Positions 1 through 37,974 of a DNA stretch of 37,974 nucleotides are shown in pieces (position 1 is the stretch's first letter; every line of letters starts with the position of its first letter). The notes under the pieces were generated by a model, which did not search any database, was not told the DNA's origin, and saw nothing but the letters and a program-made list of their open reading frames with translations. A program made the translations under genes and the position numbers. The stretch lies in IMG/VR virus record IMGVR_UViG_3300038701_001272, positions 1-37,974 of that record, one strand, 5' to 3'. This DNA is from a virus.

Positions 1-2162
1 AATCTAACACGGTAGCTTCACAAGATATCACGCTTGTAAGTGTTGCAGATGAAAATGTACAAATAGATCATGATATATCAAAAGACCTGAGTCACTTTAA
101 TAACTACATGAATTTGTGGGAAGCGGTCAAGCTTGTGGTCATGCATAAAAAGCTTACAGGTGCAGCCTTCTGGGTAAAGAGGGAATCACAGAATCCTGGT
201 AATAAATGGGACTTCTTCCCATTAGATCCAACCCAAGTAGATATAAACACTGATGAATATGGATTGCCTAGGCAGTATAGATATCAAGACGGTAACGGAG
301 AATATGTTGATTTTGAGCCAGCGGATATTGTCTACTTTAGGGAGATGGATCCATCTAATTGGTTTGAAGGATACTCTCCACTTAAAGCATTTAGGAACAT
401 TACTAACACATTCAACATAGGTTCTCAGTTCAATATGAACAAGCTTAATAGCGATGGCATGCCTGACTTCTTCTTATGGTTTGATGGATTAAGTAAAGAA
501 GAGAAAGAGCGTGCTGAATCAGCGTTGAAGAGTAAGTACATGGGTGCTAAGAATGCTAAAAGGCAGGGTATTTTGTCTACTAAACAAAAGCCAGAGCTTA
601 TCGAGCTTTCTAAAAGCCAAAAAGATCTAGACTTTGTCGAGGGTATGAAGATGATGAGGCAGGACATATTAGCCTTGTTTGGAGTGCCTGAGGCATTAGT
701 ATTCCCAAGTTCCACGAATGCAAACACAAAAGAATCATTAAAAATATTCCAACAACAAACAATAAAACCAATATTAGATCAAATGGTAGCTGCTTTGAAC
801 GAGCAATTACTACCTACTTATTTTGGTGATACACGACAAACAAGTGCGGTTAAGTTTATATATGCTAACCCCGTAGACCAAGACAAGCTAGAACAATCAG
901 TTATCGTTAAAAACTATACAGAGGCAGGGTTCACACTAAATGAAGCATTAGAGCTTGCTGGTATGGAAACTATAGATGGTGGTGATGTACGAAGGGCAGA
1001 GCTTACAGCTCCAGTATTTGAAGCTCCTGAACCTACAACTCAAGATGTAAAGATAGTAAAGGAAATAGCAGGACTTAAATCAGTAATCACAGATACATTG
1101 GTTAAGGATAGTAAAGAGCTAGAACGGGAGAAGTTTAAGATGTCTCAAAGAGAAAAGATCGAGCAGGAAGAGTTACGAATGCTTAATGAGATATCAGGCA
1201 TGTTTATATCTCAAGCTTCAGCGACTATCAAGTCAATGGGGGAAGGTAATCCGCAACTTAAGAACGTACCCAAAGCAGAAGTATATGAGGAAATAACAAA
1301 GAACGCGCTTAAAGGTGTATATACGGATATTATGGCAGAAGCTAATGATCAAGGTAATGTTGAGATTAGAAAGTCCTTACTAGATAAGGATGATCCTAAC
1401 TTTATTAACTTTAAAACCAAATCATTAACTCCTGAAATAATAAACCAATTAAATCAGCATATAGACATATTTGCTAAAGAGCTTTCAGAAACCACATTAA
1501 AGGATCTTAAAAAGGTTGTAGCTCAGGCTATAGAAGATGAGCTCGATGTGCGAGCAATGCAACAAGATATAGCGGACTTGTTTAATAACTATGTTGATGG
1601 TGCGTCAAATGTAAAGAAGCTAAAGGAGTTTGATGTATATGTAGACGCAATAGAGCTGACACAAGAGGGTGGAGTGGTTGCTAGTTCTGGGAACAGGTAC
1701 AACGCAATGTTAGAGCGAATCACTCAGCTTCAAGGGAAGGGTGAAATATCGAAAGAAGTAATGAATGAGTTGCTTACAGCACTTAAAGGTGTAATAGATA
1801 AGAGCGATCCAGTGGGGGCGTCAGTAGACACATTACTAACTTCAATCTATGGGATTAATGAAAGGAAGGGAATTACAGCAAAGCGAGCCGAGACTATAGC
1901 ACGTACAGAATCTACATATGCTAGAAATCTAGGATTGGAATCTACATATGCTGATAACCCATTTGTTAAAGGTTTAGAGTGGATGGCTATAGGTGATGGA
2001 AGTACACGAGATGCTCATGCAATGGCAGATGGCCAAGTAGTTCCAGTAGGTACTCCATTCGTCGTTGGTGGTCAGAAGATGAAGTACCCAGGCGATGGAA
2101 GTTTAGGAGCAGGTGCAGCTAATATAGTTAATTGTAGATGTCGAATCGTTGCAAAAGTATGA
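1..2162 (+). CDS. Portal protein fused to a MuF-type head morphogenesis domain (5' end lies at the other window end)
   Basis: The reading frame is open from base 3. The true start is the ATG at 37670, because the window is a circle cut inside this gene; joining the ends gives about 779 aa. The first ~400 residues look like an HK97/SPP1-type portal, which forms the dodecameric DNA gate at the capsid vertex and docks the terminase. A charged helical middle follows. The last ~100 residues carry the MuF/SPP1-gp7 signature: an ARTEST element, then a GDGSTRDAHAMADG-like stretch and a C-terminal VNCRCR. MuF proteins are usually encoded as a separate gene after the portal; here no stop separates the two. 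The stop overlaps the next ATG (ATGA). Fusion is read directly from the frame; function is by family resemblance. Confidence 0.9.
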   Translation, partial: SNTVASQDITLVSVADENVQIDHDISKDLSHFNNYMNLWEAVKLVVMHKKLTGAAFWVKRESQNPGNKWDFFPLDPTQVDINTDEYGLPRQYRYQDGNGEYVDFEPADIVYFREMDPSNWFEGYSPLKAFRNITNTFNIGSQFNMNKLNSDGMPDFFLWFDGLSKEEKERAESALKSKYMGAKNAKRQGILSTKQKPELIELSKSQKDLDFVEGMKMMRQDILALFGVPEALVFPSSTNANTKESLKIFQQQTIKPILDQMVAALNEQLLPTYFGDTRQTSAVKFIYANPVDQDKLEQSVIVKNYTEAGFTLNEALELAGMETIDGGDVRRAELTAPVFEAPEPTTQDVKIVKEIAGLKSVITDTLVKDSKELEREKFKMSQREKIEQEELRMLNEISGMFISQASATIKSMGEGNPQLKNVPKAEVYEEITKNALKGVYTDIMAEANDQGNVEIRKSLLDKDDPNFINFKTKSLTPEIINQLNQHIDIFAKELSETTLKDLKKVVAQAIEDELDVRAMQQDIADLFNNYVDGASNVKKLKEFDVYVDAIELTQEGGVVASSGNRYNAMLERITQLQGKGEISKEVMNELLTALKGVIDKSDPVGASVDTLLTSIYGINERKGITAKRAETIARTESTYARNLGLESTYADNPFVKGLEWMAIGDGSTRDAHAMADGQVVPVGTPFVVGGQKMKYPGDGSLGAGAANIVNCRCRIVAKV
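2..125. repeat. Left copy of the 124-bp terminal redundancy
   Basis: Bases 2-125 match 37849-37972 base for base. The match stops at 126/37973, at the very end of the window. This is what an assembler leaves when a circular or circularly permuted genome is written as a line. It lies inside the portal gene and keeps the frame, so it is probably not a biological terminal repeat. Confidence 0.95.
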
Positions 2163-5100
2163 ATCAAAAAGACGCATATATATTAAAAGCACTGAGTCAG
2201 GTAACAGATGCTTTAGAACGGATAAACGCAGTGCCTACGGTAGAGCGTTACAAAATGATAGACACCATTGTTGACAAGATGGATATAGTTAAGGGTGAAC
2301 CTGGCGAAAAAGGCGAAAAGGGTGAACCGTTTAAATATTCAGATTTAACAGCAAATCAGAAGAAAAACTTTATAGAGGCAGTACTTAAAGAGGTCCCAAA
2401 ACCAAAAGACGGGGAAACACCTGTTAAAGGTGAGGACTATTACACACTTAAGGAAAAGGATGAATTATTCCAGGAATTAAAATCTCATTTAGACACCCTT
2501 GAACCTAAAGTAGTTAATAAAACTATAGAGAGGGGTATAACGAATAAGCAAAAAGAAGAAGTATACAACTACATATTTAAACAACTAGAGGATGCATTCC
2601 CTACAGCGGATACTTTAGCTAGGGCGCTTGAAGAGCTTCCTGAGTCTGAAAAATTAGATCCTATTAAGGGTTTGAAAAACTTTAAAGCGGCTGTAAGAAA
2701 AGTACAGAAAAAAGGCGGAAGTGCAATAGTTTCTCAAGGGTCTGGTAGCTCGACATTTACAGGTTTAACAGACACACCTTCATCATATTCAGGTGAAGGG
2801 GGTAAGGTACTAAAGGTAAAAGCGACTGAAGATGGTGTTGAGTTTGGGACTGTAAGTGGGACAGGGGATGTGGTAGGACCAGCGAGTGCTACAAATAACG
2901 CAGTAGCAAGGTTTGATACTACTACGGGGAAGCTTATTCAGAACAGTCCGGTAGTGATTGCAGACACTGGTACTATAAATCTAAATGGTACGGGTGATAT
3001 TAGAAACGGTATTGATGGCGATGTAACCTTACAAGTAAATGATGGTATAGGTACAGATGACGTACTAAAGGTTGTCGGAGCTACTAAAAAGGTTCAGCTT
3101 ACACAGGAAGGTAGTGCTGGATTTGTAAAGACTGATGCTAGTGGAAACTTAACAGGAGGCGAGACTATATCAGCTAGTGACGTAACTGACTTTGACACTG
3201 AGGTAAGTAATAACCCCAGTGTAACAGCTAATACAGCAAAGGTCACTAATGCAACGCACTCAGGTGATGCCAGTGGTGATACAACGCTCACACTAAACAG
3301 TACAGCGATTAGTGGGAAAGGTACTAATGCAGGGCTTGCAGGTACTGAAGAAGTTTTAATCAACAACGGAGGCACACTTGAGAAGACAACTACACAAGAT
3401 ATTGCTGATCTTGGAGGTGGAGGAGGTTCAACAACACTGCAAGATGCGTACGATAATAGTACGGACGGGAAAATAGATGAAGACGGCACACGGGGAAGTA
3501 TTGACCTAGTTCCAGCAAGTGCAAATAGTAATGTACTCACGGTGAGGGATAGTACAGATGTTCGTAATGTGATCACCATGTTTGAAAACTCAACTAATGG
3601 AGGACTTTTAAGTATTGCAAGGGGGGCCGGTGATACAGCTCATAACTTGGTAGGTGCTGGAAGTTCATATGTTTCTCGATTTGGTAATTTTGGTGTAGGT
3701 ACTAACGCACCACAGGTACAGTTAGATGTGAAGAATGGGGAAACGCAGTTGGCTCCACCGACAACAACATATCCAACGCTAAACCTTCCTTCGGGTAGTG
3801 ATCCAACAACACCCGGATCTGGTGATATGTGGTTCAATGGGACTAATTTAAATTTCAATGATGGAAGCACAACTACTGATTTATTAGCAGGAGGTGGAGG
3901 AGGTGCTCGAACCTTTACAAAAATAGTAGCTGCTAGTGATTCACTAGATGCTACAGGTGCTGATTATACTTGTGATGGAACAGATGATGAGGTTGAAATA
4001 CAAAGTGCAATAGATGCTGTAAACACCGCGGGTGGTGGGACAGTATTACTTCTTGATGGTAATTATGATATAGATACAACTTCTATAGTTTTAAAAAGTA
4101 ACGTAGTTCTAAAAGGGATGGGTATCGAAGCAACAGTGCTAAAAAAGAATGGTTCAGTGTCAATACTAGTAGCAGATTCGTCTAATACTAACTACGCTGG
4201 GGTGAGGAATTTGAAGTTTGATGGATTAAACTCAACGACAACAACACACTATGCTATAGAGGATACAGGGTCAGGAGCTTTCTATGATTGTACTTTTGAT
4301 ACTTTAAAGTTTGAAGATTTTAAGGCAAACACTGCAGGTATTTGTATGTATCTTCAAAAGAGCTTTAGGAATAGCGTATTAAACACAATTACAGAAGATT
4401 GCACTTCATTTGGTTTTTTTGATGATGAGACCTTAGTGCAAAATTTTAGACACAATACAAATACATCATCACCGCCGACAAGTACGAGTAATGCGAACGT
4501 GATTGTTTTATTTGGACCAAACTCAAGGATTGACAATGTATATATTAACGCAGACAACAACACAAGAAGTACAGGGTTGATCCAAGTTTCGGGGAGAGAA
4601 TGTATGGTTGGGAATGTATTTATTGATGGAACCAACGACACACCTTTGGCTATCGATATGAGCGGTCAGCATGGGCAATGCTATAACATTCATTTGGATA
4701 GTTGCTCTAAGTCCGGATTTGTAGGGGTAAGGCTGGATGAAAGTTACAACAGCTTGCATAACCTGTCTTTCAATGGATTGAACTCAACAAACAGTGTGGC
4801 ATTTGAGATTGATACGGGTGCGCAAAACTGTTTGGTCAATGGAGTTAGTGGGCAGACATGTGCCTATGTTGGACGTATAGATGCAAGTGCTGCTTACTAC
4901 AACATCTGTAACGTGAACGTGTTCGATTGCTTTGTTGGATTGTTTGACAAGGTGAAAATGTCTTCCAGTTTATTCGGGAATATTAGAAATGTGGGTGGTG
5001 GTAACAATGATCCAATGTTTTATGAAGAAGAACATTGTATGCAATATGAAAACGTATCAGGTGCTCAAATAGATGCAGGGATGATAGTAGTGATGAGTTG

Positions 5101-5416
5101 GGATAATAACGGAAACAACGTAACTACAACAACAACCGCTGGAAGTATAGATGCGATAGGGATTGCAGCGGAGAATATTTCTAATGGAGATGAACGGAAT
5201 ATAATCAAGGGTGGTGATGTATCAATAATGAAAGTAGATGGTACAGATGACATCGCTATTGGTGACTACCTAGGTACCTCTACCACAGCTGGAATTGCAA
5301 AGAAGGCGACATCTGGAGAATATGCGATTGCAGTTGCATTGGAAGCATATACAAACGATGACACCAACGGAGTAATAGACGCCCGTATTTTAAATAAACC
5401 AGTATATATAGCATGA
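2159..5416 (+). CDS. Large virion fibre/spike: collagen-like stretch, repeat stalk and parallel beta-helix
   Basis: I take the ATG at 2159, which overlaps the portal stop (ATGA), giving 1085 aa. Residues ~1-190 are charged and helical, with four collagen-like G-X-Y triplets at ~46-57. Then come Gly/Ser/Thr-rich segments of a kind common in fibre shafts. At ~590-900 there is a pectate-lyase-3-like beta-helix start (GTDDEVEIQSAID, then GGGTVLLLDGNYDI). The C-terminal ~125 residues form a beta-rich domain of GDVSIM and GDYLGTS type turns, reminiscent of capsid decoration proteins. Such proteins form trimeric fibres or tailspikes that bind or cut surface glycans. Its place between portal-MuF and the prohead protease is unusual and suggests a head or neck fibre, although an ordinary tailspike is possible. 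Confidence 0.75.
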   Translation: MNQKDAYILKALSQVTDALERINAVPTVERYKMIDTIVDKMDIVKGEPGEKGEKGEPFKYSDLTANQKKNFIEAVLKEVPKPKDGETPVKGEDYYTLKEKDELFQELKSHLDTLEPKVVNKTIERGITNKQKEEVYNYIFKQLEDAFPTADTLARALEELPESEKLDPIKGLKNFKAAVRKVQKKGGSAIVSQGSGSSTFTGLTDTPSSYSGEGGKVLKVKATEDGVEFGTVSGTGDVVGPASATNNAVARFDTTTGKLIQNSPVVIADTGTINLNGTGDIRNGIDGDVTLQVNDGIGTDDVLKVVGATKKVQLTQEGSAGFVKTDASGNLTGGETISASDVTDFDTEVSNNPSVTANTAKVTNATHSGDASGDTTLTLNSTAISGKGTNAGLAGTEEVLINNGGTLEKTTTQDIADLGGGGGSTTLQDAYDNSTDGKIDEDGTRGSIDLVPASANSNVLTVRDSTDVRNVITMFENSTNGGLLSIARGAGDTAHNLVGAGSSYVSRFGNFGVGTNAPQVQLDVKNGETQLAPPTTTYPTLNLPSGSDPTTPGSGDMWFNGTNLNFNDGSTTTDLLAGGGGGARTFTKIVAASDSLDATGADYTCDGTDDEVEIQSAIDAVNTAGGGTVLLLDGNYDIDTTSIVLKSNVVLKGMGIEATVLKKNGSVSILVADSSNTNYAGVRNLKFDGLNSTTTTHYAIEDTGSGAFYDCTFDTLKFEDFKANTAGICMYLQKSFRNSVLNTITEDCTSFGFFDDETLVQNFRHNTNTSSPPTSTSNANVIVLFGPNSRIDNVYINADNNTRSTGLIQVSGRECMVGNVFIDGTNDTPLAIDMSGQHGQCYNIHLDSCSKSGFVGVRLDESYNSLHNLSFNGLNSTNSVAFEIDTGAQNCLVNGVSGQTCAYVGRIDASAAYYNICNVNVFDCFVGLFDKVKMSSSLFGNIRNVGGGNNDPMFYEEEHCMQYENVSGAQIDAGMIVVMSWDNNGNNVTTTTTAGSIDAIGIAAENISNGDERNIIKGGDVSIMKVDGTDDIAIGDYLGTSTTAGIAKKATSGEYAIAVALEAYTNDDTNGVIDARILNKPVYIA

Positions 5417-5598
5417 ACGTAACTATTGTAGACAACAAAATAGAGATCACAGAAGAACAAAAAACTGAATACACACTTGAGGAGTTACAAATAATGAAAA
5501 TGAGACTTGAAACTAAAAGAAATGAATACGTAGCTCAGATTGATCAAGAAATAACCCAGGTGAATGAATGGATTAATCAAATAGAAGACTCAAATTAA
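5413..5598 (+). CDS. Small coiled-coil protein between fibre and protease (61 aa)
   Basis: The start overlaps the fibre stop by four bases (ATGA), so translation is probably coupled. After a short beta-like start (VTIVDNKIEIT) the rest is a charged heptad-like helix with E-E-L-Q-I-M-K-M-R-L spacing and no cysteine or membrane segment. Small helical proteins here can be fibre chaperones or minor head proteins; nothing identifies this one. Confidence 0.7.
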   Translation: MNVTIVDNKIEITEEQKTEYTLEELQIMKMRLETKRNEYVAQIDQEITQVNEWINQIEDSN

Positions 5599-5621
5599 TT
5601 GTAATAAGTTAAAAAATATTT

Positions 5622-6473
5622 ATGGAAACAAAAACACTGAAAGAAAGGTGGGATCTTTACCAGAAAGGTTCTGGAGAGCAACCTAGCATAGCTACTAGTG
5701 TAAAGCTATTAGTCGAAGGGGAGGTTGTCAGGGCTGTACTATCTAAAGAAATTGAAGATAGGGATGGTGAAGTAGTACTAATTAGCGGAATAGATATCTT
5801 AGACAAACAAGTTCCACTACTAGACTCACATAGGATGAACGATACTGTTACTGAGAATGTCCTAGGTAGTGTAATAAACATGCGACAGAGGGACAGGGAC
5901 GGCGTAGCAACACTAGAGGGTGAATTGAAATTCGCTCCTACTCCTAAAGGGAAAATCGCAGCCATGTTAGTCAAAGGTGGATTCGTTGACAGAGTATCTA
6001 TTGGCTTTGGTGTAAAAGAGTATGATCCGGCTACACGATTTATAAATAAGTCAGAGTTGTACGAAGTATCACTAGTATCAGTACCAGCTAATCCAGAAGC
6101 TAAGATTGATGTAAGTAAATCACTAAAAGAGCAGGAAGAGGATGTAAATAAAGTTGAGAAGATGCTTAATCACTACAAGACTATAAAGGCACCTTTCAAA
6201 CAAGTAACTAAAACATTCTTAAGTGATACATTCTGTAAGACAGTAGGTTATGAGAAAGAAGGCAATTTACTAATTGACTTAGATGCTATTTATAATGTAG
6301 TATTAAGTAAGTATTTGGATTCTAAAGAGGAAACCCCTCAGGAATCAGAGACAACTTCTCAAGATACTACACAAATTTCCCAAAAGACTCCGACATCGGA
6401 GCAAATAGTTAATGCAATAAACGAATCTATTAAACAGGCTGTAGATAAGTCTATTGATAAATACGTTAGTTAA
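5622..6473 (+). CDS. Prohead maturation protease (S78/HK97 gp4-like)
   Basis: Serine protease that cuts the scaffolding (delta) domain from the capsid protein during prohead maturation. The fold is seen in residues ~25-165: PLLDSH with the catalytic His at 70, a glycine-rich stretch, RVSIGF with the Ser at 126, and LYEVSLVSVPANPEA at 147-160, the signature closing motif with Glu148. Residues ~165-283 are a Gln/Ser/Thr-rich tail that may act as scaffold or be removed itself. It sits directly before the major capsid gene as in HK97-type phages. The upstream bases are A/T-rich with no Shine-Dalgarno. Confidence 0.93.
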   Translation: METKTLKERWDLYQKGSGEQPSIATSVKLLVEGEVVRAVLSKEIEDRDGEVVLISGIDILDKQVPLLDSHRMNDTVTENVLGSVINMRQRDRDGVATLEGELKFAPTPKGKIAAMLVKGGFVDRVSIGFGVKEYDPATRFINKSELYEVSLVSVPANPEAKIDVSKSLKEQEEDVNKVEKMLNHYKTIKAPFKQVTKTFLSDTFCKTVGYEKEGNLLIDLDAIYNVVLSKYLDSKEETPQESETTSQDTTQISQKTPTSEQIVNAINESIKQAVDKSIDKYVS

Positions 6474-6500
6474 TTTTATTTATTTATTTATCTAGCTTAT

Positions 6501-7739
6501 ATGGCAGACGAAAAAACACTAACAGCTGAAGAGCAAGCTTCTATAGACGCTGCAAACAAAGCTAGTGACACTGAGGTTAAACTTGAAATCACTAGTGATG
6601 TTGTAGAGCGAATTGAGGAAAGTGTAGCTAAATCAGTTGAAGCTGCAATGGCAGCAAAAAAGGAATTTAGATTCCATGGTTCAAAAGAATCAGAAACTAA
6701 AGCTAAGGCACTAGATGCTAAAGCAACAGCAAACTTATTCATCAAACACATTGCTCAAGGACGAGACGCTTGGAACTCAGAAGTAATTCATGGAGTACAC
6801 GCAAATCGATCTAAGACAATCACAGGTGGAGTAGATGCTAATGGAGGGTTCTTAATACCAACAGTATTCGAAACAAACATCGAAGCAACATTTGATACAT
6901 ACTCAGAAATCATCGGTGATGCTGATATAATATCATTTGACAGACCAGGTCGAGTAGTTTCACTTAATGAACTAGTTACACGAGTAACAGGGTTCAGTGG
7001 AGTTGGAGAAGACTATGCAATGACAGCATCAACACCTACATACTCAGAACCACAGGTTGCGGTACGAAACTATGGAGGAGCTACAGATATCACTGAAGAC
7101 TTCATGGAAGATACTGAGACAGACATCATGTCTAATCTTTCACGACAGTATGGTGAAGAAATGGCTAAGATTCTACAAGCTGACCTAATTTCAGGAGTAG
7201 TAACAAATGGAATTACAGCTTCAGGTATCTTTGAAAAAGGAATGGGAGCAACAACAGTAGCACAAGCAACTACAGCTTCTGGATACACAGTGGTTACACC
7301 ACAAGATCTAGAAAACGTATACTTCACAGCTATTGCAATTGATCATTTCCAAAACGCTAACAAGGATGGTAAGTTCTACATGGATCCTGCTACATTGCAA
7401 GCGTTGAGATCTAACATTAGAGTATCTACAGCAGGGAAAGATGATATTTCAATCTTCGATCCAGTTGAGATGACTATACTAGGTCGACCTATTGTAATGA
7501 CTAACCAGGCACCAACACCAGCAACTACAGTTTCAGATCCATATGTACTTTATGGAAATCTTGGAGCTCACTTAAAGATTGCTAGAAAGAGAGGTATGAC
7601 TATGAAGATAAATACTTCAGGTACTTCACTTGGTGGACGAAACCTAAACTACCAACTAGGTAGAGAGCTAGTAGTTACACAAAGAATCGGATTCCAAACT
7701 ATTCTAAAGAATGGATTGGTACAACTAGTAACAGCGTAA
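6501..7739 (+). CDS. Major capsid protein, HK97 fold
   Basis: The 412 aa match the HK97 gp5-type family. Residues ~1-85 are acidic and helical, like the delta scaffolding domain removed by the upstream protease. The GGFLIPTVFETNI segment at ~115 marks the start of the mature domain, followed by the E-loop/spine region and a late LGRPIVMTNQ-type strand. A candidate cleavage zone lies between the helical region and the GGFL segment, but the exact site cannot be read from sequence. A UACG-loop hairpin follows the stop, which suits a highly expressed gene. Confidence 0.95.
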   Translation: MADEKTLTAEEQASIDAANKASDTEVKLEITSDVVERIEESVAKSVEAAMAAKKEFRFHGSKESETKAKALDAKATANLFIKHIAQGRDAWNSEVIHGVHANRSKTITGGVDANGGFLIPTVFETNIEATFDTYSEIIGDADIISFDRPGRVVSLNELVTRVTGFSGVGEDYAMTASTPTYSEPQVAVRNYGGATDITEDFMEDTETDIMSNLSRQYGEEMAKILQADLISGVVTNGITASGIFEKGMGATTVAQATTASGYTVVTPQDLENVYFTAIAIDHFQNANKDGKFYMDPATLQALRSNIRVSTAGKDDISIFDPVEMTILGRPIVMTNQAPTPATTVSDPYVLYGNLGAHLKIARKRGMTMKINTSGTSLGGRNLNYQLGRELVVTQRIGFQTILKNGLVQLVTA

Positions 7740-7753
7740 GTTGATTAATACTA

Positions 7754-7771
7754 GGGGATCTACGGATCCCC
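7754..7771 (+). terminator. Stable hairpin with a C(UACG)G tetraloop after the capsid gene
   Basis: A perfect 7-bp stem, GGGGATC with GATCCCC, closes a TACG loop. The closing C-G pair makes it a UNCG-class tetraloop, one of the most stable known. No clear T-run follows, so it may mark a 3' end or shield the capsid message from exonucleases while still letting RNA polymerase through. Confidence 0.6.
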
Positions 7772-7792
7772 GAAATTAGTTAACCAACACAT

Positions 7793-7972
7793 ATGAAGTA
7801 TAAAGTAATCCATAGATTCTCTCATAAAGGTCTCCGATACAAAGCAGGAGATGTTATCGAATTGAGTGCAGATGAAGTTAAATCATTCGCCCCAGGATAT
7901 GTAGAGAAGGTAAGCAAGGCAGGTACAGTAGTTAAGAAAACCAAAGGAATAGTTACTAAGAAAACTAAATAA
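7793..7972 (+). CDS. Small basic protein after capsid (59 aa)
   Basis: An open frame from the ATG at 7793 to a TAA at 7970-7972 that overlaps the next ATG (TAATG). The protein begins MKYKVIHRFSHKGLRYKAGD and continues with a VIELSADEVK-type stretch, then ends in a lysine-rich tail. Short proteins of the form 'kVl..f..kG..Y..GdviEl' are common next to the capsid gene in HK97-like phages, with no settled role. Coupling by overlap and the conserved context support a real gene. Confidence 0.75.
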   Translation: MKYKVIHRFSHKGLRYKAGDVIELSADEVKSFAPGYVEKVSKAGTVVKKTKGIVTKKTK

Positions 7973-8619
7973 TGGCATACGTCACACTAGAAGAAACAAA
8001 GGAGTATTTGCAAGTTACTACTACGGCAAGTGATTCGTTAATTGAAACGTATATTGAGATTGTTACTGATGAGGTAGATACATACACAGACAGAGTACTT
8101 AGTTTGACCACACACAGTAAGGTTTTAAACTATAAAGAAAGCATGGAAGATAGAAGCACTTACAGGCCATATAACATTGCGGTAGATTATCCACGGTTAT
8201 ACCTAGATGAGTATCCTGTAGTTGATGGAACCGTAGTACTTACCTATGACAACACAACCACCGTAAGTACAGATAATTATAAAGTTGATAATGATACAGG
8301 TGTGGTGTTTGTATATAACTATCAACAAGATGACGAGAGAAAGTTAGTAGGTACATACGTAGCAGGATATACCTCTACGAACGCCCCAGCTGCTCTTAAA
8401 GGTGTTGTATACCAAGGGGTGAAGTCTTACTATGAAAACAATGGTACATCATCTCAAGGAGGAGGTAATGTTAAATCTAAATCGCTTAAGGACTTTAGTG
8501 TTACTTATGGTAATGAGCAAGACAGTTTATTAACTAGGGGAGCAGATGGAGCTTTGGTGAAGACATATCTAGCATCAAATGAAAGTACATTACAAAAATA
8601 CTGTAGAGTAATTATATGA
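7972..8619 (+). CDS. Head-tail connector (gp6-like adaptor)
   Basis: 215 aa. The N-terminus (VTLEETKEYLQVT, then SLIETYIEIVTDEVDTYTDR) is the typical helical start of the HK97 gp6/SPP1 gp15 adaptor family, which forms the ring below the portal. The middle is beta-rich, and a loop with GGGNVKSKSLKDFSVTYG lies near the C-terminus, another recurrent feature of the family. It overlaps the following gene by four bases, and the gene order fits. Confidence 0.82.
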   Translation: MAYVTLEETKEYLQVTTTASDSLIETYIEIVTDEVDTYTDRVLSLTTHSKVLNYKESMEDRSTYRPYNIAVDYPRLYLDEYPVVDGTVVLTYDNTTTVSTDNYKVDNDTGVVFVYNYQQDDERKLVGTYVAGYTSTNAPAALKGVVYQGVKSYYENNGTSSQGGGNVKSKSLKDFSVTYGNEQDSLLTRGADGALVKTYLASNESTLQKYCRVII

Positions 8620-8936
8620 GTGTAATTGAAACCTTTTATGACACGACTGTTACTGTTAGTAGGGTTAGCAGTATATCTCCTACTGGTAGTGATGTGGTTT
8701 CTGCCGTTGGTACTGTATTAGGAACATTGGCAATAGAAACAGAGCCGGAGCAATTGTATTTTACAAATGATATAGGTAAAGAGTTTGATTTTTATTGTAA
8801 TGATACTGAGGACATACTTATAGGAGATACATTGACAACTGGAGGTAAGTCTTACAATGTGAAGGCATTGAGTGATTATACAGATAGACAGGGAGACATA
8901 GAAAGCCATTTAAAAATTAGAGTAGTAGCAAGATGA
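8616..8936 (+). CDS. Head closure / head-tail joining protein
   Basis: 106 aa, almost wholly beta-strand, with the layout of the SPP1 gp16/phage head-tail joining family: an N-terminal ...VTVSRVSS strand, a hairpin, then GDTLTTGGKSYNVKALSDY, a characteristic 'D.l...g..Y.V..v.d' segment. These proteins plug the connector and bind the tail. Assignment rests on length, strand pattern and position between adaptor and gp10-like protein; overlaps on both sides indicate tight coupling. Confidence 0.75.
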   Translation: MSVIETFYDTTVTVSRVSSISPTGSDVVSAVGTVLGTLAIETEPEQLYFTNDIGKEFDFYCNDTEDILIGDTLTTGGKSYNVKALSDYTDRQGDIESHLKIRVVAR

Positions 8937-9379
8937 TATCGGTCAAGATAAGGAGAGATCTACCGAGGGTGATAGAAGATAGTGATTATTTTGCTAAGTT
9001 CTTACCTAAGGCGGTGCAGGCGGGTGCTTTTATTATAGAGGACGCGTATGCCAGAGAAGCACCGGGTCATATCGGTACCTACAAAGGAAGTATACAGGTT
9101 CAGAAAGTTGGTAATGGAAGTACATACATTGTAAAGCCTACAGCAAGAGCCAAAGGATTTAACTATCCTTTAGCACTATATACAGGTACTGGGAGGATGA
9201 GGGGGAAACCTGATTTTGGATATACAAGTGGGCGAGTAAGAGCAGGAGATGTAGCAAGGGGGATAGGAGGTATAAGGCCAAATAAAGTAGCTAAGAGGGT
9301 CGCGGAAAATAGGAAGGTTCAAAGGGATGCTTACAAAAAGGCAGACCAATTAGTTAAGCAACTATTAAGAAAAAGATAA
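8933..9379 (+). CDS. HK97 gp10-like neck/tail completion protein
   Basis: 148 aa, strongly basic. The pattern A-x(2)-I..DA-Y-A-R-E-A-P near residue 45, then GTYKGSIQV and YPLALYTGTG, matches the gp10-like family ('..l..a...A...ApvdTG.Lr.si.......YA.yvE.Gt'). These proteins help join tail to head. The C-terminal helix is rich in Arg and Lys. The stop overlaps the next start (TAATG). Confidence 0.82.
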   Translation: MISVKIRRDLPRVIEDSDYFAKFLPKAVQAGAFIIEDAYAREAPGHIGTYKGSIQVQKVGNGSTYIVKPTARAKGFNYPLALYTGTGRMRGKPDFGYTSGRVRAGDVARGIGGIRPNKVAKRVAENRKVQRDAYKKADQLVKQLLRKR

Positions 9380-9864
9380 TGGCATTTGGATCAAGTATAT
9401 TAGACAAGCTAATCACTGATTTTTCAGCGTTGGAGTTTGAAGGTGGCGAGTTGTTATTTAATAATGTTAAAAGTTCATACCGTGAAAGTATTCGTGGTGC
9501 TAGGGATGCTGTTCTATTGCCTGATGACGATAGCGAGTTTATTCGTGGTAACCAAGAAACTGACAGAAATTATGGCTTTTTTCTAAGTGCAATTGAGGAA
9601 ACTAACAGTGTCGCAAGCGATACGGTTACTCAGAATATGTACTATAGACTTATGAATATTAGAGATGGATTGCTAGATTACTTACAGAAAGAACCAAGCA
9701 ACCTAAGGCAATGGGCATTAGCACAGAGTCCACAGATTAATATATTTAAGAATAGATTAAATCAGGTATTGTTCAATGAAGGAGAGTCACCAAACGGAGG
9801 GTATGCAGTAGAGATGCAATTCAGGTTCACGGTATTTGTAAATATTAATCCTAAATTATTATGA
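9379..9864 (+). CDS. Tail terminator / tail completion candidate
   Basis: 161 aa. The position just before the tail tube gene and the size fit the tail terminator (gpU/gp17 class), which caps the tail tube and connects it to the neck. An N-terminal helix, a central alpha/beta region and a C-terminal strand (VEMQFRFTVFVNIN) that could line a ring are consistent. I see no decisive motif, so the call is by gene order. It overlaps the next small gene by ATGA. Confidence 0.6.
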   Translation: MAFGSSILDKLITDFSALEFEGGELLFNNVKSSYRESIRGARDAVLLPDDDSEFIRGNQETDRNYGFFLSAIEETNSVASDTVTQNMYYRLMNIRDGLLDYLQKEPSNLRQWALAQSPQINIFKNRLNQVLFNEGESPNGGYAVEMQFRFTVFVNINPKLL

Positions 9865-10001
9865 GTGAAAAGAAAGTAAAAAAAGTCCAACCAAAGAAAC
9901 TACGAACTTATCAACGTTTTATTAATGGTGTAAAGGTGGTAGTTGAGGCTGCTAGTCTTAGAGAGGCTAACAAAGAATTTAATAAATTATTAACTAAATA
10001 A
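9861..10001 (+). CDS. Small basic protein before the tail tube gene (46 aa)
   Basis: The ATG at 9861 overlaps the upstream stop and the frame ends with TAA at 9999-10001, two bases before the tail tube start. The protein starts MSEKKVKKVQPKKLRTYQRF and is very lysine-rich, with a helical EAASLREANKEFNKLL end. No family is recognised. Its tight fit between two tail genes and the coupled start argue that it is expressed. Confidence 0.65.
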   Translation: MSEKKVKKVQPKKLRTYQRFINGVKVVVEAASLREANKEFNKLLTK

Positions 10002-10003
10002 CT

Positions 10004-10996
10004 ATGTCAAATGCAGTAGGAAGACTACGAACAATGGGTATAGCAGCACAGCCAACATTTGGTACCGCTGTAACGACTTCTCAGTTTGTATTACCTTTAA
10101 CAAATATGCCGGAGATTGAATCTACCATACTAAAGGTAGAAAATAATGCGGCATTAGGGAGCGCTTATCAACTTAATGAATTAGAGAACGGGAACCGATT
10201 CGCATCAGTTCCTCTAGAATTTAAGATAGATGAAGACCAGCTACCATTGATTCTAAAACAACGATATACAATTACAAGTGTAACAGCGTCGGGAGAATCA
10301 GCTGTATACGATCATACAGGAGCATATTCAAACACAACTAATACATGGTACACGCTAATCTTAGAAGATGGGGATAGAACTGATTATGTAGTTAGGGATG
10401 TGTTATTTACTGATATGACATTCACATACGATGGGGATTTCTTCAGAGTGTCTACTACAGCTAATGGAGCATATCCAGAAGCGGTAACGGTAAGCAATAC
10501 AGTAACAGCACCTAAGGAGTTTGTAGGGCGAATGGCAAGTTTTAAATTTGCTACAACCGGGAGCACTACAGTAACAGCAAGTGCGCTATCTGCAGAACTT
10601 ACAATGTCTTTCGGGACAAATGGAGATGATACTAAGTTCAATCTAGGTTCACAGGATCTAGGAACTCATGTACTAACAGCTGACGAAGCGTATACATTGG
10701 CAGTAACACGAAACGAGGAAGACAGAGCTACATTCTATGATGTATTCACAGATAACACACCTAAAGAAGTAGATATGGAAGTAACTAGTTTGGATAGGTT
10801 TGTATCAGGATCAGTAGCAAATACAAATCCAAGTGTAGGATTCAATTTCCCTTATGCAAAGATTTCAGAGTATACTGAAGGAGACAACTTAGATGAGCTT
10901 GTTTCTGAAACAGGTACATTCACAGTGTTGGATAAACCAGGAGTATCAGGAGCACCAATGAACTTTACAATAACAAACGCAACTGCAAGTTACTAA
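10004..10996 (+). CDS. Major tail (tube) protein
   Basis: 330 aa, beta-rich, beginning with the common tube-protein opening (...GIAAQPTFGTAVTTSQFVLPLTN). Repeated Thr-rich strands and an acidic loop (EGDNLDELVSETG) lie in the second half. The tube protein polymerises into the tail channel around the tape measure. Supporting context: it precedes the G/GT frameshift cassette and is followed by a double hairpin terminator, as expected for one of the most abundant virion proteins. Confidence 0.85.
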   Translation: MSNAVGRLRTMGIAAQPTFGTAVTTSQFVLPLTNMPEIESTILKVENNAALGSAYQLNELENGNRFASVPLEFKIDEDQLPLILKQRYTITSVTASGESAVYDHTGAYSNTTNTWYTLILEDGDRTDYVVRDVLFTDMTFTYDGDFFRVSTTANGAYPEAVTVSNTVTAPKEFVGRMASFKFATTGSTTVTASALSAELTMSFGTNGDDTKFNLGSQDLGTHVLTADEAYTLAVTRNEEDRATFYDVFTDNTPKEVDMEVTSLDRFVSGSVANTNPSVGFNFPYAKISEYTEGDNLDELVSETGTFTVLDKPGVSGAPMNFTITNATASY

Positions 10997-11001
10997 GCAG
11001 T

Positions 11002-11070
11002 ACCCTAGTGATACTAGGGTGGAGGGGGAGCAGCCTGTTAAAGCCCCTTCCACTTTAGTATTATTTATTA
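11002..11070 (+). terminator. Two-hairpin terminator after the tail tube gene
   Basis: First hairpin: ACCCTAG (11002-11008) with CTAGGGT (11014-11020), 5-nt loop. Second hairpin: TGGAGGGGG with CCCCTTCCA, nine pairs with one G-T, spanning about 11020-11053. A T-rich stretch (11054-11070) follows. This should stop or thin transcription between the abundant tube protein and the lower-level chaperone and tape measure genes. Confidence 0.75.
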
Positions 11071-11080
11071 GCAGGCATAA

Positions 11081-11416
11081 ATGAAAAAAAGGAAAGAGCG
11101 TATCGATTTAGGTAAATTTGGTTCAGACTGGCAAGGTTGTTTTTTACTTCTGGAACCTTTAACAGTTAATGAGGTTGTCGAACTTTCTAAAACAACTGGA
11201 GAAATGTCAGAGAATGAGGGGGAAGAAGTAAATGCAGAAAAAACTATGAAGTTTATGACAGATCTTATAGCTCAGAAGTTTAGAGGGGGTCAGGTAATTG
11301 ACGAGGAAACAGATAAGAAAAGGGATGCTGTAGTAGAAGATTTGGATAGCTTGGCAGTTCAAGACATAAAAGCAATCTTGAACATTCTTATGGGTTTACA
11401 ACCAAGCGAGAAATAA
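11081..11416 (+). CDS. Tail assembly chaperone, short form (gpG-like)
   Basis: 111 aa, acidic and helical, starting KKRKERIDLGKFGSDWQG. In siphoviruses the G product and its frameshifted GT form coat the tape measure and recruit tube subunits. The identity rests on position between tail tube and tape measure and on the in-frame slippery heptamer GGGTTTA just before the stop. About six codons remain after the slip site in the zero frame. Confidence 0.85.
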   Translation: MKKRKERIDLGKFGSDWQGCFLLLEPLTVNEVVELSKTTGEMSENEGEEVNAEKTMKFMTDLIAQKFRGGQVIDEETDKKRDAVVEDLDSLAVQDIKAILNILMGLQPSEK

Positions 11417-11622
11417 AGGCATACGATTTATTTTTTGCAAATAAGAAATCTAAGCTAAACGATAGTCAGACCAAATACGTAAAGTACTACTTGTATTGTA
11501 ATGCAGTTGGGCATATCGATTATGGCACGTTTCTGGATCTAGATGCTAGGCTTGTAGAGCACATTCTAAATATACATGTAAGTTTCAATAAAGATCATGG
11601 ATCAAAACGTAATAAGCATTAA
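11081..11622 (+). CDS. Tail assembly chaperone, -1 frameshift product (gpGT-like)
   Basis: In the zero frame ATG-GGT-TTA is read at 11390-11398. A -1 slip on G GGT TTA continues as ACA ACC AAG from 11398 and stays open for 74 codons to TAA at 11620-11622, giving about 180 aa. The extension (...EIKAYDLFFANKKSKLND...) has no start of its own, is protein-like, with several aromatic residues in its middle, and ends 26 bp inside the tape measure gene, the classic arrangement. The slip is inferred, but the heptamer, frame and geometry all agree. Confidence 0.85.
11392..11398 (+). other. Programmed -1 frameshift site GGGTTTA
   Basis: An X-XXY-YYZ heptamer in the correct register (codons GGT at 11393-11395, TTA at 11396-11398). 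Both tRNAs can re-pair after slipping one base back, to GGG and TTT. No strong downstream stem is obvious, so slippage may depend on the heptamer alone. Confidence 0.85.
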
Positions 11623-13687
11623 CGTTGTAGCCAAGGATATGGCTACTTCTGTTTTTCGAGGTATCAATAAAAATCTTAAAAAAGATCTTGGAACGCTAAA
11701 TTCACAGCTTTCTAATGTAGGGGGTAACTTGGTTAGAACGGTTGGTAGTATGGCATCAGGCGTCCTTGGTGCTGTCATAAACCTAGCGAAAAAAGCTACC
11801 TTTGTAATAGGTGGGCTTGCTGGATCGTTTGTAGCTTTTGGTATTCATACTGCCATAGGGGCGGAGCAGGTTAAGGTTGCGTTAACTACTATGTTAGGGA
11901 GTGCTGATGAGGCGGGAAAGCTACTTTCAGACTTGGCTGACTTTGCAGCTGAGACACCGTTTGAACTTGTAGGATTGCAAAAATCAACAAAAAGATTACT
12001 AGCTTATGGTTTTTCGGCGGACGAAGTTATTGACAAGTTAAAAATGATTGGGGATGTATCTGCCGGTGTGGGAGCCAATGTAGATGATGTAGCTACTATA
12101 TTTGGGCGTGCAAAAAATGCGGGCCAGATATTCACGATGGAACTTGACCAGCTTACTGACAGAGGAATCCCAATACTTAATGAGCTTGCACAGATTATGG
12201 GTGTAGCACAAAACGAAGTCCGAGGATTAGCAGCGGAAGGTATTAAGTTCGAGGACATAAACCAGGCTTTTATAAATATGACAAGTGATGGCGGGAAGTT
12301 TTTTAATCTGATGGAAGATCAATCAAAGACCGCTGGAGGTATGATTTCAAATTTGAAAGACAATTTTACCGTTCTGGCTATGGAAATAGCAGGAATAGAT
12401 AAAGAAGGAAATATAAAACCTGGTGGGCTTTTTGATCGATTTAAAAACATATTGGCAGGGGTAAATGAGTTTTTAGAAAAGAATAAAGAAAGGATAATAG
12501 AGTTGGCAGATCAGGCTATGTCTAAGCTGGGCGAGATATTAAAGAACGAGGTTTTGCCTTTTTTAAAAGAGTTTGCTCAGAAATTTGTAGATGACATCCT
12601 CCCTAATTTGATTAATTTTGGGGAATATATCTTAACAGAAGCAATCCCAGCAATAGCTAGGTTTTTAGGCAAGATAGCAGAGTTTGTCACTGATCCTGCA
12701 AATAGAAGTTTTATAGAAAACCTTATAAAAATGGCAGGTCTACTTGCAGGCGCGGCAGGGTTAGCATGGGCTATTGGAGTAGCACAGACGGCGATTCTAG
12801 CATTCACTTCCCCCCTCGGAGTATTGGTAGCTACGGCAGTGGCAGGAGTAGCGGCGTTTGAGGCTTTAAAAAAGCCGGTTGGGGAATTGTTTGTAAGCTT
12901 TGCGGAAGGTTTAGGAATCATTGAAGATGCAAATGAAGCGTTGGACAGGAACCAATTAAGGCTCATTAGAGAAGATTTAATAGCTTTGGGCATAGATCCT
13001 AACGCAGTACCACCTGAACTTGCTGGGAGGCTGTCTGTGATAGCTGAACACGCTGGATCAAACGAGATCAAATTTCAGGCAATGCAAAGGGAAATAGATA
13101 ATTTTGCAATGAGAGACGCATGGGGGCTGTCTCAGGAGCAAATGCAGTCATTAAATACGTTACTGCACAATTCCGGCACCGAATGGAGAACTCTTGACGA
13201 AGCGTCACAGGAGGCATTGACTACTATCGTAAAGGAAGGAGTCGAGGGCGAGACCGCAATGGTCAAAGTGAAAAATATTGTAGGAGAGACGGCAAAAGAG
13301 TTTGATCTCGCAACGGCAGCAGCTACAGGGCTTTCAAACGCGATTGGAGATGCTTATGCAAAGAAATTCGTGTTTGATTCTAAGCAGGTCACGTTCAAGC
13401 AAGGAGACCCAGGATTAATGAGGTTTGCAACTGGGGGTGTAGTTCCGGGGAATAATACACAAGGAGATAATGTGTTGGCAAGGGTTAATAGTGGTGAGAT
13501 GATTTTAAACAAAGGCCAACAGCAAAACCTGTTTGATATGATAAAAGGTGGAGGTGGAGGAGGTGCCCAGAACGTAACAATAAATATAAATGGAGGAGAT
13601 ACGCAGAGGATAGTGCAAGTAATAGAGGATGTACTAGCACGGCAAAACATCAATGCTTCAAGAGGTCTTAGTTTAGCTTTACAATAA
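11597..13687 (+). CDS. Tape measure protein
   Basis: 696 aa; sets tail length, and at about 1.5 angstrom per residue would predict a tail of roughly 100 nm. The N-terminal domain resembles the lambda tape-measure N-terminal family (GAEQVKVALTTMLGS, then DLADFAAETPFELVGLQ). A hydrophobic stretch at ~380-425 may be membrane-active during DNA entry. The C-terminus shows the typical FATGGVVPGN...DNVLARVNSGEMILN segment and a polyglycine linker before a terminal helix. It overlaps the GT extension and is closely followed by the Dit-like gene. Confidence 0.93.
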   Translation: MDQNVISINVVAKDMATSVFRGINKNLKKDLGTLNSQLSNVGGNLVRTVGSMASGVLGAVINLAKKATFVIGGLAGSFVAFGIHTAIGAEQVKVALTTMLGSADEAGKLLSDLADFAAETPFELVGLQKSTKRLLAYGFSADEVIDKLKMIGDVSAGVGANVDDVATIFGRAKNAGQIFTMELDQLTDRGIPILNELAQIMGVAQNEVRGLAAEGIKFEDINQAFINMTSDGGKFFNLMEDQSKTAGGMISNLKDNFTVLAMEIAGIDKEGNIKPGGLFDRFKNILAGVNEFLEKNKERIIELADQAMSKLGEILKNEVLPFLKEFAQKFVDDILPNLINFGEYILTEAIPAIARFLGKIAEFVTDPANRSFIENLIKMAGLLAGAAGLAWAIGVAQTAILAFTSPLGVLVATAVAGVAAFEALKKPVGELFVSFAEGLGIIEDANEALDRNQLRLIREDLIALGIDPNAVPPELAGRLSVIAEHAGSNEIKFQAMQREIDNFAMRDAWGLSQEQMQSLNTLLHNSGTEWRTLDEASQEALTTIVKEGVEGETAMVKVKNIVGETAKEFDLATAAATGLSNAIGDAYAKKFVFDSKQVTFKQGDPGLMRFATGGVVPGNNTQGDNVLARVNSGEMILNKGQQQNLFDMIKGGGGGGAQNVTININGGDTQRIVQVIEDVLARQNINASRGLSLALQ

Positions 13688-13688
13688 T

Positions 13689-15506
13689 ATGGATACATTA
13701 GTATTTTACGGAAACAATAATTTACAGAAGAAAGGGTGGAATGTTCAAACGAATGGGTTTCGGACAGGTACATCTAATCAGGTGCAGTCAATACCATTGG
13801 CGCGTTCAGATGGATCAGTTGTCGTAAACACACGATTGGAATCTCGAACCGCAAGCATACGAGGTACGATAAACACAAATGTAGCTAGTGAGTTTGATAA
13901 CTTCCAAGAGGCTATTAAAGAATTTGACCAAGTGATAAACAAGACATCTAAGGTAGAACGGTATCTTAGATTTATACCTGAATACACTATATTAGATAGT
14001 TTAGATGATGCAACTGAGTGGGCTGGAAGTGGAGACACGTTGAGTGTGACCGCATCAGGCTCTCGACTACAGTTTGGTGATAGTGCAATTGAGTTTGCTA
14101 TCGATGTATCTCAGACACCAAGTCATAATGCAACGATAACAGGACAGCTTAATGATGCTATAGATTTATCATCTGTGGACAGTACTGGAAACTTTGAAAT
14201 GAGTTTACACATACCAGATACCCAATACATTACAGATGTATCCTTTATTGTTGGTGAAGATGTTTCAAACTATTACTTTGAAACATTTACAGCTAATTAT
14301 GAAGGGTTAAACTTTGAAAATGGTTGGAACCATTTCTCGTTGAAGTGGGACAGTGATACTAGTGAGACAGGAACGGTAGACCCATCTCAAATCGCGTATA
14401 TACAAATACAGATATCTTATTCATCTGATGCACAAGATCAGACATGCCTGCTAGGGTTCCTAGGGTGGGTAGATGAGGAGAGATTAAGAAACTTCCCTGT
14501 ATTTAGGGATGGCGATCTACGTAGGGATAACTTTAATTACAACGCAGTATCAGGCACAATTAATTATGAACAAGCATTTGAAAACAGTAAGGGTTATGCA
14601 ATATCAACGCATTCAGAAGATTTGTTTAGTGAAACGGGTATCACAGTGAGTGATGTAACCGTTGATTTCGATCTAGACGGATCTACAACATTATTACCGC
14701 TGTTTAATATTACAGCTGTAACTTCTAGTGATGTGCAGGATATTACTATTACTAATTTAGGTGACAATAGATCTATTGTATACGAGCAGTCAGGGGTTGC
14801 TGATGGGCAAACCATCGCTTTTGGAGGTACTGGTAATACATCGGTACAACTAAGTAGTACGTTGCAAGGAGGCCCTTTAGAATTTAAGGAGGGTCTGATA
14901 CCAACATTTAAACCTGGGAAAAACTATGTAAACCTAAGTGTAAGTACGACCACTACTTCCAACTTGCCAGCATCACTACCAACAGCAAATAGCACGGTAG
15001 ACAATGTGCCGACAGGTAGCGGGAAGACATACGTCGCGCAAAGCTTTGTACCCGTTGTGAGTGATACTATTACTACGGCAGAATTCTTTATTGATTCATT
15101 TCCTCCTTTCGGAGTAAACCCTAATCCTAATTTCTATGGATGGTCTGTTATGGATGACTCAGGAGGTTCACCGAATTCAATCCTTGCATCAGGAAACTAT
15201 ACTGCAGTAACAGGGTCTAATGTTGTAAGCGTTAATGTAAATGTGACATCAGGGAGTACGTATTACCTTGTATTGCAAGCAGGGAGAACTGTGGGTATCA
15301 AGTATGGGGTTGTGTATGATTCTGACAACACTGATCCATACTCAGGGGGCCTAGCTTATATATCAGACGAAACTACATTAGATGAAACGTTTGTAAATTG
15401 GACAGGTGTAACGGGGTCAGATCTTAAATTCCAACTCACATTACAACCTTCACCAGGGTGGGATATTAACTTTAGTGGTTCTTATAGAAAGCTTTTCTTA
15501 GCATAA
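13689..15506 (+). CDS. Distal tail (Dit-like) protein with inserted carbohydrate-binding-like modules
   Basis: 605 aa, far longer than a minimal Dit (~250). The N-terminal ~100 residues (DTLVFYGNNNLQKKGW, then GTINTN and FQEAIKEFDQVI) fit the Dit/siphovirus tail component start. Residues ~100-260 resemble a jelly-roll carbohydrate-binding module opened by DDATEWAGSGDTLSV. The last ~170 residues form another beta-sandwich of the type 'SF.p......i....f.id' with YYLVLQAG. Dit forms the hexameric baseplate ring; such insertions are known in evolved Dits that bind host glycans. Module boundaries are my estimate. Confidence 0.72.
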   Translation: MDTLVFYGNNNLQKKGWNVQTNGFRTGTSNQVQSIPLARSDGSVVVNTRLESRTASIRGTINTNVASEFDNFQEAIKEFDQVINKTSKVERYLRFIPEYTILDSLDDATEWAGSGDTLSVTASGSRLQFGDSAIEFAIDVSQTPSHNATITGQLNDAIDLSSVDSTGNFEMSLHIPDTQYITDVSFIVGEDVSNYYFETFTANYEGLNFENGWNHFSLKWDSDTSETGTVDPSQIAYIQIQISYSSDAQDQTCLLGFLGWVDEERLRNFPVFRDGDLRRDNFNYNAVSGTINYEQAFENSKGYAISTHSEDLFSETGITVSDVTVDFDLDGSTTLLPLFNITAVTSSDVQDITITNLGDNRSIVYEQSGVADGQTIAFGGTGNTSVQLSSTLQGGPLEFKEGLIPTFKPGKNYVNLSVSTTTTSNLPASLPTANSTVDNVPTGSGKTYVAQSFVPVVSDTITTAEFFIDSFPPFGVNPNPNFYGWSVMDDSGGSPNSILASGNYTAVTGSNVVSVNVNVTSGSTYYLVLQAGRTVGIKYGVVYDSDNTDPYSGGLAYISDETTLDETFVNWTGVTGSDLKFQLTLQPSPGWDINFSGSYRKLFLA

Positions 15507-16636
15507 TGGCAGACAAACAAGTATTTATAAAACTATATGCAAGCGATGGGACATACAAGGGTGTGTTTTTTGATTTCTCTTTCACAAGCTTTACTACACA
15601 GTTAAATGCAGGGTTAGGTGACCTTACAGTTACGCTTAATCGTAAGTTTGATGATACAAGCTTTATTACTCCGGGAGATGAGTTACGGATCTTTATTGCT
15701 GATGGTGAAAGCCCTACAGGAACTAGAATATTTTCTGGGGAAGTCGATGATATTTTATCAACGGTTGATAGCGAAGAAAATGTAAGTGTAAATTGTTCAG
15801 GATATACCGTTGAGCTAGCGCTAGGTTTGTATCGCGAAGGCACTGTGGTTCGTAAAGAGTTTGACAGCCAAGATTTGTCTGATCATATCAAGGACATCCT
15901 AGATCAGTACCAAACGAATAACTCAACGGCTAAGATAACGTATACAGGGAGTAGTATTGAAAGCGCTGGTAAATCTAGAGTATTGAACCTATATGCAAAT
16001 ACCTATTTAGAGGGAATTAAGCAGGCAGTTTCCAAGGCAGACGAAGGTTATTATTTTTTTGTTGATGCTAACAATGTATTTAATTTTAAACAAGTAAGTA
16101 GTACGGCGGATCATTTCTTTATATTAGGGAAAGATATTGCACGGTTGATCGTAAGTGAGAATACCAGACAAACCAGATCAGACTATTTATTTTACAATGG
16201 TCAGGTTGAAGATGATCCAGGGCTGCTTTTTAAGGCCTATAACGAAGCCTCAGCTCCTGTAGAAGACCGTTGGGAACGTGTTCGAGATGCACGCTTTTCT
16301 GATGAGGATAGTGTTGACGACAAAGCTGCTAGATACTTTAGTATTTATGGCCAAGCTGTAAGTAGTGTCAAGGCTAGGATTGTAGACAGTAACATTGCTG
16401 GCGGGTTTGATATTGAGAGTGTACAGGTGGGGGATACTTGTAGATTTCTAAATACTGAATCGACAGCAAACGTAGCTGGACTAAAAATAATAACTCAGAT
16501 AACATATAGTATAAATTACATAGATATTGTTACTGAAGATATCGAAGCGTTCGTGAACAGACAGATATCTCAGAACCAGCAGCAAATCAATTTTTATGCA
16601 TACGAAACTAATTCACCATCACAATATCAAACATGA
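15506..16636 (+). CDS. Baseplate hub / tail-associated protein (Gp37-like, Tal N-terminal type)
   Basis: 376 aa. The opening (VFIKLYASDGTYKGVFFDF, then LGDLTVTLNRKFDD and PGDELRIFI) is the usual start of the hub family related to T4 gp27 and phage gpD; SGEVDDI and NVSVNCSGYTVEL follow. The protein should form the trimeric hub that closes the tail and contacts the tape measure. It starts on the last base of the Dit stop region and is coupled to the next gene (ATGA). Confidence 0.8.
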   Translation: MADKQVFIKLYASDGTYKGVFFDFSFTSFTTQLNAGLGDLTVTLNRKFDDTSFITPGDELRIFIADGESPTGTRIFSGEVDDILSTVDSEENVSVNCSGYTVELALGLYREGTVVRKEFDSQDLSDHIKDILDQYQTNNSTAKITYTGSSIESAGKSRVLNLYANTYLEGIKQAVSKADEGYYFFVDANNVFNFKQVSSTADHFFILGKDIARLIVSENTRQTRSDYLFYNGQVEDDPGLLFKAYNEASAPVEDRWERVRDARFSDEDSVDDKAARYFSIYGQAVSSVKARIVDSNIAGGFDIESVQVGDTCRFLNTESTANVAGLKIITQITYSINYIDIVTEDIEAFVNRQISQNQQQINFYAYETNSPSQYQT

Positions 16637-17301
16637 TAGATGCAATAAGTTTATACAATAGGGTGATAGACCAAGGAGGTTTGATAGATATATCAATTGA
16701 GCGTGTATCTAGTACGCAACTAGACATTAAAGACACAGACTTGACAAGTTTTCTAAAAAAGGGGATGGCTATAGAGGTTACAGATAGTGCTGCTACCAAG
16801 TATGGCTTTATTAGTGCCACACCAACCCTAGTCAGTGGAGATACAAGGGTAACCGCATTGTGGGCTACGAGCGCAGGAACAGCATCTAGTCTTGCTGTAG
16901 GGAGTTTATCAGGCCTTTATGTTTCACAAAGTAGTGGAATGAGATCACATCCAGGGTTTGTTAGGTACACACCAGGGAACAGTGGGTGGAGTTCTACAAC
17001 GACCGTCGAAGGGAGTTTTTCTATAAATGGGAGACAAATGGTTTTAACGGTAGTGGTTGCTGGGACTAGCAACGCAGGAGAAACAAGGATTGATTTACCT
17101 TCAGGCTTCACAGTAGATATGCCAGGAACACCTTTTTATGAATGGGCCAGGAACGAGAATTCAGGTGCGGCAGTGAATGGTATGTGTGAGATTGCAGATG
17201 GTCGAACATTTCTAAGATACTTTATAGATGTCGGGGGGTCTCTATTCAGCTCATCAGGGAACAAGACAGCTAGATCTAATACAACTTTTAACTTCATTTA
17301 A
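16633..17301 (+). CDS. Tail-tip protein, receptor-binding candidate (222 aa)
   Basis: Residues ~1-85 are an anchoring-type region (DLTSFLKKGMAIEVTDS). The C-terminal ~125 residues are a compact beta-sandwich with RYTPGNSGWSST, FSINGRQMVLTVVV and DLPSGFTVD, a pattern seen in C1q/TNF-like and phage receptor-binding heads. Position after the hub and before the endolysin suits a baseplate appendage. No family is firmly recognised; together with the large fibre it may define host range. Confidence 0.55.
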   Translation: MIDAISLYNRVIDQGGLIDISIERVSSTQLDIKDTDLTSFLKKGMAIEVTDSAATKYGFISATPTLVSGDTRVTALWATSAGTASSLAVGSLSGLYVSQSSGMRSHPGFVRYTPGNSGWSSTTTVEGSFSINGRQMVLTVVVAGTSNAGETRIDLPSGFTVDMPGTPFYEWARNENSGAAVNGMCEIADGRTFLRYFIDVGGSLFSSSGNKTARSNTTFNFI

Positions 17302-18384
17302 ATGACATACGACGAGATAACACAAAAAGGCCTATGGGATCCTAGCCCAGAGCTAGGTGTCGTAGATAGACTTATTTCAAACAACTACACAGATGGTAGG
17401 GGTGGTTATGTGCCTGAGTTTGTTGTTATTCATACATACGGTGCCCCTGGGGATGACTTGTATAATTGGTTTAATAACCCATCAGCTCAAGTATCAGCAC
17501 ATTATTCTGTAAGCAAAGACGGAACTATAAGGCGGTATCTACCTGAGTCACTCACAGCGTGGCATGCAGGTGTATATGATGTGAATTTAAAATCTATAGG
17601 GATTGAGCATCAGGATGATGGTAATTACGAAGATCCAGTGCGAACCGATGCACTCTATGAACGCTCTTCGCAGATAATCGCAGATATATATATAAGGATG
17701 GGTTGGGATATAGAGAATCTTGGTCTTATTAAGAAACATAATGAATTTGTAGCAAGAGCATGTCCTGGAGGTCTAAGTATAGATAGAATTCGTAATAGAG
17801 TATATGAGATCTTACATCCTGAACCTGAGAAGCCACCAATAGACGATGATAAGATTAAAGAAGCTGCCGAGAAGCTTAAAGAAGAATACACTAAGAAAGT
17901 AGAAGAGTATAAGAAGATGGCAACAGACTTAGAAGAGTCTCAGGCTAAGAATACTAAACTACTTAAGGGTTTGAAAGAAGTAGCTAAGAACAACGTCGAA
18001 CTACGTAAGGAAATAGCCGTTGCAGAAGCTGAGGTGGAAACAGTACGCAACATAAACATTACGATCAATAATAATGGTGTGAATGTTCTATATAAAGTTG
18101 TGGAGGAATCAATTGATGTTGAAGGGATCTTAAACAAATGGAAACATTTTGTTGATTCAACATTTAAAAGTAATACACTTAGGAGTATACTGAAGTATGA
18201 TATCTTTGTATTACTTGGAATAGTTCTTCCTCAGATACCAATCTATCTGTCAGGATTAAATTTACCTGTAGAAGTAGTAGCAGGGCTAAGTGCTGTATCT
18301 GGTATAGGGACAAAGTTATTAGTAACAAGATACGATACAAACGAGGATGGTAAGCTGGATAAGTCAGATTTAAAAACTCTGTAA
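17302..18384 (+). CDS. Endolysin: N-acetylmuramoyl-L-alanine amidase with coiled coil, membrane segment and EF-hand-like loop
   Basis: 360 aa. Residues ~35-170 are an Amidase_2 (T7 lysozyme type) domain that cuts the sugar-peptide bond of peptidoglycan. Zinc ligands fit H44 (VVIHTYG), H146 (KKHNEF) and C154 (RACPGG), with Y68 (SAHYSV) and R152 in catalytic positions. Residues ~180-250 are a charged coiled coil. Residues ~300-340 are hydrophobic, enough for one or two membrane passes. The end (DTNEDGKLDKSD, 345-356) matches a 12-residue calcium loop with D1, N3, D5, G6 and D12. A membrane-tethered, perhaps calcium-tuned endolysin is inferred. Confidence 0.85.
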   Translation: MTYDEITQKGLWDPSPELGVVDRLISNNYTDGRGGYVPEFVVIHTYGAPGDDLYNWFNNPSAQVSAHYSVSKDGTIRRYLPESLTAWHAGVYDVNLKSIGIEHQDDGNYEDPVRTDALYERSSQIIADIYIRMGWDIENLGLIKKHNEFVARACPGGLSIDRIRNRVYEILHPEPEKPPIDDDKIKEAAEKLKEEYTKKVEEYKKMATDLEESQAKNTKLLKGLKEVAKNNVELRKEIAVAEAEVETVRNINITINNNGVNVLYKVVEESIDVEGILNKWKHFVDSTFKSNTLRSILKYDIFVLLGIVLPQIPIYLSGLNLPVEVVAGLSAVSGIGTKLLVTRYDTNEDGKLDKSDLKTL

Positions 18385-18435
18385 TTCTTACAAGCCTCTA
18401 ACACTAATTTGGTAACATAGACTGGTAACAATATA

Positions 18436-18762
18436 ATGGGAACAATAACACCTGAAGAAAAAGTGAACATCTACGAAAGGCTTACAAAGATCGAAGTAAC
18501 TCAAACGGAAGGCTTTGGCTACCTTAAAGAAAGGTTTAACGATGTAATTAGATCTAGTGACGCAGTCAGCAAGCGCCTAGGCGAAGCATTAGATATAGCC
18601 GCAGACGCCCAACGGCGTTCAAAAGACAACGAGGAGTTATTGGAGAAATTACGTGTGGATGTTTCAGAAAATACTTACTTACGCCGCATGATAATTACCT
18701 TGGGAGGGGGAAGCTTAACCACCGCAGCAATCGCATTAATCAAAGCATTCGAAATCATCTGA
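18436..18762 (+). CDS. Holin-like XhlA-type membrane protein
   Basis: 108 aa. Residues ~1-80 form a charged amphipathic coiled coil (IYERLTKIEVTQTEGF, then an RRSKDNEELLEKLRVDV helix), and residues ~85-105 are one hydrophobic segment rich in Gly, Ala and Ile. This is the layout of the haemolysin XhlA/phi29-type lysis accessory family. It follows the amidase and is the last gene before a strong terminator. Whether it forms holes itself or helps the endolysin membrane segment cannot be decided. Confidence 0.75.
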   Translation: MGTITPEEKVNIYERLTKIEVTQTEGFGYLKERFNDVIRSSDAVSKRLGEALDIAADAQRRSKDNEELLEKLRVDVSENTYLRRMIITLGGGSLTTAAIALIKAFEII

Positions 18763-18784
18763 GAGCCAAAAGGCTCTTTTTTTT
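18762..18784 (+). terminator. Rho-independent terminator of the late operon
   Basis: AGAGCC (18762-18767) pairs with GGCTCT (18772-18777) around an AAAA loop, and the T-run reaches 18784. The stem begins in the stop codon of the holin-like gene. The downstream HNH-like gene starts only 19 bases after the T-run. Confidence 0.93.
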
Positions 18785-18802
18785 ATCTGTTATCATTAAG
18801 CA

Positions 18803-19294
18803 ATGTTCGATCTTGAACGGCAAATTCAGGAGAAGCAGGAATCAATGTTATGGAAACGAAGACAGATGAACAACCGTTTATCAAGCTCACAAAAGAAACG
18901 TATTCTCAAAGATAGGGGGTATATTGATGAGGTCACTCGTAATCGAATATCTAAGGGAAAGCAAAGCTTGCATCACGATTGGCCTGTTGGGTCAGGAGGA
19001 GACGCCCGACAAAAGAACATTACCATTTTAGATAGAGTTACCCATGAGAAAATACACCGCATCGCAGAAGCCAAGTTCGCACGTGTAACAGGACGTACAT
19101 TTAATGGTGCGGCAAAGGATAGGGATTTGTGGGGTGAAATAGTATTAAATACTACAAGGGCAGCTGTAGAGCTTACTAGGGCTTCTCAGATAGAAGACGG
19201 AGAGGATGCGACTGAGGTATACCAACGCTTCTATGACTATAGTATGTCTGATAGAACACGAATAAATAATTTACTTAATTCATTAGAACAATGA
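18803..19294 (+). CDS. HNH-like nuclease candidate
   Basis: 163 aa. The centre has LHHDWPVGSGGDARQKNITI, then LDRVTHEKIHR, which fits the His-His/Asn/His spacing of HNH nucleases, although the CxxC zinc knuckles of many members are missing. The N-terminus is very basic. In many phages an HNH protein works with the terminase at packaging, but this one lies after the lysis genes, so it may instead be a free-standing homing-type nuclease. It starts just after a strong terminator, so expression needs read-through or a promoter I cannot see. Confidence 0.55.
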   Translation: MFDLERQIQEKQESMLWKRRQMNNRLSSSQKKRILKDRGYIDEVTRNRISKGKQSLHHDWPVGSGGDARQKNITILDRVTHEKIHRIAEAKFARVTGRTFNGAAKDRDLWGEIVLNTTRAAVELTRASQIEDGEDATEVYQRFYDYSMSDRTRINNLLNSLEQ

Positions 19295-19590
19295 AAGAAC
19301 AACAAACATTATCGCATTGGGACAGATTGGAGCAGGAGCTTACTGGTTATGATGTACGAGGTATTGAGAGTTTTATTGATGGCAGCTACTGGCCAAGTAC
19401 TGAGTCTATGGCTAGGTCAGATGTGGATCTATTATATAGGAACTCACTATTACTTCTTTCTAAAAGTGACAATATAGATTCTGCACAGTATGTAAGTTTA
19501 CTCGTTCAGGAAGCGTATTGGGATTATCGTAATACGTTGCAAGACACTGAGCCTATGCCTGCTATATCCGACGAAGATTTAGAAGGTTAG
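19291..19590 (+). CDS. Unknown acidic protein, last gene of the rightward block (99 aa)
   Basis: Overlaps the HNH-like gene by four bases (ATGA) and ends inside the 3' end of the leftward VRR-NUC gene, with a 29-bp convergent overlap and no terminator between. It is acidic and helical (WDRLEQELTGYDVRGIESFI; EAYWDYRNTLQ) and ends in a Glu/Asp-rich tail. No family is recognised. Confidence 0.6.
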   Translation: MKEQQTLSHWDRLEQELTGYDVRGIESFIDGSYWPSTESMARSDVDLLYRNSLLLLSKSDNIDSAQYVSLLVQEAYWDYRNTLQDTEPMPAISDEDLEG

Positions 19591-20026
19591 ATCTCTGCTC
19601 TTTGCTAAGTCCTTCGATCTTAGAAAAATACTCGCACACATGATTATATGCATCTATTGCACTGTATGCAACTATGGTATCAAAGCTTTGTCTAAAAACT
19701 TCATTCAGCCAATATATCTGATCTGAGGAAGGTTTGTTGTACTTAGTCTTCATTTCAATAAACAGCCCATTGTACTCTTCGTTGGGCACAGGAACAAAGA
19801 TATCTGGAATGCCTGCCTTGCGTCCCTCAGCTTTTAATTTACGCCCTCTCAGCATATCTGCTTTTGTACGTCCGTAGGATTGATTAGGTATCGCAAATGG
19901 AAGCTTGAACTCTTCTAGGACGAATACACTTTGATTAAACCAACCAAACAAAAGCTTTTGTTCATAATGCTCCGTGTTTTTGGACCGGTGTTCTTTTAGA
20001 ATCTTTAGTTTCATATACATCAACAT
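19562..20026 (-). CDS. VRR-NUC domain nuclease
   Basis: Up to 154 aa; a second in-frame ATG at 20014 (MKLKILKEH) would shorten it by four residues. The PD-(D/E)XK core reads AEGRKAGIPDIFVPVP, then GLFIEMKTKYNKPSSDQ: the Asp of GIPD, then Glu and Lys of IEMK are the metal and catalytic residues. VRR-NUC proteins are structure-specific nucleases acting on branched or replicating DNA. It is the last gene of the leftward block. Its 5' end overlaps the upstream gene by 50-65 bases. Confidence 0.88.
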   Translation of the reverse strand: MLMYMKLKILKEHRSKNTEHYEQKLLFGWFNQSVFVLEEFKLPFAIPNQSYGRTKADMLRGRKLKAEGRKAGIPDIFVPVPNEEYNGLFIEMKTKYNKPSSDQIYWLNEVFRQSFDTIVAYSAIDAYNHVCEYFSKIEGLSKEQRSNLLNLRRI

Positions 20027-20159
20027 CTAAAGTATTATCTCCTACCTTTGCCAATCGTTCTGCAAAATACAACCATTGAAGTAAATTGTGTAATAGTACT
20101 TGACTCTGCTCATCTTCTAAGTCATCTACTGATATCACAACCGTAATTTTATCAGACAT
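19962..20159 (-). CDS. Unknown small acidic protein (65 aa)
   Basis: Starts on the base that ends the next upstream gene (20159) and overlaps the VRR-NUC gene at its other end. Sequence begins MSDKITVVISVDDLEDEQSQ, a strand followed by an acidic helix. No motif or family is recognised; the tight packing supports expression. Confidence 0.55.
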   Translation of the reverse strand: MSDKITVVISVDDLEDEQSQVLLHNLLQWLYFAERLAKVGDNTLDVDVYETKDSKRTPVQKHGAL

Positions 20160-20374
20160 TAAAAATCTCTTACTCCCTCATTATACCCGTATTGGTAAGC
20201 TTCGAGGTCGAACCGTTCTAGTTTCCCAGGTTTGTAAGAATCTTGTAAGCCATCCCTATAACCTTTCCGATAGATGATCATAAGCTTGGCATCATCAAAG
20301 ATACGTTGCTCAATTGGATACGTGTTATTAGACTTTCTCTGGATCTTCTTTTTAATTGTTGTAAATATGTTCAT
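20159..20374 (-). CDS. Unknown small protein with two GYxxG motifs (71 aa)
   Basis: Basic N-terminus (FTTIKKKIQRK), then two copies of a G-Y-x-[DE]-G motif: GYRDGLQ and GYNEGVRDF. It follows a structured non-coding stretch (20388-20540) that could form its 5' leader. Function unknown. Confidence 0.55.
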   Translation of the reverse strand: MNIFTTIKKKIQRKSNNTYPIEQRIFDDAKLMIIYRKGYRDGLQDSYKPGKLERFDLEAYQYGYNEGVRDF

Positions 20375-20387
20375 GTATTTATAAATA

Positions 20388-20540
20388 ACCCTACCCCATA
20401 ACCCCCGTCAAAAGGTAGGGTGTTGCGATGCCGGACTCTGGATCGGCACCCCAAATCCTACGATCCAGCTATGTTATACTGATAGTAGTCAATATAATTA
20501 CCACTACTAGACCGTGGGATCTAGGGCTTCCGCCTCTAGA
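20388..20540 (-). promoter_or_regulatory. Intergenic stretch with a chain of inverted repeats, possible leader RNA or attenuator
   Basis: Between two leftward genes lie several stems: ACCCTACC/GGTAGGGT (20388-20395/20414-20421), TGCCG/CGGCA (20429-20433/20444-20448), CTGGATCG/CGATCCAG (20438-20445/20461-20468), TAGTAGT/ACTACTA (20483-20489/20503-20509) and a GGC-TTCC-GCC hairpin over the upstream stop (about 20520-20540). The second and third share bases and cannot form together. CCTAC at 20457-20461 could also compete for the GTAGG of the first stem. No protein-coding gene fits here. Confidence 0.45.
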
Positions 20541-20784
20541 CCTTGTAGATAAACTTCTTAAAGAACGGATACACTACTTTTTTAATTAGCCACCAGTTCA
20601 TAAACTCATGTCTCTTATTTAACTCTCTACGCTTATTAGCATTCTCATTTATTAGTCTTGTATTTAGTTCAACTAATTGAGCATTCTTCTCTGTATTTAA
20701 ATCATGATATGCGTCCTGTGTTACTTTTTTCTTTTTACTTTTCATCCTATAGTCAAAATTAGGTAAGTTATTTCTCCAGCTCAT
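20536..20784 (-). CDS. Unknown basic protein (82 aa)
   Basis: Very basic, with KSKKKK near residue 16, a helical coiled region (NTEKNAQLVELNTRLINEN) and a hydrophobic/aromatic C-terminus (WWLIKKVVYPFFKKFIYKV) that could lie on a membrane. It shares one base with the upstream gene (20784). No family recognised. Confidence 0.55.
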   Translation of the reverse strand: MSWRNNLPNFDYRMKSKKKKVTQDAYHDLNTEKNAQLVELNTRLINENANKRRELNKRHEFMNWWLIKKVVYPFFKKFIYKV

Positions 20785-21206
20785 TATAGTAGTAATAACA
20801 TAATAAACGAAATAACTATCAATCCAAACAAAATATTCATCGCAATACTTAAGAGATTGACTTCCTTAGGTTCATAAGCTTCCCGTAGTGCTTGTTCCAT
20901 TTCAGGCGATTCTATAATCTTAACCTTGATGTCTTTAAACACCCCTTGCTCCTTTAAGAATTCTACATTCTCCATTATGGGATATGTATACGAAAGTACA
21001 GGACTAAATAAAAGCTCTAGGCTATTGAACTCTGAACCTTCTAAAGGTTTGGACATCCTCGTTACAACCTTAGTAATTGCATTACCTCTTATGCTGGTAT
21101 ATTCCTTCATCCATGCTATTAGAACTTTAGGATCTTCAGCACAGGGACCTATCTCTTTAACAATATTGACTTTGTTTTTAACGAGATACTGTTCGACTTC
21201 TGTCAT
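20784..21206 (-). CDS. Unknown protein with C-terminal membrane anchor (140 aa)
   Basis: The soluble N-terminal ~115 residues carry no known motif. The last ~22 (IAMNILFGLIVISFIMLLLL) are a clear tail-anchor membrane segment, so the bulk should face the cytoplasm. The start at 21206 is preceded by one copy of the AATACTTTTTATTA leader shared with other early genes. Confidence 0.65.
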   Translation of the reverse strand: MTEVEQYLVKNKVNIVKEIGPCAEDPKVLIAWMKEYTSIRGNAITKVVTRMSKPLEGSEFNSLELLFSPVLSYTYPIMENVEFLKEQGVFKDIKVKIIESPEMEQALREAYEPKEVNLLSIAMNILFGLIVISFIMLLLL

Positions 21207-21214
21207 GGCTACTG

Positions 21215-21231
21215 TAATAAAAAGTATTATT
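21215..21231 (-). repeat. Family A leader element, copy 1
   Basis: Minus strand AATAATACTTTTTATTA ahead of the gene starting at 21206. Other copies: 21754-21770, 26541-26557, 28775-28790, a shorter one at 30861-30874, and an orphan at 31772-31787. Lies 9-25 bases before the ATG, where a ribosome or S1-type U-rich contact would be. Confidence 0.7.
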
Positions 21232-21745
21232 TAACTCGTTTGTAAAGTACACCGTCAAGGGTAATGGTGTCCTTGGTGTCTTTAAACACACTCAAGTCTA
21301 CATACTGTAATGCATACCCATCCTGTCTAATCGCCTCGAGACAGATCTCAGGAGTCTGATTGTGTACATACTTTAATAGAGACCCATTCTGTCTAACCGC
21401 CTCGAGACAGATCTCAGGAGTCTGATTGTCTACATACTGTAATGCATACCCATTCTGTCTAATCGCCTCGAGACAGATCTCAGGAGTCTGATTGTGTACA
21501 TACTGTAATAGAGACCCATTCGGTCTAACCGCCTCGAGACAGATCTCAGGAGTCTGATTGTGTACATACTTTAATGCATACCCATCCTGTCTAACTGCTT
21601 CGAGACAGATCTCAGGAGTCTGATTGTGTACATACTGTAATGCATACCCATCCTGTCTAACTGCTTTGAGTGCGTCTTCGCCTTCATAGAATATTATATC
21701 TGACTCTTTGGTGCCTGTTTTCTCAAAGAATTCTGCTTTTGTCAT
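21227..21745 (-). CDS. DUF4116-type repeat protein
   Basis: 172 aa. A 22-residue unit (EAVRQDGYALKYVHNQTPEI, then CL) occurs about six times, alternating RQDGYALQ and RQNGSLLK forms, between a short N-terminal region and a ...VFKDTKDTITLDGVLYKRVK end. The pattern 'avrqnG.aLqyv..qtpEicleAv' is the DUF4116 repeat, an alpha-helical solenoid of unknown role. The copies are almost identical in DNA, so the array grew recently or is kept alike by recombination. A family A leader precedes the start. Confidence 0.85.
   Translation of the reverse strand: MTKAEFFEKTGTKESDIIFYEGEDALKAVRQDGYALQYVHNQTPEICLEAVRQDGYALKYVHNQTPEICLEAVRPNGSLLQYVHNQTPEICLEAIRQNGYALQYVDNQTPEICLEAVRQNGSLLKYVHNQTPEICLEAIRQDGYALQYVDLSVFKDTKDTITLDGVLYKRVK
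21290..21680 (-). repeat. 66-bp direct repeats coding the DUF4116 units
   Basis: The segment containing GAGACAGATCTCAGGAG recurs every 66 bp (for example 21338 and 21404). Differences are confined to a few codons. These are coding repeats and not a CRISPR array: there are no unique spacers. Confidence 0.9.
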
Positions 21746-21753
21746 GCCTAGCG

Positions 21754-21770
21754 TAATAAAAAGTATTATT
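21754..21770 (-). repeat. Family A leader element, copy 2
   Basis: Same 17 bases as copy 1, ahead of the DUF4116 gene start at 21745 and touching the stop of the upstream RHH gene at 21770. Confidence 0.7.
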
Positions 21771-21934
21771 TAAACATCTCCGTTGCTGCCTTCTTTAGAA
21801 AGTTCCAACCAGAGTAATGTCCTAATGAATTCTGCAACAGACACTCCCTGTTGCAAAGATGCTTCTTTGAGTGCGCTCTTTAACCCTTCCGATAAAGTAA
21901 ACTCAATTCGTTCTGTGTATTTTTTATAGCTCAT
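21770..21934 (-). CDS. Ribbon-helix-helix (Arc/CopG-like) transcriptional regulator
   Basis: 54 aa, ATG at 21934. The N-terminus ERIEFTLSEG gives the DNA-contacting beta strand. The two helices are GLKSALKEASLQQG and VSVAEFIRTLLWLEL, joined by the usual Gly turn, which covers the whole RHH fold. Such proteins bind DNA as dimers, often several dimers on short repeated sites. It is the first gene behind promoter 21940-21968, whose spacer carries a CGTA...TACGG dyad also seen in two other early promoters. I infer an autoregulated early repressor or switch. Only five bases separate the -10 box from the ATG, so its message may be leaderless. Confidence 0.85.
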   Translation of the reverse strand: MSYKKYTERIEFTLSEGLKSALKEASLQQGVSVAEFIRTLLWLELSKEGSNGDV

Positions 21935-21939
21935 ATTTG

Positions 21940-21968
21940 AATATATACGTAAAAAGTTACGGTGTCAA
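21940..21968 (-). promoter_or_regulatory. Early promoter P1 (RHH gene) with candidate operator in the spacer
   Basis: Minus strand TTGACA, a 17-bp spacer, then TATATT. The spacer (CCGTAACTTTTTACGTA) holds an inverted repeat. The A/T-rich stretch upstream of the -35 (plus strand 21966-21987) is nearly the same in front of P2 and P3. Confidence 0.85.
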
Positions 21969-21981
21969 TATTAAAATTAGA

Positions 21982-22194
21982 TTAAGACTCGGTTGTCAAG
22001 GAGTCAATGTAAGTTTCAACGTCTAGACCATCTAGGTCTACTCCTGTGAGGGCCTCACGTACGTTATCTATGTTGTATTGCCCAGTTCTATACAAACCTA
22101 TTACTTGGTTTACATATGCATCTATAAAGTTGTCATTTGCGTTTTGCATTGCTTCGTAGCCTGCAGGGTCGCTACCCAAATATGTCCATCCCAT
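21982..22194 (-). CDS. Unknown acidic protein (70 aa)
   Basis: I choose the ATG at 22194 (MGWTYLGSDPAGYEAMQNAN). A longer form from 22254 would run back into the end of the upstream gene and reads through an unlikely Tyr-rich leader. The rest is acidic and helical (DNFIDAYVNQVIGLYRTG) with VDLDGLDVETYIDSL at the end. No family recognised. The stop lies just upstream of P1. Confidence 0.6.
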   Translation of the reverse strand: MGWTYLGSDPAGYEAMQNANDNFIDAYVNQVIGLYRTGQYNIDNVREALTGVDLDGLDVETYIDSLTTES

Positions 22195-22210
22195 AATGTA
22201 ATAATAATAA

Positions 22211-22609
22211 TTAATAATCTTCCACGTTGAATACGATATAGCATATGTCGTCACGTTTCTCTATGAGGAGTACGCCTTTCTGATATGAGTGATCCAATAC
22301 TTCTTTGTGCGTGGGGGATTGTTCCCACATTTCAAAAGCAATTCGAACATCGCATAAGCTTCCCATGTAAAGTACTTCGCCTAGGTAGCCTTTGGTGTTA
22401 TAGTTTGCAGCACGTTCATACCAAGTCATATTAGAGCTGTCATGACTCCATGTATGTGTGGTGTGTAGGTCATCCATCTTAGCTTGTGCAAACGTATATA
22501 GTTCATCAGGTGGTATAGTGTGCGTGTTTGGGAATGCTACATATAAAACCACTCCAATGAGTATTAGGATTATTGGCATCGCAAATACAAACACTATATC
22601 TCTAGACAT
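22211..22609 (-). CDS. Membrane-anchored CAP/SCP-like domain protein
   Basis: 132 aa. Residues ~4-25 (IVFVFAMPIILILIGVVLYV) are an uncleaved membrane anchor or signal, which would place the rest outside the membrane. The outer part resembles the CAP superfamily (SCP/TAPS, PR-1): AQAKMDDL helix, a His in HTWSHDS, YLGEVLYMG where the family has GEN, then MWEQSPTHKEVLDHSY (family W..S..H...l), and YIVFNVED as last strand. Two His and two Glu for the CAP pocket are present. CAP domains are common in secreted proteins and rare in phages. Superinfection or cell-surface roles are only guesses. Confidence 0.65.
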   Translation of the reverse strand: MSRDIVFVFAMPIILILIGVVLYVAFPNTHTIPPDELYTFAQAKMDDLHTTHTWSHDSSNMTWYERAANYNTKGYLGEVLYMGSLCDVRIAFEMWEQSPTHKEVLDHSYQKGVLLIEKRDDICYIVFNVEDY

Positions 22610-22680
22610 TATTTATACATTAAAAAATATTCCTCTATAGATTTTCTAATTATTTCTTTCACTTTTTCTGTCTTTTTCAT
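22609..22680 (-). CDS. Tiny basic peptide (23 aa)
   Basis: ATG at 22680, stop TAA overlapping the next ATG (TAATG). Sequence begins MKKTEKVKEIIRKSIEEYFL. It is preceded by a family B leader exactly as its larger neighbours are, which is the main reason to believe it. No function can be assigned. Confidence 0.45.
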   Translation of the reverse strand: MKKTEKVKEIIRKSIEEYFLMYK

Positions 22681-22706
22681 ATAGTAAATATAATGCGGTT
22701 AAGTTA
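22681..22706 (-). repeat. Family B leader element, copy 1
   Basis: Minus strand AACTAACTTAACC, then a CATTATATTTACTAT stretch, ending at the ATG of the 23-aa peptide. Copies 2 and 3 are at 22949-22974 and 23186-23212. The last part could serve as a weak -10 box. Confidence 0.7.
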
Positions 22707-22710
22707 GTTC

Positions 22711-22932
22711 TTAACAACTCCAAGTTACATCCAGATCCTCTATAATTCGTTCTAGGTTCCCACTATCAACTCCCTCATAATTTTGAAGTCTAAAATCTAA
22801 CACCGCTTGGATCCTCTTAAAGAACTCTAGGCACTCTGCGGAGTCGATAAAGAAATAGTCATAACTCTCTTCTAAGTTTTTAAAATCTGAAGCGCATACT
22901 AAATATCTGTCACCGTCTTTTTTAATCTCCAT
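22711..22932 (-). CDS. Unknown acidic protein (73 aa)
   Basis: ATG at 22932 (MEIKKDGDRYLVCASDFKNL); an upstream TTG two codons earlier is less likely. Two strands are followed by acidic helices (ECLEFFKRIQAVLDFRLQNY). Ends in Trp-Ser-Cys. Preceded by family B leader copy 2. No family recognised. Confidence 0.6.
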   Translation of the reverse strand: MEIKKDGDRYLVCASDFKNLEESYDYFFIDSAECLEFFKRIQAVLDFRLQNYEGVDSGNLERIIEDLDVTWSC

Positions 22933-22948
22933 ATCCAAGGTCTTTTAA

Positions 22949-22974
22949 TAGTAAATATAATGTGGTTAAGTTAG
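22949..22974 (-). repeat. Family B leader element, copy 2
   Basis: Same as copy 1 apart from CACATT for CGCATT. It lies partly inside the end of the upstream coding sequence, whose last codons read GAA CTA ACT TAA. Confidence 0.7.
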
Positions 22975-23184
22975 TTCCTCACCTGGCCGTTTAAAATAAG
23001 CATAATCATGATGGAAAGCGCCCTGAGGGCCTTTGGTGATCTGTATCAGCTCCCAACCATCTTCCCCCATTTTATTAAAAAACCCGTCCCAGTACGCAAT
23101 ATCCTCTTTTTTAGTTTTAGATTCAAATACATCTCCGGATTTGAGCCATACTGTTTTGTATTCCCATTTTGTTCTTTCTTTCAT
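22966..23184 (-). CDS. DUF4177-like small protein (72 aa)
   Basis: Begins MKERTKWEYKTVWLKSG and contains FFNKMGEDGWELIQITKG and a closing YAYFKRPGE. This matches the DUF4177 pattern: a first strand 'w.Yk.v', then 'ln..g.dGWelv.v', and a final 'f.F.Rp' strand. The family is widespread in bacteria and phages, with no known function. Family B leader copy 3 precedes it. Confidence 0.8.
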   Translation of the reverse strand: MKERTKWEYKTVWLKSGDVFESKTKKEDIAYWDGFFNKMGEDGWELIQITKGPQGAFHHDYAYFKRPGEELT

Positions 23185-23185
23185 A

Positions 23186-23212
23186 TAGTAAATATAACGG
23201 TGGTTAAGTTAG
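23186..23212 (-). repeat. Family B leader element, copy 3
   Basis: Minus strand AACTAACTTAACC, a CACC variant in the middle, then TTATATTTACTATATG, which includes the start of the DUF4177-like gene. Confidence 0.7.
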
Positions 23213-23538
23213 TTTTTATCTTTCTGATGATTGTATAGACTTATAGATCCAGCTTCATTTTTCAAAACTACAAACCTAGGTTTCTCGCGTAGCTCTATAG
23301 ATGAGATTGTGAAATATGCCTTTCCAGTAAATGCTTTCTTGAAAAGCTCTAACTCCATCTTCCTAACAATATTATCCTCTTCGTCTATATTGTAATCATA
23401 ATTTAAGACCATGCTGGTTTTGTTACCTTCATTGTCTACTATACGCCAAGTGTTACATCCGTAGGGCAGTATTTGCCAATCTATGTATTCTAAGCATTTC
23501 TTTAATCTGGACATTGTTATAAGTTTGTATTCTTTCAT
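23209..23538 (-). CDS. Unknown protein (109 aa)
   Basis: Starts MKEYKLITMSRLKKCLEYID. Contains a WRIVDNEGNKTSMVLNYDYN strand pair and a long acidic turn. A second Met at residue 9 is an alternative start. No family recognised. The region ahead (23539-23573) contains TTATACT, a possible -10, but no convincing -35. Confidence 0.55.
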   Translation of the reverse strand: MKEYKLITMSRLKKCLEYIDWQILPYGCNTWRIVDNEGNKTSMVLNYDYNIDEEDNIVRKMELELFKKAFTGKAYFTISSIELREKPRFVVLKNEAGSISLYNHQKDKN

Positions 23539-23573
23539 ATTTTCTGAGTATAATGTCGATAAAGTCTAGTAAA

Positions 23574-24068
23574 TTAATTTGCTAATTCTTCTTCTAATTT
23601 GCTTATTGCTGCCCAATCATTCTCGTAAACTTTGTATTTGCTTCGACTTGTAAGTCGTATTGCTATCAGTTTACCCCCAGGCATTTCTTTATTGGGTACT
23701 ATATATGAATGCATAACTGTTTTACCCGGTTCATCTAAGCAAATTAGTGCATAGAAATCACAACTACGAACACGCCTACTGTACTCTCTTTTCCTTTGCC
23801 CTAACCCAAATCTTGTATTAGATTTATGATTCGCAAAAGTATACAGTTGATGGGTTGTTATTGTGTGCCCTCCCTTCGCAAGTTTTATCTTGCACTCACG
23901 TGTTGCAAGGGAGGATGTCTTAACTTCGATTCTTACACCGTTTGCAGTCATAAGATCGTAATCATGAAATGTAGGTAGGTTCGAGCACTTAATATCCATT
24001 TCTGCCAACTTATACATTGTATAGATTTCTCCAAAGTAACCTAAACTGTCCCTATTTCTTTTCTTCAT
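23574..24068 (-). CDS. PD-(D/E)XK-type endonuclease / resolvase-like protein
   Basis: 164 aa. The N-terminus DSLGYFGEIYTMYKLAEMDI is the first helix of the restriction-endonuclease-like fold; YDLMTANGVRIEVKTSS supplies the catalytic Asp and the E-x-K pair, as in Holliday-junction resolvase-like enzymes. The C-terminal half is basic (GQRKREYSRRVRSCDFYALI, a usual 'd.yal....' strand). A role in resolving recombination intermediates or in DNA degradation is inferred. Confidence 0.75.
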   Translation of the reverse strand: MKKRNRDSLGYFGEIYTMYKLAEMDIKCSNLPTFHDYDLMTANGVRIEVKTSSLATRECKIKLAKGGHTITTHQLYTFANHKSNTRFGLGQRKREYSRRVRSCDFYALICLDEPGKTVMHSYIVPNKEMPGGKLIAIRLTSRSKYKVYENDWAAISKLEEELAN

Positions 24069-24093
24069 GTTTCTAGTAGTCGATTATAAATAG

Positions 24094-24306
24094 TTAATCT
24101 AATTCTGTAGTGCCAAAGTAGAAATGATCTGTCTCTGCTATTCGGATGTTTAATCCTCTAAACTTAGTTATAATAAGACCTTCACTTTCTAACTCCCTAC
24201 CAAGAGCCCTTCTGTCACTTTCTGACATAAATAGAGATCTCCAGGTGTGCCCCTCTGACAAACTCTTCTTGTGTGCATCTGTTATTCTTTCTTCTAAGGC
24301 CTTCAT
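24094..24306 (-). CDS. Unknown small protein (70 aa)
   Basis: Starts MKALEERITDAHKKSLSEGH. A helical first half with MSESDRRALGRELESEGL, then strands (ITKFRGLNIRIAETDHFYFG). The helix-turn region could bind nucleic acid, but nothing is diagnostic. Family C leader ahead of the start. Confidence 0.55.
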   Translation of the reverse strand: MKALEERITDAHKKSLSEGHTWRSLFMSESDRRALGRELESEGLIITKFRGLNIRIAETDHFYFGTTELD

Positions 24307-24326
24307 ATCTCCGTGCTAAAAGTTAA
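24304..24326 (-). repeat. Family C leader element, copy 1
   Basis: Minus strand TTAACTTTTAGCACGGAGAT leading straight into ATG. GGAG is only three bases from the start codon, closer than a normal Shine-Dalgarno. Confidence 0.75.
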
Positions 24327-24337
24327 AATAAAATACT

Positions 24338-24580
24338 TTAGTGTTTCCCCGCACATGTCTCACAACACATTCCACTACTGCCTGCAAAGCAATTAAACTC
24401 GATTTCATCACCATCATCATACTCTATAGCTCTATGCTCTTCGCAAAAATATCCAGTGCACGCATAACATAGATATGACAGGCCTCTGTCTATCTTTTCA
24501 TCGCAGCCTTCATGCTCACAGATAGCATCCACGGAATAACCTCTTTCTATATCATCAAACTTGTAATAAGCATATCCCAT
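24338..24580 (-). CDS. Small zinc-binding Cys/His-rich protein (80 aa)
   Basis: Contains CEHEGCDEKIDRGLSYLCYA, then CTGYFCEEHR, then FNCFAGSSGMCCETCAGKH: nine Cys and four His in a short, acidic protein. The C-x4-C ... C-x2-C-x4-C-x2-H spacing is that of treble-clef or AN1-like fingers. It may bind two zinc ions and mediate protein contacts. No family is firmly recognised. Confidence 0.65.
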   Translation of the reverse strand: MGYAYYKFDDIERGYSVDAICEHEGCDEKIDRGLSYLCYACTGYFCEEHRAIEYDDGDEIEFNCFAGSSGMCCETCAGKH

Positions 24581-24600
24581 CTCTCCGCGCTAAAAGTTAA
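24578..24600 (-). repeat. Family C leader element, copy 2
   Basis: Minus strand TTAACTTTTAGCGCGGAGAG followed by ATG; identical to copy 3 over all 23 bases. Confidence 0.75.
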
Positions 24601-24601
24601 A

Positions 24602-24772
24602 TTAATGCCCTATCCTACCGATCTCGATAATTAAATCGTAAAGTATTGCGTATGGTATAAACAAATTCAGAATCATCACTAATAGTCCACCATATAAGAA
24701 TGCATAAATTAAATTGACTAGATAATATATTCTTATTATTAGCACTACTAACAATTCAAAAATGTTACCCAT
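24602..24772 (-). CDS. Small hydrophobic membrane protein (56 aa)
   Basis: ATG at 24772, stop at 24602. Nearly all hydrophobic: GNIFELLVVLIIRIYYLVNL is the first stretch and YGGLLVMILNLFIPYAIL the second, so two membrane passes are likely. A family C leader before the ATG and good packing support it as a gene. Early membrane peptides of this kind can be exclusion or lysis-timing factors; that is a guess. Confidence 0.65.
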   Translation of the reverse strand: MGNIFELLVVLIIRIYYLVNLIYAFLYGGLLVMILNLFIPYAILYDLIIEIGRIGH

Positions 24773-24792
24773 CTCTCCGCGCTAAAAGTTAA
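24770..24792 (-). repeat. Family C leader element, copy 3
   Basis: Same 23 bases as copy 2; the first bases are the stop codon of the upstream 121-aa gene. Confidence 0.75.
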
Positions 24793-25154
24793 GTTATTGG
24801 TCTATATGCTTTGACTGTGACAACCTGGTCAAAGGGTTCTACAGCTACAACGCTATATTTATGACCACAATCTTCCCAATCCATTGAACCTCTGAACACA
24901 TTGGTGACTCCGTAAATCTTAAAGTAGCCTTGTGATACACTGTTTATTTTTAACTCATATACCGATGCACTGATCTCATAACACTTATGTGTATCTACAT
25001 CTAAATCTTTCTCGATTTTGACGAATTCCCACTCCTCGTTCTCTTGTGAAGTCGGTATACCAGCTTCATCAAAGTCATAAATGAACTCATCTAGATATAA
25101 CGTTTGTAATATTTCAGCACCGTTAACTATTTCTGCAAATTTCTGTATACCCAT
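24789..25154 (-). CDS. Unknown acidic protein (121 aa)
   Basis: Begins MGIQKFAEIVNGAEILQTLY. Acidic N-terminal half, beta-rich second half with CYEISASVYELKI and KYSVVAVEPFDQVVTVKAYR. No family recognised. It has a family C leader. Confidence 0.55.
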   Translation of the reverse strand: MGIQKFAEIVNGAEILQTLYLDEFIYDFDEAGIPTSQENEEWEFVKIEKDLDVDTHKCYEISASVYELKINSVSQGYFKIYGVTNVFRGSMDWEDCGHKYSVVAVEPFDQVVTVKAYRPIT

Positions 25155-25174
25155 ATCTCCGCGCTAAAAGTTAA
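25152..25174 (-). repeat. Family C leader element, copy 4
   Basis: Minus strand TTAACTTTTAGCGCGGAGAT followed by ATG. Confidence 0.75.
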
Positions 25175-25178
25175 AATA

Positions 25179-25406
25179 TTATCCTTCGAATCTACCATCT
25201 CTAAATACCTGAGCCTTTATAAGTTGCAACATAGTTGTCTTTTCCTGAGGGCTAATCTCACCCCTCAAAGCCATCTTCTCTACTTCAAAGTTTTTCATCT
25301 GCAAAAAAGTCGCATCTATCTCAGCTTCTATTTGCACCTGAGTCATACCACTCGTGTCATGTTGCCTGTCTGTCGAATACTCTGAATTGTCTATATAGCT
25401 AGTCAT
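25179..25406 (-). CDS. Unknown small protein (75 aa)
   Basis: The ATG overlaps the stop of the Gly-X repeat gene (ATGA), so the two are probably co-translated. A polar N-terminus is followed by helices (TQVQIEAEIDATFLQMKNFE, then SPQEKTTMLQLIKAQVF). No family recognised. Confidence 0.6.
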   Translation of the reverse strand: MTSYIDNSEYSTDRQHDTSGMTQVQIEAEIDATFLQMKNFEVEKMALRGEISPQEKTTMLQLIKAQVFRDGRFEG

Positions 25407-25651
25407 ATATGTTTAATAATAAAGTCATACTGGTTAGCCTCATCTCCAGATCCATATCCATATCCATATCCATCTCCAGATCCATATCCAGATCCATATC
25501 CAAATCCAGATCCATCTCCAAATCCATATCCATATCCAGATCCATATCCATATCCAGATCCATCTCCAAATCCATATCCATATCCAAATCCATATCCATA
25601 TCCAGATCCATCTCCAGATCCAGATCCATCTGGGGTTATTAAGCTTGCCAT
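25403..25651 (-). CDS. Gly-X repeat protein (82 aa) encoded by hexanucleotide repeats
   Basis: Starts MASLITPDGSGSGDGSGYGY; about 60 residues follow a G-[YSFD] alternation, and the protein ends DEANQYDFIIKHI. All three minus frames are open here, but only this one has a start at the end of the DUF6948-like gene (13-bp overlap) and a stop coupled to the next ATG. Such Tyr/Ser/Gly sequences are disordered and may form condensates or fibres. In my recollection similar proteins lie beside DUF6948 genes in other phages; I cannot search for this here. Confidence 0.65.
   Translation of the reverse strand: MASLITPDGSGSGDGSGYGYGFGYGYGFGDGSGYGYGSGYGYGFGDGSGFGYGSGYGSGDGYGYGYGSGDEANQYDFIIKHI
25441..25630. 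repeat. Imperfect hexanucleotide tandem repeat (about 31 units)
   Basis: Plus strand units are CCATAT, CCAGAT, CCATCT or CCAAAT. The length is a multiple of six throughout, so slippage by one unit adds or removes one Gly-X pair without shifting the frame. Good candidate for copy-number variation. Confidence 0.9.
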
Positions 25652-26004
25652 ATAGGTACGTCTTTAATAGATAGTCGTGCTTTCTCAGTTGCATCTAATA
25701 TTTCTATAACACCTCGGATTTCCGCATTAACTTCAGCAGGAAACTTACACTCCGACGGTTTTGACACGCCATCAATAGCAATCTGTGAGATTGAAGCTGC
25801 ACCTTCCCAGTACCACAGACGCCTACATTGTATTAGTTGTACAGTGTCGCCTTCTTGTTTTTTTAAATATCCTGCAAAAACTCCTGCACGATCGGCTCGT
25901 ACAATCACATACTTCATCCCCTCATGTTCTTGTGCGTATACATTGCCTTGAGATTCATTATTCACTTCGGACTCTTTGACGTATCTCTCTCCGTTGATTT
26001 CCAT
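25639..26004 (-). CDS. DUF6948-like protein (121 aa)
   Basis: The core MKYVIVRADRAGVFAGYLKK, then RRLWYWEGAASISQIAIDGV, then KPSECKFP and VIEILDATEKA, matches my memory of the DUF6948 family ('yvivRt.sAGVfaG...RRlWyWsGAaslsqlA..G...p..CKFp...v.ei.e..ekA'). Function is unknown. Mixed alpha/beta, soluble. It is followed directly by the Gly-X repeat gene. Confidence 0.75.
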   Translation of the reverse strand: MEINGERYVKESEVNNESQGNVYAQEHEGMKYVIVRADRAGVFAGYLKKQEGDTVQLIQCRRLWYWEGAASISQIAIDGVSKPSECKFPAEVNAEIRGVIEILDATEKARLSIKDVPIWQA

Positions 26005-26036
26005 AAAATGATAATTAATAAATATAAAGTAATTAT

Positions 26037-26195
26037 TTAAGAATATTGTATATAATTCTCTAAGTTTTTTTTGACCGATCGAATTAGCTCCTTAATCTCT
26101 CTTCGCTTCTTAGGTCTAACAGTAAGCTTAAGTCGTGTCTCTAATTCCTTAATGTACACCTTCATTCGAAATATATGTTGCTCTTTAGTTGTCAT
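26037..26195 (-). CDS. Small basic helical protein (52 aa)
   Basis: I choose ATG 26195 (MTTKEQHIFRMKVYIKELET); a start at 26246 would run through the 3' end of the upstream small gene. Rich in Arg and Lys with RPKKRREIKELIRSVKKNL, probably nucleic-acid binding. No family recognised. Confidence 0.5.
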   Translation of the reverse strand: MTTKEQHIFRMKVYIKELETRLKLTVRPKKRREIKELIRSVKKNLENYIQYS

Positions 26196-26200
26196 ATAGA

Positions 26201-26338
26201 TTAAATAAACTGATATAAACTTCCTAGTATCATTAAAAATATACAAAGTCCTGCTACAGCTTCAAACAATACACCTAGGAGACCCTCATACTGCCCACGC
26301 TTCGTATCCTTATAACTCATTGATAAATCCTTTCTCAT
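26201..26338 (-). CDS. Small single-pass membrane protein (45 aa)
   Basis: ATG 26338 lies two bases after the upstream stop; a second in-frame ATG is at 26320. Basic N-terminus (MRKDLSMSYKDTKRGQYEG), then LLGVLFEAVAGLCIFLMILG as a membrane helix and a short SLYQFI end. The basic side should stay in the cytoplasm. Confidence 0.55.
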   Translation of the reverse strand: MRKDLSMSYKDTKRGQYEGLLGVLFEAVAGLCIFLMILGSLYQFI

Positions 26339-26340
26339 GG

Positions 26341-26532
26341 CTATGAATTAATATCTACAAATTTATCGTAATCAGTATCTGCTTTCTCAAGCTCTTCATC
26401 ACTAAATCGTGGGTACTCTGGTTCCTCATCTAAAGCCTTCTTCGTAAGTGATACTGCCTTAGCAAGTAACATGTCTTGGATCTCTGCAACTGAAGCAGTC
26501 GCCATATAATCCTGGTCTTGGTCGTATGTCAT
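26341..26532 (-). CDS. Unknown acidic protein, first gene behind P2 (63 aa)
   Basis: Starts MTYDQDQDYMATASVAEIQD, very acidic (DEEPEYPRFSDEELEKADTD). No family recognised. Small acidic early proteins often mimic DNA or bind host enzymes; nothing here proves that. A family A leader and promoter P2 lie just upstream. Confidence 0.6.
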   Translation of the reverse strand: MTYDQDQDYMATASVAEIQDMLLAKAVSLTKKALDEEPEYPRFSDEELEKADTDYDKFVDINS

Positions 26533-26540
26533 AAATATAA

Positions 26541-26557
26541 TAGTAAAAAGTATTACC
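26541..26557 (-). repeat. Family A leader element, copy 3
   Basis: Minus strand GGTAATACTTTTTACTA, just after the -10 box of P2. Its first bases would be at or near the transcript start. Confidence 0.65.
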
Positions 26558-26560
26558 TAT

Positions 26561-26589
26561 ATAGTACCGGTAGAACTTACGTATGTCAA
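26561..26589 (-). promoter_or_regulatory. Early promoter P2 with candidate operator
   Basis: Minus strand TTGACA, a 17-bp spacer (TACGTAAGTTCTACCGG), then TACTAT. Upstream of the -35 it shares with P1 the stretch CCTAATTTTAATGTTGACA (P1 has one base change in ATGTT and one in CCTAA). It opens the unit of small genes from 26532 leftwards. Confidence 0.85.
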
Positions 26590-26608
26590 CATTAAAATTA
26601 GGTTAAGG

Positions 26609-26806
26609 TTAGTCGCCTTTCCATTCGAGAAAATCTTCTGTATTAGCTATGTCAGATAGCATCATCTTAAGTACCTCTCTTGGGTCGTCTGGCCGATCCC
26701 ACCACCCGATTATACTGTCGGTATAACCATAGTCTCCGAGATCTTCAACAACCCCGTATAGGTACTCACCTTCATATTCTCTTTTTGCTAGTTTGTATCT
26801 CCACAT
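26609..26806 (-). CDS. Unknown small protein (65 aa)
   Basis: Begins MWRYKLAKREYEGEYLYGVV, then GYTDSIIGWWDRPDDPREVL and an acidic helix to the end. Rich in Trp, Tyr and Asp. It is the last gene of the ERF unit; promoter P2 follows its stop. No family recognised. Confidence 0.6.
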   Translation of the reverse strand: MWRYKLAKREYEGEYLYGVVEDLGDYGYTDSIIGWWDRPDDPREVLKMMLSDIANTEDFLEWKGD

Positions 26807-26809
26807 AAT

Positions 26810-27070
26810 TTATTTATTAACTTGTGATCTAGATATGCTAGCCTCTGTAGCTTGCTGTTTAAGGTTCTGTATGTAGCCTTTAAGCACTTCTTTCTTCCCC
26901 TTGAGCTGTGTGGCTTTGTACTCATATTCTGCTCGTGTTTGGTCTATAAGATCCAGGTAGCCTAGCATTTTATTCACCATAGATCGCATCTCTTCAGGTG
27001 TGTTGATATCTGAAAGGTTCTTAACGAATTCGATATCACTTTGCATTTGTTGTAGTATTTCTGGGTTCAT
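26810..27070 (-). CDS. Coiled-coil protein (86 aa)
   Basis: Almost wholly helical: EILQQMQSDIEFVKNLSDIN, then MLGYLDLIDQTRAEYEYKAT, then a basic GKKEVLKGYIQNLKQQ helix. Overlaps the zinc-finger gene by ATGA. Probably dimeric; role unknown. Context with ERF suggests a recombination or replication accessory. Confidence 0.6.
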   Translation of the reverse strand: MNPEILQQMQSDIEFVKNLSDINTPEEMRSMVNKMLGYLDLIDQTRAEYEYKATQLKGKKEVLKGYIQNLKQQATEASISRSQVNK

Positions 27071-27885
27071 ATAAGATCGAAATCATTTTGTTTAAATACT
27101 TCTTTGGCATATCTACCTATACCTTCTAATACTGGAGCACCTGCTAAAAACCTTGCTTTGTTGATGCTCCCGAAGCGACTTCTATAGGTTTCCTTTGAAG
27201 GCATTTTATATGTAGAAAAATCGACCTCTCTGGGTGTCCTACCATGCACTTCGTAGAACTGCTTAATATAGGCAAGTAGTTCTGATTCTGTATACTTTGG
27301 TTTTGCTTTAGGTCTAACGGCTTGCTTTAGCCCCGCAAATCGAATTGCGTTTGGATAGCTTCCGTATGTTTGGTAAATGTTGTATGCCAACGTGCTACCA
27401 TATTCTTTTTTAAATTCTTTAATACTAGGTGTCTTACCTAGTTTTTTCTTTAAGTCTAAGATTTTTTGTATGAGTTGGTCGGGACATGAACCTTTTTTGT
27501 TTCGAATTTCCAGAGACTCCCTTTTGCCTTTTCGAGATTTATTATTTTGTACGGTTGCCTTGCGGGCTTTTTCCTTGGCAAGCTTACTACTATGCATCTT
27601 TTTTAAACCATTTAAAGGTGTATTTTTACTTAGCTTTAACCGTACTTTGTCAGAAACTAGTCGAGTAGACCCTGCAATTTTAAACTTCCTTTTATATTCG
27701 CGCTTACTTACCCCATGGGTTCTTGATGTGTGCGCTGCTAAGTTGTCAAAACACTCACCGCATATATGACATTGAAGCTTTCCGTCGTCAGTTCGAATAC
27801 CTAGTGTTCCCAGGTATCCATAGCCTTCTTTGACTTCTCGCAACGGCTCTTTATAGTTTGTGAACGTTATTTCTGGTAGATTCAT
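27067..27885 (-). CDS. Zinc-finger protein with HNH-associated repeats
   Basis: 272 aa. Residues ~38-65 (LQCHICGECFDNLAAHTSRT, then HGVSKREYKRKF) are a MucR/Ros-like finger with C-x2-C-x10-H-x4-H. A basic linker follows. Two units at ~145-190 and ~205-250 fit the 'homing endonuclease associated repeat' (GKTPSIKEFKKEYG...YGSYPNAIRFAGL; GRTPREVDFSTY...FGSINKARFLAG). No HNH catalytic core is visible, so this looks like a DNA-binding protein assembled from homing-endonuclease parts. It could also be a remnant of a homing element that now serves as a regulator. Confidence 0.75.
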   Translation of the reverse strand: MNLPEITFTNYKEPLREVKEGYGYLGTLGIRTDDGKLQCHICGECFDNLAAHTSRTHGVSKREYKRKFKIAGSTRLVSDKVRLKLSKNTPLNGLKKMHSSKLAKEKARKATVQNNKSRKGKRESLEIRNKKGSCPDQLIQKILDLKKKLGKTPSIKEFKKEYGSTLAYNIYQTYGSYPNAIRFAGLKQAVRPKAKPKYTESELLAYIKQFYEVHGRTPREVDFSTYKMPSKETYRSRFGSINKARFLAGAPVLEGIGRYAKEVFKQNDFDLI

Positions 27886-28250
27886 GTTGGTTTATTTAAT
27901 AATTCTGGATTCTCATAAATATTGCCTACAATATTTGACTCCCAGTATCTTTCAAAATCGTTATCTAATACGTCTGTCTTGGCTGGTAATTTATGTGCCA
28001 TAAACTGACCACCCCATAATGGTACAAATTTGATTACATACAAGCCCTCTGTCTCATCTAATGCTTTATACCTAAAAAGATCCCCTTCATAAATCTCAGT
28101 ACCATCCCTGTCATTGAGTCCTGTGTATTGCATAAATATGGCGTAGTTCTGTGCGATGTTGCCGTTTTCATCTATATATAAGTAATCTTCCCTTGGATAC
28201 AGCATTTTTTCTGTCCCAATATCCCATAATCTAAATTTAATTTCTCTCAT
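27882..28250 (-). CDS. YopX-family protein
   Basis: 122 aa. The start MREIKFRLWDIGTEKML, then AIFMQYTGLNDRDGTEIYEGDLF, is the family signature ('ikFRawd...k.M...............m.qyTGlkDkngkeIyeGDiv'). YopX proteins are small beta-rich phage and prophage proteins of unknown function. Overlaps ERF and the zinc-finger gene by ATGA on both sides. Confidence 0.92.
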   Translation of the reverse strand: MREIKFRLWDIGTEKMLYPREDYLYIDENGNIAQNYAIFMQYTGLNDRDGTEIYEGDLFRYKALDETEGLYVIKFVPLWGGQFMAHKLPAKTDVLDNDFERYWESNIVGNIYENPELLNKPT

Positions 28251-28768
28251 AACTGTTCCTTAACCTCACTATATAATTTGTCATATCCTGGTTGACCTTT
28301 CCAATGCACCTTATTAGTCTTATTATTTCTCAAGCCTTCATACGCCTTACCATTCTTCTCCCCTTTAAGAAGGGTATATGCTTTCTGAGGTGTTCGCTCC
28401 TTAAGTTCTTCCGGCGTTTGTGCGTCCACATCGTCATCTGCCAAAAGATCAAAATATGCTACTAATAAGTATCGGCGCGCATAAGTTATTGAGGCACCTG
28501 TGTGCTGTGCAGGATTCATAGTCCCTCCCTTCATTAGTTCCATGTCTAAACTACTAACTGGTTCACCATCAAGGCACAAGCTTATAATTGTTCCATCCAT
28601 AACATAGTTGCTTATTACATCATGTTTTAGCAATATAGGCTTAATCTGGGCATGTAAAGCATCTAGTGAAGTATGTGAATAATTAAAGTTTTTGATTGTC
28701 ACTTTTTTATCCTTTGGAAGTTTAAGTTTCTGTACTTCCTTAATAAGGTTTCTAATCTTTGGCTTCAT
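28247..28768 (-). CDS. erf: ERF-type single-strand annealing recombinase
   Basis: ATG at 28768 (MKPKIRNLIKEVQKLKLPKD); a TTG three codons earlier is less likely. 173 aa. Shows the ERF pattern: FNYSHTSLDALHAQIKPILL, VSSLDMEL, then QHTGASITYARRYLLVAYFD and an acidic DDDVD. ERF anneals complementary single strands and can circularise phage DNA or drive replication by recombination. The C-terminus is shorter than in P22 Erf. First gene behind P3. Confidence 0.9.
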   Translation of the reverse strand: MKPKIRNLIKEVQKLKLPKDKKVTIKNFNYSHTSLDALHAQIKPILLKHDVISNYVMDGTIISLCLDGEPVSSLDMELMKGGTMNPAQHTGASITYARRYLLVAYFDLLADDDVDAQTPEELKERTPQKAYTLLKGEKNGKAYEGLRNNKTNKVHWKGQPGYDKLYSEVKEQL

Positions 28769-28774
28769 AAGTAG

Positions 28775-28790
28775 CAATAAAAAGTATTAC
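28775..28790 (-). repeat. Family A leader element, copy 4
   Basis: Minus strand GTAATACTTTTTATTG, just after the -10 box of P3 and before the erf start. Confidence 0.65.
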
Positions 28791-28793
28791 TGT

Positions 28794-28822
28794 AATATAC
28801 CGTATAAATTACCGTAAATCAA
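28794..28822 (-). promoter_or_regulatory. Early promoter P3 with candidate operator
   Basis: Minus strand TTGATT, a 17-bp spacer (TACGGTAATTTATACGG), then TATATT. Upstream shares TAATCTAAACTTAATATTGA with P1 apart from a few bases. It drives erf, yopX-like, zinc-finger and two small genes. Confidence 0.85.
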
Positions 28823-28835
28823 TATTAAGTTTAGA

Positions 28836-29093
28836 TTAAAAAGGCAGATCGTCTGGCTCTACTTTCTCTTGCTCTTTAACCTCAGGTTTAAACTCATTGA
28901 CCCATAGGCTATGTGTTTTCCCGTATTGGTCAACCTCTCGTTTTTTGCCTAGAGTTAGTTTTAGGTATTTGCTTCCATTAAATTCGTTAATATCTTCTTT
29001 ACGAATTTTTGAAAGGTTGATTGATAAATTAATAAGGTCATAATTGTCTACTTGTTTCCCTGATCCTATGTAATGTTTCTTGTTATTTTCCAT
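28836..29093 (-). CDS. SSB-like protein with C-terminal DDLPF tip (85 aa)
   Basis: Contains LINLSINLSKIRKEDINEF, then GSKYLKLTLGKKREVDQYGK, where 'gkkY..l.v..kre.d.yG.ths' is typical of an OB-fold strand region in phage single-strand binding proteins. It ends EPDDLPF, like the acidic tip through which bacterial SSB binds partner proteins. It is short for an SSB, and fits between the primase-helicase and ERF genes. Last gene of the replication unit before P3. Confidence 0.65.
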   Translation of the reverse strand: MENNKKHYIGSGKQVDNYDLINLSINLSKIRKEDINEFNGSKYLKLTLGKKREVDQYGKTHSLWVNEFKPEVKEQEKVEPDDLPF

Positions 29094-29112
29094 GTTCTAG
29101 CTGTAATAAATA

Positions 29113-29307
29113 TTAATTATTGTCGTATTGGTCTAGTAGCTCATTTGCTTTCTTGTATATGTTGATTGCGGGTATTATATGTTCAATAAAGAAATCTATA
29201 TACTCCACGCGGCTTTTTAGCAATAGTTCTGCTAACCGTTCCATGCGTAGCTCTATCCCCTCACAAATTACTAATACCTCCTCTCTTGTCAAACTGCTTT
29301 TATCCAT
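29113..29307 (-). CDS. Unknown helical protein (64 aa)
   Basis: Starts MDKSSLTREEVLVICEGIEL; two amphipathic helices (RMERLAELLLKSRVEYIDFF; IIPAINIYKKANELLDQY). No family recognised. Position next to the primase-helicase suggests a replication accessory. Confidence 0.55.
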   Translation of the reverse strand: MDKSSLTREEVLVICEGIELRMERLAELLLKSRVEYIDFFIEHIIPAINIYKKANELLDQYDNN

Positions 29308-29325
29308 TCAAACTTTAAATAATAA

Positions 29326-30852
29326 TTAAATATATTTCTCTACTTTTTTAGAATTGTCAGTGCAATCTAGGTCAATAATTCTAACAGATTTATCACTAAA
29401 ACCGATCCTGACATATGTAGCTTTCGAGTTGTTGGTTACCTTCTTTTTAGCAACAACTAAAAATGCTGTAGGCGCCATAGTCTCATCGTATTCATCTTCT
29501 GGATTAAGTCTTTCCCTGTTTAGTAAAAGCACTTCAGTTGAGTCCTGCTTGAAAGCAGCGCTACCAGATATATCGTTCATGGTTAGCTTGCCGCTACCTT
29601 GTCTCTTCTTCGGGTGGGCAATGATTAAAAAAGCACTTTGAGCAGTCTTTGACAATGTTGCTAATTTCTTAAGTAAATCTGCCTGAACCGACACGGTGTT
29701 TTCTCCTGTAGCAAAGTAGCCTATATGGTCAACAATGATTAACGCATATTCCTTTGCTAGCTCAGTCATTGTAGCTTCAAGCACCTCATATGTAGGAATA
29801 TCCTTTTGTAGGAATATATCAATGTAATCAGACGTCACATCAATGGGAGCGTTCTTATAGCTTGTATCAGCTATGCAAGCTTTAATTCCTGTAATAATAT
29901 TTATATCAGGTTCCAGTGCTATAAATGCTACTTTCTTTTTTTGCTTCGCCAATGCAACCGCAAAGTTAATTGCAAGCTGAGTCTTACCACTATTGGTCTC
30001 CGCGGTCAGAGTATATAGGTGCCGTGGGATGAATCCGTTAATAATATTGTCCAAGCTAGGGAAGCCTGTAGAAGGTGCCATTTCTTCTTCTTTACGCATC
30101 TCCAACCACTCATCAGTCAGTGATGAAATCTTGCGAGGTGTTGCTATTTTAGGAACCTCCTTTTTCTGCTCATGCCTTGATGCACTCTCTAACGTTTTCT
30201 GCAACTCATCTTCTCCAATAGGAGGTTTAAATGTTGCGTTCATAGCTTTCATAAATTGCATAACTTCTTCCCTTTGAAACCCTTTAGCAAAAAGAGAGCA
30301 TGCGCCTTTGTACAGTGTGTTATTCCTGCTTCCGCTGCTCGTATCAAATGCGGATTTCCAATCAAAACGTTGTGAGTCATTTTCTTGTATGAGCTCCTGT
30401 GGGAACTCTCCTGGTTCGCCACGTTTGACCCATTGATATTTGACTCCGCTCGGGTGGATTGATGGTGGAATTATCGCGTATCCACCTTCACCTCGAATAT
30501 CGAATTCTTGGCCTTTAATTTTCACCGTGTTTCGAACACCCTCGTGAAACGTATAAAACAAATGGTAACCTCTCCCTGTTTTTGATTTTAATTCAGAATC
30601 TAGACCAAGGGGGTATTCTGTACCGTTGTCGGAGTCTAAGACGGCGATATTTGAGAGTTTACCCGTCACCACGGCTAAAGATACCATTTCGGGGGTCTTG
30701 TCCAAAAACCAGCCTTCTAGCTCCTCTAAGAGCGGGTACCTCTCCTGGTAAGTTTTCCATGGGATTAACGGCTTCTTTGTTTTCGGATCAGTAGGGATCA
30801 CAGACCAGCCTTTTTGGAAGACTAGTTTTGTGCTAATATCGTATAGGTTCAT
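29326..30852 (-). CDS. Bifunctional primase-polymerase / DnaB-like helicase
   Basis: 508 aa. Residues ~10-165 are a Prim-Pol domain: D73/D75 in VLDSDNG, GRGYHLFYTF with H97, and FDIRGEGGYAIIPPSIHPSG. Residues ~170-225 look like a primase C-terminal helical domain (GSRNNTLYKGACSLFAKGFQ). Residues ~260-470 are a RecA-like helicase core with Walker A AETNSGKT (284-291), Walker B LIIVD (371-375) and an AFLIIAHPKK strand. It should prime and unwind at the fork. It follows the replisome organizer, which probably loads it. A short family A leader precedes the ATG. Confidence 0.93.
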   Translation of the reverse strand: MNLYDISTKLVFQKGWSVIPTDPKTKKPLIPWKTYQERYPLLEELEGWFLDKTPEMVSLAVVTGKLSNIAVLDSDNGTEYPLGLDSELKSKTGRGYHLFYTFHEGVRNTVKIKGQEFDIRGEGGYAIIPPSIHPSGVKYQWVKRGEPGEFPQELIQENDSQRFDWKSAFDTSSGSRNNTLYKGACSLFAKGFQREEVMQFMKAMNATFKPPIGEDELQKTLESASRHEQKKEVPKIATPRKISSLTDEWLEMRKEEEMAPSTGFPSLDNIINGFIPRHLYTLTAETNSGKTQLAINFAVALAKQKKKVAFIALEPDINIITGIKACIADTSYKNAPIDVTSDYIDIFLQKDIPTYEVLEATMTELAKEYALIIVDHIGYFATGENTVSVQADLLKKLATLSKTAQSAFLIIAHPKKRQGSGKLTMNDISGSAAFKQDSTEVLLLNRERLNPEDEYDETMAPTAFLVVAKKKVTNNSKATYVRIGFSDKSVRIIDLDCTDNSKKVEKYI

Positions 30853-30860
30853 AGGTTTTC

Positions 30861-30874
30861 AGTAAAAAGTAAAT
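30861..30874 (-). repeat. Family A leader element, short copy 5
   Basis: Minus strand ATTTACTTTTTACT ahead of the primase-helicase start; keeps the TACTTTTTA core. Confidence 0.55.
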
Positions 30875-30890
30875 CTATTGCGAAGAGATG

Positions 30891-31592
30891 TTAACGCATC
30901 TCTTTTGCTTTTTTAATCTCGATATCTCGTAATCTTTCGAACTCTTCTCGGAACGCAACCTTGTCGATTCTGCCAGCTTCAGCATCTTTGATTAACCAGT
31001 TTCGGATGGTTGCGGTTATATCCTTCACAACTTTCCCTTTGGATTGTGACCAGCTTAAAACTTTTTCTTCATATTTTTCAATCAACGCATTTGTGATTCT
31101 AAACCCAAAAAGATTCTTGCTGTTTAGAATGGTTTCGTAATTTATTTTTTTTGCGCGTGTGTTGCTTTTTTTGTTCTCTCTCTCCTTACCTAACCTAACC
31201 TTACCTAACCTAACCTGCGTATCCGGCTTGGATACATTCTGTATACATGCTGTATCCAAAGCGTAGATCCCTCCTGCTGTCTGTGTTATCAAAGCCTTCT
31301 CTTTTTTGTGGAAAGTCTCACGGTAACGATCGCTCTGGATGTAGTTGTTTTGTTTCCAATGAGTGATAACTAGCACCCCTTTTTCGAAAAGAATTACGAA
31401 ATTTTTTGCTACTAGAATTTTTAAATCATCCTCTTTAAAGTCTCCTAATTTGATAATTCTTTTTGGAGAAACAAAGCCGTCATCGTCGGCATACATCCCG
31501 AGGTAAAAATAAAGTAATTGCGCAGTGTGGGGCATGTCGTAGAAGTCATCAAGTTCTATGATGTCTTTACTAAACATTCTCCTGTTTGCCAT
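30891..31592 (-). CDS. Replisome organizer / DnaD-like replication initiator
   Basis: 233 aa. The N-terminal ~100 residues (RRMFSKDIIELDDFYDMPHT, then LLYFYLGMYADDDGFVSPKR) are the winged-helix start of phage replisome organizers. A low-complexity linker holds VRLGKVRLGKERENKK, coded by tandem DNA repeats, and a basic C-terminal domain follows (KINYETILNSKN; ITATIRNWLIKDAEAGRIDK). It should bind origin repeats and load the helicase encoded next. First gene of the leftward block. Confidence 0.88.
   Translation of the reverse strand: MANRRMFSKDIIELDDFYDMPHTAQLLYFYLGMYADDDGFVSPKRIIKLGDFKEDDLKILVAKNFVILFEKGVLVITHWKQNNYIQSDRYRETFHKKEKALITQTAGGIYALDTACIQNVSKPDTQVRLGKVRLGKERENKKSNTRAKKINYETILNSKNLFGFRITNALIEKYEEKVLSWSQSKGKVVKDITATIRNWLIKDAEAGRIDKVAFREEFERLRDIEIKKAKEMR
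31145..31259. other. Candidate replication origin inside the initiator gene
   Basis: Two perfect 15-bp repeats (CCTTACCTAACCTAA at 31184-31198 and 31199-31213) lie beside a T-rich stretch (about 31145-31183) that could melt. A dyad, TTGGATACA (31228-31236) with TGTATCCAA (31251-31259), centred on GTATAC, is 15 bp further on. Lambdoid phages also keep origin iterons within the initiator gene. Inferred, not proven. Confidence 0.6.
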
Positions 31593-31610
31593 AACTCACC
31601 GATAATAATT

Positions 31611-31686
31611 AATATACACACACAGGAGGGCATCTGTAGAAGTACCGGTGAGTATTTCAGAGTACCCTCCCATGTATGTGTATTAG
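31611..31686 (-). promoter_or_regulatory. Large imperfect inverted repeat in the early leader
   Basis: On the minus strand an arm with ATACACATACATGGGAGGG (31684-31666) pairs with CCCTCCTGTGTGTGTAT (31630-31614): 17 pairs, one G-T, one 2-base bulge. GGTGAGTTA/GGTGAGTA elements occur at 31592-31600, 31647-31654 and 31691-31699. It may be an operator array or a leader hairpin that controls the initiator gene. Confidence 0.55.
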
Positions 31687-31707
31687 AAATTAACTCACCT
31701 ACGTCAA
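31680..31707 (-). promoter_or_regulatory. Leftward early promoter candidate for the replication genes
   Basis: Minus strand TTGACG (31707-31702), 16 bp, TAATAC (31685-31680). No shared operator with P1-P3. The -10 box lies at the edge of the inverted repeat, so a bound protein there could block initiation. Confidence 0.55.
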
Positions 31708-31771
31708 AATATACTAAAAGCATGACGATATCAAATGGAATCTTTTCGTGATAAAATAACGTGCTACACAG

Positions 31772-31787
31772 TAGTAAAAAGTATTGC
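31772..31787 (-). repeat. Family A element, orphan copy
   Basis: Minus strand GCAATACTTTTTACTA with no start codon close behind it; the nearest gene begins about 180 bases on. It may mark a lost gene or a transcript start. Confidence 0.5.
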
Positions 31788-31789
31788 AG

Positions 31790-31811
31790 AACCCACTTTA
31801 ATCGGTGGGTT
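31790..31811. terminator. Terminator-like hairpin, possibly bidirectional
   Basis: AACCCAC (31790-31796) pairs with GTGGGTT (31805-31811) around an 8-nt loop. The A-rich flank on the left and short T-run on the right fit a weak two-way terminator isolating the divergent halves. Confidence 0.55.
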
Positions 31812-31875
31812 TTGTGCTGTATACTGGTATAAGACTTCTGGTTCAAATGATCGTGCATGATCTAGCGAACAGAGT

Positions 31876-31903
31876 AAAGCCTCGTTTGATCGGGGCTTTT
31901 TTT
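31876..31903 (+). terminator. Rho-independent terminator on the plus strand
   Basis: AAAGCCTCG pairs with CGGGGCTTT (nine pairs, one G-T) around TTTGAT, with T-run 31897-31903. No plus-strand gene ends here. It may close a short RNA started from TGGTATAAG (31825-31833) or block transcription around the circle. Confidence 0.8.
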
Positions 31904-31908
31904 ATAAT

Positions 31909-32092
31909 GCCGGGGCTAGTGACTAGACGGAGATATCGTTGGGTTAGCTACCAATTGAGCTGCATATGGGAACACTTCGATAAGCCATTGACAGGAGGAC
32001 TACCACCGAAAACGGTCATCCTAGGAGCGTAGTAGGGTTAGGGGGTCATGAGCGTAATATCGAGAATGTGGGTTCGAATCCCACGCCCCGGC
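31909..32092 (+). ncRNA. tRNA-like RNA of about 184 nt (acceptor stem and T-arm with a long insert)
   Basis: GCCGGGGC (31909-31916) pairs perfectly with GCCCCGGC (32085-32092). Immediately inside the 3' strand is a perfect T-arm: GTGGG, TTCGAAT, CCCAC (32068-32084). The 5' strand is followed by TAGTGACTAGACGGAG, which is faintly like the D-region of tmRNA (GACGG). No normal D or anticodon arm fits, and the ~150-nt interior folds into other small stems (ACCG-AAAA-CGGT at about 32007-32018). Options: a tRNA carrying an intron, a very reduced tmRNA-like RNA, or a decayed tRNA. The acceptor and T-arm are seen; the class is not settled. Confidence 0.5.
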
Positions 32093-32099
32093 CCGTATT

Positions 32100-32108
32100 T
32101 GGTATAAT
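32100..32108 (+). promoter_or_regulatory. Extended -10 promoter candidate ahead of tRNA-Gln
   Basis: TGGTATAAT is a perfect extended -10 (TGnTATAAT). No -35 is recognisable. It could start the tRNA-Gln transcript and the glycosyltransferase operon. Confidence 0.5.
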
Positions 32109-32155
32109 TACACAGCAGAGTTAGACTCTCCTGTAGGTTCCGAAGCTGCAGGTGA

Positions 32156-32226
32156 TACGGGGTCGTCTAATGGTAGGACGGTAGTTTTTGGAGCTACCAA
32201 TCGAGGTTCGAATCCTTGTCCCGTAA
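32156..32226 (+). tRNA. tRNA-Gln (anticodon TTG)
   Basis: Acceptor TACGGGG (32156-32162) pairs with TCCCGTA (32219-32225), with a G-T at the last pair. D-arm GTCTAATGGTAGGAC is typical for Gln. Anticodon arm GTAGT-TTTTGGA-GCTAC reads TTG at positions 34-36. T-arm is CGAGG-TTCGAAT-CCTTG. A is the discriminator base and CCA is not encoded. It may support decoding of the phage's CAA codons. Confidence 0.93.
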
Positions 32227-32288
32227 TGTGAAGAAATAGTGGAAATCAATGGTTATATCCTGTAAACTGTAGTAATTAAACAGGCAGT

Positions 32289-33494
32289 ATGGCAAAGAAA
32301 AAGATTGTCCTATTTTCAGACTCCCCTTATGCAACTACAGGATTAGCTAGACAAGTTCGATACTTTCTAAAAATGTTTCCTGAGTATGAGTGGCATATGT
32401 GGGCCATCAATCATGGTGAATTTGTAATCCAGAAAAATCAAAAGATTGCAATCATGCCTGATTCTGAAAACTTCCCCAAACCAGCTAGTATGGTCACACC
32501 TAATATGGTTAATGGTGATATGTATCAAGCTTCTCAGTTCCCCCAATTTATAGACCAAGTCAAACCTGATTACGTTATGACATTTATAGATTTCGACAGG
32601 GTATTTCCTGCAGCGGAAGCTATAAAGAAGATGTCTATTAGGGATGGGTTTAAATGGATCCATTACATGAATGTAGATCGCTATAATTATGGCGTCCGTG
32701 AGCTTACGTATTTCCACCTACCAGATTATCTGGTTACAACCGCCAAGTTTGGTGCTGAGCGTTTAGAACAACAAGGATTGAACCGTGAAATAACGAGTAT
32801 TTATCACGCTCTAGATGCTGATGAATTCCCACTGCTTAAACGGACAGAAATTAGACAGTTTAGGAAAGAAGCTTTTGGTAAGAAATCAAATAAAGAATTT
32901 ATTGTAGGTAGCGTGAATCGGGTGTTCGCAAGAAAAGATCCTGTAAGACTTATAAACGCATTTAATGAATTTAATAAAAAAGATAATGAATCTAAGTTGT
33001 ACATGCATGGGAATAGGCAGACATACGAGGGTGTTGATTTAGCGATGGTTGGTGATGTAATGCGATGGGATATGGAGACCATTATGTTCCCACCTAACTT
33101 TAATGAAACTACGGGGGTTAGCCAGGAACAGCTTAATAAAATATATCAATCATTCGATGTGGTAGCGTCTACCTCAACAGGTGAAGGGTTCGGATTTAGT
33201 ACATTAGAAGCATTGCTTACTGAGCGGCCTATGATAGCTCCTGATAATACTACTTTCCCAGAGTTCCTAACTGATTATGGTTACATAGTTCCAACTAGTG
33301 ACTGGGTATTTGTATATGGTCAGTATTCAACCCCATGGAAGATCGTGGACGAAGTTAAATTTGCTGAGACGTTACAACACATCAAGGACAATTACGACGA
33401 AGCCAAAGAGAAAGCCAAAGCAGGGAGAAAATTCGTACTAGAAACATTTAACCTAGATGTAATTAAAAACCAATGGAGCGAGATTCTGAGGTAA
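32289..33494 (+). CDS. GT4-like glycosyltransferase (GT-B fold)
   Basis: 401 aa. The N-terminal half binds the acceptor (LFSDSPYATTGLARQVRYF); the C-terminal half has the GT4 nucleotide-sugar motif E-x7-E in GEGFGFSTLEALL (E299 and E307), preceded by IVGSVNRVFARKDPVRLINA. Such enzymes move a sugar from a nucleotide donor to a glycan or protein. First gene of a five-gene sugar/methyl cassette. The ATG follows AAACAGGCAGT, with no clear Shine-Dalgarno. Confidence 0.88.
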   Translation: MAKKKIVLFSDSPYATTGLARQVRYFLKMFPEYEWHMWAINHGEFVIQKNQKIAIMPDSENFPKPASMVTPNMVNGDMYQASQFPQFIDQVKPDYVMTFIDFDRVFPAAEAIKKMSIRDGFKWIHYMNVDRYNYGVRELTYFHLPDYLVTTAKFGAERLEQQGLNREITSIYHALDADEFPLLKRTEIRQFRKEAFGKKSNKEFIVGSVNRVFARKDPVRLINAFNEFNKKDNESKLYMHGNRQTYEGVDLAMVGDVMRWDMETIMFPPNFNETTGVSQEQLNKIYQSFDVVASTSTGEGFGFSTLEALLTERPMIAPDNTTFPEFLTDYGYIVPTSDWVFVYGQYSTPWKIVDEVKFAETLQHIKDNYDEAKEKAKAGRKFVLETFNLDVIKNQWSEILR

Positions 33495-34150
33495 TTGCTT
33501 TTTATCGTATATCAGAGAAGAAGCAGAAGGAAGACAATAGTATTTTGGATAAAATTAAACCAGAATATGTAACCAATGAGAATTGTCTACGCAACTTTAG
33601 AAAACATTTCACAGGGAAACTTCATGTATTTGGAGATAATCTTAAAGAATCAAAACCTATAGCAAAAGAATACGCTGATCATTATCATGACATTAGCGAA
33701 GGCAGCAACGCAGGTTCCCTATCTCACATAATACAATTTGCATTAGATACCTATGGTAAAGACGACATACTCTACTTTGTGGAGGATGACTATATACATA
33801 GGGGAGATGTTGTAGATGCAATCAAGCAGGGATTAGATCGTGTTGATTTTGTAACGTTATATGACCATCCAGATAAATATATGCAATGGTCACAACCTTT
33901 TCATACAAAAGATTATATTTGGAGATTAGTAGAAAGCACGACAATGACATTTGCTGTTAGGCATCAAACATTGTATTTGAATTATCCTACGATGAAGCGA
34001 TTTATTGCAGGTAAGGTTCCTAATGATCATTATATGTTTAAGTCAATAAACCCATCGAAAACTAGGCTTGCCAGTGTGGTACCAGGACTTAGTACTCATG
34101 GGGAATCTAATTGGTTATCACCCACAATTAAGTGGGAACAATATGTCTAA
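33473..34150 (+). CDS. GT-A-like glycosyltransferase candidate
   Basis: 225 aa; overlaps the previous gene by 22 bases. It contains LYFVEDDYIHRGDVVDAI, where VEDDY fits the DxD metal/nucleotide-sugar site, and ends with THGESNWLSPTIKWE. The layout is like small phage GT-A enzymes that share HGE...W near the C-terminus. Donor and acceptor are unknown. Confidence 0.7.
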   Translation: MERDSEVIAFYRISEKKQKEDNSILDKIKPEYVTNENCLRNFRKHFTGKLHVFGDNLKESKPIAKEYADHYHDISEGSNAGSLSHIIQFALDTYGKDDILYFVEDDYIHRGDVVDAIKQGLDRVDFVTLYDHPDKYMQWSQPFHTKDYIWRLVESTTMTFAVRHQTLYLNYPTMKRFIAGKVPNDHYMFKSINPSKTRLASVVPGLSTHGESNWLSPTIKWEQYV

Positions 34151-34874
34151 AGACTACGCAATATTAACGGTTGCTTACTTGACTAGTAAGGAACATAAAA
34201 ACATGGCGATCAAAAGCTATGAGACCATGCCCGACGATATACAAAGGCTTGCAATAGTAAATAATAACGATGCCAAACTAGCTTTGATGGATTATAACGA
34301 TGGTTATATTGAAAATGATGAAAACTGCCTAGCTAAGGCATGGAATACAGGGTTAGAGCTTTTATTTAAAACATACGACTACGTTTTAGTAAGTAATCTG
34401 GATGTAATGTTTACAGGTAATTTGGATGTGAAGCTACGGGAAGGGTTTGACCAGATGGCACGTCATGAGGGAGAGGATGTTACAGGCATTATTGCAGCAA
34501 CGTATACCAAAGACGTCATGTCTATGCATACTCCGCTTATTTCGACCTCTTACATCCCTGTAAAGCACGGTGACGGATCTTTTTCATGCTACATGATTAG
34601 TAAGAAAATGTTTGAGGACGTAGGTTACTTTGATGAGAATTTTAAACCTGCTTATTTTGAAGATGATGATTACTTAGAGCGAGCAAAAGCACAAGGGTAT
34701 ATGCCTATGAGAAGAGAGGATGCATCGTTCTGGCATTACGGCCAAGGTACGGTGCAAAACGACAAAGAACTTAGCAAGGAGTATGCAACATTTATGCAGA
34801 AGAATCTTGAATATTACAAGAAAAAACATAAGGGTGTTCCAGATCATTTACCTACAGATATTCGATTTAAATGA
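34143..34874 (+). CDS. GT2-like glycosyltransferase
   Basis: I choose ATG 34143 (MSKDYAILTVAYLTSKEHKN), overlapping the previous stop by eight bases; the longer form from 34068 reads through the end of the upstream gene. 243 aa. DYVLVSNLDVMFTGNLD holds the D-x-D-like site; GYFDENFKPAYFEDDDYLER is the usual GT2 acceptor-site motif (ED) and FWHYGQGT a conserved His. Soluble, no membrane segment. Confidence 0.85.
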   Translation: MSKDYAILTVAYLTSKEHKNMAIKSYETMPDDIQRLAIVNNNDAKLALMDYNDGYIENDENCLAKAWNTGLELLFKTYDYVLVSNLDVMFTGNLDVKLREGFDQMARHEGEDVTGIIAATYTKDVMSMHTPLISTSYIPVKHGDGSFSCYMISKKMFEDVGYFDENFKPAYFEDDDYLERAKAQGYMPMRREDASFWHYGQGTVQNDKELSKEYATFMQKNLEYYKKKHKGVPDHLPTDIRFK

Positions 34875-35569
34875 ACGTAGCAACAATCATACAATATAGT
34901 TCAATGGACAACTTCGCTATCAGAAGAATAGTAGAAGAAGCTGATAAATTCAGTGATGTCTATGTAGTCTCATATGCAACGTTTTTTGATGGCACAGCCG
35001 ATGAAGATTTATACTTAGACCTAGGGGTGGATCATCTGATTACTGAATTACCTGAAGGCGATCTATGGTATATGCATGATTATGCACGAGAAAAAGGATT
35101 TAAGATGGCAAAATACTATGATGCCTACTTTTTTATAGATTCAGATGAGCTACCTGAAGGAGAGCTAGTTGCACAGTGGTTAAAAACATACGACGGAGAT
35201 ACGGATCATAAATTCGCTAATTACTGGTATTACAGAGAACCTATATACAGAGCAGATGAGGTAGAGGATAGTGTAGTATTAGTTTCTAGAAAAACAATCG
35301 ATCGTTTAGGGTTTTACCAAACCTTTGCTAAAGATAGAGACAGCCTCTCTGATAGTTATATCCATTGGGAAACTCTAGACGGTCATGTTTTATTCCACCA
35401 TTATTCATGGGCTAAACCTAAAGAATCTATGTATAAAAAGATACAAACATTCGCTCATCAAAATGATATGGATTGGAAGGTAATTCTAGATCAAGAATAC
35501 GCTAGAGAATTTAATTATACCTGCCCATTTAATAACTACACATTTAAACAGGTTAAGACATTATTATGA
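34871..35569 (+). CDS. Glycosyltransferase-like protein (GT-A type)
   Basis: 232 aa. AYFFIDSDELPEGELVAQWL is a GT-A D-x-D-E segment as in GT2-related phage proteins; WYYREPIYRADE and HVLFHHYSWAKPKESM follow. Coupled to genes on both sides by ATGA. The exact family is not certain. Confidence 0.75.
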   Translation: MNVATIIQYSSMDNFAIRRIVEEADKFSDVYVVSYATFFDGTADEDLYLDLGVDHLITELPEGDLWYMHDYAREKGFKMAKYYDAYFFIDSDELPEGELVAQWLKTYDGDTDHKFANYWYYREPIYRADEVEDSVVLVSRKTIDRLGFYQTFAKDRDSLSDSYIHWETLDGHVLFHHYSWAKPKESMYKKIQTFAHQNDMDWKVILDQEYAREFNYTCPFNNYTFKQVKTLL

Positions 35570-36126
35570 AGCTACCAGAAAAACACGAATTACTAAACCA
35601 AAACTTTGACAGAGAACGAGAAATACTTAAAGGAGTAGAACATACCTATGACTTCTTCTTTGAATTTCCAGGAGAAAACCACTATATGCTTTTTAAATGG
35701 ATATCAGACAACCTAGATAAAGGAGATATCATAGCAGACTTAGGAGCTTATAGAGGTATGTCTGGATTAGCATTATCTTCTAACCCAGATGTAACTGTAA
35801 TAAGCTACGACATAGAAGACCAACGAGTAGATCAAGTTAAAGATATCCCAAACATAGACTTTAGACTTAAAGATTGTAATGAAGATATAGGCGAGATTAT
35901 CAAGGCTAAGATAATAAGCTTGGATATAGACCCTCATGACGGTATCCAAGAAGATAGATTTATCAAACTATTGCAAGAGGCTAATTATAAAGGTATAGTT
36001 ATTGCAGATGATATCAGAGCTATGCATATAGGTATCGGCCCATGGTGGGTAAACCTAGATATGCCTAAAGAAGACATAACCCATTTGGGACATGGCACTG
36101 GTACGGGACTTATTTATTTTGAATAA
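35566..36126 (+). CDS. SAM-dependent methyltransferase-like protein
   Basis: 186 aa. A class I methyltransferase core: DIIADLGAYRGMSGLAL (motif I, SAM-binding), VISYDIE (motif II acidic strand end), IISLDIDPHDG and GIVIADDIRAMH (motif IV and next strand). The pattern is closer to sugar-modifying or FkbM/Methyltransf_24-like enzymes than to DNA methylases (no NPPY or PC motif). It probably finishes the glycan built by the four upstream enzymes. Confidence 0.75.
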   Translation: MKLPEKHELLNQNFDREREILKGVEHTYDFFFEFPGENHYMLFKWISDNLDKGDIIADLGAYRGMSGLALSSNPDVTVISYDIEDQRVDQVKDIPNIDFRLKDCNEDIGEIIKAKIISLDIDPHDGIQEDRFIKLLQEANYKGIVIADDIRAMHIGIGPWWVNLDMPKEDITHLGHGTGTGLIYFE

Positions 36127-36138
36127 CCGTTAATACGG
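36127..36138. promoter_or_regulatory. CCGT-TAAT-ACGG dyad ahead of terminase
   Basis: A perfect short inverted repeat 12 bases before the small terminase start, followed by TTAATTCGG. It resembles the CGTA/TACGG dyad in P1-P3, so the RHH protein could also act here, although no promoter boxes are clear. Confidence 0.35.
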
Positions 36139-36150
36139 AATTAATTCGGG

Positions 36151-36450
36151 ATGAGAAAAGCTAATGGACAATTTGGTAAAGGTAACCCTGGTAAACCTAA
36201 GGGGGCCACTCATGCAAAGAAGATAGCAGCTGCAGAGGCAATTAAAGCGATTGTTGATGAGAGAGCTGACAGGCTTCTTCAAATTGTAGACAATCTAAAT
36301 GATGAAAAGTTTTTAGCAACCTGGATACAGCTTGTTGAATACGTAAAACCTAAGCTATCTAGAGCTGAAGTAAAGAACGAGGGTGGATTAAATATCAACA
36401 TAACTAGGAGTATAAAGAACGACAAACCTTCAGATGAAGTATCAAGTTAA
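36151..36450 (+). CDS. Terminase small subunit candidate (DUF5681-like start)
   Basis: 99 aa. The N-terminus NGQFGKGNPGKPKGATHAKK is the DUF5681 opening often found in small terminase-like or packaging-associated proteins, followed by helices (AAEAIKAIVDERADRLLQIV; FLATWIQLVEYVKPKLSRAE). It overlaps the large subunit by 17 bases. The small subunit recognises phage DNA and starts packaging. Confidence 0.75.
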   Translation: MRKANGQFGKGNPGKPKGATHAKKIAAAEAIKAIVDERADRLLQIVDNLNDEKFLATWIQLVEYVKPKLSRAEVKNEGGLNINITRSIKNDKPSDEVSS

Positions 36451-37630
36451 TCTAAATGTACTTGGCTTTATTCATGATGCTCTCTATAACGACAAACGTC
36501 ACACAGTCATCGCAGCAGGTAGGCAAGTAGGTAAGACATACAACGCTGCTATTTGGATGCTAGAGATGATGTTGATGAATCGTAATGCCAGAGGGCTATG
36601 GGTAGACACTACGCAATCTAATTTAGATGCATATATAAAGCGTGTATTTAAACCTGTGTTAGGTGACTTGTATAACGAATGCTACTATAACGAACGCAAG
36701 GGATACTTTGAGTTCCCCACAGGATCATACATAGACCTACGAAGCTCTCAGAAGCCAGAGAACCTTGAAGGACAGAACTACTCCCATTATGTGCTTAATG
36801 AAGCAGGTATTATCCTAAAGAAGCCTATGCTTTGGCAAGACTCAATTTATCCCATGGTAGAAAATGGCCATGGCAAGATTATAGGAACACCCAAGGGTAA
36901 GAACCTATTTCACCAACTATTTCAAAGAGGTCAATCAGGAGAAGGAGACTGGATCAGTTATAGATTCACATGGCAGGACACACCACTTAAGACAGAAGAG
37001 CAAGAAGCATTAGCTAAGAAGAACCTGCCTGAAGCTATATATAGGCAGAACGTATTAGGGGAGTATGTCGATGATGCGGGTGCTGTGTTTAGGCATATTG
37101 CAGAAAGTACCAGAGATCCTCAGGAGGGATTACGTACAGATATTATGGCAGTAGATCTTGCAAAGCACTCAGACTACACGGTAATTACATTCGTGAATAG
37201 AGAACATAAGCAGGTGATAGATTTCGACAGATTTAACGAGCTAGATTGGGGCTTTCAAAAGAATAGGATAGTAAGCTCATGGAGAGAGAGGGGAGAGCCA
37301 ACACTCGTTATAGATAGCACGGGGGTAGGGGATCCTATATTTGATGACTTACGAAATGCGGGTATACCAGTTGAAGGCTATAAATTTACAAACAAGAGTA
37401 AGAACGAGCTTATTCAAGGGCTCAGTATTGCTATGGATAACGGGAACTTTTATTTTCCTAACGATCCAGTGGCTATCGCAGAGCTTGAGGTGTTTGGGTA
37501 TGACATTACACCTAGTGGGAATATTAGATACAATGCACCCTCAGGTTTCCACGATGATATTGTAATTAGTTATGCATTAGCTAATTATTTGCTTCAAAAC
37601 GAAAATGAGTTTATACTGGAGTGGATATAA
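36434..37630 (+). CDS. terL: Terminase large subunit
   Basis: 398 aa. ATPase: Walker A GRQVGKT (29-35), Walker B YVLNEAG with the catalytic E123 (Asn replaces the usual Asp before it), and coupling motif IIGTPKG (149-155). Nuclease (RNase H fold): D241 in VDLAKHSDYT, D294 in VIDSTGVGD, and HDD (373-375) in HDDIVISYA. It cuts concatemers and pumps DNA through the portal. Complete and intact; portal follows 40 bases later. Confidence 0.95.
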   Translation: MKYQVNLNVLGFIHDALYNDKRHTVIAAGRQVGKTYNAAIWMLEMMLMNRNARGLWVDTTQSNLDAYIKRVFKPVLGDLYNECYYNERKGYFEFPTGSYIDLRSSQKPENLEGQNYSHYVLNEAGIILKKPMLWQDSIYPMVENGHGKIIGTPKGKNLFHQLFQRGQSGEGDWISYRFTWQDTPLKTEEQEALAKKNLPEAIYRQNVLGEYVDDAGAVFRHIAESTRDPQEGLRTDIMAVDLAKHSDYTVITFVNREHKQVIDFDRFNELDWGFQKNRIVSSWRERGEPTLVIDSTGVGDPIFDDLRNAGIPVEGYKFTNKSKNELIQGLSIAMDNGNFYFPNDPVAIAELEVFGYDITPSGNIRYNAPSGFHDDIVISYALANYLLQNENEFILEWI

Positions 37631-37638
37631 CACAGGCT

Positions 37639-37650
37639 GTAAACGTTTAC
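37639..37650. promoter_or_regulatory. 12-bp perfect palindrome between terminase and portal
   Basis: GTAAACGTTTAC reads the same on both strands. It lies in the only gap between terL and portal. It could be a protein-binding or packaging-related site; no promoter boxes flank it. Confidence 0.35.
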
Positions 37651-37669
37651 ATACAATTAGTTTGCATCC

Positions 37670-37974
37670 ATGGGATTATTTGACATCTTCCGTAAGGGCG
37701 CTACTTCTTCGATCCATACAAAGGATCCAGGGTTTGTAGTGACCAACTTTACAAGGAACACGACGTTCCAAGGATTAATAGAGAGCAGAGACCAAGACAA
37801 CTTCTTCGACCAATATATTTTATACGTCTATAAGTGCATAGATTTAATATCTAACACGGTAGCTTCACAAGATATCACGCTTGTAAGTGTTGCAGATGAA
37901 AATGTACAAATAGATCATGATATATCAAAAGACCTGAGTCACTTTAATAACTACATGAATTTGTGGGAAGCGCC
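37670..37974 (+). CDS. Portal-MuF fusion protein, N-terminal part
   Basis: The true ATG of the portal gene is at 37670 (MGLFDIFRKGATSSIHTKDP). The frame runs to the window end and is continued at base 3 of the window. The 95 residues lost from the left-end reading are here (QYILYVYKCIDLISNTVASQ). Spacing to terL is 39 bases. The last two bases differ from the left copy and are probably an edge error. Confidence 0.92.
   Translation, partial: MGLFDIFRKGATSSIHTKDPGFVVTNFTRNTTFQGLIESRDQDNFFDQYILYVYKCIDLISNTVASQDITLVSVADENVQIDHDISKDLSHFNNYMNLWEA
37849..37972. repeat. Right copy of the 124-bp terminal redundancy
   Basis: Identical to 2-125. See the left copy. Confidence 0.95.

Follow-up and report, generated by a model that had tools for sequence, protein, structure and literature searches.

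The window analyzed here is the whole virus record IMGVR_UViG_3300038701_001272, a metagenomic phage sequence of 37,974 bases. An overlap of 127 bases, 124 of them identical, joins its two ends, which makes a complete phage genome assembled as a circle very likely. The structural and packaging genes are carried on the plus strand. The replication genes and the small early-type genes occupy the minus strand between about 31.6 kb and 19.56 kb. This region encodes a DnaD-like helicase loader, a primase-polymerase/helicase, an ERF annealing protein, a YopX protein and an HNH-repeat protein, together with many small genes of no known function, a 54-aa ribbon-helix-helix (RHH) protein, a DUF4116-repeat protein and a VRR-NUC nuclease.

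Three promoter-like sites, P1, P2 and P3, were found on the minus strand of this region, and each starts right behind the stop codon of the preceding gene. P1 (TTGACA-N17-TATATT, 21968-21940) lies directly ahead of the RHH gene. The first-pass annotation had named the genes behind it the regulator unit. The unit does open at P1 with the RHH gene, but only one regulator can be recognized in it; the remainder consists of the DUF4116-repeat gene directly behind the RHH gene (21227..21745, minus strand; Pfam DUF4116, 7.5e-35), small genes of no known function, and the VRR-NUC nuclease as the final gene (19562..20026, minus strand; Pfam VRR_NUC, 9.8e-8). P2 (TTGACA-N17-TACTAT, 26589-26561) opens the small-gene unit, whose first gene is located at 26532-26341 on the minus strand. 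P3 (TTGATT-N17-TATATT, 28822-28794) opens the ERF/YopX/HNH unit. The first gene behind P3 encodes the ERF-family single-strand annealing protein (28247..28768, minus strand; Pfam ERF, 3.5e-14), and its start is most likely the ATG at 28768 and not the TTG at 28777.

The coordinates, strand, hexamers and 17-bp spacers of the three promoters were all recovered as first annotated, with the -35 of P3 given as TTGATT as a correction of detail. The consensus score by itself is weak evidence for promoters, with 26 promoter-like sites in 13 kb compared with 43 in shuffled sequence. In this 13-kb scan the minus strand has no better consensus matches than P1 (11/12) and P2 (10/12); P3 is a weaker match (9/12). 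Because the genes are without Shine-Dalgarno sites, the Bacteroidota-type consensus TTG-N19-21-TAnnTTTG was also tried; it gave three sites only, all away from P1-P3. The -10 hexamer of P1 ends 5 nt before the ATG of the RHH gene, and no in-frame start is present upstream, so the P1 mRNA should be leaderless.

Read as transcribed, the P1 spacer is CCGTAACTTTTTACGTA, the P2 spacer TACGTAAGTTCTACCGG and the P3 spacer TACGGTAATTTATACGG. Each had been proposed to contain a dyad built from CGTA and TACSG. Such a dyad was found in all three spacers, but the gaps between the half-sites are unequal (6, 5 and 5). O1 is CGTA-N6-TACG within the minus-strand P1 spacer (21947..21962), O2 is CGTA-N5-TACC within the P2 spacer (26568..26582), and O3 is GGTA-N5-TACG within the P3 spacer (28800..28814). 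The half-sites are about one helical turn apart. The pattern [CG]GTA-N5-6-TAC[CG], which was picked post hoc, is present in 0.03-0.15% of letter-shuffled spacers. The post hoc choice of motif was allowed for by searching for whichever dyad, of any sequence, the three spacers share best. Among letter-shuffled triplets, 1 of 2000 scored at least the observed 26/30, and among triplets of real 23-mers 4 of 2000 did so. A direct-repeat reading of the spacers, with CGGTA repeats, scored 25 compared with 26 for the dyad and was not preferred. In a leave-one-out PWM ranking among about 75,800 positions, the P1 site ranked first, the P2 site first in a three-way tie, and the P3 site second; the half-sites were picked with all three promoters in view, so these ranks are supportive rather than independent. 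The spacer dyads are real and statistically supported. The dyad motif alone is not sufficient, because an equal-scoring dyad is located within a structural gene at 8231-8245.

The three promoters were also compared outside the dyads. The pattern TTAAYCTAANNTTAATRTTGAY, taken from upstream of the -35 and allowed up to 3 mismatches, has exactly three matches in the whole 38-kb window, at P1-P3, compared with 0.11 expected by chance for a pattern that was derived from these sites themselves. The matches are TTAATCTAATTTTAATATTGAC at P1 (21964..21985), TTAACCTAATTTTAATGTTGAC at P2 (26585..26606) and TTAATCTAAACTTAATATTGAT at P3 (28818..28839), all on the minus strand. The near-identical A/T stretch that had been noticed upstream of all three promoters was thus confirmed and is absent elsewhere in the genome. 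It is the best-conserved part of the promoters, with a pairwise identity of 13-17 of 22. Similarly, when the genome was searched with P1 by BLAST, P2 came up unprompted (85% over 34 bases, E=9e-5). P2 and P3 share the downstream element AATACTTTTTAYT, and their spacers are identical at 10/17 positions (p=0.004), which indicates that P2 and P3 are not fully independent sites.

This likeness is the basis of the main rival explanation, in which P1-P3 are a duplicated promoter cassette, the AT-rich upstream element is the functional part, whether as an UP element or by binding some activator or a host factor, the dyads are relics, and the RHH protein has its sites of action elsewhere. The conservation and the uniqueness of the upstream element and the resemblance of P2 to P3 are what such a duplication would leave behind. 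However, the P1 spacer is identical to the P2 and P3 spacers at only 6/17 and 3/17 positions, which is the chance level, and its dyad is nevertheless kept. This speaks against shared ancestry alone, or simple copying, as the explanation of the dyads. The register of the dyad also differs by 1-2 bp among the three promoters, as would be expected if the dyads were maintained rather than copied. The duplicated cassette is therefore considered unlikely, although it is the strongest of the competing explanations.

The protein encoded behind P1 (MSYKKYTERIEFTLSEG...LQQGVSVAEFIRTLL...; 21770..21934, minus strand) is the candidate repressor. It was matched by RHH_5 with E=3.7e-4 and 20.6 bits, below the Pfam cut-off of 26, and by RHH_1 with E 0.013 and 15.8 bits, below the cut-off of 20.5. 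The PHROG family of Arc-like repressors matches it with E=1.4e-4. A single-sequence AlphaFold model gives helices at 16-29 and 33-50 with a mean pLDDT of 81; no beta-strand is assigned in this monomer model. The RHH turn is present in the sequence as G30-V31-S32 (G-x-S). The top Foldseek matches are ParG, Arc, AmrZ, AtaR and CopG with a probability of up to 0.99 and E values of about 0.1-0.3, which are unsurprising at 54 residues.

When the protein is placed ungapped under the Arc sequence, the two share G30-x-S32-V33 and K47-E48-G49, and its strand, R9-I10-E11-F12-T13, stands where Arc has Q9-F10-N11-L12-R13. The identity is 9/53, which is weak as homology; 32 of 20000 shuffles align as well at offset 0, and 100 of 2000 do so with any offset. 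No alignment with Arc was returned by BLASTP. In RHH proteins the strand makes the base contacts, and the G-x-S/T/N turn is general and contacts the phosphate (PMC2812701, PMC12645479). The profile matches and the predicted fold point to an Arc-like RHH protein; the RHH type had already been named in the first annotation of the gene directly behind P1.

The preferred explanation is that this protein is probably an Arc-type RHH autorepressor that also represses P2 and P3. The sequence and the model support an RHH autorepressor with candidate operators in three promoter spacers, because an Arc-like fold, a G-x-S turn, a dyad in its own promoter and an N5 gap at P2 and P3 come together with a dyad that was kept while the P1 spacer diverged. 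Two RHH dimers would sit on the dyad between the -35 and the -10, each on one CGTA half-site. The bound dimers would occupy the place of RNA polymerase, and initiation would be blocked. At P1 the protein would regulate its own synthesis from a leaderless mRNA, and at P2 and P3 it would lower the output of the small-gene unit and of the ERF/YopX/HNH unit. A likely use would be negative feedback that caps the minus-strand units after an initial burst, like Arc in P22. Binding, the tetramer stoichiometry, repression and early timing are what we infer from this arrangement. The block of polymerase at all three promoters had originally been ascribed to one RHH dimer in the spacer. The anatomy fits a block, but a single dimer is unlikely, because Arc binds its 21-bp operator as a dimer of dimers, with residues 9, 11 and 13 contacting the bases (PMC12645479), and because the two half-sites are spaced by about one turn of the helix.

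Several observations count against the Arc-type model. The gap at P1 is 6 and not 5. The upstream element is more strongly conserved than the dyads and is left without a role except as an UP-like element. The equally good intragenic dyad at 8231-8245, the sub-cut-off Pfam scores and the missing BLASTP match to Arc also count against it.

The dyads might instead be operators of another repressor, of the phage or of the host, with the RHH gene merely one of its targets. In favor of this, many early proteins are without known function, and the HNH-repeat protein has a weak ROS/MucR-like zinc-finger match in the profile search. However, none of the other proteins scanned is as clearly a DNA-binding regulator as the RHH protein, and profile searches of these early proteins gave no other regulator above the cut-off. 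The half-site gap also suits a pair of RHH dimers, and RHH repressors usually autoregulate at their own promoter. Another repressor is accordingly rated as improbable. It is more improbable still that the RHH protein belongs with the antitoxins or with the plasmid-type partition or copy regulators, with autorepression only and an incidental likeness of P2 and P3: Foldseek does give the antitoxins AtaR, CopASO and ParD as well as ParG, and the antitoxin VapB26 is the sole PDB sequence match (E 0.43), but the neighbor is a DUF4116-repeat protein, no toxin family was matched in the P1 unit by profile searches, 54 aa leave scant room for a toxin-binding tail, and the leave-one-out ranks tie O2 and O3 to O1.

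Relatives of the phage were searched at the protein and DNA levels. No relatives were found when the RHH, ERF, TerL and major head proteins were used to scan the proteins of viral contigs, and a scan with the promoter pattern gave none either. No DNA match was found among annotated phages, and tblastn of the RHH protein against phages returned nothing even at E=1. Scans with the TerL profile gave one distant relative, L008, with 43% identity in TerL and about 26-34% in other structural proteins; its 25.7-kb contig contains no recognizable homologues of the RHH gene or the early genes. A scan with the ERF profile gave phages that share the ERF gene and the SSB-like gene at 28836-29093 (up to 57%). 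In these phages the gene order is ERF then SSB-like, which leaves no gap equivalent to that of P3. No relative of the RHH protein was present in the 216 loci examined, and no relative carrying the early region was found in the viral-contig scans, one genome-contig scan and the annotated phages.

The layout had been described as without a known phage counterpart. This was overstated, since Arc of the Salmonella phage P22 and F55 of the Sulfolobus virus SSV1 are close precedents. Arc caps the expression of the P22 immunity-I genes. The Arc operator lies between the -10 and the -35 of its own promoter, Pant, with the half-sites TAGA-N5-TCTA. The N5 gap at P2 and P3 equals the Arc gap, whereas the gap at P1 is N6. 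Like the protein described here, Arc is a phage-encoded RHH protein of 53-54 aa; it comes from the immunity-I region and regulates itself (Youderian 1982, cited in PMC2629481), as the present protein probably does. P22 Arc differs in that its half-site is other than CGTA and the two proteins have no significant BLASTP similarity. Unlike P22, the present phage has three spacer dyads over 7 kb, two of them at the ERF and small-gene promoters, and no ant or mnt genes were recognized in it.

F55, likewise a small protein of the RHH type, binds the promoter of its own gene, Tlys, and the immediate-early promoters T5, T6 and Tind (PMC5569661). The recurrence of the same site at the RHH gene's promoter and at two other promoters is an F55-like trait of the present phage. 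F55 differs in acting on archaeal promoters through tandem repeats instead of a spacer dyad, and it maintains lysogeny, whereas nothing in the present phage shows lysogeny. Similarly, SvtR of the Sulfolobus virus SIRV1 is a 6.6-kDa RHH protein that acts as a repressor at its own promoter and has three further binding sites in the genome (PMC5569661); it is archaeal, and its strongest site is about 80 nt from the gp30 TATA box, outside the promoter spacer. CopG of plasmid pMV158, also an RHH autorepressor of very small size, keeps RNA polymerase off its own promoter (PMC5703833), but it serves plasmid copy control, with four dimers on one promoter and a single target operon. The system is probably a further case of a known type with an unusually regular three-site layout.

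If the model is true, the Arc-type mechanism with an operator in the promoter spacer, known from a single small immunity region, would extend to a genome-wide brake on early transcription in a phage lineage that is uncultured. Similar regulons could then be sought in metagenomes by the operator rule CGTA-N5/6-TACS in a promoter spacer. Otherwise, the regulation of this phage would be of an ordinary kind. It is a tentative further possibility that a lytic-type phage here coordinates three units with a single Arc-like RHH protein whose mRNA is leaderless and self-repressed, that the protein does so through operators at like positions in the three spacers, and that it may serve as the main early brake independently of lysogeny control.

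Shine-Dalgarno sequences are almost wholly absent from the listed gene starts throughout the window, and these starts are AT-rich. This resembles the pattern in Bacteroidota, whose gene starts likewise lack Shine-Dalgarno sequences and are AT-rich, as described in PMC6847099. However, the minus-strand promoter-like sites P1-P3 are sigma70-like in appearance and not Bacteroidota-like.

A 13-bp element, AATACTTTTTAYT, was found on the minus strand with first bases at 28788, 26554, 21767, 21228 and 31785. At four minus-strand genes it is located about 7-10 nt upstream of the start codon. Two of these four copies are behind P3 and P2, and the other two precede the starts at 21745 and 21206, which belong to genes without a recognised promoter. 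The fifth copy, at 31785, has no adjoining start codon. The element is possibly a translation signal or a transcription-start signal.

Four small genes clustered close together open with a near-identical leader, TTAACTTTTAGCRCGGAGAKATG (25155-25183, 24773-24801, 24581-24609 and 24307-24335). The leader recalls the start-associated sequences of cluster K mycobacteriophages, as reported in PMC3203893. Another repeat occupies intergenic DNA, with copies at 22681-22715, 22948-22982 and 23186-23218 that separate successive small genes; it comprises the direct-repeat families D10-D12 and reads GGTTAAGTTAGTT with TAGTAAATATAA adjoining on the plus strand. In a tandem array with a 6-nt unit (25399-25694, minus), all three frames of the strand are open and would read as GSGDGSGYGYG, MDLDMDMD or WIWIW repeats.

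The 85-aa protein encoded at 28836-29093 (minus) ends in DDLPF, a C-terminal tip as in single-strand binding proteins. Its relatives (up to 57%) adjoin genes for ERF, the single-strand annealing protein, in the phage contigs L179, L168 and L145, where the order of the two genes is the opposite of that in the window.

A 190-nt stretch (31908-32097, plus) adjoins the tRNA-Gln gene and carries complementary ends, GCCGGGGC and GCCCCGGC, and a T-loop-like GTGGGTTCGAATCCCAC. The sole match in an Rfam search of this stretch was a 17-nt tmRNA 3'-end (E 0.0013), under its cut-off, and its fold was no better than those of shuffles.

The record ends, 1-127 and 37848-37974, overlap with 124 of 127 bases identical, and the portal ORF called at 108 is split by them. 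Because of this 127-base overlap, the record is probably a complete circular assembly. Directly behind the ribbon-helix-helix gene, the DUF4116 gene (21227-21745, minus) contains 66-bp direct repeats, whose near-identity suggests a recent expansion.

Follow-up and report, generated by a model that had tools for sequence, protein, structure and literature searches.

What is the 184-nt stretch at positions 31909-32092 of this viral DNA, whose two ends resemble those of a tRNA and whose middle does not? The window, that is, the whole stretch of 37,974 nt analysed here (IMG/VR record IMGVR_UViG_3300038701_001272), represents a whole phage genome, which is probably complete since it carries a 124-bp direct terminal repeat (positions 2-125 and 37849-37972). 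Pfam or PHROGs matches among the scanned ORFs include portal, prohead protease, major capsid, tape measure, amidase and TerL proteins, as well as a Prim-Pol/DnaB-like helicase, a DnaD-like loader, an Erf-like annealing protein and glycosyltransferases; neither an integrase (Pfam or PHROGs) nor SmpB was matched among these ORFs. The minus-strand genes close the left arm at 31592 and the rightward genes run from 32289. The 184-nt stretch shares the 0.7-kb gap between them with an ordinary tRNA-Gln (TTG; 32156-32226, plus strand), which is recognised by both ARAGORN and Rfam, has no encoded CCA and is by sequence the nearest tRNA to the 184-nt RNA. The two are 63 nt apart. On the other side, a terminator-like hairpin with a T-run (31876-31899, plus strand) ends 9 nt 5′ of the RNA. 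The position next to a true tRNA-Gln and after a terminator, as given in the initial annotation of this locus, was thus confirmed. The 5′ leader of tRNA-Gln would consist of two neighbouring hairpins, AGAGT/ACTCT and CCTGTAG/CTGCAGG, which lie between it and the RNA at 32117-32152; their stability is not significant (z = -0.84). Elsewhere the window contains two strong tandem repeats: 66-bp units at 21230-21736, in a small leftward gene whose protein matches DUF4116, and 6-bp units of the TCCATA/TCCAGA type at 25403-25665, in a leftward region of short ORFs.

At its two ends the 184-nt stretch carries an 8-bp stem and a 5-bp T-arm, both perfectly paired. The 5′ strand of the closing, acceptor-like stem, GCCGGGGC (31909-31916, plus strand), pairs perfectly with GCCCCGGC (32085-32092, plus strand), which is followed by CCG; no CCA is encoded. 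A 7-bp tRNA acceptor may begin at either 31909 or 31910, and the start at 31910 leaves U8-A9. The T-arm, GTGGG-TTCGAAT-CCCAC (32068-32084, plus strand), has five Watson-Crick pairs and a TTCRANY loop, so that the combination expected of a tRNA, a 7-8-bp acceptor stem plus a T-arm with this loop, is present. When a perfect T-arm was defined as a TTCRANY loop with five Watson-Crick pairs, and its acceptor partner as 7 nt lying 60-400 nt upstream, this T-arm was the only perfect one on both strands of the 38 kb, and the combination of T-arm and acceptor was expected 0.0033 times, or once in 300, in random 38-kb sequences of the same dinucleotide make-up. Among 20,000 shuffles of the intergenic region 31593-32155 (563 bp), a T-arm appeared in 8 and a T-arm with an acceptor in none. 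Both elements are contained in the minimum free energy (MFE) fold, with pair probabilities of 0.98-1.0 for the acceptor and 0.87 for the T-arm. Chance alone would hardly produce such tRNA-like ends, and the earlier remark that a perfect 8-bp stem and a TTCGAAT T-arm about 150 nt apart are unlikely to be accidental is borne out by both calculations.

The GC content points in the same direction. It reaches 53.3% over the 184 nt, the 99.98th percentile of all genome windows, against 38.6% for the genome, and it is 37.5% in the upstream intergenic DNA; such a peak is what an RNA gene would show against an AT-rich background. It is improbable that two GC-rich stretches merely happen to pair beside a chance T-arm, with no RNA gene at all. 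Such an accident would be consistent with the occurrence of CGGGGCT in the upstream terminator as well, with the lack of relatives described below and with an overall fold that is not stable, but it is at odds with the GC peak, with the empty set of intergenic shuffles and with the genome-wide expectation, which holds even with the place freely chosen. The 184-nt stretch is probably a real RNA gene. The reading that we prefer, though tentatively, is that of a non-decoding phage RNA in which an acceptor stem is stacked on a T-arm and the remaining 151 nt are without decoding arms.

No clear D-arm, and no clear anticodon arm with a 7-nt loop, was found in the middle of the RNA; weak versions of both can be drawn only when about 108 nt are removed, and with this qualification the original description of an interior lacking the two arms stands. 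Here ARAGORN and Rfam, at gathering scores, find only tRNA-Gln and nothing for the 184-nt RNA. Below the gathering cut-off, no RF00005 match is listed for the stretch even at E = 10, where one Rfam listing excluded two lower-scoring overlapping matches of the same clan. The whole 184-nt fold is of ordinary stability (z = -0.81 against shuffles). The roughly 108 nt without tRNA counterpart (31960-32067, plus strand) have a GC content of 49.1% (97.6th genome percentile) and no stable fold, the segment 31957-32067 being less stable than average (z = +1.41). Straight after the acceptor strand, an extended arm of 13 bp, several of them G-U, is possible at 31917-31950 (plus strand) and is weak (z = -1.55). 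A candidate antisense D-arm on the minus strand, CTCAATTGGTAGCT, was rejected: the best minus-strand tRNA score was reached by 5 of 60 shuffles.

Could the middle be restored by splicing? The initial annotation had suggested a tRNA with an unusual intron. Every possible single cut leaving 72-91 nt was scored with ARAGORN and compared with 25 shuffled middles. The best deletion scored 106.5 and was equalled or beaten by 2 of the 25 shuffles; the true tRNA-Gln scores 117.9. In the same test, 8 of 12 long tRNA-like genes of other phages scored 111.9-127.0, a level reached by none of 25 shuffles. ARAGORN is lenient on joined pieces, and shuffled middles frequently pass. No group I intron was matched by Rfam in the 184-nt RNA, and exons could not be restored; about 108 nt is also short for a group I intron. 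In these tests the suggested intron does not yield a convincing tRNA, and a tRNA spliced to a working form by an unknown route is an unlikely explanation. It could appeal to phage tRNAs with inserts of 42-113 nt at unusual places (contigs L103, L084, L020 and L242, see below) and to a cut after position 47-49 and before 157-158, which creates a 5-bp anticodon stem, GTTGG/CCAAT. However, the loop so formed counts 8 nt, G-U pairs make up most of the D-stem, no structure is seen in the extra stretch, and both the shuffled middles and the missing group I match speak against it.

The same annotation had also considered a minimal tmRNA-like molecule, because a GACGG stretch follows the 5′ strand. 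The motif is indeed present (31926-31930, plus strand); the best local alignment places it opposite GGACGG of tRNA-Gln, although 31917-31945 by itself shows no significant likeness to that gene. The tmRNA family is marked by G3-U70 and UUCGAC. Compared with two phage tmRNAs of ordinary type (L037, 281 nt, and L052, 301 nt), the 184-nt RNA lacks G3-U70, UUCGAC and the GGAC before the T-stem, and its D-loop motif is ACUAGACGG, as against GUUUCGAC-GG. The annotation had called for a covariance-model scan for tmRNA, group I intron and tRNA; once run, it gave no match to the latter two, and RF00023 matched the T-arm only, with 14.3 and 11.5 bits compared with the 47 needed. RF04321 gave no listed match, and ARAGORN found no tmRNA at the stretch, even in its relaxed setting. 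By eye, no tag frame with a hydrophobic peptide end is convincing within the 184 nt, in line with the earlier failure to see a clear alanine-rich tag with a stop. A P2-like pairing of 5+4 bp, with GATAT (31932-31936) opposite ATATC (32057-32061), can be written, but its ensemble probability is 0 and it is 4.5 kcal/mol worse than the MFE. Judged by the sequence features tested, the RNA is not a tmRNA. For the third suggestion of the annotation, a packaging or priming tRNA mimic, nothing came up that would favour or oppose it, and no sign of a Y RNA was seen.

A tag-less or minimal tmRNA whose tRNA-like domain sequesters the SmpB of the host, and so prevents the rescue of ribosomes, would have a precedent in the available parts of PMC4131195 and PMC11915505. 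According to the former, the tmRNA of mycobacteriophage DS6A is 'TLD only', little more than a tRNA-like domain, and a molecule similar to it strongly inhibits tmRNA, for which titration of SmpB is suggested. The acceptor, a GACGG in the place of the D-loop, the T-arm, the missing anticodon arm and the drawable P2-like pairing would all be consistent with such a molecule. We consider it improbable here, given the absent tmRNA marks, the zero probability of P2, the restriction of RF00023 to the T-arm at scores far below its threshold and the lack of SmpB among the scanned ORFs.

Searches of IMG/VR, of phage records and of 84,980 genomes gave no relative of the 184-nt RNA. An exact 25-mer had no match in viral contigs. 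Two genome scans were likewise empty, one of them showing that the 25-mer made up of T-arm and acceptor strand is in none of the 84,980 genomes. A blastn search with 196 nt hit 397 phage records; the 40 matches listed were short and nearly all on the T-arm. The pattern TAGACGG plus T-loop occurs in at least 119 stretches of viral contigs and, among the matches listed, only the phage's own record has a perfectly paired acceptor at that position. The pattern TTCGACGG plus T-loop gave 97 stretches and no tmRNA of 150-190 nt with the usual acceptor; two of them, in L299 and L242, have paired ends but look like tRNA pieces. Single-protein searches of viral contigs gave four relatives by the DnaD-like loader and none by the glycosyltransferase, TerL or the major capsid protein, and none of 80 loci collected with a TerL profile carries the 184-nt RNA. 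These searches also bear on whether the stretch is a phage attachment site (attP) carrying the 3′ end of a host tRNA gene. The cores of attP sites often match the 3′ ends of tRNA genes. Such a site is nonetheless very improbable: the 25-mer is in none of the genomes, although the host may be absent from the set, the 5′ partner strand would be unexplained, and no integrase was seen among the scanned ORFs.

Comparable arrangements do occur in other phages. We surveyed 2.92 Mb of fetched loci, in which ARAGORN recognises 1,481 tRNA or tmRNA genes of the ordinary kind. The survey sought T-arms with an adjoining acceptor strand that has its partner 62-170 nt further upstream, counted from the T-arm; ordinary genes were passed over, as were three loci belonging to the window's own record. 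The survey gave 48 candidates, compared with 1, 0, 1, 3, 4 and 1 in six shuffles; under strict Watson-Crick pairing there were 15, compared with 0 in all six. The loci were picked by T-arm patterns or phage proteins and are biased to tRNA-rich DNA, so the 48 do not represent a frequency; some entries have their 3′ end in common, and the same gene recurs in some contigs. Some of the 48 could simply be wrecked tRNAs, or tRNA pieces lying one inside another. After one deletion, 16 become good tRNAs, with no more than 1 of 30 shuffles doing equally well; another is doubtful, being equalled by 2 of 30, and 31 remain under the score threshold of 112. The 184-nt RNA belongs with these 31.

Several genes of other phages were also recorded. 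In L103 (plus strand, 5079-5197, about 5265-5385 and 5393-5519), L084 (3627-3745) and L020 (444-559, the latter two numbered on the reverse-complement strand), phage tRNA genes carry inserts of 42-54 nt that interrupt the anticodon stem on its 5′ strand. When the insert is taken out of L103 5393-5519, a stem with a 7-nt loop is restored and a tRNA-Lys results (CTT; ARAGORN 127); in others the stem is nearly restored, as judged by eye. The three contigs have in common an insert core of about CTTCTG..GGAA..CAGCA, and a model of four inserts detects another copy in L103 (E = 0.003). With no more than 3 base pairs, this covariance model (R1) works essentially on sequence. The inserts may form a family, either of short introns or of mobile elements, and some copies could be read as short ORFs beginning with ATGGCTTCTG. 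On the reverse strand of L242, a 203-kb phage contig, a 187-nt tRNA-like gene (822-1008) with a perfect 7-bp acceptor lies directly before a tRNA-Leu and has about 110 nt inserted in its D-loop (GCTCAGCGGTT...AGAGC). The insert of a tRNA-like gene in L008 (5995-6146, plus strand) holds a small acceptor and T-arm unit of its own (GCGGTGT...ACACCGC with GCAAG-TTCGAAT-CTTGC), one tRNA-like element thus lying inside another. L103, a 373-kb phage contig, also encodes a permuted tmRNA (2464-2805, plus strand; RF04321 52 bits; ARAGORN tag GNTNYRYAMAA). Finally, L131, a human-gut phage record whose tape measure protein resembles that of the window (35.6% across 36% of its length), encodes a tRNA of 108 nt (4855-4962, plus strand; RF00005 47.1 bits), enlarged in the middle and missed by ARAGORN.

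Does the 184-nt RNA descend from a tRNA? The segment 31909-31959 aligns in order with positions 3-50 of tRNA-Gln (score 34, p = 0.0002 by shuffling). It is the best place in the whole genome for tRNA-Gln, and tRNA-Gln ranks first for it when compared with 1,222 other phage tRNAs. The likeness rests mainly on a 14-mer, AGCTACCAATTGAG (31946-31959, plus strand), which agrees at 13 of 14 positions with 32192-32205 of tRNA-Gln, where the 3′ strand of the anticodon stem and the variable region lie; the part without acceptor and 14-mer (31917-31945) shows no similarity to tRNA-Gln (p = 0.9). The T-loop 11-mer GGTTCGAATCC is common to both genes (11/11). When 300 of the 1,222 phage tRNAs were sampled, the score of 31909-31959 was reached by 82 of 100 shuffles; that of the extra stretch of about 108 nt was reached by 60 of 60, and against tRNA-Gln this stretch gave p = 0.29. 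Together, these comparisons are only a hint of tRNA ancestry. By our count, two acceptor pairs and three T-stem pairs differ from tRNA-Gln on both sides and are still paired which, if the RNA is related to tRNA-Gln, would argue for selection on the ends. A fusion of tandem tRNAs was rejected: the later part without the T-arm is unlike both tRNA-Gln and the 5′ part (p = 0.2-0.45), while the same comparison with the T-arm included gives p = 0.016.

Close behind the preferred reading comes a possible decay, in which a copy of tRNA-Gln or of another tRNA was interrupted by about 108 nt and has no RNA function. It may be supposed, with the same reserve, that the insertion took place just 5′ of the T-arm, following either the anticodon arm or the variable loop, and that the D- and anticodon arms then drifted. 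The ordered alignment and the common T-loop are in accord with this; removal of about 108 nt leaves 73-77 nt, the size of a tRNA, from which a weak cloverleaf can be drawn, and a third of the long candidates in other phages (16/48) are good tRNAs after one deletion. On the other hand, most of the similarity lies in one 14-mer, the insert resembles neither tRNA-Gln nor other tRNAs, and decay would be expected at the ends too, yet the ends are perfect. The high GC content of the 184 nt, shared even by the extra 108 nt, is unlike neutral decay.

If the RNA is instead a non-decoding, tRNA-ended molecule, as we prefer, it probably arose from a tRNA gene. The acceptor-T-arm unit is the minimal substrate of tRNA-processing enzymes. 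From this unit, and from a neighbouring tRNA that likewise lacks CCA, we infer that host RNase P would cut the 5′ end at 31909/31910 and that the 3′ end would be trimmed and CCA-tailed as in tRNA-Gln. The source would be a longer late transcript, or read-through past the upstream terminator; the product would be a stable RNA of about 184 nt, unable to enter the ribosome as a decoder, which may act through its body or compete for tRNA-binding host factors. Expression is the weakest step of the proposal, because the hairpin lies 9 nt upstream and the promoter scan lists nothing near: its only plus-strand site is about 290 nt upstream, with the hairpin standing between. By eye, a TATAAT can be read at 31903-31908, immediately before the 5′ end, and TGGTATAAT at 32100-32108, beyond the 3′ end; neither is listed by the scan. 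The perfect ends with a non-tRNA-like middle, the GC peak and the 48 comparable candidates support the proposal; the lack of relatives and the folding z scores of the whole RNA and the extra stretch count against it.

More speculatively, the 184-nt RNA could be one member of a scattered class of phage RNAs that use the acceptor-T-arm unit as a module for maturation, stability and decoy. Equally conjecturally, members would have non-decoding bodies of 60-150 nt, be processed by RNase P and act on host translation or the tRNA-handling machinery. Gene finders seek the whole cloverleaf, and thus RNAs with tRNA ends only would stay invisible to them. Literature searches limited to open-licence PMC papers brought up no description of long middle-less tRNA-like RNAs of phages, and the available part of PMC7609411, on unusual tRNAs, does not mention 'phage'. 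If some of the candidates are functional, phages have non-decoding tRNA mimics, possible competitors for RNase P, the CCA-adding enzyme, EF-Tu or SmpB, with the tmRNA domain of DS6A as a precedent. Should they be interrupted tRNAs, one would have to ask by what route phages splice them.

Among known systems, the canonical tRNA (RF00005), including tRNA-Gln, resembles the 184-nt RNA in the order of acceptor and T-arm, in the spacing of the 3′ end and in a CCA that is not encoded; tRNA-Gln, however, has about 73 nt rather than 184, and the RNA has no recognisable D-arm or anticodon arm and no Rfam or ARAGORN match. The long tRNA-like genes of IMG/VR (L242, 187 nt; L103, L084, L020 and L008) likewise combine an acceptor with a T-arm, measure 114-187 nt, lie beside ordinary tRNAs and are missed by ARAGORN; unlike the 184-nt RNA they have recognisable exons and a definable insert, and no sequence homology to it was seen. 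With tmRNA (RF00023) and its DS6A form, the RNA shares a phage origin, tRNA-like ends, a missing anticodon arm and GACGG in the place of the D-loop; it differs from tmRNA in the absence of G3-U70, UUCGAC, GGAC, a credible P2 and an alanine-rich tag, and it is longer than the DS6A form, from which it is set apart by the description in the available part of PMC4131195. Finally, the pseudo-tRNA tRNA-Other of Bacillus cereus, as described in the available part of PMC3399842, is a bacterial gene beside a genomic island; it can be likened to the 184-nt RNA by description only, as a tRNA-like gene that is non-functional in translation and nevertheless has a phenotype.
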